Shown: positions 1-46,397 of the stretch, piece by piece
How positions within the stretch are numbered: the first letter of the stretch is position 1
How the letters are laid out: each line of letters begins with the position of its first letter
Source of the DNA: Candidatus Hydrogenedentota bacterium
Lineage (GTDB): Bacteria; Hydrogenedentota; Hydrogenedentia; Hydrogenedentales; SLHB01
Assembly: GCA_019695095.1 (NCBI GenBank)
Contig: JAIBAQ010000026.1
Coordinates: forward strand, 1-46,397
DNA length: 46,397 nt
Direction: 5' to 3'
Position numbers and translations under genes: made by a program
Notes under the pieces: model-generated
The model's input: only the letters and a program-made list of their open reading frames with translations
Told to the model about the DNA's origin: nothing
Databases searched by the model: none

Positions 1-219
1 AAGGTGGCATCCTTCGTGGCGCCCGGCGGACGCGTCTTGATCGTGGCGCGAGGACGCGACGCGCACGAGCCGGAAGGAAGCATACCCTGGCCGTTGACAC
101 GCGAAGAACTGCAACTCTGCACCCTTGAAGGATTGGTGGAAGAATCCTTCGAAGACTATGTCGAAGAAATCGACCCGCCCGTCAGACGGTTCAGGGTTGT
201 CTACGCAAGAACGCGCTAG
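1..219 (+). CDS. C-terminal fragment of a probable SAM-dependent methyltransferase
   Basis: The gene enters from the left edge and only its last 72 or so codons are present, ending in TAG at 217-219. The visible part begins VASFVAPGGRVLIVARGRD. This resembles the late strand of class I SAM-dependent methyltransferases, where a 'pGG.llvv.R' turn follows the motif III region. The remainder (EELQLCTLEGLVEESFEDYVEE ending VRRFRVVYART) fits the terminal antiparallel strands of that fold. The GTG at position 4 is not a plausible start because the fold is already under way. Substrate cannot be judged. It converges on the gene at 334-2958. Confidence 0.5.
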   Translation, partial: KVASFVAPGGRVLIVARGRDAHEPEGSIPWPLTREELQLCTLEGLVEESFEDYVEEIDPPVRRFRVVYARTR

Positions 220-225
220 CGGAGT

Positions 226-290
226 GGGCGGAAAGCAAGGACAGACACGTCTACGCTTCGCTGCGCTTGTGTCAGACCCTGTTTTCGGCC
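226..290. repeat. Copy of a dispersed 'ggacagacacgtct' repeat in the convergent gap
   Basis: Between two convergent genes lies GGACAGACACGTCT (239-252) followed after 5 bases by TCGCTGCGCTTG (258-269). The same two blocks occur in reverse orientation at 14949-14974, without the 5-base spacer. This is direct sequence identity, so it marks a dispersed non-coding repeat of the REP type rather than part of a gene. The palindrome-rich copy at 14891-14930 appears related. Confidence 0.6.
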
Positions 291-333
291 GCTACTGACT
301 CGATCTTGCGATTCACTGCGCTAGCGCGGACCG

Positions 334-2958
334 TCAGCTTTTTTCGAGGTAGCAAACTGCCTGCTGCCTAAGCGTGTCGGCAACGACGCGATATCTGGCG
401 TTGGCCCCAAGCTTGGACACGTCGTATACCTGCACGATATCGGCGAACTCCTGGGAATCTGGAGCAAACTCGGCGAGGAGACTGGGATACTGCTCAAGCA
501 GGCCCAAATTGAGAACGTGCCCTTCATGCTGGGGGAATAGGGCCAGGTAAAGAATATCCATTTCAACCAGTTCGCTGAAGAAGTGCGTGCCGAGAGAAAC
601 GTCGGGCACCAGGTCTTCGCGCATGGCAACGATTTCGCAGAGAATGGAAACGGCATTGATCTCCGCGAATGAGACGGGGACGCCGAGCGACGGCGTGGTC
701 GTGCCCCAGCGTCCGGGGCCAAGCAACATAATGGGCCCGGTTCTACGGTCTCCCAGAGCGCGCATGACTTGACCGATGAGCCGCGCCACCGAATAGCGCG
801 TGTTGATGGGCAGATGACCGTAGAGCGCCGGTGATACGCAGACAATCCAGTCCACGGTATCGATGCGGCTGCGGCCGATCACAGGCCCCGAAGATTGTAG
901 AAGCAGATCTTCGGGCGGCACTTGCTCCGGGGCATTGTCAAGACCGATTGCGCCATGCACCTGAAAAGGACGGCACTGAACCAGGTTGATTCGATAGGTT
1001 CCGTCCGGGCGGAAGTTGGCGGTGAATTCGATATCGACGGGATACTCGTACGCGTCGGCCACGGTTCGAAGCATGTCACGCATGTCTTGCACGAAATTCG
1101 TCTCGGACAGCAATCGGTCGAAGCGCACAATGGGGGGCGGCTTGGCGGTGAGGCCGCGCTCACGCGCCTCGCGGACTTGGCGGCGATCCTGTGCCGAAAA
1201 GAGTGAAAGAGGAACATCCTTCGCGACGGAGGCGACGGCGGAGAATTCCTGCGTCTCAAGCGCGTTGGTCTCGATATTGAGCACGTCAACGCGCCGTTGA
1301 GAATAGCGCGCGGCGGAATCGCTCTGCGTTTCGGGGGAGCGTTCCGGCGCGTTGAGCGCGACGAGACGCGTGTAGTCGTCGTCGGATCGGTCGACGGCAC
1401 GCGTGCCCAGGCCGAATACGAGCCGCAGCACCCCCGCTTCGGGGTCAATGTGCTCGTTCCAGACATAGGGATTGACGGAAAATCCCACGCCCGCAACGTG
1501 CGGATAATAGAAGTGGCCATGCAGGTCTCCAGAGACACGCTGAACGAGCAATCCCATTTGCTCATCGCGATCCAGGAGATTGTGGCGGGCGCGATAGCTG
1601 AGCGCGGATGCGCTCATCGTGCTGGCATACACCTGTTTGACGGCGGCGACAAATGCGTCGAGCCGCACTTCTGGAGAGCCTTGATTTACGCAGAAGACGC
1701 TCTCGTATTCGCCCGCGAACGAATTTCCGAAGTTGTCTTCGAGCAAGCTGCTGGAGCGGACAATGATGGGCGCCTGTCCGAAATAATCGAGCATGTCGGC
1801 AAAGCGCTTCATCATATGGGGGGGGAACTGGCCTTCCAGCACGCGGCGCTGCGCCTCCTGAACGCCGTGGAGGTCGAGATAGTGCTCGGACTTAATCTGC
1901 TGCTTGCGGATTCCCCAGCATTTGTTGCGGACAAGAAACGTATAGAACACGTCGGAGGGAATGAAATACGAGTCGTGGGCTTCCAGCAGGGACTCCCAAC
2001 GCGGTTCCGTGCGCATGAGGATCGCTCGCGCCAGTAGCACGCCGACGGACTTGCCTCCAATGAGCCCCGTGCCAAGCAGCCGCTTTCCTATGGCGACCAT
2101 GTCTGCAAGATTCAGATACTTCTCGGCCAGTTTGAGAACGCGCTCATCGCGCGAAATCGCCATACGCAGCACGCGGGAGAAGGTGTCCTGCACGGCCGCC
2201 ATAGAACCGCGTCCGAGCCGTTCTTGCTCGAGAATCGATTCGGCCTGAACAAAGGTACGTGTCCAGACGCCGAGCTGGTATTGGGACAACCCAAGCGCCG
2301 AGCGCGGGCTCGCGCGCATAATCTCCGAAACCGTATGGCTTTCACTGATAGGGTACGCCTTGTCGCCGCTGATTTGGTGCAACATGTACATATGCGGCGA
2401 AGACCGGCCCTGTACTTTGGTCGGATGCACAAAGATCTTGCTGTCGCGCGAATAGACTTCCAGAAAGACCTGGGTAGTCTCGGTAATGGGCGCCAGCGCA
2501 TAGTGGGAGTGAACCCCTCTGATCAGGGCGAAGTGCGCGATGGTATCCAGTTCATAGAGATAGGGGCAGGTCAGTTCGAAGAAGTTGCCGACCATCTGGT
2601 CGCAGTACCAATCAACGGTGAGGTCGGATAGGCTGTCGAATACGTACAAAGCACCCCGCCCATTCTTCTCGATAACCATGTGTATAGCGTCAAGAAAAAC
2701 CTCGAATCCGGCTTGCGGGTGAAGTGGGTACACGCACGAGCATGTTTGCGTGTCGAGTACCGGGGCGTGCCGCGCAAATCGAAAATAGGTGACAGATTTA
2801 CCCTGGGCCATGGATTGCGCGGCGAAGGGGAGTATCATGGCTCGATAATCATCGACACCACCCACTTCCCACACGATGTTGTCGCCAGCCCTAAGCCCGT
2901 GGAGCACACGGTCCAGACCGGGACTTCCCGTGCTGTAGTGCTTTTCGGAATGAGGCAT
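334..2958 (-). CDS. PEP/pyruvate-binding (PPDK_N-like) protein with degenerate KaiC-like N-terminus
   Basis: An 874-residue protein starting at ATG 2958, with AAGGA 8 bases upstream. Residues 8-25 (STGSPGLDRVLHGLRAGD) match the opening of KaiC/RecA-like ATPase domains. Where the P-loop GxxxxGKT should follow, the protein reads EVGGVDDYRAM, so nucleotide binding by that domain is probably lost. A Walker-B-like strand (ALYVFDSLSDL, about 103-113) remains. Residues from about 285 form an ATP-grasp PEP/pyruvate-binding domain: GGKSVGVLLAR at 301-311 is the nucleotide-binding start, and IIVRSSSLLEDNFGNSFAG near 400 is the family's 'RSS..ED....sfAG' motif. No phosphohistidine swivelling domain or PEP-utilising C-terminal barrel is visible, so this is not a full PEP synthase or PPDK. 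It follows gdhA on the same strand. Role unknown; a regulatory phosphotransfer or sensory function is inference. Confidence 0.75.
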   Translation of the reverse strand: MPHSEKHYSTGSPGLDRVLHGLRAGDNIVWEVGGVDDYRAMILPFAAQSMAQGKSVTYFRFARHAPVLDTQTCSCVYPLHPQAGFEVFLDAIHMVIEKNGRGALYVFDSLSDLTVDWYCDQMVGNFFELTCPYLYELDTIAHFALIRGVHSHYALAPITETTQVFLEVYSRDSKIFVHPTKVQGRSSPHMYMLHQISGDKAYPISESHTVSEIMRASPRSALGLSQYQLGVWTRTFVQAESILEQERLGRGSMAAVQDTFSRVLRMAISRDERVLKLAEKYLNLADMVAIGKRLLGTGLIGGKSVGVLLARAILMRTEPRWESLLEAHDSYFIPSDVFYTFLVRNKCWGIRKQQIKSEHYLDLHGVQEAQRRVLEGQFPPHMMKRFADMLDYFGQAPIIVRSSSLLEDNFGNSFAGEYESVFCVNQGSPEVRLDAFVAAVKQVYASTMSASALSYRARHNLLDRDEQMGLLVQRVSGDLHGHFYYPHVAGVGFSVNPYVWNEHIDPEAGVLRLVFGLGTRAVDRSDDDYTRLVALNAPERSPETQSDSAARYSQRRVDVLNIETNALETQEFSAVASVAKDVPLSLFSAQDRRQVREARERGLTAKPPPIVRFDRLLSETNFVQDMRDMLRTVADAYEYPVDIEFTANFRPDGTYRINLVQCRPFQVHGAIGLDNAPEQVPPEDLLLQSSGPVIGRSRIDTVDWIVCVSPALYGHLPINTRYSVARLIGQVMRALGDRRTGPIMLLGPGRWGTTTPSLGVPVSFAEINAVSILCEIVAMREDLVPDVSLGTHFFSELVEMDILYLALFPQHEGHVLNLGLLEQYPSLLAEFAPDSQEFADIVQVYDVSKLGANARYRVVADTLRQQAVCYLEKS

Positions 2959-2976
2959 CTCGGCAATCCTTGCATT

Positions 2977-3009
2977 GGGGCCCGTGAGTCGCGTGCACCC
3001 ACGGGCCCC
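2977..3009 (-). terminator. Strong stem-loop between gdhA and the downstream PEP-binding gene
   Basis: GGGGCCCGTG (2977-2986) pairs perfectly with CACGGGCCCC (3000-3009), a 10-bp GC stem with a 13-base loop. It sits 17 bases past the gdhA stop and just before the ribosome binding site of the next gene on the same strand. No T-run follows on the minus strand. It could be a weak terminator, an attenuator or an mRNA processing and stability structure. Confidence 0.55.
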
Positions 3010-3026
3010 AAAAAGCCTGACCGGGA

Positions 3027-4481
<1,455 letters not shown>

Positions 4482-4506
4482 TCACTTCGGGGAGCTGAGA
4501 CAGCGG

Positions 4507-4539
4507 CGCGCCCCCGTCCGCGGGGTGGACGGAGGCGCG
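4507..4539 (-). terminator. Terminator-like hairpin after the Tyr/Gly-rich lipoprotein gene
   Basis: CGCGCCCCCGTCC (4507-4519) pairs with GGACGGAGGCGCG (4527-4539), a 13-bp stem with one mismatch and a 7-base loop. It is 26 bases past the stop codon of the minus-strand lipoprotein gene. There is no T-run, so rho-independent activity is uncertain. No obvious promoter for gdhA was identified in the rest of this gap. Confidence 0.5.
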
Positions 4540-4565
4540 TTGTCGGGAGGAAGACCAGCAAAGTC

Positions 4566-5462
4566 CTAGATATCTACGCGTCGGTCTCGCGGTTCGATTG
4601 TGCGTTTCTCCAGAGACTTCGTGGCGTTGATGTATGCGTTGACGCGCTGCAACCAGCTAGTCGTCAGACGCAATTGGGTACTGTCTCGCAGGCTCTCCGA
4701 CGGCACCACGTCTAGCTCGTTCGCCGCCTCCTGGCTGAACGGACGGAAGTAGTCGCCAAGAGGATCGGCTTTCCGGACCTTCTCGCCGTTGTGCCGGATG
4801 GTTAACGGTTCGCGCTTCGCGCGCAACGCGGCCTTGGCTTGCGCCTTCAACGTGTTCGGGTCGAGGCCGTATTCGTACAGGATGACCGGCCCGTAGATTC
4901 CGGTTCCCACGTCGATTTCGTCGAAATACAGATCGGTGCCGGACTCGTAGTCAAGCAAGGCATCGAGCCAATCGAAAGGCAACCCTTGCTCGTAGTCGGC
5001 AGCGCCAAAGACGCGGCCTTCGGAGTAACCATCGAAGTAGCCGTCAACCCAGCCACCGTGTTCGAATTCGGTGTGCTCGTCGAAGGCCAGGAACGCGAGG
5101 TAGTCGGACCAGTATGCGTTGTCGTAGCCTTCGCTGAATCCCACGATGAACGCATAGTGGTAGTCGACGAAATACCCGTCGTTGTAGGCGTACCAGATTC
5201 CATCGTAATACCCGGCGTCGTAGGGCGGCGATTCGACATACGGAATGTCGCTCGTGTCGTAGTAGATGGGCGTGAAGTCGATCATGTCCCATCCATCCCA
5301 GTAGCCATCCCAATAGCGGCCATCCTGGGCAAATCCCGCCGCGAAGCCGATGTCGTATTCGGAGTCACCGCTATCGACCGGGCAGCCGAGAGTCGCCAAG
5401 GCGAGCAGGAGCGCCGCGCCGGTGCGTAGGGTCGCGTTTAGTAAGTTCTTGGGCGTATGCAT
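4566..5462 (-). CDS. Tyr/Gly/Asp-rich predicted lipoprotein, unknown function
   Basis: A 298-residue protein starting at ATG 5462 with GAGGAG 9 bases upstream. The N-terminus has a positively charged stretch, a hydrophobic core (GAALLLALATLGC) and a lipobox with Cys27, so it is probably a lipid-anchored envelope protein. After the cysteine, about 130 residues are dominated by aromatic-glycine-aspartate motifs such as GRYWDGYWDGWD, YDAGYYDGIWY, FSEGYDNAYW and GYFDGYSEGR, with a roughly 4-residue periodicity. The last 100 residues are more ordinary and charged. I do not recognise the family. It starts 20 bases after the stop of the FecR/DUF6600 gene, so the two are probably co-transcribed and may work together at the cell surface. 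Confidence 0.75.
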   Translation of the reverse strand: MHTPKNLLNATLRTGAALLLALATLGCPVDSGDSEYDIGFAAGFAQDGRYWDGYWDGWDMIDFTPIYYDTSDIPYVESPPYDAGYYDGIWYAYNDGYFVDYHYAFIVGFSEGYDNAYWSDYLAFLAFDEHTEFEHGGWVDGYFDGYSEGRVFGAADYEQGLPFDWLDALLDYESGTDLYFDEIDVGTGIYGPVILYEYGLDPNTLKAQAKAALRAKREPLTIRHNGEKVRKADPLGDYFRPFSQEAANELDVVPSESLRDSTQLRLTTSWLQRVNAYINATKSLEKRTIEPRDRRVDI

Positions 5463-5482
5463 GACTCGTTGCTCCTCTATGG

Positions 5483-8059
5483 TTATCGGCCACGGCCACG
5501 GCCGCTATCGCCACGGTCAAAGCTGCGGCCTGCGCCGCTGTCGTGGGATTCGAATGACGGAGCCTGGCGTTGCGGCGCGGATTCGACGCGGTTCGAAATC
5601 GACGGCGGCGTGAACGCGGGCCGCTCGACCCGTTGCGGCGCTTCAAAACGCTGCGCGGGGGCTTGGTACGATGGACGCTCTATGCTGCGCGGAGCCTCGA
5701 ACCGTTGCGGCGTATAGCTCGGACTATCGGCCTGCGGCGTGTACGTAGGCGCTTCCCTGCGCTGGATTTGCGGCGTGTAGACACGCGGTTCCCGCGCAAT
5801 CGACTGCGGCGCTTGAGTTACCGGCGCCTGCGGCACGCTCGTTTGAAAACGTTGCGGCGTGGGAGCCTGTACCCGCGATTCCGGACGCGACCAATCTTGA
5901 ACCGGTGTCGACTGAATCGGGTTACGCGGCATCGTCATCACGCGGGAAGAACTCTGCGGCGCGCTCGTGGTTGTCTGCGGCGTATACGCCCGGCCGCGCG
6001 TGTTCGTAATCGGCGCGGTGGTGTCGCGGATCGGAGTCCGTTGCGATGCACCGGCGTTTGAGTTGTTTCCGATTGCGCCGCTCACCGGCGGAATGGTCGT
6101 GCGTTGACGCCCACTGTTCCCGTTTCCACGGCTGATTACGTCGCCTACGGGCGGAGTCGTCTGGCGTTGGCGCACGCTGTTGCCGCCCGCGCTACCATTC
6201 GTGATTCCACTGACTGGGGGCGTCGTCTGCCGTTGACGCGTCGTGGCCGAGGAGCCGCCGCCAATGATGTCGCCTACCGGCGGCGTTGTTTGACGCTGGC
6301 GCACGCTGTTGCGCGAAACACTACCGGCGCCACCGTCAGCCGGTGTGGTGGTCCGCTGCGGGGCATTGGCATCCACGCTGCGGCCCCGGCGCGTGAGGGC
6401 CTCGTCCAACCCGGTTGGGCTGGTGCTGCGCGTGTCGACAGACGTTTCGCGGTTTGTCCGCATGGTGCGATTGGTGCGATTGGTCGCGGTGGAGCCGGTA
6501 CCGGGCGCGACCGCCATATCGGCATTGGTGCTCCGGCCGCGCGTACGGGCATTCAGGTCGCTCGTGGCGCGTATGTACTGGCTGTCGCGCTGCGCACGGG
6601 TAACGATGGTCCTGGAATCCGCAGGCGTACTCTCGGGCAGACGAACCTCACGGGTGCGCGCATTCCGGTCGGCAGACGCATACGACGTGCGAACCGCGCG
6701 GAACCGCGAAGAATCGACCGTCTGGAACTGAGCACGGCCAGACCGCGCTTCCAAGGTACCTATGCGTTCGGAGGCGCGCATTTGGCGGTCGCCGTAAACG
6801 TCAAGCCCACGGATGACACGTCGCGGACTGTATTCGCGCGCCAGGGCATTCACGCCGTAATAATTCGGGTACGGCCGGTGGTACGTGGGCGAATAGATGT
6901 CCCAGAAATGAACGTCGTCAGAGTTGATATTGATGTTCACAAAGATGTTCTGAGTCGCCGGGTACACCGAACACGGCCCGTAGAAGAACTCGTCGGCATA
7001 GCTGAAGCTGGTGCCGAACACGCCAAACCGGATGCCGCCCACGCTGAAGTACGCGCTGCCATAGGTGCAGGGCCGGTTGTAGATGTCATACGGAGTCCAG
7101 CAGAAGTACGATCCATAACGAACGGTCGCGCACCACGCCGGAGACCACACGGGGTCGTAGCACCACATCCACCCGTAGGACGGCATATAGTTCCAGCGGC
7201 CATAGTGCGACGTCACGTAGCAGAACGGATACGAGCCGTTCCAGACGTACCCGTACGCGGGAACATAGCTCCAGTAACCGGTGCGGTACGGGACGTAATC
7301 GACGACAACGGTCGGGCGCCAGTACTGGCGGTTATCGACATTGACCCATTCGCCGTAGTTGCCAAGGTCAGAATAGCCCAGCGGCGGCGCGGACGACGCA
7401 ATCGAGGTCGGCAATGCCTGGTCGCCCAGGGCCAATTGCTTGGCTCGCTCACGGTTCCATGCGTCAAATTCGTCTTCAATGCTCTTGTCAAAAGGTACCG
7501 GCGCGGACGGAAGCAGGCCCGGGTCAACATAAACACGCTGGCCCGCGGAAGCGGTAACCGGCGCGCCGCCCTCGGCACGGACAATGGCGCGGCCCCAGCG
7601 TACGCTGACGGTCGTCGCGCCTTCGCCGACGATGTCGAACCGGACGTGGGTATCGTTTTCTACCGTGATGGTTGCGGCCGGGGTACGGAAGGAGACGTCG
7701 CCGTTGCTGCGGTTGACGCGTTGCACATAAAACGAGCCAATCCAACCGCGTACTTGAGCGCTCGGCGGCACTTGGGTAATTTCGGCTTTGCTGCCATCGG
7801 CCATGCGCAGGAACGTGCCGCCGGCCATTTCGAGTTCAAGCAAGCCGTCGTTGTCTACCCATAGGGTATCGCCCGGCATGATGAGGGTGTTGTTTGTTGC
7901 ATAACTCCAGTCTGCGTCGCTGGAGCCCTTGACCATCGCCCCCCCGGACTCGTAGCTGACGCGGGCGTGGAGGAGCTGATCCGCTTGGGCAGTCTGGCTC
8001 CAAAGGAGCGCCGTAACTGCGGCAAGCCCAGTAAATACGCGTTTCAATGTCGCGTGCAT
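5483..8059 (-). CDS. Secreted FecR-domain / DUF6600-like protein with low-complexity repeat tail
   Basis: An 858-residue exported protein. The start at ATG 8059 (MHATLKRVFTGLAAVTALL) is supported by GGAGG 7 bases upstream and a signal peptide ending near AQA; the frame is open for another 91 codons upstream without family resemblance. Residues about 30-190 form a FecR-like domain (ARVSYESGGAMVKGSSDADW, then LRMADGSKAEI and VENDTHVRFDIVGEG). Residues about 215-400 are Trp/Tyr-rich (GEWVNVDNRQYWRPT, YRTGYWSYVPAYGYVW, GRWNYMPSYGWMW, YFCWTPYD), the pattern of DUF6600. The last 350 residues are disordered, rich in Arg, Gln, Pro and Thr, with RQRQTTPPV repeats and later PQRFEAP-type motifs, ending in RGDSGRGRGR. 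The tail suggests interaction with cell wall, polymer or nucleic acid; that is inference. Confidence 0.8.
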   Translation of the reverse strand: MHATLKRVFTGLAAVTALLWSQTAQADQLLHARVSYESGGAMVKGSSDADWSYATNNTLIMPGDTLWVDNDGLLELEMAGGTFLRMADGSKAEITQVPPSAQVRGWIGSFYVQRVNRSNGDVSFRTPAATITVENDTHVRFDIVGEGATTVSVRWGRAIVRAEGGAPVTASAGQRVYVDPGLLPSAPVPFDKSIEDEFDAWNRERAKQLALGDQALPTSIASSAPPLGYSDLGNYGEWVNVDNRQYWRPTVVVDYVPYRTGYWSYVPAYGYVWNGSYPFCYVTSHYGRWNYMPSYGWMWCYDPVWSPAWCATVRYGSYFCWTPYDIYNRPCTYGSAYFSVGGIRFGVFGTSFSYADEFFYGPCSVYPATQNIFVNININSDDVHFWDIYSPTYHRPYPNYYGVNALAREYSPRRVIRGLDVYGDRQMRASERIGTLEARSGRAQFQTVDSSRFRAVRTSYASADRNARTREVRLPESTPADSRTIVTRAQRDSQYIRATSDLNARTRGRSTNADMAVAPGTGSTATNRTNRTMRTNRETSVDTRSTSPTGLDEALTRRGRSVDANAPQRTTTPADGGAGSVSRNSVRQRQTTPPVGDIIGGGSSATTRQRQTTPPVSGITNGSAGGNSVRQRQTTPPVGDVISRGNGNSGRQRTTIPPVSGAIGNNSNAGASQRTPIRDTTAPITNTRGRAYTPQTTTSAPQSSSRVMTMPRNPIQSTPVQDWSRPESRVQAPTPQRFQTSVPQAPVTQAPQSIAREPRVYTPQIQRREAPTYTPQADSPSYTPQRFEAPRSIERPSYQAPAQRFEAPQRVERPAFTPPSISNRVESAPQRQAPSFESHDSGAGRSFDRGDSGRGRGR
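6075..6370 (-). repeat. About five imperfect tandem repeats coding RQRQTTPPV-type units
   Basis: Within the DUF6600-type gene, segments beginning near 6081, 6139, 6208, 6267 and 6335 each encode a variant of R-Q-R-x-T-T-x-P-x followed by a Gly/Ser/Asn-rich spacer. The spacing is about 58-69 bases. The units differ in length and sequence, so this is an old or relaxed repeat in a disordered tail. Confidence 0.7.
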
Positions 8060-8365
8060 GGTTGAATCCTCCAAGGTTTCTTTTGCTCCGCTCGTATAGT
8101 TGGACGAGTCTGCGGGCGGGACATTCACGAATTCTTGCGGAAAAGCTTGACCTTGGGAGATAGGGGCGGGAAAGCTTACTTTTGACAAAACGGGCGTTTT
8201 GGCGGTTTTCTCAAAGATGTGTGACGCCTCCAAAAGGCTGCCAGCCCATAAGTCCCAAGTAAGTATGTTCTTATGGAATCTGTATTTGCACATAGGCAGG
8301 GATGAGCTATCGAAGCTCACCCCTGCCTGCAAGCGAAGGTTTTCTCGTGCATTTCTTCGCGGAAT
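8060..8365. other. 306-base intergenic region upstream of the DUF6600-type gene
   Basis: Besides the terminator-like hairpin at 8295-8327, this gap holds the ribosome binding site GGAGG of the DUF6600-type gene near 8067-8071. It also has a relatively AT-rich stretch (8170-8290) that may contain its promoter. I see no convincing small gene. Confidence 0.4.
8295..8327 (-). terminator. Hairpin downstream of the blaI-M56 operon
   Basis: GGCAGGGATGAGCT (8295-8308) pairs with AGCTCACCCCTGCC (8314-8327) with one mismatch and a 5-base loop. It begins about 38 bases past the M56 stop codon on the minus strand and separates that operon from the DUF6600-type gene. A T-run is lacking. Confidence 0.55.
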
Positions 8366-9955
8366 TTACTTTGCCGGTTGCGCGTCCTCAACCGAGACAA
8401 ATTCCCCGTTGGCGTTGAAGGTAAAGACCTTGTCCTGGACGATCTTGTCCTTATCCCAAATCGTGGCCTCGTACTTGTAGCGAATGGAAACGTTGCCGGC
8501 GTCTCCCTTCGTGGGTTCGCCCCATTCAATGGACTTTCGCGCCGTGATGTCTCGGAAGTTCTTGCTGAAGAAGTCTTCCACGAGGGCCTGCAGGCCGTCT
8601 TTTGTACTGGTATCAGCCGCCTGCTTCACAACGTCCTGCGGAAACCCCTTCTCGTCCTTCACGGCCACGAACTCACCCTTCGCGTCAAACGTGAACACCT
8701 GGTTCATGATCTTCGTCTGCTTGTCCCAGATACTCGCCTGATACTTGTACCGGATAGACGAGTTACCCTTGTCGTCGGCCGTCACATCGCCCCATTCGAG
8801 CGATTTGCGGCTCGTCACGTCGCGAAAGTTGTGTAGGAAGAAGTCTTCCACACGCCCCATCATCTCGGCCTTGGCCTTTTCGAGCGGCGCAGACGCCTGC
8901 ACGGCGTTCTCGCCCGCGATGGCGATTCCAAGCAGGGCCACAACCGCCAACGCGGCAAGTGACAGACGGCCAAGAGGCTTATGGGCCCGATACGTTTTCT
9001 CGGTCATTCGTAGGATCCTCCCGGAGAGCGAATTGCGTCGCTCCGTTATGCCGGCGCCGGAAACCCACAGCGCCGGCGCCGTGACCTGGGTCTCCTCAAT
9101 CACCCGCAACATGCTCCGCCCGTATCGCCGCTGCCTGCCTCCGGAATGCAGGACGGCGAGGTCGTCGCACGCCAGTTCACGCTCGTGCCGGATCCGGGCA
9201 TTTGCGTACCAAATCACGGGATGAAAGAAGTAGACCGTTTGAAGAACGATTTGAAGAACATTGATGAGTAAATCGTTGCGGCGAACATGCGCGAGTTCGT
9301 GCAGCAGGATGGGTTCAAGGTCTTCGATGTCCCACGTGTTCGCCATCGATGGCGGCAGCACGATCGTGGGACGCCACACGCCGATTACCGCGGGCCCGCC
9401 TCCGCGCGACTCCGGCAGCGTCACGAGTCCTATCTGCCCGCGCACACCCAGTCTGCGGGCGCATTCCAACAGAAGCGCGATGAGTTCCGGGCGAGTAACG
9501 GGAGCGCATGCACGCAAAAGCCCTTGAACGCGATACCGCCGATACAGCACGAGCATCGCGAATCCTGCCGCGGGCGCTAACCATGCCCATGCGACTAACG
9601 TGTGCCACGGGAAATCGTGCGGCGATTCGGCAGCGGCGGTGAGGTTTGAAGCCGCTGGAGAACTGACAGGATGCGGCTGCAGAATCGTTGCGATAACGGG
9701 CTCGTAGAGCACTGTCGTCGCCGTGTGCTCGGCGGCCAAACGCACCTCGTCGCCGATCCCTAAGGAAACGCCGATATGCACGGGCAGGCACAGACGCAGC
9801 AGCACGACCATCCACAGCCAATAGCGAAAACTCGGACTCGCGCGCCGGCACAGCAACGACACCACCCACACGAACGCCGCGAGTACCGCGACTTGCCAGC
9901 TCATGCTCCAAAGATACTGTGGCCATTCGGACGCGAAACCTTGAACGGTCTCCAT
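8366..9955 (-). CDS. BlaR1-like M56 family membrane metallopeptidase with two C-terminal repeats
   Basis: A 529-residue integral membrane protein. Hydrophobic segments near 18-38, 45-65, 118-138 and 325-350 flank the M56 zinc peptidase site HELAH (219-223), with the distal ligand in ERELACDD (about 258-265). In the BlaR1/MecR1 family such proteases cleave the cognate BlaI-type repressor upon an envelope signal. Here no penicillin-binding sensor domain is present. The extracytoplasmic tail instead contains two copies of a 66-residue unit at 369-434 and 459-524 (VEDFF..NFRD.T.RKS.EWG...IRYKY.A.IWDK...FTF.A.GEFV), exactly 90 residues apart. The start lies 2 bases after the BlaI stop, so the pair is translationally linked. 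The signal sensed by the repeats is unknown. Confidence 0.88.
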   Translation of the reverse strand: METVQGFASEWPQYLWSMSWQVAVLAAFVWVVSLLCRRASPSFRYWLWMVVLLRLCLPVHIGVSLGIGDEVRLAAEHTATTVLYEPVIATILQPHPVSSPAASNLTAAAESPHDFPWHTLVAWAWLAPAAGFAMLVLYRRYRVQGLLRACAPVTRPELIALLLECARRLGVRGQIGLVTLPESRGGGPAVIGVWRPTIVLPPSMANTWDIEDLEPILLHELAHVRRNDLLINVLQIVLQTVYFFHPVIWYANARIRHERELACDDLAVLHSGGRQRRYGRSMLRVIEETQVTAPALWVSGAGITERRNSLSGRILRMTEKTYRAHKPLGRLSLAALAVVALLGIAIAGENAVQASAPLEKAKAEMMGRVEDFFLHNFRDVTSRKSLEWGDVTADDKGNSSIRYKYQASIWDKQTKIMNQVFTFDAKGEFVAVKDEKGFPQDVVKQAADTSTKDGLQALVEDFFSKNFRDITARKSIEWGEPTKGDAGNVSIRYKYEATIWDKDKIVQDKVFTFNANGEFVSVEDAQPAK

Positions 9956-9957
9956 CG

Positions 9958-10341
9958 CTAAATGTCCTCTTCGTGTTGCTCCAACAGTTTCTTCAGCGTC
10001 GCCACTTCTTCGTCGCTCAGCTTTGGGCCTTTAGCTAAATGCGCGAACAAGGGCGCCAAGGTTCCGTCGAGTACATTGGATACGAATGAGTCCAATGCGC
10101 GGACCGCCACCTTCGATTGTGGGACGGCGGGCGCAAACACGCAGATGGGTCCGACCTTGTCGAGCTTGAGGTAGCCCTTCTGAACCAAGCGGTCCAGCAT
10201 CGTCTTGACCGTCTGATACTGCCAATCTTTCTTCGGGCCGACCTCGTCGTACACCTCGCGCGCCGTGCACTTCCCTCTGCGCCAGCAACACTTCATGACG
10301 ACCCACTCGGCCTTCGTAAGATCATCGAGTTCCTTCGCCAC
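9958..10341 (-). CDS. BlaI/MecI/CopY family transcriptional repressor
   Basis: A 127-residue winged-helix repressor. The DNA-binding half is typical: DDLTKAEWVVMKCCWRRGKCTAREVYDEV followed by QYQTVKTMLDRLVQKGYL, matching the BlaI recognition helix and wing. The C-terminal half (AVRALDSFVSNVLDGTLAPLFAHLAK) is the dimerisation and cleavage region that M56 proteases cut. It starts with GTG at 10341. It is the first gene of a two-gene unit with the M56 peptidase and lies just downstream of a palindrome likely to be its operator, implying autoregulation released by the peptidase. Confidence 0.92.
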   Translation of the reverse strand: MAKELDDLTKAEWVVMKCCWRRGKCTAREVYDEVGPKKDWQYQTVKTMLDRLVQKGYLKLDKVGPICVFAPAVPQSKVAVRALDSFVSNVLDGTLAPLFAHLAKGPKLSDEEVATLKKLLEQHEEDI

Positions 10342-10363
10342 GGCAGGCCCTTTCGCTATTTCT

Positions 10364-10379
10364 GTGGTAATGGTACCAC
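10364..10379. promoter_or_regulatory. Candidate BlaI operator palindrome
   Basis: GTGGTA-ATGG-TACCAC is a perfect 6-bp inverted repeat with a 4-base centre, 23 bases upstream of the BlaI GTG start. A further half-like GTGGTGG follows at 10384. BlaI-type repressors bind dyads of similar size in their own promoters. The binding assignment is inference from position and symmetry. Confidence 0.5.
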
Positions 10380-10526
10380 GCTTGTGGTGGTTGCGTCAAG
10401 AGAATACGGAGAGGCAGGAGAAGTGAGTACACGCTTCGTGACTGAAGGGTAGAGGGATTCTCTACTTGCGGAAAAGGGTATAGCGAGATCCAGGCAGCGC
10501 GAAACCCGTGACCGGCCTACTCTCGT

Positions 10527-10775
10527 TTAGCGCGAACGAGCCTTAATGGGTCCAGTGAATTCGACGCACACGGGAACACCGTCAACTTCAGGCGGGATGA
10601 CGATTTTGCCACTCTGAGCTGAAGCAATATTGACTTTAACGGCATAACCCTTTCCCACGCGTGTGATACCCACGCCGGTCAAGTCGCGTTCGCCGCGCAA
10701 CATATCGCTCACCCGAGCTTTGGCATTCCGGGCTTCTTCAAGGGAACATGTATTCATTGTTGAAGTTCTCTGCAT
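10527..10775 (-). CDS. Small protein resembling the N-terminal domain of its neighbouring protease
   Basis: About 82 residues, starting at ATG 10775 or possibly ATG 10757; the codon before 10775 is TTG and directly abuts the protease stop codon at 10779. The sequence LTGVGITRVGKGYAVKVNI...IPPEVDGVPVCVEFTGPI follows the pattern 'GVGi..g.g.yAv.V......iP.eidGVpv.V...G.i' found at the N-terminus of many bacterial trypsin-like proteases. It also lines up with residues 47-97 of the adjacent protease (TLVLGVAMRGEEDFALAVRV...EKKAKGEVDVRYIGSV). I infer a stand-alone copy of that domain, possibly acting in trans on the protease as chaperone, inhibitor or specificity module. Confidence 0.65.
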   Translation of the reverse strand: MQRTSTMNTCSLEEARNAKARVSDMLRGERDLTGVGITRVGKGYAVKVNIASAQSGKIVIPPEVDGVPVCVEFTGPIKARSR

Positions 10776-10778
10776 CAA

Positions 10779-11777
10779 TTATAGCGCCAAATCCACTTTC
10801 AGCGCATCCAAAACCTCGTGGATCGGATTTGCATAAGTCAGGCCTTTGCCGTTGGAGCCACCTTGGTCGCTGCCCGCAAACAACAGAGCCACAGCCCGCA
10901 GGTCGCTTCCCACTATCAGCGAACCACTGTCGCCCCCGTCGCTAAATGCTTCGTTTCCCGCGCCCTCGATCTCGATTTGGTTATCGAAGCGGGCATCGCC
11001 GTTGTCATACCCCACGACGACATTGTCCAGTTCGATTGCCGTCACGCGTCCCCGTGTCAGACCGGTTGTGTGACCAATCTTTGCTACCCGTAGGCCTTCA
11101 TCCACAAAGACATTGCCAACGCCTTTCAGCTTACCGAGACCGGTAAGCTTCGCAAGGTTCGCTTCAATTCCACTCCTAACCATGGCGGTGGCGCAATCCA
11201 CATAGTTGCTGCCTTTGAATTTCAACTTCTCGAATTTGTCGAGCAAGGCAACTGTATCCGTCCTTTTCTTGCCGCCATCCAATTTTGCCGGTTGCAGAAT
11301 GGCGTCGCCTCTATGAGCTTCGTTTTCGTTGGCGAGCACGTGATTATTCGAGAGGAGAGCAACCGCCCCGCCACCTCGCGGAATGACGAATGCGCCCAGT
11401 GTACCTGCAGTAATTCCAAAGTGTCCCACGCTGCACCCAATACTCAGAGGACGCTGCCGCTGTTGATGCCAGGGCAACGTCCTTTTGCGAACAGAACCGA
11501 TATAGCGAACATCGACCTCGCCTTTTGCTTTCTTCTCAATTCGCTTGACTTCGGGACTGGCTTCCATGGCACGGTGCTGAACTCGCACGGCCAACGCAAA
11601 GTCCTCTTCGCCGCGCATTGCCACACCCAGAACCAGTGTGCTGGGTGGACTTGGCCTTACACTCCATGCCCGCGCAGAGATACCAAAGAGTGGCCGGGCG
11701 TGCACAACCTCAGCCAGATCTGCGAGGATCTCTTGCGATAGTTCCACCTTCAGGTCTCTTGCCGATTCGAGTTGCAT
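10779..11777 (-). CDS. Trypsin-like serine protease (chymotrypsin fold, cytoplasmic)
   Basis: A 332-residue protein with a catalytic triad that can be read directly: His146 in LLSNNHVLAN, Asp194 in NYVDCATAMV and Ser284 in GGDSGSLIVG. No signal peptide or membrane segment is present, so it is probably intracellular. Residues about 47-97 form a small alpha/beta N-terminal domain typical of this Nal1-like bacterial protease group. The start at ATG 11777 has TAGGAG 9 bases upstream. It overlaps or abuts the downstream small gene with no spacer, which strongly suggests co-expression. Substrate unknown. Confidence 0.8.
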   Translation of the reverse strand: MQLESARDLKVELSQEILADLAEVVHARPLFGISARAWSVRPSPPSTLVLGVAMRGEEDFALAVRVQHRAMEASPEVKRIEKKAKGEVDVRYIGSVRKRTLPWHQQRQRPLSIGCSVGHFGITAGTLGAFVIPRGGGAVALLSNNHVLANENEAHRGDAILQPAKLDGGKKRTDTVALLDKFEKLKFKGSNYVDCATAMVRSGIEANLAKLTGLGKLKGVGNVFVDEGLRVAKIGHTTGLTRGRVTAIELDNVVVGYDNGDARFDNQIEIEGAGNEAFSDGGDSGSLIVGSDLRAVALLFAGSDQGGSNGKGLTYANPIHEVLDALKVDLAL

Positions 11778-11930
11778 GGCGGTGGGCTCCTATCAATTGG
11801 CGCATCCTCATGCTCGCTTGACAGACACGGCATTCGGGCAATATGCATTCACTCATACTTCTAGAATAATAGGTATTTTGTTACTCCGTAACGCCCAAAT
11901 GCAAGTAAATCAAGCTTGAGGAATCGGTTA

Positions 11931-13787
11931 TTACGACTCGCGGACGCGCACTTCCATGATCCGCGCGTGGTCGAGACCGTTGGTGCGGTGGACGGTGATG
12001 CGGAGTGCATCGATGGATTGGGGTTCAGTCAGTCGGTGGACGCGGAGGCGTTGGTAGTTGCCGCGTACGTCATCGAGCGCGCGCCATTGCCCGCCGGCAC
12101 GGGCTTCGATCGTGTAGTCGCAGACGGTCTCGGGTTGAGGTTGCCCCCACAGCATGCGGGCGGTATAGGCGTCGGCGTGGCTCAATGTAAGCACGCGATG
12201 GAGTCCGGTGTCGAAAACTAAACGGATTTCGCGCACGGACACTGGCTTCTCCCACTCCAGCATGAGCCACGCGGGAATTCCCGCGGCGGGATCGCTCATC
12301 CAGCGATGGGAACCCGACCGGGCGCGATTCGTGGGCGCGCCGCCCTTGCCATGCACGGAGCGCGTCTGCCCGCTAAGAGCGTTGATAGCCGGTCCATCGG
12401 GTTGTTCGCTCGACGCGGTCACCCGCGCGCGGCGAGCGAGGTCGGACTCGTCTTCGTTGATACGTCCAATCAGGTAGCAGTCGTCGCGCAGCAGCCTTTG
12501 TTGTATCGCACGGATGGCCTTGGGTTCATCCAACAATCGGTGCGGGGTCTGCTTCGTCTCACTCGCATGCGCGGCAGCCGTGCCCACTCCCTGCCCGACG
12601 ACAAAGCACGTTGCCATGACGCGCGTGGAGGCAAAGGCGATATGCGTGGCTGACATGTTGCGTCCCGCGAACATCAGGTTCTCGATGTCGCGGCTGACGC
12701 AGCAGCGCAGCGGGATGTCATAGAGATTGGGCACTGGATGCTGGTCACACGGAGGCACGTCTTTCGCGTCAATGCCTTGTGGCGGATGCGTGTCGATGGG
12801 CCAACCGCCGTATGCAATCGCGTCGTCAAACGCATGCGACTGCATCACGTCGTTTTCGGTCAGGGTGCGCAGGCCGACGAATCGGCGGCTCTCGCGTTTG
12901 CCCGGCACAAAGCCCACCCATTCGAGCGCCCAGTTTGCCGCGCCGTGATCACCGCCGTTCTTGATGTGGTCCCACACGCCCATCTGAATCGCGAGCAACT
13001 CGTCGCGAATCGCTTCGTTGTCCTTGATGGTGTCGAGCGTGCCGCCCCATTCCACCCACCAGTAGCCGTATTCATGGCCGTAATCGTCGACAGCCGTCGC
13101 GTGCGGACGCAGCGCGAGGTCTTCCTCGGTGAACTTCCGCGCAAACGCGGGCGCAACAAACGGCATGGGCTTGTCGTGTTTGCGCGCCTGGAACAACAGC
13201 GTGGAACCCAGCCGGAATTGGTCGGGCGCCGGTTGCGCCAACGATTCGTTGAACGCATCGTGCGCCTCTCGTCCTTCGCGAAACGGCGCACCCGCCTCCG
13301 CGCCGAGGCGTCCGTCGCCGGTGCAATCAACGAAGACCTGCGCGGCGATGGTGAACCGCGTCTCGGTGGAAAGGCGCTCGGCCTGCACCTCAACAATGCG
13401 CCCGTTTTCCGTGCGCGCGCCGGCAACCGTCGTATTGAGCAGCAGGGTAAGGTTCGATTCGGCGCGGCACTTTTCGTAGAGGATCAGGTCCATCATCGAC
13501 GCGCTACGCTGCGGATTGCGCACGGCGTTTTCGAGGCGGATTTCTTCGACGATCCCGCCCTCGCGCGCTTCCGTGGCGAGTTCGACGCCGCGGCCTCCGC
13601 TGCAATCCGCGCCGACGATGTGCATACGGACTTCGCTCGATGCGTTGCCTCCGAGAACGGGCCGGTCCTGGCACAAGATGGTGCGCGCTCCGTTGCGCGC
13701 GGCGGCAAGCGCGCAGGCGATCCCGGCGGGTCCGCCGCCAGCGACGAAGACGTCACAGGTTAACGATTGCGTCGTCACGTTGCTCAT
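11931..13787 (-). CDS. FAD-dependent oxidoreductase (FAD_oxidored family) with C-terminal discoidin-like domain
   Basis: A 618-residue protein. The N-terminal dinucleotide fold is clear (CDVFVAGGGPAGIACALAAARNGA), followed by the family segment VLGGNASSEVRMHI and later the second FAD contact QVFVDCTGDGRLGAEAGA and LMFAGRNMSATHIAFASTRVM. The last 150 residues (from about VTASSEQPDGPAINAL to the end) look like an F5/8 type C galactose-binding fold. No signal peptide is visible. FAD_oxidored enzymes of this type are abundant in glycan-degrading bacteria and act on sugars or related polyols; the substrate here is not identifiable. It lies 40 bases from the upstream lyase gene (stop at 13828) on the same strand, so both are probably one operon. 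Confidence 0.88.
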   Translation of the reverse strand: MSNVTTQSLTCDVFVAGGGPAGIACALAAARNGARTILCQDRPVLGGNASSEVRMHIVGADCSGGRGVELATEAREGGIVEEIRLENAVRNPQRSASMMDLILYEKCRAESNLTLLLNTTVAGARTENGRIVEVQAERLSTETRFTIAAQVFVDCTGDGRLGAEAGAPFREGREAHDAFNESLAQPAPDQFRLGSTLLFQARKHDKPMPFVAPAFARKFTEEDLALRPHATAVDDYGHEYGYWWVEWGGTLDTIKDNEAIRDELLAIQMGVWDHIKNGGDHGAANWALEWVGFVPGKRESRRFVGLRTLTENDVMQSHAFDDAIAYGGWPIDTHPPQGIDAKDVPPCDQHPVPNLYDIPLRCCVSRDIENLMFAGRNMSATHIAFASTRVMATCFVVGQGVGTAAAHASETKQTPHRLLDEPKAIRAIQQRLLRDDCYLIGRINEDESDLARRARVTASSEQPDGPAINALSGQTRSVHGKGGAPTNRARSGSHRWMSDPAAGIPAWLMLEWEKPVSVREIRLVFDTGLHRVLTLSHADAYTARMLWGQPQPETVCDYTIEARAGGQWRALDDVRGNYQRLRVHRLTEPQSIDALRITVHRTNGLDHARIMEVRVRES

Positions 13788-13827
13788 AGTTCACTTTCGG
13801 TTTGACTTAACGTTCAACGTCTCTCGG

Positions 13828-14739
13828 TTATGCAAGTCCAATCCGCTCGAAGTGCTTATCCAATTGCCGCTCAAACTCGGGGCAAGCCTCTCCACCCGTA
13901 ATCATACCGTGTTTGGCGCTAAGGAAGCCTCTGCGAGTGGCGGCACGCCGGATCGAGTGTGCAAAGTTGTCGAAGCTGCGGCCTACGGCTTCAAACGAGA
14001 ACATCTCACCCAGAGCGTTGATCTTCTTCTGCGCGGCTTCTGCCGCGGCGCAGTCGCCTCGCAACCAAGACTCGACCAACTCGCGATGCCAGTCGGGGGC
14101 GACGTTGGCCAGAGCGCTTACGCAGCCCGTCGCGCCGCATTCGAGGCTATCGAGAATGATGCTCTCCGATCCCTGGTACACGTCCCACCCGTCAGCGCCT
14201 GCTTTCGCGAGTGTGCCGATTCGTGTCACGTCGCGCGCAGTGTCTTTGATAGCGACGATGTTGGGGTGTTTCCTTAGACTTGCGACGGTCTCCAAGTCGA
14301 TCTCGCTGGGCATCCGCACATGGTGATACAGCGCCACGGGGATCGGCGACGCGTCGGCGATTTCCGTGAAGTAGGCTTCCACCTCGCGCGGCGCGAGTTT
14401 GCAGAAGAACGGAACCATCGCCACACCCACGTCCGCGCCCGATTCGGCGGCCTCGCGCGCGCAGGCTATCACGTCGGCGACACCCATCGCGCTGATGCCC
14501 GCGTACACCGCCGCGCGATTGCCCACCGCCTGCTTCACCGTCGATATCATCGCGCGGCGATCCGCTCGTCCCAACAACGGCAACTCACCGGTCGAACTGC
14601 AGATGAAAAGCCCGTCACAACCCTTCTCGACAAGCGCCTGCGCAAAACGCCCCAATTCGTCAAGGTCCGGCTGCCCTGGTTGCGAGCACGGCGTCAGCAT
14701 GGCGGCTATGACGCGAGGCGTGTTAAATGAAGTTGTCAT
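13828..14739 (-). CDS. Dihydrodipicolinate synthase / N-acetylneuraminate lyase family aldolase
   Basis: A 303-residue TIM-barrel class I aldolase. The start at ATG 14739 (MTTSFNTPRVIAAMLTPC) was chosen because it matches the family N-terminus and is preceded by GGGAG; the frame extends 49 codons further without similarity. The GxxGE substrate motif is SSTGELPLL and the Schiff-base lysine is in NIVAIKDTARD. The catalytic tyrosine region reads VALYHHVRMP rather than the common YN.P, so the substrate may differ from both classical enzymes. It is divergent from a sodium:solute symporter and precedes the FAD oxidoreductase, suggesting uptake and breakdown of a sugar acid or keto acid. True DapA is less likely from this context. 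Confidence 0.85.
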   Translation of the reverse strand: MTTSFNTPRVIAAMLTPCSQPGQPDLDELGRFAQALVEKGCDGLFICSSTGELPLLGRADRRAMISTVKQAVGNRAAVYAGISAMGVADVIACAREAAESGADVGVAMVPFFCKLAPREVEAYFTEIADASPIPVALYHHVRMPSEIDLETVASLRKHPNIVAIKDTARDVTRIGTLAKAGADGWDVYQGSESIILDSLECGATGCVSALANVAPDWHRELVESWLRGDCAAAEAAQKKINALGEMFSFEAVGRSFDNFAHSIRRAATRRGFLSAKHGMITGGEACPEFERQLDKHFERIGLA

Positions 14740-14834
14740 CAGCCAGTTACTCCCATCGCGGCTCCAAAGCATTGCGGTCCCGTAGCAGAGTATACTCGCG
14801 CAACGCCGACACGAAACAGCGACAACCCACGGGA

Positions 14835-14985
14835 CGCAAATGGGGGCAAATCGCGTTAGCGAAGCGAACGAGGACGAAGAGCGCAACTCAGGGACTGTCC
14901 CAAGCGAGCGCAGCGAGACGGGACTGTCCCTGACTTGTGCGAATTAAGCAAGCGCAGCGAAGACGTGTCTGTCCCCGACTTGCCA
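14835..14985. repeat. REP-like palindromic repeats between the divergent lyase and symporter genes
   Basis: GGGACTGTCCC occurs at 14891-14901 and again at 14920-14930, separated by AAGCGAGCGCAGCGAGAC. Each 11-mer is itself a palindrome around its central base. A related unit follows (AAGCAAGCGCAGCGAAGAC then GTGTCTGTCCCCGACTT), matching in reverse the copy at 239-269. A weaker version precedes it near 14845-14880. This is a cluster of dispersed palindromic elements occupying the promoter gap. Confidence 0.7.
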
Positions 14986-14998
14986 ATAAGGTGAATTG

Positions 14999-16552
14999 AT
15001 GCCTCAGATGACCCTATCGACAAGCGACTGGCTCATCATCGCCGCCTACTTGTCGATTGTCGTTTTCATCGCCTTGCGCGCTCGCCGCGGCCACAGCACT
15101 TCCGCCGACTACTTTCTCGCCGGACGCCGCATGCATTGGATCGTCGTTGCCGTCAGCCTTTACGCCGCGTTGTTCAGCACCATCAGCTTCGTCGCGGTTC
15201 CCGGCGAGGCCTTCAAGAACGGCATCCTGCTCAGCCTCAACTCGCTCGGCTACGCGCTGTTCACGCCGCTCGCCGTCTACCTCTTTCTCCGCTTCTTCTA
15301 CCGAGCCGACAGCTTCACCTGCTACGAATACCTCGAACGCCGCTTCAACGGCGCAACGCGCACACTCGGCAGCCTCCTCTTCCTCTGTATGCGCGCCCTG
15401 ACCGCCGCTACGGCTCTCTACGCCGCCGCCGTCATCTTCGAATCGCTAATCGGTTGGGACAAGACGTTCAGCGTGGTTGCCGTCGGCATCTTCTCGGTGC
15501 TTTTCACCATGATTGGCGGCATGCGCGCCGTCATGCTCACCGACTGCATGCAGACCGCCGTCATCCTCACCGGACTCGGGGCGGTCTTCTTCAAGGCGAG
15601 TTACCTGATCGGCTTCGACTTTTCCGCGGTGTGGCGCTATGCCCATGCGCAAGGCCGCACCTTCGAACTTGTAACCAAACCCGAGTTCTACAGCCTCGAT
15701 CTCCACGTCCGCTACACGCTATGGATTTGGCTGCTGACCGCGCTCACCGGTCCCTGTGTGGGATACGGCACCGATCAACTCGTCGTGCAGAACCTGCTCG
15801 CGAGCAAGTCCTACGATGCCGCCAAACGCGCCATCTGGCTGAAGACCATCGCGGTGCTGCCGATCATGGGCACGTTCTATGCCGTCGGATTGCTCTTGTT
15901 CTACTACTACCACACGAGGGAAACCTTGCCGGAAGGCATCAAACCCGATCAGGTCATGGGGCACTTCATCATCCGGCACTTGCCCTCGCCACTGCCGGGG
16001 CTTATCGTCGCCGCGCTCCTCGCCGCGCTCATGTCCACCATCGACGCCACGATCAACTCGCTTTCGACCGTCACGTGCATGGACCTGCTCAAACGCGTCG
16101 GCTGGCTGCCCGAAGACGAATCGAAACGCATCCGGTTTGGGAAAGGCCTCACCCTGGCCTGGGGGTTCGTCATGGTCGCGTTCGCCGCCACGCTCGCCCG
16201 CGTCAGCGAAGGCGTCGAAAGCACCGTCATGGAACTCACCCTCATGTGGAGCACCCTCTGGGGCGTGCTGCTCGTCGTCATGCTCGCCGGCGTCCTCACC
16301 CGCTGGGCCACCGCCCGCGCCGCCACCGCCGCCCTGCTCGTCGGTATGGCCCTCAACCTCACCCTCCCCTGGATTCTCTACTACGGTACCCCGCCCGAGG
16401 AACGCATCAGCTTCCTGTGGATCGGCATCCCCGGCATGCTCGCGGCAGGGGCGATAGTCTTGGTCGGAAGCCTGATCGATCCGCGCAAGCCCAACACACT
16501 CGAAGGGCTCACTCTGGTAAACCAGAAAGCTCCGCCCGCTCATCCAACGTAA
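14999..16552 (+). CDS. Sodium:solute symporter (SSS family)
   Basis: A 517-residue membrane transporter with about 13 hydrophobic helices. Family features include WLIIAAYLSIVVFIALRARR at the N-terminus, SADYFLAGRRMHW, the segment FSTISFVAVPGEAFKNG, FTMIGGMRAVMLTDCMQ and the sodium-site region ALMSTIDATINSLSTV. The start at ATG 14999 is preceded by AAGGTG; the in-frame TTG just before it is less likely. Members carry sugars, sialic acid or other organic solutes with sodium. It is divergent from the DHDPS/NAL-family aldolase, which points to that enzyme's substrate as its cargo (inference). Confidence 0.93.
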   Translation: MPQMTLSTSDWLIIAAYLSIVVFIALRARRGHSTSADYFLAGRRMHWIVVAVSLYAALFSTISFVAVPGEAFKNGILLSLNSLGYALFTPLAVYLFLRFFYRADSFTCYEYLERRFNGATRTLGSLLFLCMRALTAATALYAAAVIFESLIGWDKTFSVVAVGIFSVLFTMIGGMRAVMLTDCMQTAVILTGLGAVFFKASYLIGFDFSAVWRYAHAQGRTFELVTKPEFYSLDLHVRYTLWIWLLTALTGPCVGYGTDQLVVQNLLASKSYDAAKRAIWLKTIAVLPIMGTFYAVGLLLFYYYHTRETLPEGIKPDQVMGHFIIRHLPSPLPGLIVAALLAALMSTIDATINSLSTVTCMDLLKRVGWLPEDESKRIRFGKGLTLAWGFVMVAFAATLARVSEGVESTVMELTLMWSTLWGVLLVVMLAGVLTRWATARAATAALLVGMALNLTLPWILYYGTPPEERISFLWIGIPGMLAAGAIVLVGSLIDPRKPNTLEGLTLVNQKAPPAHPT

Positions 16553-16658
16553 GGAGTAGCTCGGACCGAAGCGCGGCGTTGTTCCTTCATCTGTAATCCT
16601 TTATTCTATGAGTGTTATTGTGCGATTCGAGCATTAAGTGTAAAGGTCGGTGGGAAGA

Positions 16659-17660
16659 ATGATGATAGTCGGTCAGAACCTGCGTTTTATGGAGAGTCCT
16701 GCCTCGCCGGTACGTGCTCGTTCGCGCAGAACATCGAGAGCGATCATTGCGCTGGTGACTTCTTCGGTCTTGCTCGCCGCTGGGTGTGGCCTTACAGATT
16801 CTTGGTCAAAAGTATATCCCGAATTTCGAGTCTTCGACACCGCCTCGAACGATCCTATTCGCTCAATTTCTGTAGGTGTCAAAGAAGGAATCGGAGATGC
16901 TGCCGACTTCTGGTTCACTGAAGGTAAAACCGGTAACAACGGCGCTTTCGCGCTCACGGGAATGCCAGAGACCATTGAGACTCTCCAGAGTCAGGATGGT
17001 GTATATCGACTGTCCGAGGCGACACCTATTCCATACACCTTGTTTGTGTTTTCCGAAGGCCATGCTCTCACGCGCATGACGGTCAAAGAGAGGTCTCCCA
17101 AAGAGCCCACACCTGTAGCCTTGGATATGGCTAAGGATATTCCCTGTTCCGTCGTTGCCGAAGGCCGGCCAGTTTCGGGATGTAGTGTCTTCATCGGGCG
17201 CTTGACACCTCTGACCGATGCTCGCTCGCCCGTCGAATTCAGCGAGGGTTGGTATCGGACTGACGAGTCCGGACAGTGTGTCGTGAAGAATCTTCCCACG
17301 GAGTTCAGGAATGTGGTCTTCTGCGCGAAAGGCTATGGCCCAAAGTGCGTTAATCTACCCGCGGACGCTTCGACTCCATTTACTGTTGAGCTAAGCGCCC
17401 CCGCGAAATTGAACGTCCTAGTCCAGGGCAGTCCGGAAGAGGTCGATAATTCCAGGGTACTGGTCGGATGTAAGTCAGATTCCGGTTTTGTATTTTTGAC
17501 GTCGTCGCGTGACGTCGACCCACAAGGACAGGTCCACTTTGAGGGACTTCCCGAGGGGAAGGCCGAGGTCAGTTGCTTTGGGCGGACCAGTCCTCCCGAA
17601 ATGCATGAGGTTCAACTCTCGTCCGGCGCTGAGACCAAGGTCGAATTCAAGTTCCCATAG
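16659..17660 (+). CDS. Predicted lipoprotein with carboxypeptidase-regulatory-like beta domains
   Basis: About 333 residues. The start could be GTG 16650, ATG 16659, ATG 16662 or ATG 16689; 16659 follows GGTGGGAA. A long basic n-region, a hydrophobic core (IIALVTSSVLLAAGC) and a lipobox cysteine indicate a lipid-anchored envelope protein. The rest reads as beta-rich Ig/CarboxypepD_reg-like units: FRVFDTASNDPIRSISVGVK, GNNGAFALTGMP, CSVVAEGRPVSGCSVFIG and AKLNVLVQGSPEEVDN. These domains are common in adhesive or structural envelope proteins. Codon use is less GC-biased than its neighbours, which may mean relaxed selection or transfer. No function assigned. Confidence 0.7.
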   Translation: MMIVGQNLRFMESPASPVRARSRRTSRAIIALVTSSVLLAAGCGLTDSWSKVYPEFRVFDTASNDPIRSISVGVKEGIGDAADFWFTEGKTGNNGAFALTGMPETIETLQSQDGVYRLSEATPIPYTLFVFSEGHALTRMTVKERSPKEPTPVALDMAKDIPCSVVAEGRPVSGCSVFIGRLTPLTDARSPVEFSEGWYRTDESGQCVVKNLPTEFRNVVFCAKGYGPKCVNLPADASTPFTVELSAPAKLNVLVQGSPEEVDNSRVLVGCKSDSGFVFLTSSRDVDPQGQVHFEGLPEGKAEVSCFGRTSPPEMHEVQLSSGAETKVEFKFP

Positions 17661-17801
17661 AAATATCAGAGACGGCAGCGTGCCCGCGCAACTGCCTCGG
17701 TGTATTTGCGAACTTGTAATTACATTTCCCTCCCCGATTCCGCTATGATATCCTTCGTTTTGTCTCGGGGATATCCACATTTCACGTAGGAGAGCCGCTT
17801 C

Positions 17802-18872
17802 ATGTTTAACGGGCTGGGCATGCATCTGGGAAATCTGTCGCTGTTGTCGAAGGCAAAGACACGGTCGATCTCGCCGGAAAATTTCGCGGGCGAGAAAGGC
17901 AAGGGCGGCATGGCGGCGGAGGGCGAAGGGGCGCAGTGCGCGCGCGACCTCGGCCAAGGCTGGAAGATATCCCCGTGTGTATTCATCCAACCCGGCCAGG
18001 TCTTCGAACTCGCCGACATCGGCGGCCCCGGCGCGATCCAGCAGATTTGGATGACCCCGACCGGCAACTGGCGGTATTCCATCCTGCGCATCTACTGGGA
18101 CGACGAAGAAACCCCGAGTGTGGAAGTGCCCATCGGCGATTTCTTTGGCATGGGTTGGGGCAAGTACGCCCCCCTGAACTCGCTTCCCGTATGCGTCAAC
18201 CCCGGCAGCGCCTTCAACTGCTATTGGGAGATGCCGTTTCGCAAGCGGTGCCGCATGACGTTTCAGAACATCGACGAAGAGAAGATGGTCCTCTACTACC
18301 AAATCAACTACACGCTCACCGAGGTGCCTGCGGATGCGGCGTATTTCCACGCGCAGTTCCGCCGGACCAATCCGCTGCCGTACAAGTCGGTCTACACGAT
18401 CCTCGACGGCGTGAAGGGGCATGGCCAGTATGTCGGCACGTACATGGCGTGGCAGGTGAACAACACCGGCTGGTGGGGCGAAGGCGAGATCAAGTTTTAC
18501 ATGGACGGCGACAAAGATTGGCCGACCATCTGCGGCACCGGCACGGAGGACTATTTCTGCGGATCGTATAACTTCGACCGCGAAGGCAAATACACCGAGT
18601 TCTCAACGCCCTACGCCGGGCTGCACCAGGTCATCCGGCCCGACGGCACCTACCAGTCGCAGCAACGCTTCGGCCTCTATCGCTGGCACATCATGGACCC
18701 GGTCCGCTTCGAGCAAGACCTGCGCGTGACGATCCAGGCACTCGGCTGGCGCAGCGGCCGCCGCTACCTTCCCAACCAAGACGACATCGCCAGCGTCGCT
18801 TACTGGTACCAGGCCGAACCGCACGCGCCGTTCCCCGCGCTGCCGGACAAGGACTACCTGGAAGTGATCTGA
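17802..18872 (+). CDS. DUF2961 / glycoside hydrolase family 172 protein
   Basis: A 356-residue protein with no signal peptide, start ATG 17802 behind TAGGAGAG. It has the DUF2961 hallmarks: an N-terminal ARDLGQGWKISPCVFIQPGQ, then GGPGAIQQIWMTP, YWDDEETPSVEVPIGDFFG, YWEMPFRKRCRMTFQN, VGTYMAWQVNN and GTGTEDYFCGSYNF, which carries the conserved acidic residue. Characterised GH172 members act on alpha-D-arabinofuranosides or fructofuranosides and form multimers of jelly-roll domains. Whether this one targets arabinan, fructan or another pentofuranoside cannot be told. It is preceded by a TATGAT-like -10 element around 17743. Confidence 0.9.
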   Translation: MFNGLGMHLGNLSLLSKAKTRSISPENFAGEKGKGGMAAEGEGAQCARDLGQGWKISPCVFIQPGQVFELADIGGPGAIQQIWMTPTGNWRYSILRIYWDDEETPSVEVPIGDFFGMGWGKYAPLNSLPVCVNPGSAFNCYWEMPFRKRCRMTFQNIDEEKMVLYYQINYTLTEVPADAAYFHAQFRRTNPLPYKSVYTILDGVKGHGQYVGTYMAWQVNNTGWWGEGEIKFYMDGDKDWPTICGTGTEDYFCGSYNFDREGKYTEFSTPYAGLHQVIRPDGTYQSQQRFGLYRWHIMDPVRFEQDLRVTIQALGWRSGRRYLPNQDDIASVAYWYQAEPHAPFPALPDKDYLEVI

Positions 18873-18909
18873 GCCATTTAAAATCTTGCCAGTAATAAAT
18901 TTAGAATAG

Positions 18910-18939
18910 GACCGATCAGTCAGATCCGGCGGATCGGTC
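18910..18939 (+). terminator. Stem-loop downstream of the GH172 gene
   Basis: GACCGATC (18910-18917) pairs with GATCGGTC (18932-18939), and an inner GATCC-GGC-GGATC alternative is also possible. It is 38 bases past the stop and followed by TGATTCTTCTT, which is moderately T-rich. The next 160 bases are clearly AT-rich and lead into the Fic gene. Confidence 0.55.
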
Positions 18940-19107
18940 TGATTCTTCTTAGACGCAGGTCGAACCACAGCCCATGTCCTGCAAATCGGTTTCACGCAGA
19001 AGATGCACCCCTACTCTTTTCGTCCCTTGTCTAAATTAAAATTTTAGCGTATATTTTAAATTGCTCCGTTTCAAATTAAAGAAACTTACTAATCAGAGCA
19101 ATCGGCC

Positions 19108-20274
19108 ATGCCCTCACGAATCACTGGCAATTTCGTAGATACCGTCATCTATGGTGATGAGTGCCGTGCTTTTGTTCCATTCCCGCTCCCGCCAGAACCG
19201 CCTCTCTCAATCGATTCGGGCCTGCAGGCCATACTCGACGAGGCACACGTAGCCTTGGGACGATTGGACGGTGCGGTGGCGCAGTTGTCGGACTCGTCCT
19301 TGTTCCTCTACTGCTACGTTCGGCGCGAGGCGGTCCTTTCATCGCAAATCGAGGGCACCCAGTCCTCGCTGTCCGATTTCCTCCTGTTTGAGAGCGATGC
19401 TCAGCCGGGCGTGCCCCTCGTGGACGTGACCGAGGTATCGAATTACGTGGCCGCGCTGGAACTCGGCATGACCCGGATTCGCGCAGGGGAAGCCATCACG
19501 GCCAGCCTTCTTCGGGACCTGCATGCGGTTCTGCTGCGTAGCGGCAGGGGTAGCGAGAAAGGCCCAGGCTCGTTCAGAATAGAACCCAATTGGATTGGCG
19601 GCAGCCGACCACGCGATGCTGTATACGTTCCCCCGCCCAACCGCGAGGTACCGCGCCTCATAGCGGACTTGGAGGGTTTCATCAGTCAAAAGAATGGAGG
19701 AGTGTCGGCCATCGTCCGCTCAGCAATGGCCCACGTTCAATTCGAGACCATCCACCCCTTTCTCGATGGCAATGGACGCGTCGGCAGATTACTGTTTCCG
19801 CTGATATTGTGCAGCGCAGGAATATTGTCGCAGCCGATGCTCTACCTGAGTCTCTTCTTCAAGCGGAACAGACAGGAGTATTACGCACTGCTGCAACGTG
19901 TCCGGCTTGAGGGAGACTGGGAGTCCTGGATTCACTTCGCAGGACGGGGAATCGTCGAAACAGCCAATTCCTGCGTTCAACTATCGCGCTCGATACTATC
20001 TCTGTTCGAAAGTGACAACATCCGCATTCAATCCGAGGCCGGACGCCGCGCCGAAACCGCGCTACGCGCATTCAAAGCGCTGCAAACGAGACCCATAGTT
20101 GGGCTTCCCGAGCTGGTGCGTCTCACGGGCTTGACTGCGCCTACCGCAGCCTCGGCCATGAGGATGCTGGAATCCGCCGGAATTGTGCAAGAGGTGACCG
20201 GTCGCCGCTACAATAAACGCTATTCGTACGGGGCGTATGTCGCCCTTATCAACGAAGGCACCGAACTCGCATAA
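19108..20274 (+). CDS. Fic domain protein with N-terminal inhibitory motif (class II)
   Basis: A 388-residue protein. The Fic catalytic motif is HPFLDGNGRVGR at 216-227, with the essential His216 and the ATP-anchoring Asp220/Asn222/Arg224. Upstream, SSQIEG at 78-83 is the class II inhibitory signature [S/T]xxxE[G/N], so Glu82 should block productive ATP binding until released. The C-terminal 80 residues (KALQTRPIVGLPELVRLTGLTAPTAASAMRMLESAGIVQEVTG) form a winged helix. Fic enzymes transfer AMP or other groups to target proteins. The gene has no clear Shine-Dalgarno, is preceded by an AT-rich gap, and lies next to housekeeping genes, so it may have been acquired. Confidence 0.93.
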   Translation: MPSRITGNFVDTVIYGDECRAFVPFPLPPEPPLSIDSGLQAILDEAHVALGRLDGAVAQLSDSSLFLYCYVRREAVLSSQIEGTQSSLSDFLLFESDAQPGVPLVDVTEVSNYVAALELGMTRIRAGEAITASLLRDLHAVLLRSGRGSEKGPGSFRIEPNWIGGSRPRDAVYVPPPNREVPRLIADLEGFISQKNGGVSAIVRSAMAHVQFETIHPFLDGNGRVGRLLFPLILCSAGILSQPMLYLSLFFKRNRQEYYALLQRVRLEGDWESWIHFAGRGIVETANSCVQLSRSILSLFESDNIRIQSEAGRRAETALRAFKALQTRPIVGLPELVRLTGLTAPTAASAMRMLESAGIVQEVTGRRYNKRYSYGAYVALINEGTELA

Positions 20275-20285
20275 AGGGGAATACC

Positions 20286-21164
20286 GTGGCCGATACGAAA
20301 CCGCTGTTGGGTGTGATTGGAGGGAGCGGCGTCTACGACATCGCCGAGCTGGAGAATCGCCGCTGGGTGAAAGTCGAGTCGCCGTTCGGCGCGCCGTCGG
20401 ACGAGTTGCTGTTTGGCGAGTTCGAGGGCAGCCTCCTCGTGTTCTTGCCGCGCCACGGCCGGGGCCATCGCATCCCGCCGTCGGAGATCAATTTCCGCGC
20501 GAACATCGACGCGATGAAGCGAGTGGGCGTCGATCAAATCCTCTCTATCAGCGCCGTGGGCTCCCTGCGCGAGAATCTGCATCCCGGTGATTTCGTCATC
20601 GTCGACCAGTTTATCGATCGAACGTTCGCGCGCGTGAAGTCGTTCTTCGGAACGGGCATGGTGGCGCATGTTTCCATGGCGCACCCCGTCTGCACGCACC
20701 TCGGCGACTGCATCGAGAAGGCTGCCTCGGGCCTCGACGTAAAGACCGAGCGCGGCGGCACGTACATCGTCATGGAAGGCCCGCAATTCTCGTCGCAGGC
20801 GGAATCGTTCCTCTATCGCCAATGGGGGTGCGATGTCATCGGCATGACGAACATGCCGGAAGCGAAGCTCGCGCGCGAAGCGGAGATGTGCTATGCGACC
20901 GTGGCGATGGTCACGGACTACGACTGCTGGCATCCCGATCACGATCACGTGACCGTCGACCAGATCATCGGTGTGCTGCGCGCCAACGCGGACAATGCGC
21001 GGGATCTCGTCAAACGGCTTGTGCCGATTCTCAAGAGCGGAGGAGCGTGCGCGCACGGGTGCCGCACGGCCCTCGAATATGCTTTGATTACATCGCCCGA
21101 GGCGCGCGATCCCGAAGCGGTCGCCAAGCTCGATGCCGTTGCCGCGCGAATCCTCAGGAAGTAA
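20286..21164 (+). CDS. mtnP: S-methyl-5'-thioadenosine phosphorylase
   Basis: A 292-residue enzyme that splits methylthioadenosine with phosphate into adenine and methylthioribose-1-phosphate, feeding methionine and purine salvage. Motifs: LLGVIGGSGVYDI at the start, FLPRHGRGHRIPPSEINFRAN (phosphate and dimer region), VDQILSISAVGSLRE, GGTYIVMEGPQFSSQAES and GCDVIGMTNMPEAKLAREAEMCYATVAMVTDYD with the purine-binding Asp residues. It begins with GTG 20286 behind AAGGGG and is only 11 bases after the Fic stop. It is followed closely by a small LolA-like gene. The AzgA-type purine permease at 23703-25070 may handle the released adenine. Confidence 0.95.
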   Translation: MADTKPLLGVIGGSGVYDIAELENRRWVKVESPFGAPSDELLFGEFEGSLLVFLPRHGRGHRIPPSEINFRANIDAMKRVGVDQILSISAVGSLRENLHPGDFVIVDQFIDRTFARVKSFFGTGMVAHVSMAHPVCTHLGDCIEKAASGLDVKTERGGTYIVMEGPQFSSQAESFLYRQWGCDVIGMTNMPEAKLAREAEMCYATVAMVTDYDCWHPDHDHVTVDQIIGVLRANADNARDLVKRLVPILKSGGACAHGCRTALEYALITSPEARDPEAVAKLDAVAARILRK

Positions 21165-21179
21165 GGGGGGACTCAACTC

Positions 21180-21887
21180 ATGGACCGTACCGAACGAACC
21201 GCAAGCGACGTGCTCGCGGAGATGGCGCGCGTCTACGAGACGTGCCAGACGTACCGAGACAAGGGGCAGGCGACCTCGGTCTATGCCGACGACGGTCGCG
21301 AGCGTCACGACGAAATGGTGTTTCGCACGGCCTTCGTGCGGCCCGACCGGTTCCGCTTCGAGTTGCGGTTCCGGTTCGACGAAAGCGCCCGGTGGCGCTG
21401 CTGCATCGTGTGGGTCTCGGGTGAAGAAGTACAGACCGTTGACCACAATGGCCCGCTCGCGCAACTTATCCAAGACGCCCTCGCGAAAGACGCGACCGTC
21501 CCCAATTCGCATAAGACCGACAGCTTCCGGATGAGCTTGAACATGGCAATCGGCGCGGCCACCGGCGTATCGGGTGGCTCGGCGCACATCGTCCCGGCAA
21601 TGCTGCTTCCCGAATTGATCGGCGGAGCACGCATGACCGATCTTCAGAACCCGCGCTTGTTGGTAAGTGAAATGTACGAACGCTCGTACTGCTATGTCGT
21701 CGAGGGGCAGACACCAAACGGCTCCATCAAGACGCTCTGGATCGATCAGACTAGCTACTTGTTGCGCAAGGTGGAAACGCGCCGCGCCTCAGCCCCGGAT
21801 GGAACGCCTTCCGTTGTCGTCTACGAACCACAGATCAACGTTGCCATCCCCGAAAGCGAACTGGTCTGCGGCACGACCAGCGACTAG
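21180..21887 (+). CDS. LolA-fold-like protein of unknown role
   Basis: A 235-residue protein starting at ATG 21180 with AAGGGGGG upstream, 15 bases after mtnP. The pattern of long curved beta strands (YETCQTYRDKGQATSVY, MVFRTAFVRPDRFRFELRFRF, KTLWIDQTSYLLRKVETR and SVVVYEPQINVAIPES) resembles DUF2092/LolA-like outer-membrane lipoprotein carrier folds. It lacks a recognisable signal peptide, so it may be cytoplasmic or the start may be misplaced. Cysteines are frequent (CCIVW, RSYCYV). No function assigned; its relation to mtnP may be only positional. Confidence 0.6.
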   Translation: MDRTERTASDVLAEMARVYETCQTYRDKGQATSVYADDGRERHDEMVFRTAFVRPDRFRFELRFRFDESARWRCCIVWVSGEEVQTVDHNGPLAQLIQDALAKDATVPNSHKTDSFRMSLNMAIGAATGVSGGSAHIVPAMLLPELIGGARMTDLQNPRLLVSEMYERSYCYVVEGQTPNGSIKTLWIDQTSYLLRKVETRRASAPDGTPSVVVYEPQINVAIPESELVCGTTSD

Positions 21888-21909
21888 AGATTTCAGGCGC
21901 CAAAAGTGT

Positions 21910-21971
21910 GTGGCAGGCATCTTGCCTGCCTTTTGGAAAAAAGAAGAAGAGGCAGGCAAGAGGTCTGCCAC
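21910..21971. repeat. Nested inverted repeat between convergent genes
   Basis: A 21-base arm at 21910-21930 pairs with 21951-21971, differing at two positions. Each arm is itself a hairpin, e.g. GGCAGGCA-tct-TGCCTGCC. The 20-base centre is A-rich. It lies between the LolA-like and DUF72 genes, which converge, and could act as a bidirectional terminator. Its nested symmetry suggests a small dispersed palindromic element. Confidence 0.7.
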
Positions 21972-21977
21972 GCGCTC

Positions 21978-22832
21978 TCACGCGAGCAAATCGTTCAAAC
22001 GCGGATACCGCTCCACGAGCGTGGGCGGCAGTGCCGTAAACTTCTTTCCTAACCCGGCAAGAAGTTCGAACGAATTCACGATGGCTTGCCCGGCGTAGTG
22101 GTTGTTCGTGATGACATAGAGATCGTTCGCCATCTCCCGAATGCGCTCGATCTTTTTCAGCCATTGACCAAGTTCGTCGTGACTGTACAAGTAGTCGTAA
22201 CGATCGTCCCGGCTCGCATCTTCACGGAACCAATCCGCCGCGTTACGCCCATGCAACCGAACGTATCCCACGCGCGCCGTGACCTTCGCTGTCGGCGCAA
22301 GCGAATCCGAGAATAGCGGCTGGTCGATGTTGCAGAACGCGACCCTGCGCTGTGCAAGCCCGTCGAATACTTCAGGCCGGTTCCACGACGCGTGCCGGAT
22401 CTCCAAGGTCAGCGGATACACGGTAAACGTGTCCAACACCCGCGCCAGCCATTGACGGTTCTCCGGCGTGCGCTTGAAACTCCACGGGAACTGCACGAGC
22501 AACGCACCCAGCTTACCCGCCTCGTGCAACGGCGCGATGCCGTCGCAAAACTGCCGTACCTCCGCCTCGCCCGGCCACGCACCGCGCTCGTGCGTGAACC
22601 GCTGCCACAACTTCGCCGTGAACATAAAACGCGGGTTGCCTTGCACCTTCTTCAACCATGCCATGCAATTCCTCGACACCGGCGGATGATAAAACGAAGA
22701 ATTGACCTCCACGGTATCGAAGTACTCGCTCAGGTACTCGAGCGGATGCAATGCGCGAGGCATCCTCGGCGGATACACGACTCCCTTCCAGTCGTCGTAC
22801 GACCACCCGGCAGGACCAACACGCACGCTCAT
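21978..22832 (-). CDS. DUF72 domain protein (YecE-like TIM barrel)
   Basis: A 284-residue protein. The start at ATG 22832 (MSVRVGPAGWSYDDWKGVVYPP) fits the family N-terminus and follows AGAGGA; the frame continues 34 codons further without similarity. DUF72 motifs are present: VGPAGWSYDDW, YFDTVEVNSSFYHPP, FMFTAKLWQRFTHER, LGALLVQFPWSFKRT, LTLEIRHASW and YVRLHGRNAADW, ending VITNNHYAGQAIVNSFEL. The fold is a TIM barrel. The biological role is poorly established. It is divergent from a family 2 glycosyltransferase. Confidence 0.92.
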   Translation of the reverse strand: MSVRVGPAGWSYDDWKGVVYPPRMPRALHPLEYLSEYFDTVEVNSSFYHPPVSRNCMAWLKKVQGNPRFMFTAKLWQRFTHERGAWPGEAEVRQFCDGIAPLHEAGKLGALLVQFPWSFKRTPENRQWLARVLDTFTVYPLTLEIRHASWNRPEVFDGLAQRRVAFCNIDQPLFSDSLAPTAKVTARVGYVRLHGRNAADWFREDASRDDRYDYLYSHDELGQWLKKIERIREMANDLYVITNNHYAGQAIVNSFELLAGLGKKFTALPPTLVERYPRLNDLLA

Positions 22833-22965
22833 GAACGATTCCTCTACTCTTGCCCTTACATCATGATGAACGTATGGCACGTGGAGAACAACAGGAACAC
22901 ATGCACGCGCTCCCCCGCAAACGCAGAACTCCATAACCCCATCCCATTTCGGCTACTATACCGCC

Positions 22966-23721
22966 ATGAGCACCATCACCGTCTTGACCCTCATCCCCAA
23001 TGCGGGAGACCGCCTAGCGCGCTGCTTGGAAAGTGTGCAGTGGGCGGACGACATCTTTTGTATAGTTGACCCGAAGACTTCGGACGGCTCGGATGAGGTC
23101 GCTCGGAAATACTCGTCGCACGTGGTCACGCACGAGTATGTGAACAAGGCAGACCAGTGCAATTGGGCCATCCCGCAGATCGAAACGGAGTGGACGCTGG
23201 TGCTGGATGCGGACGAGTGGGTGTCGCCTGAGTTGGCGGCGCGCATTCAGGCAGTCATCAAGTCGCCGGACAGTTGCGACGGGTACAAGATCAAGCGCCT
23301 CTCGTATTTCTTCGGCAAGTTGATCATGCATTGCGGCTGGGACCACGACTACAACGTCCGTTTGTTTCGCACGAAGAAGGGCCGCTATCGCGTGCAACGC
23401 GTGCATGCGACCATCGACGTCGACGGCACGATGGGCCGCATCGATGAAGTGATGTACCACGACGAGAAGCGCAATTTCGAGGAGTATTTCCGGACCTTTC
23501 AGCGGTTCACGACATGGTCCGCGGAAGATCTGCTGGAACGCGGCAAGCGCGCGCGGTTTACCGATCTCACGTTCCGCCCGATACTGCGTTTCATCAAGAT
23601 GTTCGTGTTGCGGCAAGGGTTTCGCGACGGCATGCACGGTGTCGTACTCTGCGGACTCGCGGCGTTCAGCGTGTTCACGAAGTACGCGAAACTCTGGGAC
23701 CTTCAGCGCAAGAAGGCGTAG
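22966..23721 (+). CDS. Family 2 glycosyltransferase (WaaE/KdtX-like)
   Basis: A 251-residue GT-A enzyme. The nucleotide-sugar site is seen in VLTLIPNAGDRLARCLESVQWADDI and the metal-binding DxD region in EWTLVLDADEWVSPELA. The middle portion (YKIKRLSYFFGKLIMHCGWDHDYNVRLFRTKKGRY) matches LPS-core glucosyltransferases of the WaaE type, which add a sugar to inner-core heptose; that specific role is inference. No Shine-Dalgarno precedes ATG 22966. A TACTATA element lies 9 bases upstream, so a leaderless or very short-leader transcript is possible. Its last 19 bases overlap the end of the convergent permease gene. Confidence 0.88.
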   Translation: MSTITVLTLIPNAGDRLARCLESVQWADDIFCIVDPKTSDGSDEVARKYSSHVVTHEYVNKADQCNWAIPQIETEWTLVLDADEWVSPELAARIQAVIKSPDSCDGYKIKRLSYFFGKLIMHCGWDHDYNVRLFRTKKGRYRVQRVHATIDVDGTMGRIDEVMYHDEKRNFEEYFRTFQRFTTWSAEDLLERGKRARFTDLTFRPILRFIKMFVLRQGFRDGMHGVVLCGLAAFSVFTKYAKLWDLQRKKA

Positions 23722-25070
23722 CGCGCGATCAACGCCGCCGCGATGACGTACATCACGGGGTGGACTTCCTTGCCCTTTCCCGTGAACAGCTTGATCCCCG
23801 CATACGACACGCACCCCGCCGAAATGCCCTCGTGAATCGCAAAGCCGAACACCATGATCGCAATCGTCACAAATGCGGGCAGACTCTCGGTGATATCGTC
23901 CCACTTGACGCGCAGCAACGGCGCCATCATGAGAAGCCCCACAACGATCAGCGCCGGAGCCACGCCGGGATACATCGCCACGTGCAGATCGGTTGGCTTG
24001 AGGCCGTAGTACGCTGGGCCGATGTCGACGCCAACGATATGCACGATGGGCGCAAATGCTATCGCGGCGATGAAGCAGATCCCCGTCACCACCGCCGCCA
24101 GCCCCGTGCGCGCGCCCGTTGCGACGCCCGCCGCGCTTTCGATGTAACTCGTTACCGTCGACGTGCCGAATAGTGCGCCCACGCTCGTGGCGATGGCGTC
24201 CGACAGAAAAGCCTGTGGCGCGCGCGGCAGGTTGCCGTCTTCTCCGATGAACCCGGCTTGACGCCCCACGCCGACAAGCGTGCCCACGGTATCGAACAAC
24301 ACCATAAAGAAGAACAACAGAATCGCAATGAGCGCTTTGTCCCACTGTTCGATCAGCTCGCGAAAGCCCAGATTAAAGAACGTCTCGAACGATGGCGAAA
24401 ACGTTCCTTCGGGCTTCGGCATTACACCGGTTAATAGCCCGAGCGCGCATGTCGTCACAATGCCAATGAGTATCGCGCCGCGCACGCCTTTCGCCATCAA
24501 CGCCGCGATAAGAAAGAGCCCCGCGAGCGCAATCAACGGCGGACCCGCGGTTAGGTCTCCTAGAGTGACCATCGTGGTGGGGCTGAGCTTCACAATGCCC
24601 GCCCACTGCAGACCCACGAACGTAATAAAGAACCCGATTGCAGGGCCTATGGTGTCCTTGAGGCAATCCGGCATGACCACAAGCACCTTCTCGCGAATGC
24701 CGAAGATGGAGATGGCCATGAACAACAACCCGGAAATCAGCACGATGGTGAGCCCCGCCTGCCACGAAAAACCCATCGCGCCGGGAAACGTCGAACACAC
24801 CGTGAACGCGAAGAAGAAGTTCTCGCCCATGCCGGGCGCGAGCGCGAAGGGATAGCGCGCGTACAGCCCCATCAGGAAACACGCAAATGCCGACGATAAG
24901 CACGTCGCCATCAGCACGGAGCCGAACGGCATGCCTGCTGCGCTCAAGACGGTGGGTTGTACGAAGATGATGTAACTCATCGTCGCGAAGGTAGTCAGTC
25001 CGCCGATGACCTCGCGTCGAATCGTGGACCCGGACTCGCGAATGCCAAAGTAACTGTCCAGTTGGTTCAC
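23703..25070 (-). CDS. NCS2/AzgA-type adenine-guanine-hypoxanthine permease
   Basis: A 455-residue membrane transporter with 12-14 helices. Family signatures include the N-terminus LDSYFGIRESGSTIRREV, GGLTTFATMSYIIFVQP, ALAPGMGENFFFAFTVC (purine site region), GFFITFVGLQWAGIVKLSP and GTSTVTSYIESAAGVATGARTG. It starts with GTG 25070 behind AAGGGG. It would import purine bases by proton symport. Together with mtnP nearby it fits adenine salvage. It overlaps the 3' end of the convergent glycosyltransferase gene by 19 bases and is separated from the HDAC-family gene upstream by a perfect palindrome. Confidence 0.95.
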   Translation of the reverse strand: MNQLDSYFGIRESGSTIRREVIGGLTTFATMSYIIFVQPTVLSAAGMPFGSVLMATCLSSAFACFLMGLYARYPFALAPGMGENFFFAFTVCSTFPGAMGFSWQAGLTIVLISGLLFMAISIFGIREKVLVVMPDCLKDTIGPAIGFFITFVGLQWAGIVKLSPTTMVTLGDLTAGPPLIALAGLFLIAALMAKGVRGAILIGIVTTCALGLLTGVMPKPEGTFSPSFETFFNLGFRELIEQWDKALIAILLFFFMVLFDTVGTLVGVGRQAGFIGEDGNLPRAPQAFLSDAIATSVGALFGTSTVTSYIESAAGVATGARTGLAAVVTGICFIAAIAFAPIVHIVGVDIGPAYYGLKPTDLHVAMYPGVAPALIVVGLLMMAPLLRVKWDDITESLPAFVTIAIMVFGFAIHEGISAGCVSYAGIKLFTGKGKEVHPVMYVIAAALIARYAFLR

Positions 25071-25082
25071 ATCTCCCCCTTG

Positions 25083-25124
25083 GAAGAAATTTGAAATCTC
25101 AAATTTGAGATTTCAAATTTCTTC
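25083..25124. repeat. 42-bp perfect palindrome
   Basis: Starting GAAGAAATTTGAAATCTCAAA and continuing with its exact reverse complement, centred between 25103 and 25104, every one of the 21 pairs matches. The sequence is AT-rich in a GC-rich region and ends over the stop codon of the HDAC-family gene. As RNA it would form a long stem with a tiny loop and could terminate or stabilise transcripts. The perfection suggests recent insertion or active maintenance. Confidence 0.9.
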
Positions 25125-26034
25125 AAGCCTGAAGCGCCTTGAAATGCGCCACTGCCGATTCGGCGAGCGCTTCAAGGTGGTAACCGCCTTCCAGCACCGA
25201 CACGATCTTTCCGCCTGCGATTGGTTTCACCATCTCTGTCAGGTGCACAAACGTGGCAACATCCAGCCGCTGCGAAGCGAGCGGGTCCAGGCGATGCGCG
25301 TCAAACCCGCACGATATCAGCAGAAAATCCGGATCGAATCGCGCGAACTCCGGCAGGACGTGCTTCTCCATGGCCGCAATCCATTCCCCCGGCCCGTTTC
25401 CCCACGTCATCTGCACGTTAAGGTTCGTATTGTTCTTTCCACGCTCGCTTGGGAATCCCGTTCCGGGAAACAGGGGGTGCTGGTGGATGCTCGCGTAATA
25501 CACCGTGTCGTCCTCGTAGAACGAATGCTGCGTACCGTTGCCGTGATGCACGTCCCAATCGAGAATGGCAATCTTCTTGATACCCGCTTCGACCTGCAGC
25601 CACCGTGCCGCAATCGCCACGTTGTTGAACAGACAGAACCCCATCGCGTGGTCCGCTTCCGCGTGGTGCCCCGGCGGACGCACCGCCACAAAGGCGTTGT
25701 CCACCTCATTGTCCACGACGGCCCGGCATGCCCCGATGGCCGCTCCCGCCGCCGTCAATGCCGCTTCCCAGGAGCCTTTCCCCATGGTGGTGTCCACATC
25801 GGGATAGTCGCCGTCCTCGGCGCAGGTTTTTTCGATGGCCGCGATGTGATCTTCGCGGTGGATGCGCAGCAAGTCCTCGCGACTGGCCGGTCCGCTGGCA
25901 ATTTCGGGCGGATTCAGCTTTGCGGCGGCAAACGCATCGCGGACGGCCTCCAACCGTGCTATCCGCTCCACGTGCCCCGGCCCGGTGTCGTGCAGCAGCC
26001 CTTCCTTACGGAAGACATATCCCGTTCGCGCCAT
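25123..26034 (-). CDS. Histone deacetylase / acetoin utilisation family deacetylase
   Basis: A 303-residue zinc amidohydrolase of the arginase-deacetylase fold. The start at ATG 26034 (MARTGYVFRKEGLLHDTGPGH) has GGGAG upstream and matches the family; the frame stays open much further upstream but without similarity. Catalytic features: RPPGHHAEADHAMGFCLFNN (the HH charge relay), ILDWDVHHGNGTQ (zinc ligands Asp and His), SCGFDAHRLDPL (third zinc ligand) and the transition-state Tyr in LEGGYHLEAL. Bacterial members remove acetyl or similar acyl groups from polyamines, proteins or small molecules; the substrate is unknown. It is divergent from the DnaE-like polymerase with 240 bases between starts. 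Confidence 0.93.
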   Translation of the reverse strand: MARTGYVFRKEGLLHDTGPGHVERIARLEAVRDAFAAAKLNPPEIASGPASREDLLRIHREDHIAAIEKTCAEDGDYPDVDTTMGKGSWEAALTAAGAAIGACRAVVDNEVDNAFVAVRPPGHHAEADHAMGFCLFNNVAIAARWLQVEAGIKKIAILDWDVHHGNGTQHSFYEDDTVYYASIHQHPLFPGTGFPSERGKNNTNLNVQMTWGNGPGEWIAAMEKHVLPEFARFDPDFLLISCGFDAHRLDPLASQRLDVATFVHLTEMVKPIAGGKIVSVLEGGYHLEALAESAVAHFKALQA

Positions 26035-26212
26035 TCTCTTCTCCCGCCGCCCGGTAGGTTGTCGTTGGTGTCGATTGTACGTACTTGAGCCGGATAACGC
26101 CACGTTCTCAGGGTGGTCTTTAGCGAGCTGCTGCACGCGGCGCACCTCACAACGCACGGGCTGGCACGGCATTACCCGTTGCCGCCAAAAATCACTGGCA
26201 AAATTCCAAAAA

Positions 26213-26230
26213 ACTGAATTATTATTCAGT
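26213..26230. promoter_or_regulatory. CTG-N10-CAG palindrome, candidate LexA box
   Basis: ACTGAAT-TATT-ATTCAGT is a perfect 7-bp dyad and fits the CTG-N10-CAG form of LexA sites in E. coli, including an AT-only core. It lies 44 bases upstream of the short DnaE-like polymerase start. DnaE2-type polymerases are classic SOS genes, which makes the position meaningful. LexA boxes differ between phyla, so this is a testable inference. Confidence 0.5.
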
Positions 26231-26274
26231 ATTGGACTGCGGTTTAGACGAAAACTCTCGGCGATCTGACTTAA

Positions 26275-29200
26275 ATGACTCATTTGCAAGTACATAGCAC
26301 ATTTTCTCTCATGGAAGGCACCGCAGGGGTCCGCCAGTTGGTGGCCCGCGCGGTCGAATACGGTCTGCGTGCGCTGGCCCTGACGGATACCGCCGGGTTG
26401 TACGGGGCCGTCCCGTTTTACCGGGCGGCGGCCGAGGCAGGTATAAAGCCGCTGCTGGGGGCGGCGCTGGGCGACGCGGTAGTAATCGCCCGGAACCGGG
26501 GCGGCTATGCCCAACTCTGCCGGATCGTCACGGCGTATCACCTGACACCCGACTTCGATCTCGCGGACCAGATCTTCGACGACAGCGTGCTTGTGTTGAC
26601 GGCGGACCTCGGGCTGGCAAAGGAGTTGACCAAGCATGGGGTGCGCCCCCTTGTCGCCGTGACGCACTACGGCGATGCGCGTTCCCGGTATCGGGCGGAG
26701 CGGGTCCGTGCGTTTGCCCACGAAAACGCGTTGCGCCCCGTGGCGGTCAATCCGGTCTACTTCCTCGAACGCAGTCATATCTCAACGCACCGCGTACTCG
26801 CGGCGATCCGGTTGAACGCCACCGTCGACACTTTGCGTCCCGGCGACACGGCTCCGGAAGGGGCATGGTTCCGGTCGCCCGCGGAGATGGAACACCTCTA
26901 CGGCGAGTGGCCGGAGACGCTCGACAACATCGAATGGGTCGTGGAGCAGTGTAACCTCGAACTCGAATTTGGCACGCCGCGTTTTCCCGAGATGGAGTTG
27001 CCGGACAACGAAACCCCGTTCTCGTATTTGTGGAAGCTCGCGTTCGACGGGTTGAAGTCGCGGTACCAGCCGTTGAATCCCGAATTGACCCAGCGGCTGC
27101 ATTACGAACTCGACGTGATTCACCGGCTGGGATTCGCACCGTATTTTCTAATCGTCGCGGACATCGTCCGCCACGCGCGCGAACACGGTATCCCCATCGT
27201 CGGACGCGGTTCGGCGGCAAACAGCCTGGTCGCATACGCGCTGGGCATCACCCGGGCCGATCCCTTCAAATACGACCTGTACTTCGAACGCTTCTTAAAC
27301 CTGTCGCGCACGGATTGTCCCGACATCGATCTGGATATTTGTTGGCGGCGCCGCGACGACGTGATCGATTACGTGTACAAGCGCTACGGGGCGGATCGCG
27401 TCGCGATGATTGCCACATTCAACACGTTTCAGGCGCGGTCGGCGGTGCGCGAAATCGCAAAAGCTTTCGGCATGCCCGAAGAACAGGCCAACGCCGTGAC
27501 GCGGCAACTGCCGCATTATCATGCGGGGGACATCCGGGCGGTCGTAAAGCACTTGCCCGAAAGCCGCGGCCTGCGCATCGACGAGGAACCGCTCAAATCG
27601 ATTATCGCGATGAGCGAGTTTATCGACGGATTCCCTCGCCACTTGTCGATTCATTCCGGCGGACTCGTGATCGCGCCGCATACGATCACCGATTTCGTGC
27701 CGCTGCAGCGCGCGGCCAAGGGCATCCTCATCACGCAGTACGACATGGGTCCCATCGAAGAACTTGGCCTCGTGAAGATGGACCTGCTCGGCCACCGCTC
27801 CCTCACCGTAATCGACGAGACCGTTCAGAAGGTGTGGGACAACCGGCGCATTCGCGTAAACGTCGAGCGCCTTCCCGATCCCGATCCGCTTACAGCCAAT
27901 CTCATTCGCGCGGGCCGCTCCATCGGCTGCTTCCAGATCGAGTCGCCGGCGATGCGCGCCTTGCTGCGCCACACACTTGCCAACAACACCGACATGCTGA
28001 TCAAGACGCTGTCGCTGGTGCGTCCGGGGCCTTCCGGGAGCGGCATGAAAAAGCGGTTCATCGACCGGCATCTTGGCAAAGAGCCGACGGTTTACCTGCA
28101 TCCTTCCTTGGAGCAAGTGCTGGGCGACACCTACGGGGTGATGCTGTATCAGGAGGATATCCTCAAGGTCGCGAGCGTCATCGCGGGAATGGACCTCGCC
28201 GAGGCCGACGCGTTGCGCCGCGCCATGACCAAAAAGCGCCATCCCGTCGCGATGGCCAAGAACATGAAACTGTTCATCGAGAAGGCAACGGCCAACGGCG
28301 TATCGCGCGAGGTGGCCGAAGAGATTTGGGGGCTCATTGCCAACTTCGCGAAATACTCCTACTGCAAGGCCCACGCCTGCACCTACGGCGAGATTGCGTA
28401 TCAATGCACCTACCTCAAAGCGCATTACCCCGCCGAGTTTCTCGCCAGCGTGTTGAGCAATCGCGGCGGTTATTACCATCCCGCCGTATATCTCGAAGAG
28501 GCCAAGCGGCTCGGGGTTCCGATACTCCCGCCCGACGTCAACCGAAGCCGTTTCGGCTACACCGTCGAAGGTGAAGCCATTCGCGTGGGCTTCGTCGAAG
28601 TGCGCAACCTTTCCTACGCCGCCGTTGAGGCGATTCTTGCGCGGCGCAATGAAGCGCCCTTCTCCGGGCTGGGCGCTCTCATTCACCGCACCGGTATCGG
28701 CTATGCCGACGCCGAAATCCTGATTCAATCCGGTGCGTGCGATTCCTTCGGGCGGACACGTCCCGCGCTGCTGTGGGAGTTGAAACTGCTAACCGGTGAG
28801 AACCCGCGCATGACGAGTGTGCGAAATTCCTTGGACACGAAAGACCGCTACGTCTCCTCGTTTCAATACCGCGCGGGTCGCGACAATCCACCCGCGAACA
28901 TCACTGCAACCGTGCGCGAACATCACGCCGAGTCCGGCCTGTTGTTTGCCGACGCGGGGGTGCATGTGCTCGTACCGAAACAGCCGGACTATTCGCGCAA
29001 GCGCCGCATGGATTGGGAATGGACCACGCTGGGTATGCTCGCTTCGACGCATCCGCTCGAGTACTACCTGCCCTTGCTCACGGAACGGACGTTGATTCTC
29101 TGCGCGGATATGCCCCACTACGCAGGCACGTGCGTCACTCTGATCGGTTGGCTGGTCGCCGAACGCCGCGCCCCCGTGAAAGAACGCGGGGCCATGAAGT

Positions 29201-29376
29201 TTCTGACGCTGGAAGATCCATCCGGTATCTTCGAAGCCGTCTTATGGCCGGAAACCTACCAGCTATTTGGACATCTTCTGGCTAGCCATGGACCGTACCT
29301 GATTACCGGCGAGGTTCAGGAGCAGGACCATTACTACACCGTGATCGTCGATGGCGTCGAAGAGGCCGGCGGCTGA
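26275..29376 (+). CDS. Short DnaE-type DNA polymerase III alpha subunit (DnaE2-like)
   Basis: A 1033-residue C-family polymerase. The palm aspartates are intact in CPDIDLDICWRRRDDVIDYV, and RVAMIATFNTFQARSAVREIAKAFG, GLVKMDLLGHRSLTVID, IGCFQIESPAMRALLR and YSYCKAHACTYGEIAYQC are standard polymerase motifs. The PHP domain is altered: the HxH motif reads LQVHSTFS and the TDH motif reads ALTDTAGLYG, so metal-dependent proofreading in that domain is probably absent. The protein ends just after the OB-fold (VTLIGWLVAERRAPVKERGAMKFLTLEDPSG). It lacks the roughly 120-residue tau-binding tail of replicative DnaE1, as expected for an error-prone DnaE2. No imuA or imuB lies in the window. A LexA-like dyad upstream supports damage induction. 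Confidence 0.9.
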   Translation: MTHLQVHSTFSLMEGTAGVRQLVARAVEYGLRALALTDTAGLYGAVPFYRAAAEAGIKPLLGAALGDAVVIARNRGGYAQLCRIVTAYHLTPDFDLADQIFDDSVLVLTADLGLAKELTKHGVRPLVAVTHYGDARSRYRAERVRAFAHENALRPVAVNPVYFLERSHISTHRVLAAIRLNATVDTLRPGDTAPEGAWFRSPAEMEHLYGEWPETLDNIEWVVEQCNLELEFGTPRFPEMELPDNETPFSYLWKLAFDGLKSRYQPLNPELTQRLHYELDVIHRLGFAPYFLIVADIVRHAREHGIPIVGRGSAANSLVAYALGITRADPFKYDLYFERFLNLSRTDCPDIDLDICWRRRDDVIDYVYKRYGADRVAMIATFNTFQARSAVREIAKAFGMPEEQANAVTRQLPHYHAGDIRAVVKHLPESRGLRIDEEPLKSIIAMSEFIDGFPRHLSIHSGGLVIAPHTITDFVPLQRAAKGILITQYDMGPIEELGLVKMDLLGHRSLTVIDETVQKVWDNRRIRVNVERLPDPDPLTANLIRAGRSIGCFQIESPAMRALLRHTLANNTDMLIKTLSLVRPGPSGSGMKKRFIDRHLGKEPTVYLHPSLEQVLGDTYGVMLYQEDILKVASVIAGMDLAEADALRRAMTKKRHPVAMAKNMKLFIEKATANGVSREVAEEIWGLIANFAKYSYCKAHACTYGEIAYQCTYLKAHYPAEFLASVLSNRGGYYHPAVYLEEAKRLGVPILPPDVNRSRFGYTVEGEAIRVGFVEVRNLSYAAVEAILARRNEAPFSGLGALIHRTGIGYADAEILIQSGACDSFGRTRPALLWELKLLTGENPRMTSVRNSLDTKDRYVSSFQYRAGRDNPPANITATVREHHAESGLLFADAGVHVLVPKQPDYSRKRRMDWEWTTLGMLASTHPLEYYLPLLTERTLILCADMPHYAGTCVTLIGWLVAERRAPVKERGAMKFLTLEDPSGIFEAVLWPETYQLFGHLLASHGPYLITGEVQEQDHYYTVIVDGVEEAGG

Positions 29377-29380
29377 CCAA

Positions 29381-30595
29381 TCACTTCTTCTGCCACGCCG
29401 GAGGAATCGTCGCGACACACACGTCCGTATTGCCGGACATCGAAGAAGCAAACACGACTTGGCTGCCGTTGCGGTCCCACCCTACATGCGGATGGTCACC
29501 TTTTCCGTACGTGCGGTGGCCCGTCGTAAGCAGATGAGGACGGGTCGTATCCGCCTCGAAGACGGTGATGTCGCCATGCCAGTTGTCGGCGACGACCCAC
29601 TTGCCGTTGGCGCTGCCCGCGCAGTGCCAGAAGTTCCACTTCGCGATCTGTTCCGGCGTGCCTTCGGCCCACCACGCACCCGAACCAATGATGCGGACTT
29701 CGCCCGTTCGCACGTTGATAACCTTCACGTCCGCGTTTTCGGTCGGCTTCGGGTGCGTGCCGCCGCAAAAGACAATCCGATCATCGCCGTGTTCGTCGGC
29801 GATCCACCAGTGCTCATGCGTCACCAGTTCGGCTTTCTGCTCGTGGTAGATACCCTTGGGGACCCCGTCGCGAATGTCGACAACCATGAGGCGAGGAGTT
29901 CTACCCGCGAAGCTCAGGAGATTGGGGTTGCTCTGACTCCACTGTACATGGCCTCCGTAACCGGGCGGCGTGCCAACCCGGCACAACTCGCGCGCCTCCC
30001 CGGAGGCGACGTCAATGAGCATGATCCCCGGAGTTCCATCAGGGAAATTGACGCCCACCGCCAGGTGACGTCCGTCGCAACTTTCCGAAGGGGGCGTGTG
30101 CGGACTGAGATCCGGCAACTGCGTAATAATTCGCTCGCGGGCCGTCACGCGCGACGGAACCGTCTCCGGTGTCGGCGAGACTTCGAGTGTCAGCGCAAGT
30201 TCGACGATGGACTTTTCGCGTATGCCCAGCACACTCGGGCGATCCTTGGCCGCGTTGATCGCGCCGATGCCTCCATTGGGCGTCTGCAGCCGGACCAATT
30301 CGCCGGTGGCGACGATATACGCCATGGCCCCGCCGTTTTCGCGCTCCGACGTGAACAAAATCATGGAACTGTCGGACAACCAGGAGCGTTCGTGGAAATA
30401 GAGGTTAATGTCTCTCGCGGGACTCGAAGTCAGGAAGATCAGTTCCGCGCCGGTGACGGGATCGGTCATCTTCTTATGTTCGGCGGGAAGAACCGTCAAC
30501 TCGAAAGACCCCGTGGCATCTTGCGCCGAAGCCACCTCCACTTCCCCAAACACTGCAACCAGCAGGAGCATCGCCACGAATATACGCGTCATCAT
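29381..30595 (-). CDS. Secreted oligogalacturonate lyase-like (PL22-type) beta-propeller protein
   Basis: A 404-residue protein with an N-terminal signal peptide (MMTRIFVAMLLLVAVFGEVEVASAQ). The mature part begins with TDPVTGAELIFLTSSPARDINLYFHERSWLSDSS, the opening of oligogalacturonate lyase propellers. It continues with HVQWSQSNPNLLSFAG, VTHEHWWIADEHGDDRIVF and GDHPHVGWDRNGSQVVFAS, which contain the histidines that hold metal in Ogl. Known Ogl enzymes are cytoplasmic and cleave unsaturated galacturonate dimers; the export signal here suggests a different location or substrate. It is divergent from inorganic pyrophosphatase. Confidence 0.8.
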   Translation of the reverse strand: MMTRIFVAMLLLVAVFGEVEVASAQDATGSFELTVLPAEHKKMTDPVTGAELIFLTSSPARDINLYFHERSWLSDSSMILFTSERENGGAMAYIVATGELVRLQTPNGGIGAINAAKDRPSVLGIREKSIVELALTLEVSPTPETVPSRVTARERIITQLPDLSPHTPPSESCDGRHLAVGVNFPDGTPGIMLIDVASGEARELCRVGTPPGYGGHVQWSQSNPNLLSFAGRTPRLMVVDIRDGVPKGIYHEQKAELVTHEHWWIADEHGDDRIVFCGGTHPKPTENADVKVINVRTGEVRIIGSGAWWAEGTPEQIAKWNFWHCAGSANGKWVVADNWHGDITVFEADTTRPHLLTTGHRTYGKGDHPHVGWDRNGSQVVFASSMSGNTDVCVATIPPAWQKK

Positions 30596-30755
30596 CGATT
30601 CCTTTCCCCGTGCCTGTAGAGGACGAATATTCTACGCAATACACGACACCCCGGGCCAGCGCGAAACGGCGATGGAATAACCACCGCCTCTCCGCGCGTT
30701 GTATCGGAACGGGGAAAACCGCGCAAGGCGACTTCAACAAAGGACACCGTATTTC

Positions 30756-31442
30756 ATGCATTCCGCTATTTCTGTCGATGATTTCACCAATGTCATGGGA
30801 CATCTCTTTACTTCGCATCCGTGGCACGGCATACCCATCGGAGACAAAGCCCCGGAAGTCGTCACCACGTATATCGAAATGACGCCGACCGACCCCGTGA
30901 AATACGAGATAGACAAGAATTCCGGATTGCTCAAAGTGGATCGCCCCCAGCGCTATTCCAGTGTGTGCCCCACACTGTACGGCTTTGTCCCGCAGACGTA
31001 TTGCGGCGCGCGGTCGGCGGATTTCTGCTCGCAGAAGACCGGCCGGCCCGACATCGTGGGAGACCGCGACCCGCTCGATATCTGTGTGTTGACGGAAAAG
31101 CCCATTCGCAAGAGCAACATCTTGCTGCAGGCCATCCCGATTGGCGGACTTCGCATGCTGGACGGTAACGAAGCGGACGACAAAATCGTGGCCGTGATGG
31201 TGAACGACGAGGCCTTCGGCGATTTGCGCAACATTAACGAGTGCCCGCCCCGGCTGCTGGAGCGCCTGCGCCACTATTTCCTCACCTACAAGCAGGCGCC
31301 GGACTCGAAAGAAGCCGTCTGCGAAATCACGCACGTCTACGACCGCGCCGAAGCGCTCGAAGTTATCCGCCGGAGCCGGGAAGACTATCTGTCAAAATAC
31401 TCGGCAATCGCGGAAATTGTCACGAAATTGTTCGCTTCCTGA
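30756..31442 (+). CDS. ppa: Family I inorganic pyrophosphatase
   Basis: A 228-residue cytoplasmic enzyme hydrolysing pyrophosphate. The start at ATG 30756 (MHSAISVDDF) follows AAGGA; the frame opens 19 codons earlier without support. Active-site motifs are present: KYEIDKNSGLLKVDR, the lid-strand CPTLYGFVPQTYC, the aspartate cluster GDRDPLDICVLTE and, later, DDKIVAVMVNDE. The protein is longer than E. coli Ppa (about 175) through insertions, and resembles the longer PPases of other phyla. It is not in an obvious operon. Confidence 0.93.
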   Translation: MHSAISVDDFTNVMGHLFTSHPWHGIPIGDKAPEVVTTYIEMTPTDPVKYEIDKNSGLLKVDRPQRYSSVCPTLYGFVPQTYCGARSADFCSQKTGRPDIVGDRDPLDICVLTEKPIRKSNILLQAIPIGGLRMLDGNEADDKIVAVMVNDEAFGDLRNINECPPRLLERLRHYFLTYKQAPDSKEAVCEITHVYDRAEALEVIRRSREDYLSKYSAIAEIVTKLFAS

Positions 31443-31580
31443 CGAGCGCAGGTTCGCTGCATCGGTGTGGTAAAATCAAGCGAGACAACGGCGCCGCATC
31501 GCGCAAAAGACGGTGGGAATACCGTACCAATCCTCAATGGTTGAAATTGGGCAGTACTCGGAAGTAAGGAGACATGCCCC

Positions 31581-32678
31581 ATGAAATGGTCGTGGCGATT
31601 AGGCCGCATCTTTGGAATCGGCGTCTATCTGCATTGGACGTTCCTGCTCTTGCTCGCCGGAATAGGGTTCGCGAACCTTTACCAGAGCGGCGACGCCGTT
31701 AAAGCCGCAGCGGGAATCGCCACCATTCTGCTTCTATTCGGCATTGTGCTCCTGCACGAGCTTGGCCATTCACTGATGGCCCGCTACTTCGGCATCGGTA
31801 CAAAGGACATCACGCTCCTGCCCATCGGCGGCTTGGCGCGATTGGAGCGCATGCCCGAAGACCCCAAACAAGAGTTCTTCGTCGCCATCGCCGGCCCCGC
31901 CGTCAACGTCGTTCTGGCCATCGTGTGCTTTGCCCTGTTGTTGCTTCAGGGCCCTGCCGATGAGTCCATGCACTTACCGAAGCTCGTTGGCGGAGACCTC
32001 CTTCCGTGGCTCACAATGGTCAACGTCTCGTTGGTCGTATTTAATATGCTGCCTGCATTTCCCATGGACGGCGGCCGCGTGTTGCGCGCTCTCCTGGCCA
32101 CACGCATGCCCTACGCGAGAGCGACCCGTATCGCTGCAAACGTTGGTCAAGCGATGGCCCTCTTGTTCGGGCTGGTGGGCCTGTTGTCCCAGAACTTTCT
32201 CCTGGTCTTCATCGCGCTCTTCGTGTGGCTCGGCGCGGAGGGCGAGGCGTCCATGGCGCAAATCAAATCCTCGCTGGGCGGATTTCCCGTTAGTCAGGCA
32301 ATGATCACCGAGTTTCAGACTTTGCGTTCGTCCGATCCCCTAAGCAACGCGGTGGAACACGTCCTTGCGAGCTTTCAACAGGACTTCCCCGTTGTCGAAG
32401 ACGGCCGCCTTCTGGGCATCCTGACGTACGCGGGTATGGTCAAAGCGCTGGCTGAAGAAGGGTCGGCAACGCCCGCGGGTTCCGTCATGGAAACGACGTT
32501 TGAGACTGTAGCGCCAACCGATTCCCTGGAATCGGTCTTTCAGCAATTGCAGCAGTGCAATTGTCCTGCCATGCCCGTGATAGAAGACGGACACCTCGTG
32601 GGTCTTCTCACGCCGCACAACGTCAGCGAATTCATCATGGTGCAGAACGCAATGCATCAAGCACGCGGCGCGGCGTAA
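31581..32678 (+). CDS. Site-2 protease (M50 family) with two C-terminal CBS domains
   Basis: A 365-residue membrane protein starting at ATG 31581 behind AAGGAGA. The zinc site is HELGH at 59-63 and the partner aspartate is in FPMDGGR at 161-166, with about six helices. Residues after about 235 form a CBS pair (FPVVEDGRLLGILTYAGMVKAL and CPAMPVIEDGHLVGLLTPHNVSEF). This architecture is that of Rip3-type intramembrane proteases, which cleave membrane anti-sigma factors or other transmembrane proteins, with CBS domains probably sensing adenosine nucleotides. The substrate is not evident; no membrane anti-sigma gene adjoins it. Confidence 0.93.
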   Translation: MKWSWRLGRIFGIGVYLHWTFLLLLAGIGFANLYQSGDAVKAAAGIATILLLFGIVLLHELGHSLMARYFGIGTKDITLLPIGGLARLERMPEDPKQEFFVAIAGPAVNVVLAIVCFALLLLQGPADESMHLPKLVGGDLLPWLTMVNVSLVVFNMLPAFPMDGGRVLRALLATRMPYARATRIAANVGQAMALLFGLVGLLSQNFLLVFIALFVWLGAEGEASMAQIKSSLGGFPVSQAMITEFQTLRSSDPLSNAVEHVLASFQQDFPVVEDGRLLGILTYAGMVKALAEEGSATPAGSVMETTFETVAPTDSLESVFQQLQQCNCPAMPVIEDGHLVGLLTPHNVSEFIMVQNAMHQARGAA

Positions 32679-32866
32679 CGTCCGGTCTCTGCACACCGCT
32701 ACGTCCGCGCACGGCTCAGTCGAAGTTCTCCAGTCGCGTCAAATTCTCGAAACGGAGCCTCCGCCAGTCGTCTGGTACTCGTCCAATCACGTATATTGCC
32801 AATTCATCATAAATGCAGTAGCCTATTCGGGTGTCTTACTGCAGGGCAAACGACGGAGGGGGAACT

Positions 32867-33919
32867 ATGCCTCAAGCAAACGTGGAGTCCCGGCTCGAGA
32901 AAGCCTACGTAGAAGCGAAGTCGCTCGATATTGACTTGAACACGGCCCGCATCATCGTGTTCTCCGATCAACACAAAGGCAAGGGCGACGGCGCGGACGA
33001 TTTCCGGGACTGCAAACGCGCCTACCATGCCGCCCTCGGCTACTACCTTGAAAAAGGACATAGCCTATTCATTCTGGGCGATGCGGAAGAACTCTGGGAA
33101 TGCAAGGCGCAAGACGTAATCGCGCGTTACGGAGACACCCTGGAATTGGAGCGGAAGTTTGCGAGCGAAGGCAACCGATACGTCCGGTTCTTTGGAAACC
33201 ACGACCTGAAATGGAGCAAGGACGTCGAGGTTATGAAGTTCCTCAAACCCATCTTGGGAGACGGCCTGGAGGTCGTAGAAGGACTGAAACTTCGTGTACT
33301 CAAGAAGGGCAAACCGCTGGGGACTCTGTTCTTCGTTCATGGACATCAGGGAGATCCCGCAAGCGACGACTTCGCCAGTTTCAGCAAGTACGTCGTACGG
33401 TACGCGTGGGGAACATGGCAACGTCTCACTGGAACCAAGTCCGCGACGCCGGCCACCGACTTCAACCTCCGCAAGGAACACGAACTTGCGATGTACGAGT
33501 GGGCCAGAACGAAGAAGGATGTCGTAATGATAGCCGGCCATACCCACCATCCGGTGTTCGAGTCCACTTCATTGTCGGCAACCCGGTCCAAAGAACTCCA
33601 GGAACTGAAGGCAGGATTGAAAGGGCTGAAAGGCGCCAAACTGGCTCAGCAGCAAGAGAAAATAGCCCTCGCTTCCGCGAAGCTAAACTGGGCGCAAGCA
33701 CAACATCCCGACTCCTTCGCAGAGATAGAGAACATCAAGCCCTGTTACTTCAACAGTGGATGCTGTTGCTTCTCGGACGGCGATATTACCGGGATCGAAA
33801 TCTGCGACGGTTCAATCCAGCTCGTTCGTTGGCCTGACGACAACGGCGATCCAGCGCCAAAGGAGTTTGAGAATGCAAGGGCGAACCTCGAAGAGGTCTT
33901 TGCCGCTTGCGCCAAGTAG
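32867..33919 (+). CDS. Calcineurin-like metallophosphoesterase
   Basis: A 350-residue protein. The start at ATG 32867 has a strong GGAGGGGGA site; an upstream GTG at 32831 is less likely. The metal-binding motifs are complete: VFSDQHKGKGDG, LGDAEELWE, FFGNHDLKW, FVHGHQGDPAS and AGHTHHPVF. A 60-residue helical, Lys/Ala-rich insert (KELQELKAGLKGLKGAKLAQQQEKIALA) separates the last metal motif from a cysteine-rich segment (YFNSGCCCFSDGDITG). Predicted cytoplasmic. Substrate unknown. It converges on the TPR glycosyltransferase gene with only 2 bases between stops. Confidence 0.9.
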   Translation: MPQANVESRLEKAYVEAKSLDIDLNTARIIVFSDQHKGKGDGADDFRDCKRAYHAALGYYLEKGHSLFILGDAEELWECKAQDVIARYGDTLELERKFASEGNRYVRFFGNHDLKWSKDVEVMKFLKPILGDGLEVVEGLKLRVLKKGKPLGTLFFVHGHQGDPASDDFASFSKYVVRYAWGTWQRLTGTKSATPATDFNLRKEHELAMYEWARTKKDVVMIAGHTHHPVFESTSLSATRSKELQELKAGLKGLKGAKLAQQQEKIALASAKLNWAQAQHPDSFAEIENIKPCYFNSGCCCFSDGDITGIEICDGSIQLVRWPDDNGDPAPKEFENARANLEEVFAACAK

Positions 33920-33921
33920 AC

Positions 33922-35604
33922 CTACTGTGCAGGCGACGAGCAGACGCCCCTCCCCGCGGAAAGCGTAGACACTTCTATGCCAAACAGCATCAACAGTCTT
34001 TCGGCTTCCGCTTCGTTTCCGCGAATCTTGGACAAGGCGCGCAAGTTCTCGCGGGTCGATTCCATAAACGGGTCAAGGTGAAACGCTCGGTGGACAGAGG
34101 TCCAGGCCTTCTCCGTTTCTCCGAGCGAACATTGAACAGTTCCAAGATCGTTCCACGCTTCGGCGCAATCGGGGCAAACCGCGGTAGCCGCCGCAAACGA
34201 GTGAAGAGCATCCCCCAATTTTGAGGCGCCGAATTGCTCCTCACCCAGCGCGACAGCCCGGCGCGCCCTCTCCCGGTTGGAATCCGATCGTGTGCGCGCG
34301 CATGGACTGGTTCCGTGCTCTTTCAACAGGCGCAGAATCAGGTCGACCGTGCGCTCCGTTGCTCTCCCATCCAAGGAATGGTTGAAGCGCCGCACGCTAT
34401 CCACCCTCCGTTTAAGCAGCGTTGCGCGGGTCGCTTCGTCTGTTAATACCGCCTCCATGCACTCCGCAATCTCGCCAGTTGCCGAAGCGATAAGGACGGC
34501 ATCCTCTCCGCGGAAAAGCGGTCCCAGCCCCTCCCGATAGAGGCACGCGCCGGCGTCCTCCAAGTCCACGTTAATCACGGGCAGTCCAAGCAGCATCGCT
34601 TCGATTCCGATGTTCGACTGCGTGCACAGATACACATCCGCCGCCGCCAGGCTCTCGTAGACGGGAAGGCGATCGACAACAATGTGGGACAATCCATTCG
34701 CTGTCGCCTCGCTCAACAAATACTGCAGTGGCCGAATGTCGCTGAATGGCGTCGGGCGAGGACGAATAACGAACTGCCATTCGGGGTGCTTTCGCGCCGA
34801 TTCGGCAAACGCCTGTAGAACGCCTGCCGTGTTGTCGATGTGATGTAACGGATATTTCGCCGCGGTTGCACAGATACGGCTTGCATCGGTCATGGCGTAC
34901 ACAAATACGGGGCGATCTGCATCGAGACCCCACGCGCGGCGCGCCGATTCGCGCACATGCGGGAGTGGCGGACGGCACAGGCGATCCCAGCGCGGGTTCC
35001 CTGTTACGAAGATGCGCTCCATGTCGAAGTTGAAAGAAGCATGCACTTCCTTCTCGCGCTCGCTGAAAACGGCAACGTACTTCGTGCGAAGTCCATGATG
35101 CAATGCCAGCTGGGTGCCACACATGATGCCGTGCTGGCGGCAAAGCGTGGGAATCTGCGCTTGATGCGCAAGTTCGATCAAAGCACGGCTTTGAGGCAGC
35201 ATGTCATCGGATGTAACCAGAAAGTCGAGGCCGCGCTCAGCCAAACGCTGATGAAATGCAGACTGGAGCATGGTCACCATGAACCCGTGCTCGCGCATGA
35301 TCCGCGCGATGGCTTCGCGCAACGGCCTCCACGCGACGGACGGGATCTCTGGAAAATCTCCCTCAAACGACAGCCGCAGTGTTTCATCCAAGACGTGCCG
35401 CAACACGTTTGCCAGGGCCTTTCCGTTCGCCCCTGCCAGAGCTTCGGTCATACGCTTCTTGAGACTATCGATTGCGACGCCCGCCAGGGATTCAGTGCTT
35501 GGAGTCTCCCCCGGCAAGACGATCTCCAAGTCGGCGCGAGCGCACAGCGCTTCACTCAAATCAAGCTCGCCTTGAATCAAGTTTAAAAGTACGCTTGGTT
35601 TCAC
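33922..35604 (-). CDS. GT-B-type glycosyltransferase-like protein with C-terminal TPR region
   Basis: A 561-residue protein. The start GTG at 35604 overlaps the TGA of the preceding 79-residue gene as GTGA, a translational-coupling arrangement; the frame is open 42 codons further but unlikely to be used. The central section reads as a GT-B nucleotide-sugar transferase or CDP-glycerol transferase-like fold: TLCRQHGIMCGTQLALHHG, VAVFSEREKEVHASFNFD, VTGNPRWDRLC, RPVFVYAMTDASR and DVYLCTQSNIGIEAMLLGLPVINVDLEDAG. Residues about 470-545 (LGDALHSFAAATAVCPDCAEAWNDLGTVQCSLGETEKAWTSVHRAFHLDP) are TPR helices. It probably modifies a surface polysaccharide or flagellar/pilus glycan; that is inference. 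Confidence 0.75.
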   Translation of the reverse strand: MKPSVLLNLIQGELDLSEALCARADLEIVLPGETPSTESLAGVAIDSLKKRMTEALAGANGKALANVLRHVLDETLRLSFEGDFPEIPSVAWRPLREAIARIMREHGFMVTMLQSAFHQRLAERGLDFLVTSDDMLPQSRALIELAHQAQIPTLCRQHGIMCGTQLALHHGLRTKYVAVFSEREKEVHASFNFDMERIFVTGNPRWDRLCRPPLPHVRESARRAWGLDADRPVFVYAMTDASRICATAAKYPLHHIDNTAGVLQAFAESARKHPEWQFVIRPRPTPFSDIRPLQYLLSEATANGLSHIVVDRLPVYESLAAADVYLCTQSNIGIEAMLLGLPVINVDLEDAGACLYREGLGPLFRGEDAVLIASATGEIAECMEAVLTDEATRATLLKRRVDSVRRFNHSLDGRATERTVDLILRLLKEHGTSPCARTRSDSNRERARRAVALGEEQFGASKLGDALHSFAAATAVCPDCAEAWNDLGTVQCSLGETEKAWTSVHRAFHLDPFMESTRENLRALSKIRGNEAEAERLLMLFGIEVSTLSAGRGVCSSPAQ

Positions 35605-35840
35605 GGCTGTTCTGCTCGGGCCGCAAGAAGAATCGGGACAACTTCCTGCAATAGATCGAACTCTATTGCTTCGCCCAGATTCAGGCCGTCTTTGCAGAGC
35701 GCTTCGGCTATCGCAGGGTGCTTGTGCCACGAACGGACAAACCGCAGTGTTTCAGCATCCAGCGGCGCGAGCCCGGGCAAATCCTCGTCTCTTCGCTCCC
35801 GGAACTCGCGCCAGCCTTCTTCTACTCTGTGTCCCCCCAC
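35601..35840 (-). CDS. Small 79-residue protein coupled to the TPR glycosyltransferase
   Basis: GTG at 35840 follows GGAAGGG at good spacing and opens a 79-codon reading frame ending in TGA at 35601-35603, which shares bases with the GTG start of the next gene. The frame starts 17 bases after the fucosidase stop. The sequence (GWREFRERRDEDLPGLAPLD, then LRFVRSWHKHPAIAEALCKDG and LNLGEAIEFDLLQEVVPILL) is helical and well composed, with no signal or membrane segment. I recognise no family. The coupling implies a partner or accessory of the glycosyltransferase. Confidence 0.65.
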   Translation of the reverse strand: MGGHRVEEGWREFRERRDEDLPGLAPLDAETLRFVRSWHKHPAIAEALCKDGLNLGEAIEFDLLQEVVPILLAARAEQP

Positions 35841-35857
35841 AGCAGACCCTTCCGCTG

Positions 35858-37213
35858 TTACTCGACTCCCGTTAGCTTGAACACGTACGCGTGCGCGCAC
35901 GGAACCTTGTCCGGCGTGAGTTGTGGCACGTCGATCACTAGCTTGCCGTCTGCGGTCTTGCACGCAACCGGCGAGTCCACGCCCAGCATCGATACCTTCA
36001 CATCCGCGCCGGGCTTCACATTGGCCAAGGTCAACGTCTGCCCCGGCCACTGCAGGCAAATCGCGTAGACCGCGCCTCCCTTGGTCGTATAGCGAACCAA
36101 TTCTCCGTCGCTCACTTCACGCCACTTGGTGGTGCCATAGATGGCCTCGCCGTTAACGTCAAGCCATTTGCCCATATCGAGCAAGCGCTGCTCCATAATG
36201 GCGGGGATTCGTCCGTCGGCGGTGGGGCCGATATCCAGCAGAAGGTTCCCGCCGCGGCTCGCGCAATCGATGAGCAAATGAAGCAGCTCGGTTGCCGAAC
36301 GGTAGTTCTCGGCGCTTTCGTTGCGGTTGTAACCGAACGACTTGCCCATGCCCTGGCACTCTTCCCATCGCTGCATGTCGGTCAAGCGGCCTTTCGGCAA
36401 GTGCCCATACTCCGGCGTCGCGAAACCGCCGTGAACGTTACGGCATTCCTTGCCCCAGCGGTCATTCACAACGACGTCTTTCGGCGCGTTGGATTCGTTA
36501 TACAACCACGCCAGGAACTCGGTGCTCTTCCACTCCGCGCTCGGCCGATCCCATTCACCGTCCGGCCAGACGATATCCGGCTTGTAACGCTGCACCAGGT
36601 CCTTGAGCTGGGGAAGCATGTGCTGATCGACATATTGATCGACATTCGAAAGGTACAGCGGGTTGTACCACTCATAGATGGAGTAGTAGAAGCCCATGCG
36701 CAGGCCCGCGTTGTGCACAGAAGCAATCAGATCGCCCGCTAGATCTCGGTGAGGACCTACGTCAACCGCGTTCCAGTTCCACGCCTGCGCGCTGGGCCAA
36801 AGGCAAAATCCCTCGTGGTGCTTCGACGTCAGTACGATGTACTTGGCCCCCGACCGCTTGAATACGTTGGCCCACTCGTCCGGATTGAACAGTTCCGCCT
36901 GGAACATCGGCACAAAGTCCTGGTACTTGAAGTCCGCGCCGTATGTCTTCTCGTGGAACTTCCAGGTCTCCCCATTCTTGTCCTGCATGTGATTCCAATA
37001 CCACTCGGCGTACTGGTCCTTCGGTCCCCACGACGGCACCGAATACAGACCCCAATGAATGAAAATGCCGAACTTTGCATCGGCGAACCACTGGGGCAGT
37101 GGACGTGTGTCCAACGATTCCCATGTCGGTTCATATTTGGTTTCCTGCGCGGCCGAACCAACGGCTACGCCAACTGCGATAGCAACCGCGGCGAGAATCA
37201 AACGGTATTTCAT
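35858..37213 (-). CDS. Alpha-L-fucosidase (glycoside hydrolase family 29), exported
   Basis: A 451-residue enzyme removing terminal alpha-L-fucose. The start at ATG 37213 is preceded by GGGAGGGAG; the signal peptide is MKYRLILAAVAIAVGVAVGSAAQ. GH29 hallmarks: WFADAKFGIFIHWGLYSVPSW, YIVLTSKHHEGFCLWPS, GFYYSIYEWYNP, KPDIVWPDGEWDRPS (the catalytic nucleophile Asp) and NLLLDIGPTADGRIPAIME. The C-terminal 90 residues form a small beta domain. It fits degradation of fucosylated algal or plant polysaccharide or host glycans. It is followed by the small gene and glycosyltransferase, possibly on one transcript. Confidence 0.95.
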   Translation of the reverse strand: MKYRLILAAVAIAVGVAVGSAAQETKYEPTWESLDTRPLPQWFADAKFGIFIHWGLYSVPSWGPKDQYAEWYWNHMQDKNGETWKFHEKTYGADFKYQDFVPMFQAELFNPDEWANVFKRSGAKYIVLTSKHHEGFCLWPSAQAWNWNAVDVGPHRDLAGDLIASVHNAGLRMGFYYSIYEWYNPLYLSNVDQYVDQHMLPQLKDLVQRYKPDIVWPDGEWDRPSAEWKSTEFLAWLYNESNAPKDVVVNDRWGKECRNVHGGFATPEYGHLPKGRLTDMQRWEECQGMGKSFGYNRNESAENYRSATELLHLLIDCASRGGNLLLDIGPTADGRIPAIMEQRLLDMGKWLDVNGEAIYGTTKWREVSDGELVRYTTKGGAVYAICLQWPGQTLTLANVKPGADVKVSMLGVDSPVACKTADGKLVIDVPQLTPDKVPCAHAYVFKLTGVE

Positions 37214-37244
37214 CTGCCAGCTCCCTCCCATTGAATGCAGCTCT

Positions 37245-38045
37245 CTATCCCAATAATCCGAATTGCCAAACGTGATTCAGCGGCCCGTGACCCGAGCCCA
37301 ATGCCAACGAGCGCCGAATGGCCTCGGTTACATAAGACTTCGCGGCTTCTACCGCTGTGACGGTACTGCTGCCTTTCGCCAAGTATGCCGTAATCGCGGC
37401 AGACAGCGTGCATCCCGTTCCGTGCGTGTTCTTGGTGTCGATGCGTGACGCGCGAAACGTGTGAAACGCGCGTCCGTCATACAACAGATCCTCGACAACG
37501 TCGCCGCTCATGTGGCCGCCCTTAATCAGCACGTGACGCGGCCCCAGATCGTAGATCTCGCGGGCCGCATCCTGCATGGCATCCGCGGTCTCGATGGGAC
37601 TGCCCGTAAGCACGGCAGCCTCCGACGTGTTGGGCGTCACCACGTACGCCAGCGGCAGAATATGGCGAATGAGCGCTTCTCGCGCGGATTCCTGCAACAA
37701 TGAGTCGCCGCTCTTGGCCACCATCACCGGATCGACCACGAGCAAATCGATGTGATTGCACCGCACGCTTTCGGCCACGGCCTCGATGATCTCGGCGTTC
37801 GACAGCATCCCCGTCTTGGCGGCATCCACTCCGATATCGCGTGCCACGTGATCGATCTGCAGCGCCACAAAATCCGCGGGCACATCATGAACGCCCGCAA
37901 CTCCCTGCGTATTCTGAGCCGTCAACGCGGTAATCGCCGACATGCCGTACACGCCCAGGGCCGTAAAGGTCTTCAGATCGGCCTGAATACCCGCGCCCCC
38001 GCCCGAATCGCTTCCGGCAATGGTCATCGCTTTTGGAATACGCAC
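37245..38045 (-). CDS. thiD: Hydroxymethylpyrimidine/phosphomethylpyrimidine kinase
   Basis: A 266-residue ribokinase-fold enzyme that phosphorylates HMP and HMP-P in thiamine synthesis. Motifs: AMTIAGSDSGGGAGIQADLKTFTALG, GMSAITALTAQNTQGV, DLLVVDPVMVAKSG, VTPNTSEAAVLTG, VLIKGGHM and DTKNTHGTGCTLSAAITA (catalytic Asp region). The start is probably GTG 38045 (VRIPKAMTIAGSD), which matches the family; other in-frame GTG codons at 38054 and 38075 are alternatives. It begins one base after the transporter stop, so the two are translationally linked. The C-terminus lacks a ThiE fusion. Confidence 0.93.
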   Translation of the reverse strand: MRIPKAMTIAGSDSGGGAGIQADLKTFTALGVYGMSAITALTAQNTQGVAGVHDVPADFVALQIDHVARDIGVDAAKTGMLSNAEIIEAVAESVRCNHIDLLVVDPVMVAKSGDSLLQESAREALIRHILPLAYVVTPNTSEAAVLTGSPIETADAMQDAAREIYDLGPRHVLIKGGHMSGDVVEDLLYDGRAFHTFRASRIDTKNTHGTGCTLSAAITAYLAKGSSTVTAVEAAKSYVTEAIRRSLALGSGHGPLNHVWQFGLLG

Positions 38046-38046
38046 A

Positions 38047-39252
38047 TCACCCACGAATAAGAACTCCCGCGACACAGGCGGTCATGAAACACGCCAGCGT
38101 GCCGCCGATGAAGGCCCTCACGCTCAATTCGCACACCTCGCCGCGCCGCTCCGGAACCAGCACGTCAAGCCCGGCAATCATGATTCCCGCGCTTCCAGGA
38201 TTGGCAAATCCGCACAGAGCGTACGTGGCAATCACGACGCCGCGTGGCGACAACGTGCCTTGTTCAATACAGGTCTTCAAATCAAGGTATGCAAGGAATT
38301 CGTTCAACACCGTCTTCTTGCCCAGCAGCTGGGCAAGCGTAGCCGCATCGCTGGATGACACACCCAGCAAATAGGCGAACGGACGAAAGACGACAGCCAG
38401 CACATCGACGAATGTATATCCTGTGACCGACAACATCAAGTCCAGCAAGTGTACCAATGCGATGAAGGCAATGATCATGGCTGCCACCTGCAATGCCATC
38501 GCCAACCCTTGTGACGTGCCTTGCGCCGCGGCATCAATTACGTTTCGGCTGGATGTCTCGATGCGCACGCGCGCATTGCCCGACGTTTCGGGGCAACCGG
38601 TTTCCGGCACCATGAGTTTCGAGATGACAATGGCAGCCGGCGCGCTCATCAATGAAGCCGTGAGCAAATGGCCAGGCTCCGCGCCGAACGTGGCATAAAT
38701 GATCAATACACTGCCCGCAATCGTCGCCATGAATGTGGTCATCACGGTGCACAATTCCGACCGCGTCATCTTGCCAAGGTATGCCTTGACCGCCGTAACC
38801 GACTCAATCCCTGTGAAGATGAGCAACGCGGCGGCAAAGGTCTCCGCGCCCGATGTTTTCAACGTGCGCTTCATGAGCCACGCAATGGCCTGCACCACGA
38901 CTTGAATGACTTTCAGGTGCTGAAGGATTGCCGCGAGTGCAGACACGAAGATGATTACCGGCAGTACCTGAAATGCCATCAGCGCGTTGATGTTCGTGTC
39001 TTCCACCAGATTCCCGAACACAAACCGCGACCCGACGGTCGTGCATTCGGTCAATACGGTGGTGACGACTTTCATGCCGCGAAATACAGCGTCGTGCAAC
39101 GATGTGTGAAGTATGAGAATGCCTATTCCGAATTGAAGTACTACACCCCATACCACCAAGCGCCACGGTGCGGCCTTGCGATTCTCGGACATCGCCCACG
39201 CCATGCCAATCAGAACAAACAGACCCAGTAGGCTTACCAGTCGCAGAGACAT
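38047..39252 (-). CDS. Concentrative nucleoside transporter (CNT/NupC family)
   Basis: A 401-residue membrane protein with about ten helices. Family motifs include QFGIGILILHTSLHDAVFRGMK, SRFVFGNLVEDTNINALMAFQVLPVIIFVSALAAILQHLKV (the G..N.......F..lP.iiF), GTSQGLAMALQVAAMIIAF and the C-terminal ATYALCGFANPGSAGIMIAGL. It uses an ion gradient to import nucleosides. Direct coupling to thiD raises the possibility that it takes up a pyrimidine thiamine precursor; this is inference from gene order only. Confidence 0.92.
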   Translation of the reverse strand: MSLRLVSLLGLFVLIGMAWAMSENRKAAPWRLVVWGVVLQFGIGILILHTSLHDAVFRGMKVVTTVLTECTTVGSRFVFGNLVEDTNINALMAFQVLPVIIFVSALAAILQHLKVIQVVVQAIAWLMKRTLKTSGAETFAAALLIFTGIESVTAVKAYLGKMTRSELCTVMTTFMATIAGSVLIIYATFGAEPGHLLTASLMSAPAAIVISKLMVPETGCPETSGNARVRIETSSRNVIDAAAQGTSQGLAMALQVAAMIIAFIALVHLLDLMLSVTGYTFVDVLAVVFRPFAYLLGVSSSDAATLAQLLGKKTVLNEFLAYLDLKTCIEQGTLSPRGVVIATYALCGFANPGSAGIMIAGLDVLVPERRGEVCELSVRAFIGGTLACFMTACVAGVLIRG

Positions 39253-39344
39253 CCCATCTTCCCACGTTGCGAATCAGGCCGTCATCAACCCCGTACAACG
39301 ACAACGCACATCAGCGAAGGACCCATCGCGCAATGCATTAGTCC

Positions 39345-39453
39345 GGATTTCTCACGAACACACTCTAGCCTATTTCGTAACCGGTGTGCTTGCGAGACTT
39401 GCGGCGAATAGCAAAGCGGTTCTCCCAAAATAGAGTGTGTTCGCGAGAAATCC
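39345..39453. mobile_element. MITE-like element with 23-bp terminal inverted repeats
   Basis: The left end (39345-39367, beginning GGATTTCTCACGAACAC) and right end (39431-39453, ending GTTCGCGAGAAATCC) are inverted repeats of 23 bases with one mismatch, enclosing 63 bases. There is no coding potential. No clear target-site duplication is visible. It resembles a miniature inverted-repeat element or a palindromic repeat; it is not a typical terminator because the arms are far apart. Confidence 0.65.
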
Positions 39454-39484
39454 TTATGGCATAACCTCAAAGTCCTGCAAGTGA

Positions 39485-39524
39485 GCAATTTGCGTCGGCG
39501 CTCAATCGCGCCGATGCAAATTGC
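39485..39524 (-). terminator. Long hairpin downstream of the SpoIIE phosphatase operon
   Basis: GCAATTTGCGTCGGCGC (39485-39501) pairs with GCGCCGATGCAAATTGC (39508-39524) with one G-T wobble and a 6-base loop. It is about 170 bases beyond the phosphatase stop on the minus strand. It could terminate that operon or belong to the adjacent repeat cluster. No T-run follows. Confidence 0.5.
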
Positions 39525-39696
39525 GGATTAGGGCGTACTATACCCATAACGTGGGGTTGCGGCAATGCCAGATGCCATGAATTGCCTGACAGCATAGATC
39601 GAGCCTTTACCCCGCGCGGTGTGGTGGGGACCGTGTCGATAGCGAGGGGTGACGCGAAAAGGAGACCTTCCCGATCGCGCATGGCCAATTGGGTCT

Positions 39697-41682
39697 TCAG
39701 GCCGCCTCGCCTGCATCCGGGGGGTCGCCGCGCAGGGCGTCCTGAGCGCGCCACCGGAGGGCAACCAAGGTCATGTCGTCGGCAATTTCGATGTCCTGGG
39801 TGTGCAGTTGCACGTCGCTGCGCACTCGCGCGATGAGTTCTTCCAGACTGAACCCCGTGCACCCATTCAGGACTTCGCAGAACCGCGCCTCTCCGTAGAG
39901 CCGATTATCCGCTCCTCTGGCCTCCGTGATGCCGTCGCTATACAACACGATGGTGTCGGCGGGATCGAGCAGGACCTCCCGGTCCTCAAATTGGCAGTCC
40001 GCCTCGACGCCAAGCGGCATACCCCATTTGCTTCGCAACGCCTGCATGCGCCCGGAATCGGCGCCCACGATCATGGGCGGGTTGTGCCCTCCCTGCGCAT
40101 ACCGCAATACACCGTTGTTGGCGTCAATGACCATGTAGAACATCGTAACGAAACGGCCGCTTGCGCCCACGCGCTTGCACAAGGCATTGTTGGTTCTCGA
40201 GAGCACGGCCGCGGGCGATTCGAGATCTTCGGCAATTGCGCGGAAAATGCTCCAACATTCGCTGGTGAGAAGGGCCGCTGGCAATCCCTTGCCCGTGCCG
40301 TCGCCAATGGCAACGCCAATACGACCCGGACCCAGCGGTATAAGATCGTAAAAGTCGCCCCCCACCTCGCGCGCGGGATGAGACCACCCCGCCACCTCCA
40401 GGCCTTCGACGGCGGGAGCTTGCTCCGGCAACAGGGACCGCTGCATTTCCGCGGCAATGGCGAGTTCGCTTTCAAGTCGCTCCCTCGCGGAGGTCTGTTC
40501 TTCAATCTCCCGCATCTGACGCTGCAGCGAATCGGCCATTGTGTTGAAGGCCGTCGCCAGCCGCTGCATCTCGTCCCGTGTGTCCAGCGAGACCCGGTGA
40601 TCGAGGTTGCCCTTGCCGAACTCGCGCGCTCCCTGCGCCAAGACCTTGACGGGGTGCGACAAACCGCGGCTGAGCAACATGATGACCAGTACGGCAACAA
40701 GAATGGTGATCGCACTGAGCGCGAACAAGTAGGCAAACGTGCTGCGGATAAGCTGCCGACCCTCATCGGTGCGGTGCTGAATATACAAAGCGCGTGGCTT
40801 TTCGCCTTCGTTTCCCCGCAACCGGGTCACCACGCCAAATTCATACCCGATGGGGCGCGTCTGAAAACTCCGCGTCTCCTCCTTGTCGTTGAGGAATTCA
40901 ACGCAAAACCGAATGACTCCAGAGTCGGCGATACGTTCACGTGGCATATCCTGCTCTCCCACGGAAGCAAGGACCGTCCCGGACGAATCCACGACAAGCA
41001 TGCTGGCCACATCCAAATCAGGGAAGAATCGGTCGAGTACATTCTGGACCGAGAATTCGGATTGTATCCCTTCGACGAGTTGCTCACCTGCGCCCACTTG
41101 GATAATGCGGGGCTTGTCGACGCCGCTGACGCCCACATACTTGAACTTCTTGCCGTCCGAGTCGCGTGGCTGAAAGTCCTGAACAATGGGCATCGCGCCG
41201 GGTTCCAGCAGCGGGTAAAAAACGTGGCTCTGCGGATTAAGCGCGGGGTCTGGCGTGATCTGAAGCGGAGGCACGGGATTCGCGCCGATATAGATGCGCC
41301 CACTCTCGTCGGTTACCCACAGATCGTCGATCAGTGGATACCCTTTGAGCCTCTTCGAGTCCGTGACCACCCGCTTCAGCTTCTCCGAGATCGCCTCGGG
41401 CGACAGCTTCGCTTGGTTTTCCGCCGTATCGACCAGCTCCGCGAGCATGAGCGCGCTCACCACCATCTGCTCACCCACCCGGTCCATCACGCGCCCCGGC
41501 AGCGACGCCCCATACTCGATGTTGCGCGTCGAAAGCTTGGTCACCGTCAGACCAAACCGGCGATAGTGTTCCGCGATGGAGGCTATCGATGCCAGAAGAA
41601 CGATGAAGGCCATGGCGCTCACGGCCGCCACGATGAGCATGCTCATCGCAATGCTCAAACGCGTCTGGAACCGCAACGCCAT
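39697..41682 (-). CDS. Membrane SpoIIE/PP2C-type serine phosphatase with sensor and HAMP domains
   Basis: A 661-residue protein. A transmembrane helix at about 10-32 is followed by a 300-residue extracytoplasmic sensor region of dCache-like pattern (VTDESGRIYIGANPVPP). A second helix (FALSAITILVAVLVIMLL) leads to a HAMP domain (GLSHPVKVLAQGAREFGKGNLDHRV) and a coiled coil. The C-terminal phosphatase has the metal-binding sites GGDFYDLIP, VAIGDGTGKGLPAALL, IVLYSDGITEA and IADDMTLVALR. SpoIIE/RsbU enzymes dephosphorylate STAS anti-anti-sigma factors; the STAS gene overlaps its start by one base (TAATG). It therefore is the signal input of a partner-switching module. Confidence 0.92.
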   Translation of the reverse strand: MALRFQTRLSIAMSMLIVAAVSAMAFIVLLASIASIAEHYRRFGLTVTKLSTRNIEYGASLPGRVMDRVGEQMVVSALMLAELVDTAENQAKLSPEAISEKLKRVVTDSKRLKGYPLIDDLWVTDESGRIYIGANPVPPLQITPDPALNPQSHVFYPLLEPGAMPIVQDFQPRDSDGKKFKYVGVSGVDKPRIIQVGAGEQLVEGIQSEFSVQNVLDRFFPDLDVASMLVVDSSGTVLASVGEQDMPRERIADSGVIRFCVEFLNDKEETRSFQTRPIGYEFGVVTRLRGNEGEKPRALYIQHRTDEGRQLIRSTFAYLFALSAITILVAVLVIMLLSRGLSHPVKVLAQGAREFGKGNLDHRVSLDTRDEMQRLATAFNTMADSLQRQMREIEEQTSARERLESELAIAAEMQRSLLPEQAPAVEGLEVAGWSHPAREVGGDFYDLIPLGPGRIGVAIGDGTGKGLPAALLTSECWSIFRAIAEDLESPAAVLSRTNNALCKRVGASGRFVTMFYMVIDANNGVLRYAQGGHNPPMIVGADSGRMQALRSKWGMPLGVEADCQFEDREVLLDPADTIVLYSDGITEARGADNRLYGEARFCEVLNGCTGFSLEELIARVRSDVQLHTQDIEIADDMTLVALRWRAQDALRGDPPDAGEAA

Positions 41683-42095
41683 TACACGTCCTTAGTCAGA
41701 TGCGACCAGGCCTGCTCCTCGGCTTCAATCGTGAGTGAACGCGCATACCGGAGGATTGCATCGTCGAGCGCCCCGTACATGGTGAACATCTTGTCCAGGT
41801 TCGTGATCTCGAACACGCGCTGTATGTCCTTGTTGAGCCCGCACAGGCGCAAACCGCCTCCGGAATCCTTGCACACTTGATGGATCCGCAGAAGCTCCGT
41901 CAGCACGGTACTCGACAGGTACTGCACCCGCTGGAAATCCAACAGCAAGTTGAGCCCCGGGTGCGCGGTTGCGTACTCCAGGACCTCTTTGCCGAATTGC
42001 GTCACGTTAAGGGCATCCAAGACGCTCGCTGCGTCAATGTGGCCAATCGTGATCACGCCTCGCTCTTCAAAACGCAACAACTGTTGCTCACTCAT
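41682..42095 (-). CDS. STAS domain anti-anti-sigma factor
   Basis: A 137-residue protein with the STAS fold: VITIGHIDAASVLDALNVTQFGKEV, then LLLDFQRVQYLSSTVLTELL, where the serine pair at LSS is the usual phosphorylation site, and LRLCGLNKDIQRVFEITNLDKMF. In its unphosphorylated form such a protein binds the HATPase kinase and frees its partner. The start overlaps the kinase gene's end by 8 bases and its stop overlaps the phosphatase start, so all three are expressed together. Confidence 0.93.
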   Translation of the reverse strand: MSEQQLLRFEERGVITIGHIDAASVLDALNVTQFGKEVLEYATAHPGLNLLLDFQRVQYLSSTVLTELLRIHQVCKDSGGGLRLCGLNKDIQRVFEITNLDKMFTMYGALDDAILRYARSLTIEAEEQAWSHLTKDV

Positions 42096-42540
42096 GAGGC
42101 GCTCCTTCCTTACACAACGCCTTTCGACGCATCCGCATCTCCAGGCAATGTTCCTTCTTGTCGTACTTCACTTCGTCCATGCAATAACGGATGAGACAGA
42201 TGCCCCGGCCGTTCATATGATCGCAACCAGGCAACGTGACCGAATCAGGATTGAATCCTGCTCCCTGGTCATACACCCGGATCACGCAGACTTCATTTTC
42301 TTCAGTGACTTCAATGCGCACCGAAAGCCGCTCATCGCAGTGGTTGCCATGGGTGACCGCGTTGACCAGGGCTTCCTCCAGGCACAACTGCGCGTAGAAT
42401 ATCTGGTCGCGCGTAATCCACCCGCGTTCGATAAGTTTGGCGAGCGCTCCGTTAAGCGTATCGCCCAAGGCCTCAATCGAGCTGTGAAACTCTTTGACGA
42501 ATATAGAGTTACCCACGCATTTCGCCTGCGCTGTCACCAT
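42088..42540 (-). CDS. RsbW-type HATPase serine kinase / anti-sigma factor
   Basis: A 150-residue GHKL ATPase. The start at ATG 42540 (MVTAQAKCVGNSIFVKEF) has GAGG upstream; the frame stays open 19 codons more. The N-box is LCLEEALVNAVTHGNHCD, the G1 motif is IRVYDQGAGFNPDSV and G2 is MNGRGICLIRYCMDEV. These proteins phosphorylate a STAS antagonist and sequester a sigma factor or another effector. Its target is unknown; no sigma-B-like gene adjoins it, though an ECF sigma factor lies at the right edge of the window. Confidence 0.92.
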   Translation of the reverse strand: MVTAQAKCVGNSIFVKEFHSSIEALGDTLNGALAKLIERGWITRDQIFYAQLCLEEALVNAVTHGNHCDERLSVRIEVTEENEVCVIRVYDQGAGFNPDSVTLPGCDHMNGRGICLIRYCMDEVKYDKKEHCLEMRMRRKALCKEGAPHE

Positions 42541-42627
42541 CGCGAAAACCTCGCCAGCACCGCCAGGAGGTCCCTGCGTCCGTGCGTTCCAATACAAATG
42601 AAACGGTGCAATCCCCTGCCGGATTCC

Positions 42628-42882
42628 CTACGGCATATCCGCTCCATGCCCGCAAGTTCTTCCCCAGAACCCTACAAGCAGCGTAGAGCCAGCACCGCCC
42701 CATCCGGCGAAGCTGGCCACACCGCGAAGAATACCATAAACCGTAAAACCTGCAAAGCCTCTTCCGGCTCCTCCGCAGAGCCCTCCGAGGTCCCAAGATG
42801 CAGTCGCGGAAACAATGAGGACGCCGCCCCAGGCAAAGACGCAGCCCCCACCCAAAGGACGCTCTAAGGAGCGGAGCATCAC
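42628..42882 (-). CDS. Possible small glycine-rich membrane protein
   Basis: An 84-codon frame with two start ATGs at 42882 and 42879. The translation has hydrophobic, Gly-rich stretches (CVFAWGGVLIVSATASWDLGG and FTVYGILRGVASFAGWGG, then GSTLLVGFWG) that could be two or three short membrane segments. Codon choice looks natural. There is no clear Shine-Dalgarno and no family match, and overlapping frames on the same strand are also open, so it may be chance. Confidence 0.3.
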   Translation of the reverse strand: MMLRSLERPLGGGCVFAWGGVLIVSATASWDLGGLCGGAGRGFAGFTVYGILRGVASFAGWGGAGSTLLVGFWGRTCGHGADMP

Positions 42883-42898
42883 GCTCGCTACAAAGCAT

Positions 42899-42939
42899 CG
42901 GGAGCGAGCAAATGCGTACTGCCCTTTTGCTCGCTCCCG
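42899..42939 (-). terminator. Hairpin downstream of the pseudopilin gene
   Basis: CGGGAGCGAGCAAA (42899-42912) pairs perfectly with TTTGCTCGCTCCCG (42926-42939), a 14-bp stem with a 13-base loop. It is about 107 bases past the pseudopilin stop on the minus strand and separates it from the HATPase operon. Confidence 0.6.
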
Positions 42940-43046
42940 TCAGCCCCCCCTCGATGCCTCGGTGAATTCACCGGAGCATACGAAGTATTGAGCGGATTGT
43001 CCGCGTGTTAGACCACCACCGGTAAGCGCCGGCGTAGACTTTTGGA

Positions 43047-43919
43047 CTAGAACTGAATATTGCCGGAGACAACTTGAACCATTCCCGCCGACAGCGGCGA
43101 TTCGGTTCCGTACTTCAAGAACGTCACGTGACCGTCCATGTACAGCACGTTGCTCCCGCCGGGAATGTGATTCATCAAACCGGGCACTCGGGTGGACACG
43201 TCGTCCCACATAATCCAGATGTCGCTCTGCGCCTTGGCGGACGCTGCCGGATTGTTGATGTCGGAGATAAAGAACCGTTCGATGCCTTCCCGAAGGCGGC
43301 GGACCGCTCCAAAGTCTTCGTCGAATTTGTCGGCATCCGTTGCTTCCACTTTCGGCACCGTCGAGATAAACGTCATGAAATCCACAACATCGGCGTTGGC
43401 CGTGTTGACGTCCCCGACGGTCACGGTCGTGAGACTCGGCCCATTGACCGGGTCGGCGAACACAAGTTCGTCGCTGAGCGCCCAACCCCAGTAGTTATAA
43501 TCGTGGGACCGGATGTTGCAGGGCAGGATTTGGTCGGTGGTCGGATCGTTGTTCAAATACCACTCGACGCTGTTATTTCCCGATGCCGACGGGCACAGAA
43601 GCACGTTGATGTCTGTCAAATATTCAGGGTACAACTCATTCCCCTGGAATTGCGTGTCGATCGGCCAATCTGCCGTCCCGACATTGAACTCGTCGCAATT
43701 CGCCCCCGAATAGCTGTGCATATGCGGATACTTTTCGCCCTTTGACTCGCCCGCGTACATTTTGAAGATGACGCCCAATTGCTTCAGGTTGTTCTGGCAA
43801 CTGGCGCGGCGGGCCGCTTCACGCGCCCGCGCAAGCGCAGGCAGCAAGATGGCCGCCAGGATGCCTATAATGGCAATCACCACAAGCAATTCAATTAACG
43901 TGAAACCCCTCTTTCGCAT
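43047..43919 (-). CDS. Type II pseudopilin-like protein with prepilin cleavage motif (DUF1559-like)
   Basis: A 290-residue protein. The start at ATG 43919 has GGAGG 8 bases upstream. The N-terminus [37 protein letters not shown] is the class III prepilin signal: cleavage after the glycine of KRG, with Glu5 and the hydrophobic helix. The C-terminal [15 protein letters not shown] is the hallmark of the planctomycete-type pseudopilins. The intervening globular part ([16 protein letters not shown], then [16 protein letters not shown]) is typical. These proteins are numerous in Planctomycetes and relatives and probably assemble into type II secretion or pilus-like fibres. It is a stand-alone gene. 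Confidence 0.95.
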
Positions 43920-44026
43920 CACTAACACCTCCAGTTACTGCTTGGTACTTCTAAATCAGAAATGCTGGCGTCGAAATGCAGAGTTAATGTCCTATCCCCC
44001 TTTCCCCCGTATTGCGTGGTCTTCGC

Positions 44027-44800
44027 TTAGCCTGGCTGCGAAGATTCAATTGCCTCGGTCTGGGTCTCCTGCTCCAGGAACTCGTAAGCGCGACGCATCG
44101 TGGCGGCGTAGTCCCACTCAGTCGCAAGTGGCCGCCATCCCCATCCATCAAGGAACCACTGGGCGCACTTCAGCAACTCTTTCACCGGTTCCGTTATGGC
44201 GAACTCCTCAAGAGGCGCCGATCCGCGCATTGCCGCGGCTATACCATCTGCCATGGTCCAAAAAAGAAAACAAAGCGACTCAGGACGAAATCCCTCGGGT
44301 AGCACAAGATCGCCCTTCGCAACGGCATCCTGGGTAATCGTCAACAGGACGCGAAACATGTCCGCGTCAATGGCCCTCATCTGCGCCTGCTGGACCTCGG
44401 ACACGCGCTTGGCAATCGATTCGTCACCGATTGTGGCCAGAATCCGCATGTTGTCCGAATAGCGCTCGCTGTAAATGGCCATCGCCTCGCTTACCGCCAT
44501 CAATCGCTCGCGGGGGTGGCCAGGAAATAGAAGCGCCCGCTGCATGGATGCAAGCAGTTCCCGCTGGCACGCAATACCCAACTCGACCAATAGACCCTCC
44601 TTCGACCCAAACCGGTCATAGAGGGTGGCCCGGCTGAACCCCGTGACGTCGGCCAAACGGCTCACCGTAAGCTCGTGAATTCCCTCATCAAGGAAGATTC
44701 GGCGCGCGACCTCAAAGAACATCGCGTCGCGCTGAAGCAACTCGCGTTGCTTGCCACGGACAGGCTTCCCTTGACTCTCAATGCTTTCTGGTTCGGACAT
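44027..44800 (-). CDS. TetR family transcriptional regulator
   Basis: A 257-residue regulator. The helix-turn-helix domain is MFFEVARRIFLDEGIHELTVSRLADVTGFSRATLYDRFGSKEGLLVELG at about residues 27-75. The rest is a helical ligand-binding domain of TetR_C type (MAVSEAMAIYSERYSDNMRILATI). No transporter or enzyme is adjacent, so its inducer and targets are unknown. A palindromic motif 34-43 bases upstream of the start suggests autoregulation. Confidence 0.9.
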   Translation of the reverse strand: MSEPESIESQGKPVRGKQRELLQRDAMFFEVARRIFLDEGIHELTVSRLADVTGFSRATLYDRFGSKEGLLVELGIACQRELLASMQRALLFPGHPRERLMAVSEAMAIYSERYSDNMRILATIGDESIAKRVSEVQQAQMRAIDADMFRVLLTITQDAVAKGDLVLPEGFRPESLCFLFWTMADGIAAAMRGSAPLEEFAITEPVKELLKCAQWFLDGWGWRPLATEWDYAATMRRAYEFLEQETQTEAIESSQPG

Positions 44801-45336
44801 TCATTCCCCACTTGCGACGGGCGTCACTTTAGATACATATGTAAGAATCCGACAACTGTCATAATATGAAATCTTCCTGTTTCTGTCAAGGGGCCGCGCC
44901 TAAAAGGCAGGGTTCTCGTTCTGTCGTATTTGTTCCCCGGCCGTTTGGCGTTGTACTGAGCGAATAACTGCGGGAGCGCGGGCTACAGCGGTAGAAACAG
45001 TAGTCAGGCGAACAGCCCCCTCTCTTGAGTGCAGACTTTAGCCTGGGGTGAGATTCGTGCCTCAGACGCCAATCGAGACCCCAGGATCCAACCACACCCA
45101 ACGTGAACCCTGTAAGGGCGTAGGCAACTTACGCTGTCTGTTTCTTAGGAGAGACCACGGGAAAGATGTCTCTATACCCGCATGTAACTGATGCGTAATG
45201 GCTTACGATTACTATGCTTTCCATGAATAGCCTCCCGCTTGGGGCATATCCACAGTGCATTGTCCCCAGACGCAGCCCCACGTTGACTCCCTTCCAGAGA
45301 CGCTCGGATGAAGCGTATACGCTAAGGATCAAGAGT
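44801..45336. other. 536-base gap between the TetR gene and the secreted coiled-coil gene
   Basis: Apart from the TetR promoter and operator region (44830-44862), I recognise nothing definite. The segment 44890-45120 has frames open on the minus strand (SHPRLKSALKRGGCSPDYC) but no start signals; it may be a degenerate repeat or pseudogene fragment. No tRNA or small RNA signature was seen. Confidence 0.35.
44834..44861 (-). promoter_or_regulatory. Promoter and palindromic operator of the TetR gene
   Basis: On the minus strand TGACAG (44861-44856) and TATGTA (44839-44834) are 16 bases apart and could be -35 and -10 elements, with the start codon at 44800. The -10 lies within TACATATGTA, a perfect 10-base palindrome and likely regulator site. 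This is inference from spacing. Confidence 0.45.
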
Positions 45337-45870
45337 ATGAGCAGGCACGGAATTGTCAATGGCCGAACGTACTGGCTTCTGGGTGTGTGTGCAACGCTCC
45401 AAATGCTGGTTGCGGGTGTGGCGTTCGCTGGTATCGATTTTCAGGTTGCGGCTGGCGACTCACACATCCTCGCCGCCGCAAAGGTCGAGTACGTTGACTT
45501 GCTTACAAAGACTCTGGAGACCAAGCGCGCGACTACCCAAGTGGCTGTCACGGACTCGCGCGAGTTGGCGCAAGCCGGCGAAAACGCGGACGTCATGGAA
45601 TGCGTCGTGGCTCAGTTGGCGACGGAGACGAACGAGTCTGCGGTCCGGCTTCGCGACACGGGACAAGTTCAGCAGAGCCGGCAGGTGCTTGAAGAAAACG
45701 CCCGTGTGCTGCGGGAGAATGCGGCAAAGTACAATAGCCAGAAACTGGAAAGCCTCGGCAAGACCAACAGCGATCAGGCAAACCAGGTTGCCGACCCGCA
45801 ACGCTGGAAAGCGCTACGGAAATCCATGACCAAGGGACAGTACGACATCAAGCAACAAACAGGGAAGTGA
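45337..45870 (+). CDS. Exported coiled-coil protein resembling the C-terminal part of YfbK-like VWA proteins
   Basis: A 177-residue protein; the start at ATG 45337 (MSRHGIVNGRTYWLLGVC) follows AAGGA. A signal peptide ending in VAFAG precedes the mature part. The remainder is helical and charged: VAQLATETNESAVRLRDTGQVQQSRQVLEENARVLRENAAKYNSQKLESLGKTNSDQANQV, then WKALRKSMTKGQYD. The pattern 'A..LRD.G....AR..L..NA..L...A.KY.S..L......N..' is what I recall from the tail of planctomycete YfbK-type von Willebrand proteins. Here it stands alone without a VWA domain. It is 10 bases upstream of an ECF sigma factor gene, so they probably form an operon. Confidence 0.65.
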   Translation: MSRHGIVNGRTYWLLGVCATLQMLVAGVAFAGIDFQVAAGDSHILAAAKVEYVDLLTKTLETKRATTQVAVTDSRELAQAGENADVMECVVAQLATETNESAVRLRDTGQVQQSRQVLEENARVLRENAAKYNSQKLESLGKTNSDQANQVADPQRWKALRKSMTKGQYDIKQQTGK

Positions 45871-45880
45871 GCGCATCGCA

Positions 45881-46397
45881 ATGCTACGCGGGGAATCGGA
45901 TGCGGAGATCATTCGAAAAACACTGGCGGGCAACCGCCATGCTTTTGAGGCGCTGATTCAGCGATACAACCGGATGGCGTATGCCGTGGCCTTCGCGCGC
46001 CTCGGCAACCATCAGGACGCGGAAGACGCCGCTCAGGAAGGATGGTTGCAGGCCTTCTCGACCTTGAACCGTCTTCGCGATCCGGAACGATTCCCCGCGT
46101 GGCTGGCGATTATCGTGCGCAACGTCAGTGTGAATGCCGGACGCAACCGGTGGCGCAGAAGCTCCTTGGAAGAAGTGGGAGATACGCTGGTGGTGGACTT
46201 CCGTGAAAGTATGGAAAACGCAGACATACACCGCGCGCTGTGGGCCCAGATTGCCACGATGACTCCCGACTTCCGGGAAGTGCTCACCCTCCATTACCAT
46301 GCAGGGCTTAGCACGGAAGAAATCGCGGACTGGACCGGCCTATCCCGCGAAACCGTTAAGAAGCGGCTGCAGCGCGCGCGCAGCGCCTTGAGCGAAC
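45881..46397 (+). CDS. ECF-type RNA polymerase sigma factor (3' end outside the window)
   Basis: The gene starts at ATG 45881 and runs off the right edge after 172 codons. Sigma-70 region 2 is visible in AGNRHAFEALIQRYNRMAYAVAFARLGNHQDAEDAAQEGWLQAFSTLNRLRDPERFPAWLAIIVRN, and region 4 in FREVLTLHYHAGLSTEEIADWTGLSRETVKKRLQRARSALSE. It is an extracytoplasmic-function sigma factor, with no linked anti-sigma visible on the left. Whether it carries extra C-terminal domains is unknown because of truncation. It follows the secreted coiled-coil gene closely. Confidence 0.92.
   Translation, partial: MLRGESDAEIIRKTLAGNRHAFEALIQRYNRMAYAVAFARLGNHQDAEDAAQEGWLQAFSTLNRLRDPERFPAWLAIIVRNVSVNAGRNRWRRSSLEEVGDTLVVDFRESMENADIHRALWAQIATMTPDFREVLTLHYHAGLSTEEIADWTGLSRETVKKRLQRARSALSE

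Follow-up and report, generated by a model that had tools for sequence, protein, structure and literature searches.

The protease gene and its small neighbour

The window, as we call the whole 46,397-nucleotide stretch of DNA analysed here, belongs to a 6.77-Mb Candidatus Hydrogenedentota genome and carries a gene for an S1 serine protease followed on the same strand by a small gene (Table 1). Both open reading frames, paired in an earlier sequence-only reading, were found where that reading had placed them on the minus strand. It had also described the genes as adjacent with no gap, but the small gene begins at ATG 10757, a start conserved across relatives (N-terminus MNTxSxEEARxAKxRV), which leaves 21 nt after the protease stop codon; TTG 10778 is merely the outermost in-frame start. 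This gap was checked, and no terminator-like site was found in it. Given that dN was far below dS for both genes wherever both could be estimated, with dS near saturation, we consider both to be real genes under purifying selection.

Table 1. Features of the protease gene and the small gene in the window, in order of transcription.
Feature	Position	Strand	Basis
S1 serine protease of 332 aa, NAL1-like, chymotrypsin fold	10779..11777	-	ORF, weak Nal1_C match, PDB sequence matches, invariant triad
Accessory N-terminal domain, protease residues 47-97	11487..11639	-	Widened-profile hhalign; NAL1_N position in full-length alignment
Catalytic His146 (LLSNNHVLA)	11340..11342	-	Invariant in alignments
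Catalytic Asp194 (NYVDCA)	11196..11198	-	Invariant in alignments
Catalytic Ser284 (GGDSGSL)	10926..10928	-	Invariant in alignments
21-nt gap, protease stop (TAA) to ATG 10757	10758..10778	-	Start conservation in relatives
Free accessory-domain protein of 76 aa (alpha-beta-beta-beta by prediction)	10527..10757	-	ORF, conserved start, AF2, homology

The protease has the same fold and triad motifs as the NAL1 family (Pfam PF25608 NAL1_N and PF25819 Nal1_C), and its His146/Asp194/Ser284 triad, which follows the family's order and motifs, was invariant in alignments of window-type and canonical members. However, the protease scored just under the curated Nal1_C cut-off (E = 2.6e-5; 24.0 bits against 26.1), was unmatched by NAL1_N in the Pfam scan, and is accompanied by an extra stand-alone protein that has no Pfam match. 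Given its score below the Nal1_C cut-off, we name it NAL1-like rather than a NAL1, with homology still clear in the full-length alignment. In that alignment its N-terminal domain occupies the NAL1_N position, right ahead of the first catalytic-domain strand. The nearest PDB sequences, all weak matches, included SFase, streptogrisin B (streptogrisin-type) and NAL1, and no obvious signal peptide was present. The small protein had no match in Pfam, NCBIfam or PADLOC, and its annotated plasmid-borne relatives are labelled "hypothetical protein".

Two other arrangements were considered and set aside. The two ORFs share one frame in the window, separated by one TAA and 21 nt, which would allow a fusion by stop-codon read-through; given that the frame is not shared in three relatives (L004, L009, L011), read-through is not the conserved arrangement. 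An anti-phage system was rejected because PADLOC models matched neither protein, nor two related proteases.

Kinship of the small protein with accessory domains

The motif likeness of the small protein to protease residues 47-97 had been the starting point of the sequence-only reading. With the first, narrow sequence sets, hhalign gave a probability of 1-2% and a score of 14.3 against a column-shuffle mean of 9.1, and 4 of 200 shuffles equalled it. The profiles were then widened with the intermediates L067-L069 and L078, which had been found by searches with whole proteases and not with the domain; hhalign now gave a probability of 62.5%, E = 7.3e-5 and a score of 25.3, while the shuffles averaged 8.9, peaked at 17.3 and were never as good (0/200). 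The alignment, GVGITRV-GKGYAVKVN..VCVEFTGPIKAR on LGVAMRGEEDFALAVRVQ..VDVRYIGSVRKR, fell in the register originally proposed, so the motif likeness held up. Judged from these profiles, the relationship of the small protein to the N-terminal domain of the window protease is real but remote, reaching significance only with the intermediates added.

In a tree of this short domain, with modest supports, the N-terminal domains of window-type proteases and the close free proteins fell into two separate old clades with broadly parallel subtrees, which marks the free protein and the N-terminal domain as old paralogues inherited together. On this tree, we rejected the idea that the protease's N-terminal domain had been duplicated recently. 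Thus, the description of the small protein as a stand-alone copy of that domain stood as to shared ancestry, seen by hhalign, but not as to the kind of copy, the tree and hhalign indicating an ancient paralogue that is closer to a version fused at the C-terminus of other proteases.

This fused version occurs in seven secreted Hydrogenedentota NAL1-like proteases (L012/L021, L019, L020, L025, L026, L028 and L029), which carry a single C-terminal copy and have no N-terminal domain; in another protease outside that set (L040), the domain is fused at the N-terminus. The free protein matched the C-terminally fused domain with hhalign probabilities of 97.6-98.8% (E = 3e-12 to 8e-17) and the NAL1_N-type domain of canonical proteases with 96.5-97.4% (E = 9e-10 to 1e-11), the latter comparison pointing to common ancestry of the small protein with NAL1_N. 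In canonical bacterial proteases (L034, L035), NAL1_N scored above its curated cut-off and lay immediately ahead of the catalytic domain. The window's small protein itself had no PF25608 match at that cut-off, and a free relative (L082) scored 19.4 of the 27 bits. When an HMM made solely from the nine nearest free proteins was run on 3089 six-frame ORFs, it picked only partners and fused domains and then, weakly, NAL1_N domains; E = 0.75 was the best that reversed decoys reached. In L082 the free protein matched the NAL1_N-type HMM (1e-13), and in L081 the protease N-terminal domain matched the free/C-terminal HMM (3e-7); these cross-matches place the free, C-terminal and NAL1_N-type versions in one superfamily.

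Predicted folds added less. The AF2 model of the small protein was helix-strand-strand-strand (pLDDT 80), and that of the protease N-terminal domain helix-strand-strand-helix-strand, built from only three sequences and unreliable (pLDDT 29). In the structural comparison that had been proposed as a check, the order of elements was compatible, although the second of these models is not dependable. The alpha-lytic protease pro region, noted as a lead ahead of the fold search, appeared there at rank 6 (2pro_A; prob 0.90, TM 0.51, E = 0.12, not significant), and KH-type ribosomal and cation-transporter domains scored about as well. Pfam scans with a listing limit of E 10 gave no Pro_Al_protease match, and a PDB profile search with the domain returned non-significant matches only (dihydroneopterin aldolase, E = 0.1). 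Two small uncharacterised proteins of the Mycobacterium phages Phabba and Myrna (BFVD A0A249XS89 and B5LJ31) matched the predicted fold of the small protein at E = 1.4e-5 and 6e-5.

Pairing across genomes

All 14 window-type proteases with downstream sequence (the window, L002, L004, L008-L011, L042-L044, L067-L069 and L078; L023, at a contig end, was excluded) had a partner directly 3' on the same strand, and none without a partner was seen among such loci. For L078, which diverges most among these 14, the N-terminal domain was identified by eye and from the tree, not with the first HMM. Hosts of these pairs were Hydrogenedentota, Variovorax and other Proteobacteria. Among 68 genomes of the phylum, a close small protein was present in seven, an eighth match (G022) being a fused domain, and the intact close proteases in these 68 genomes were all adjoined by the small protein (6/6). 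The loci were gathered through the protease or the small protein, mostly the protease, and are not random genome samples.

Pairing extended to NAL1_N-type proteases, ten of which had a downstream partner, including one on a Rubrobacter plasmid (L036). On two Rhizobium plasmids (L037, L056) the partner adjoins the protease divergently, bringing the NAL1_N-type pairs to 12. Both Rhizobium pairs lie next to radical SAM/HEXXH "peptide modification" genes, possibly a RiPP-like setting. The distance from the protease stop to the start of the partner domain, measured in 22 pairs, was 7-315 nt. As against the possibility, raised by the earlier reading, that homologues of the small protein are never found near such proteases, they adjoin them in Hydrogenedentota, Proteobacteria and one actinobacterial plasmid. 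About a dozen NAL1_N-type proteases had no adjacent free partner (among others L038, L039, L054, L055, L066, L074, L076, L083-L085 and phage L060), and a trans partner is therefore not universally needed. In L054, L083 and L084, one protein combines a NAL1_N-type domain, an S1 protease and a DNA/RNA non-specific endonuclease (L083 had no PADLOC match), and a Gemmatirosa plasmid (L055:2065-6175) carries two tandem NAL1_N-type S1 proteases and, immediately upstream of them, a shorter trypsin-like ORF as the third.

The Variovorax pair is 51% (protease) and 45% (small protein) identical to the window pair, and its flanking genes differ; the protease and partner genes move together. In G053 (L003:4557-5237, the same genome as L007), the partner ORF is intact while the protease upstream of it is a C-terminal remnant of 46 residues (287-332; 85% identity). 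Loss was thus asymmetric in this one genome, the partner outlasting the protease and never the reverse. No plasmid-borne close relative of the small protein was found by tblastn.

A candidate trans-acting regulator

Homology, the fused forms and conserved pairing support the view that the protein adjoining the protease is a free relative of the family's own accessory domain. What such a protein may do is suggested by two better known systems. Alpha-lytic protease is both folded and inhibited by its own pro region (PMC2605481). In alpha-lytic protease and streptogrisin (Pro_Al_protease, PF02983), as here, a small alpha/beta domain precedes an S1 protease, and 2pro gave a weak, non-significant fold match; however, there is no sequence match, and the domain of the window pair comes from a separate gene 3' of the protease. 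SUB1-ProM is a stand-alone propeptide-like protein whose gene lies beside subtilase genes and which is a potent inhibitor (PMC6993865). The window partner is likewise encoded by a separate gene adjoining the protease and is homologous to the family's accessory domain, but SUB1-ProM is eukaryotic, belongs to the subtilase clan and has been shown to inhibit, whereas the window pair is bacterial and of the S1 class, and inhibition is inferred.

By analogy with these systems we favour an inhibitor or foldase role, and we give roughly even chances to the small protein being a detached regulator that, like a prodomain but in trans, inhibits the NAL1-like S1 protease encoded beside it, helps it to fold, or both. 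Given that the domain is fused at either end of related proteases and that adjacency is conserved, a physical partnership is indicated; in the N-terminal version, the full-length alignment puts the domain immediately before the catalytic domain, a prodomain-like placement. The partner would dock on the catalytic domain via its beta-sheet and would assist folding, block the active site, or both, with protease activity set by the ratio of the two products. Co-production might render the cytosolic protease harmless for as long as the partner is neither removed nor outcompeted. In partners and fused copies alike, the C-terminus usually lies about 5-10 residues past a conserved glycine, often with the ending Ala-Tyr/Phe/Arg/Leu, and, more speculatively, the short C-terminal tail of the partner could act as a prodomain tail that enters the cleft. 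Against a regulator role, fused C-terminal copies would need to fold back onto the active site.

Two main rival roles would also account for a free domain beside the protease. It could be a structural or assembly partner, pairing with the N-terminal or catalytic domain of the protease to form an oligomer without inhibition. Domains of one family commonly pair with each other, and the shared ancestry of the free and N-terminal domains and their co-occurrence in 14 of 14 window-type cases fit this role, but the single-copy secreted paralogues indicate that two copies are not always needed, and we regard assembly as unlikely on balance. The occurrence of the domain in free form or at either end, as in many binding modules, would also suit a recognition or targeting subunit, one that binds a cellular site or substrates and delivers what it binds to the protease (in cis when fused, in trans when free). 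Such a subunit seems distinctly improbable, given that the free form stands almost only beside one protease family in the loci read (mostly fetched via the protease) and that no surface motif characteristic of known binding domains was found.

Two further explanations fared worse. Processing of the small protein by the protease, be it as a substrate or as a secreted effector, would agree with the adjacency of the genes, the peptide-modification genes at the two Rhizobium loci and a signal-like stretch with which partner L035 may begin; homology to the family's accessory domain and covalent fusions are unexpected for a substrate, most partners have no leader, and we hold this to be very unlikely. 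Chance resemblance, in which two unrelated small alpha/beta domains share a GV..G..V..G pattern, draws on the marginal direct match obtained with narrow sequence sets, but the widened profiles beat 200 of 200 shuffles and fused and intermediate forms connect all versions, so that coincidence has even less to recommend it.

Returning to the prodomain-like regulator, we tentatively propose a recurrent two-gene module, a generalization that is possible but falls short of probable, in which proteases of the NAL1 class would be under a free prodomain-like subunit interchangeable with fused N- or C-terminal copies. The I29 cathepsin-propeptide-like inhibitors are a further class of stand-alone propeptide-like proteins, and the module would be an S1 counterpart of the stand-alone subtilase and cathepsin propeptide-like inhibitors, with a toxin-antitoxin-like logic in the bacterial cytosol. 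The protease class and NAL1_N are already known, while the libraries searched cover neither the family of free partners nor the way in which it interchanges with fused versions; the few papers found, none of them on the NAL1 crystal structures, do not describe either. The window's small protein matches no model searched, yet partners stand beside these proteases in at least three bacterial phyla. Should the partner prove to inhibit or fold the protease, trans-acting propeptide-like control would reach an S1 protease class as well. In plants, NAL1 is a protease of agronomic importance, and given that its N-terminal domain falls in the same superfamily, the bacterial pairs could serve as a small, expressible system to probe the function of this domain.

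Viral genomes and the surroundings of the pair gave further observations. No relative of the window protease was found on viral contigs; a 484-kb uncultured phage (L060, LR756508.1) carries a NAL1_N-type S1 protease with no adjacent free partner, and the archaeal virus Alphaspiravirus (HE681887.1) encodes a related serine protease. Downstream of the pair, window positions 8366-10341 on the minus strand encode a BlaR1-like M56 peptidase and a penicillinase-repressor-type regulator, and the C-terminal end of the M56 protein consists of two repeats of ~60 residues (..SLEWGDVTADDKGNSSIRYKYQASIWDK..).
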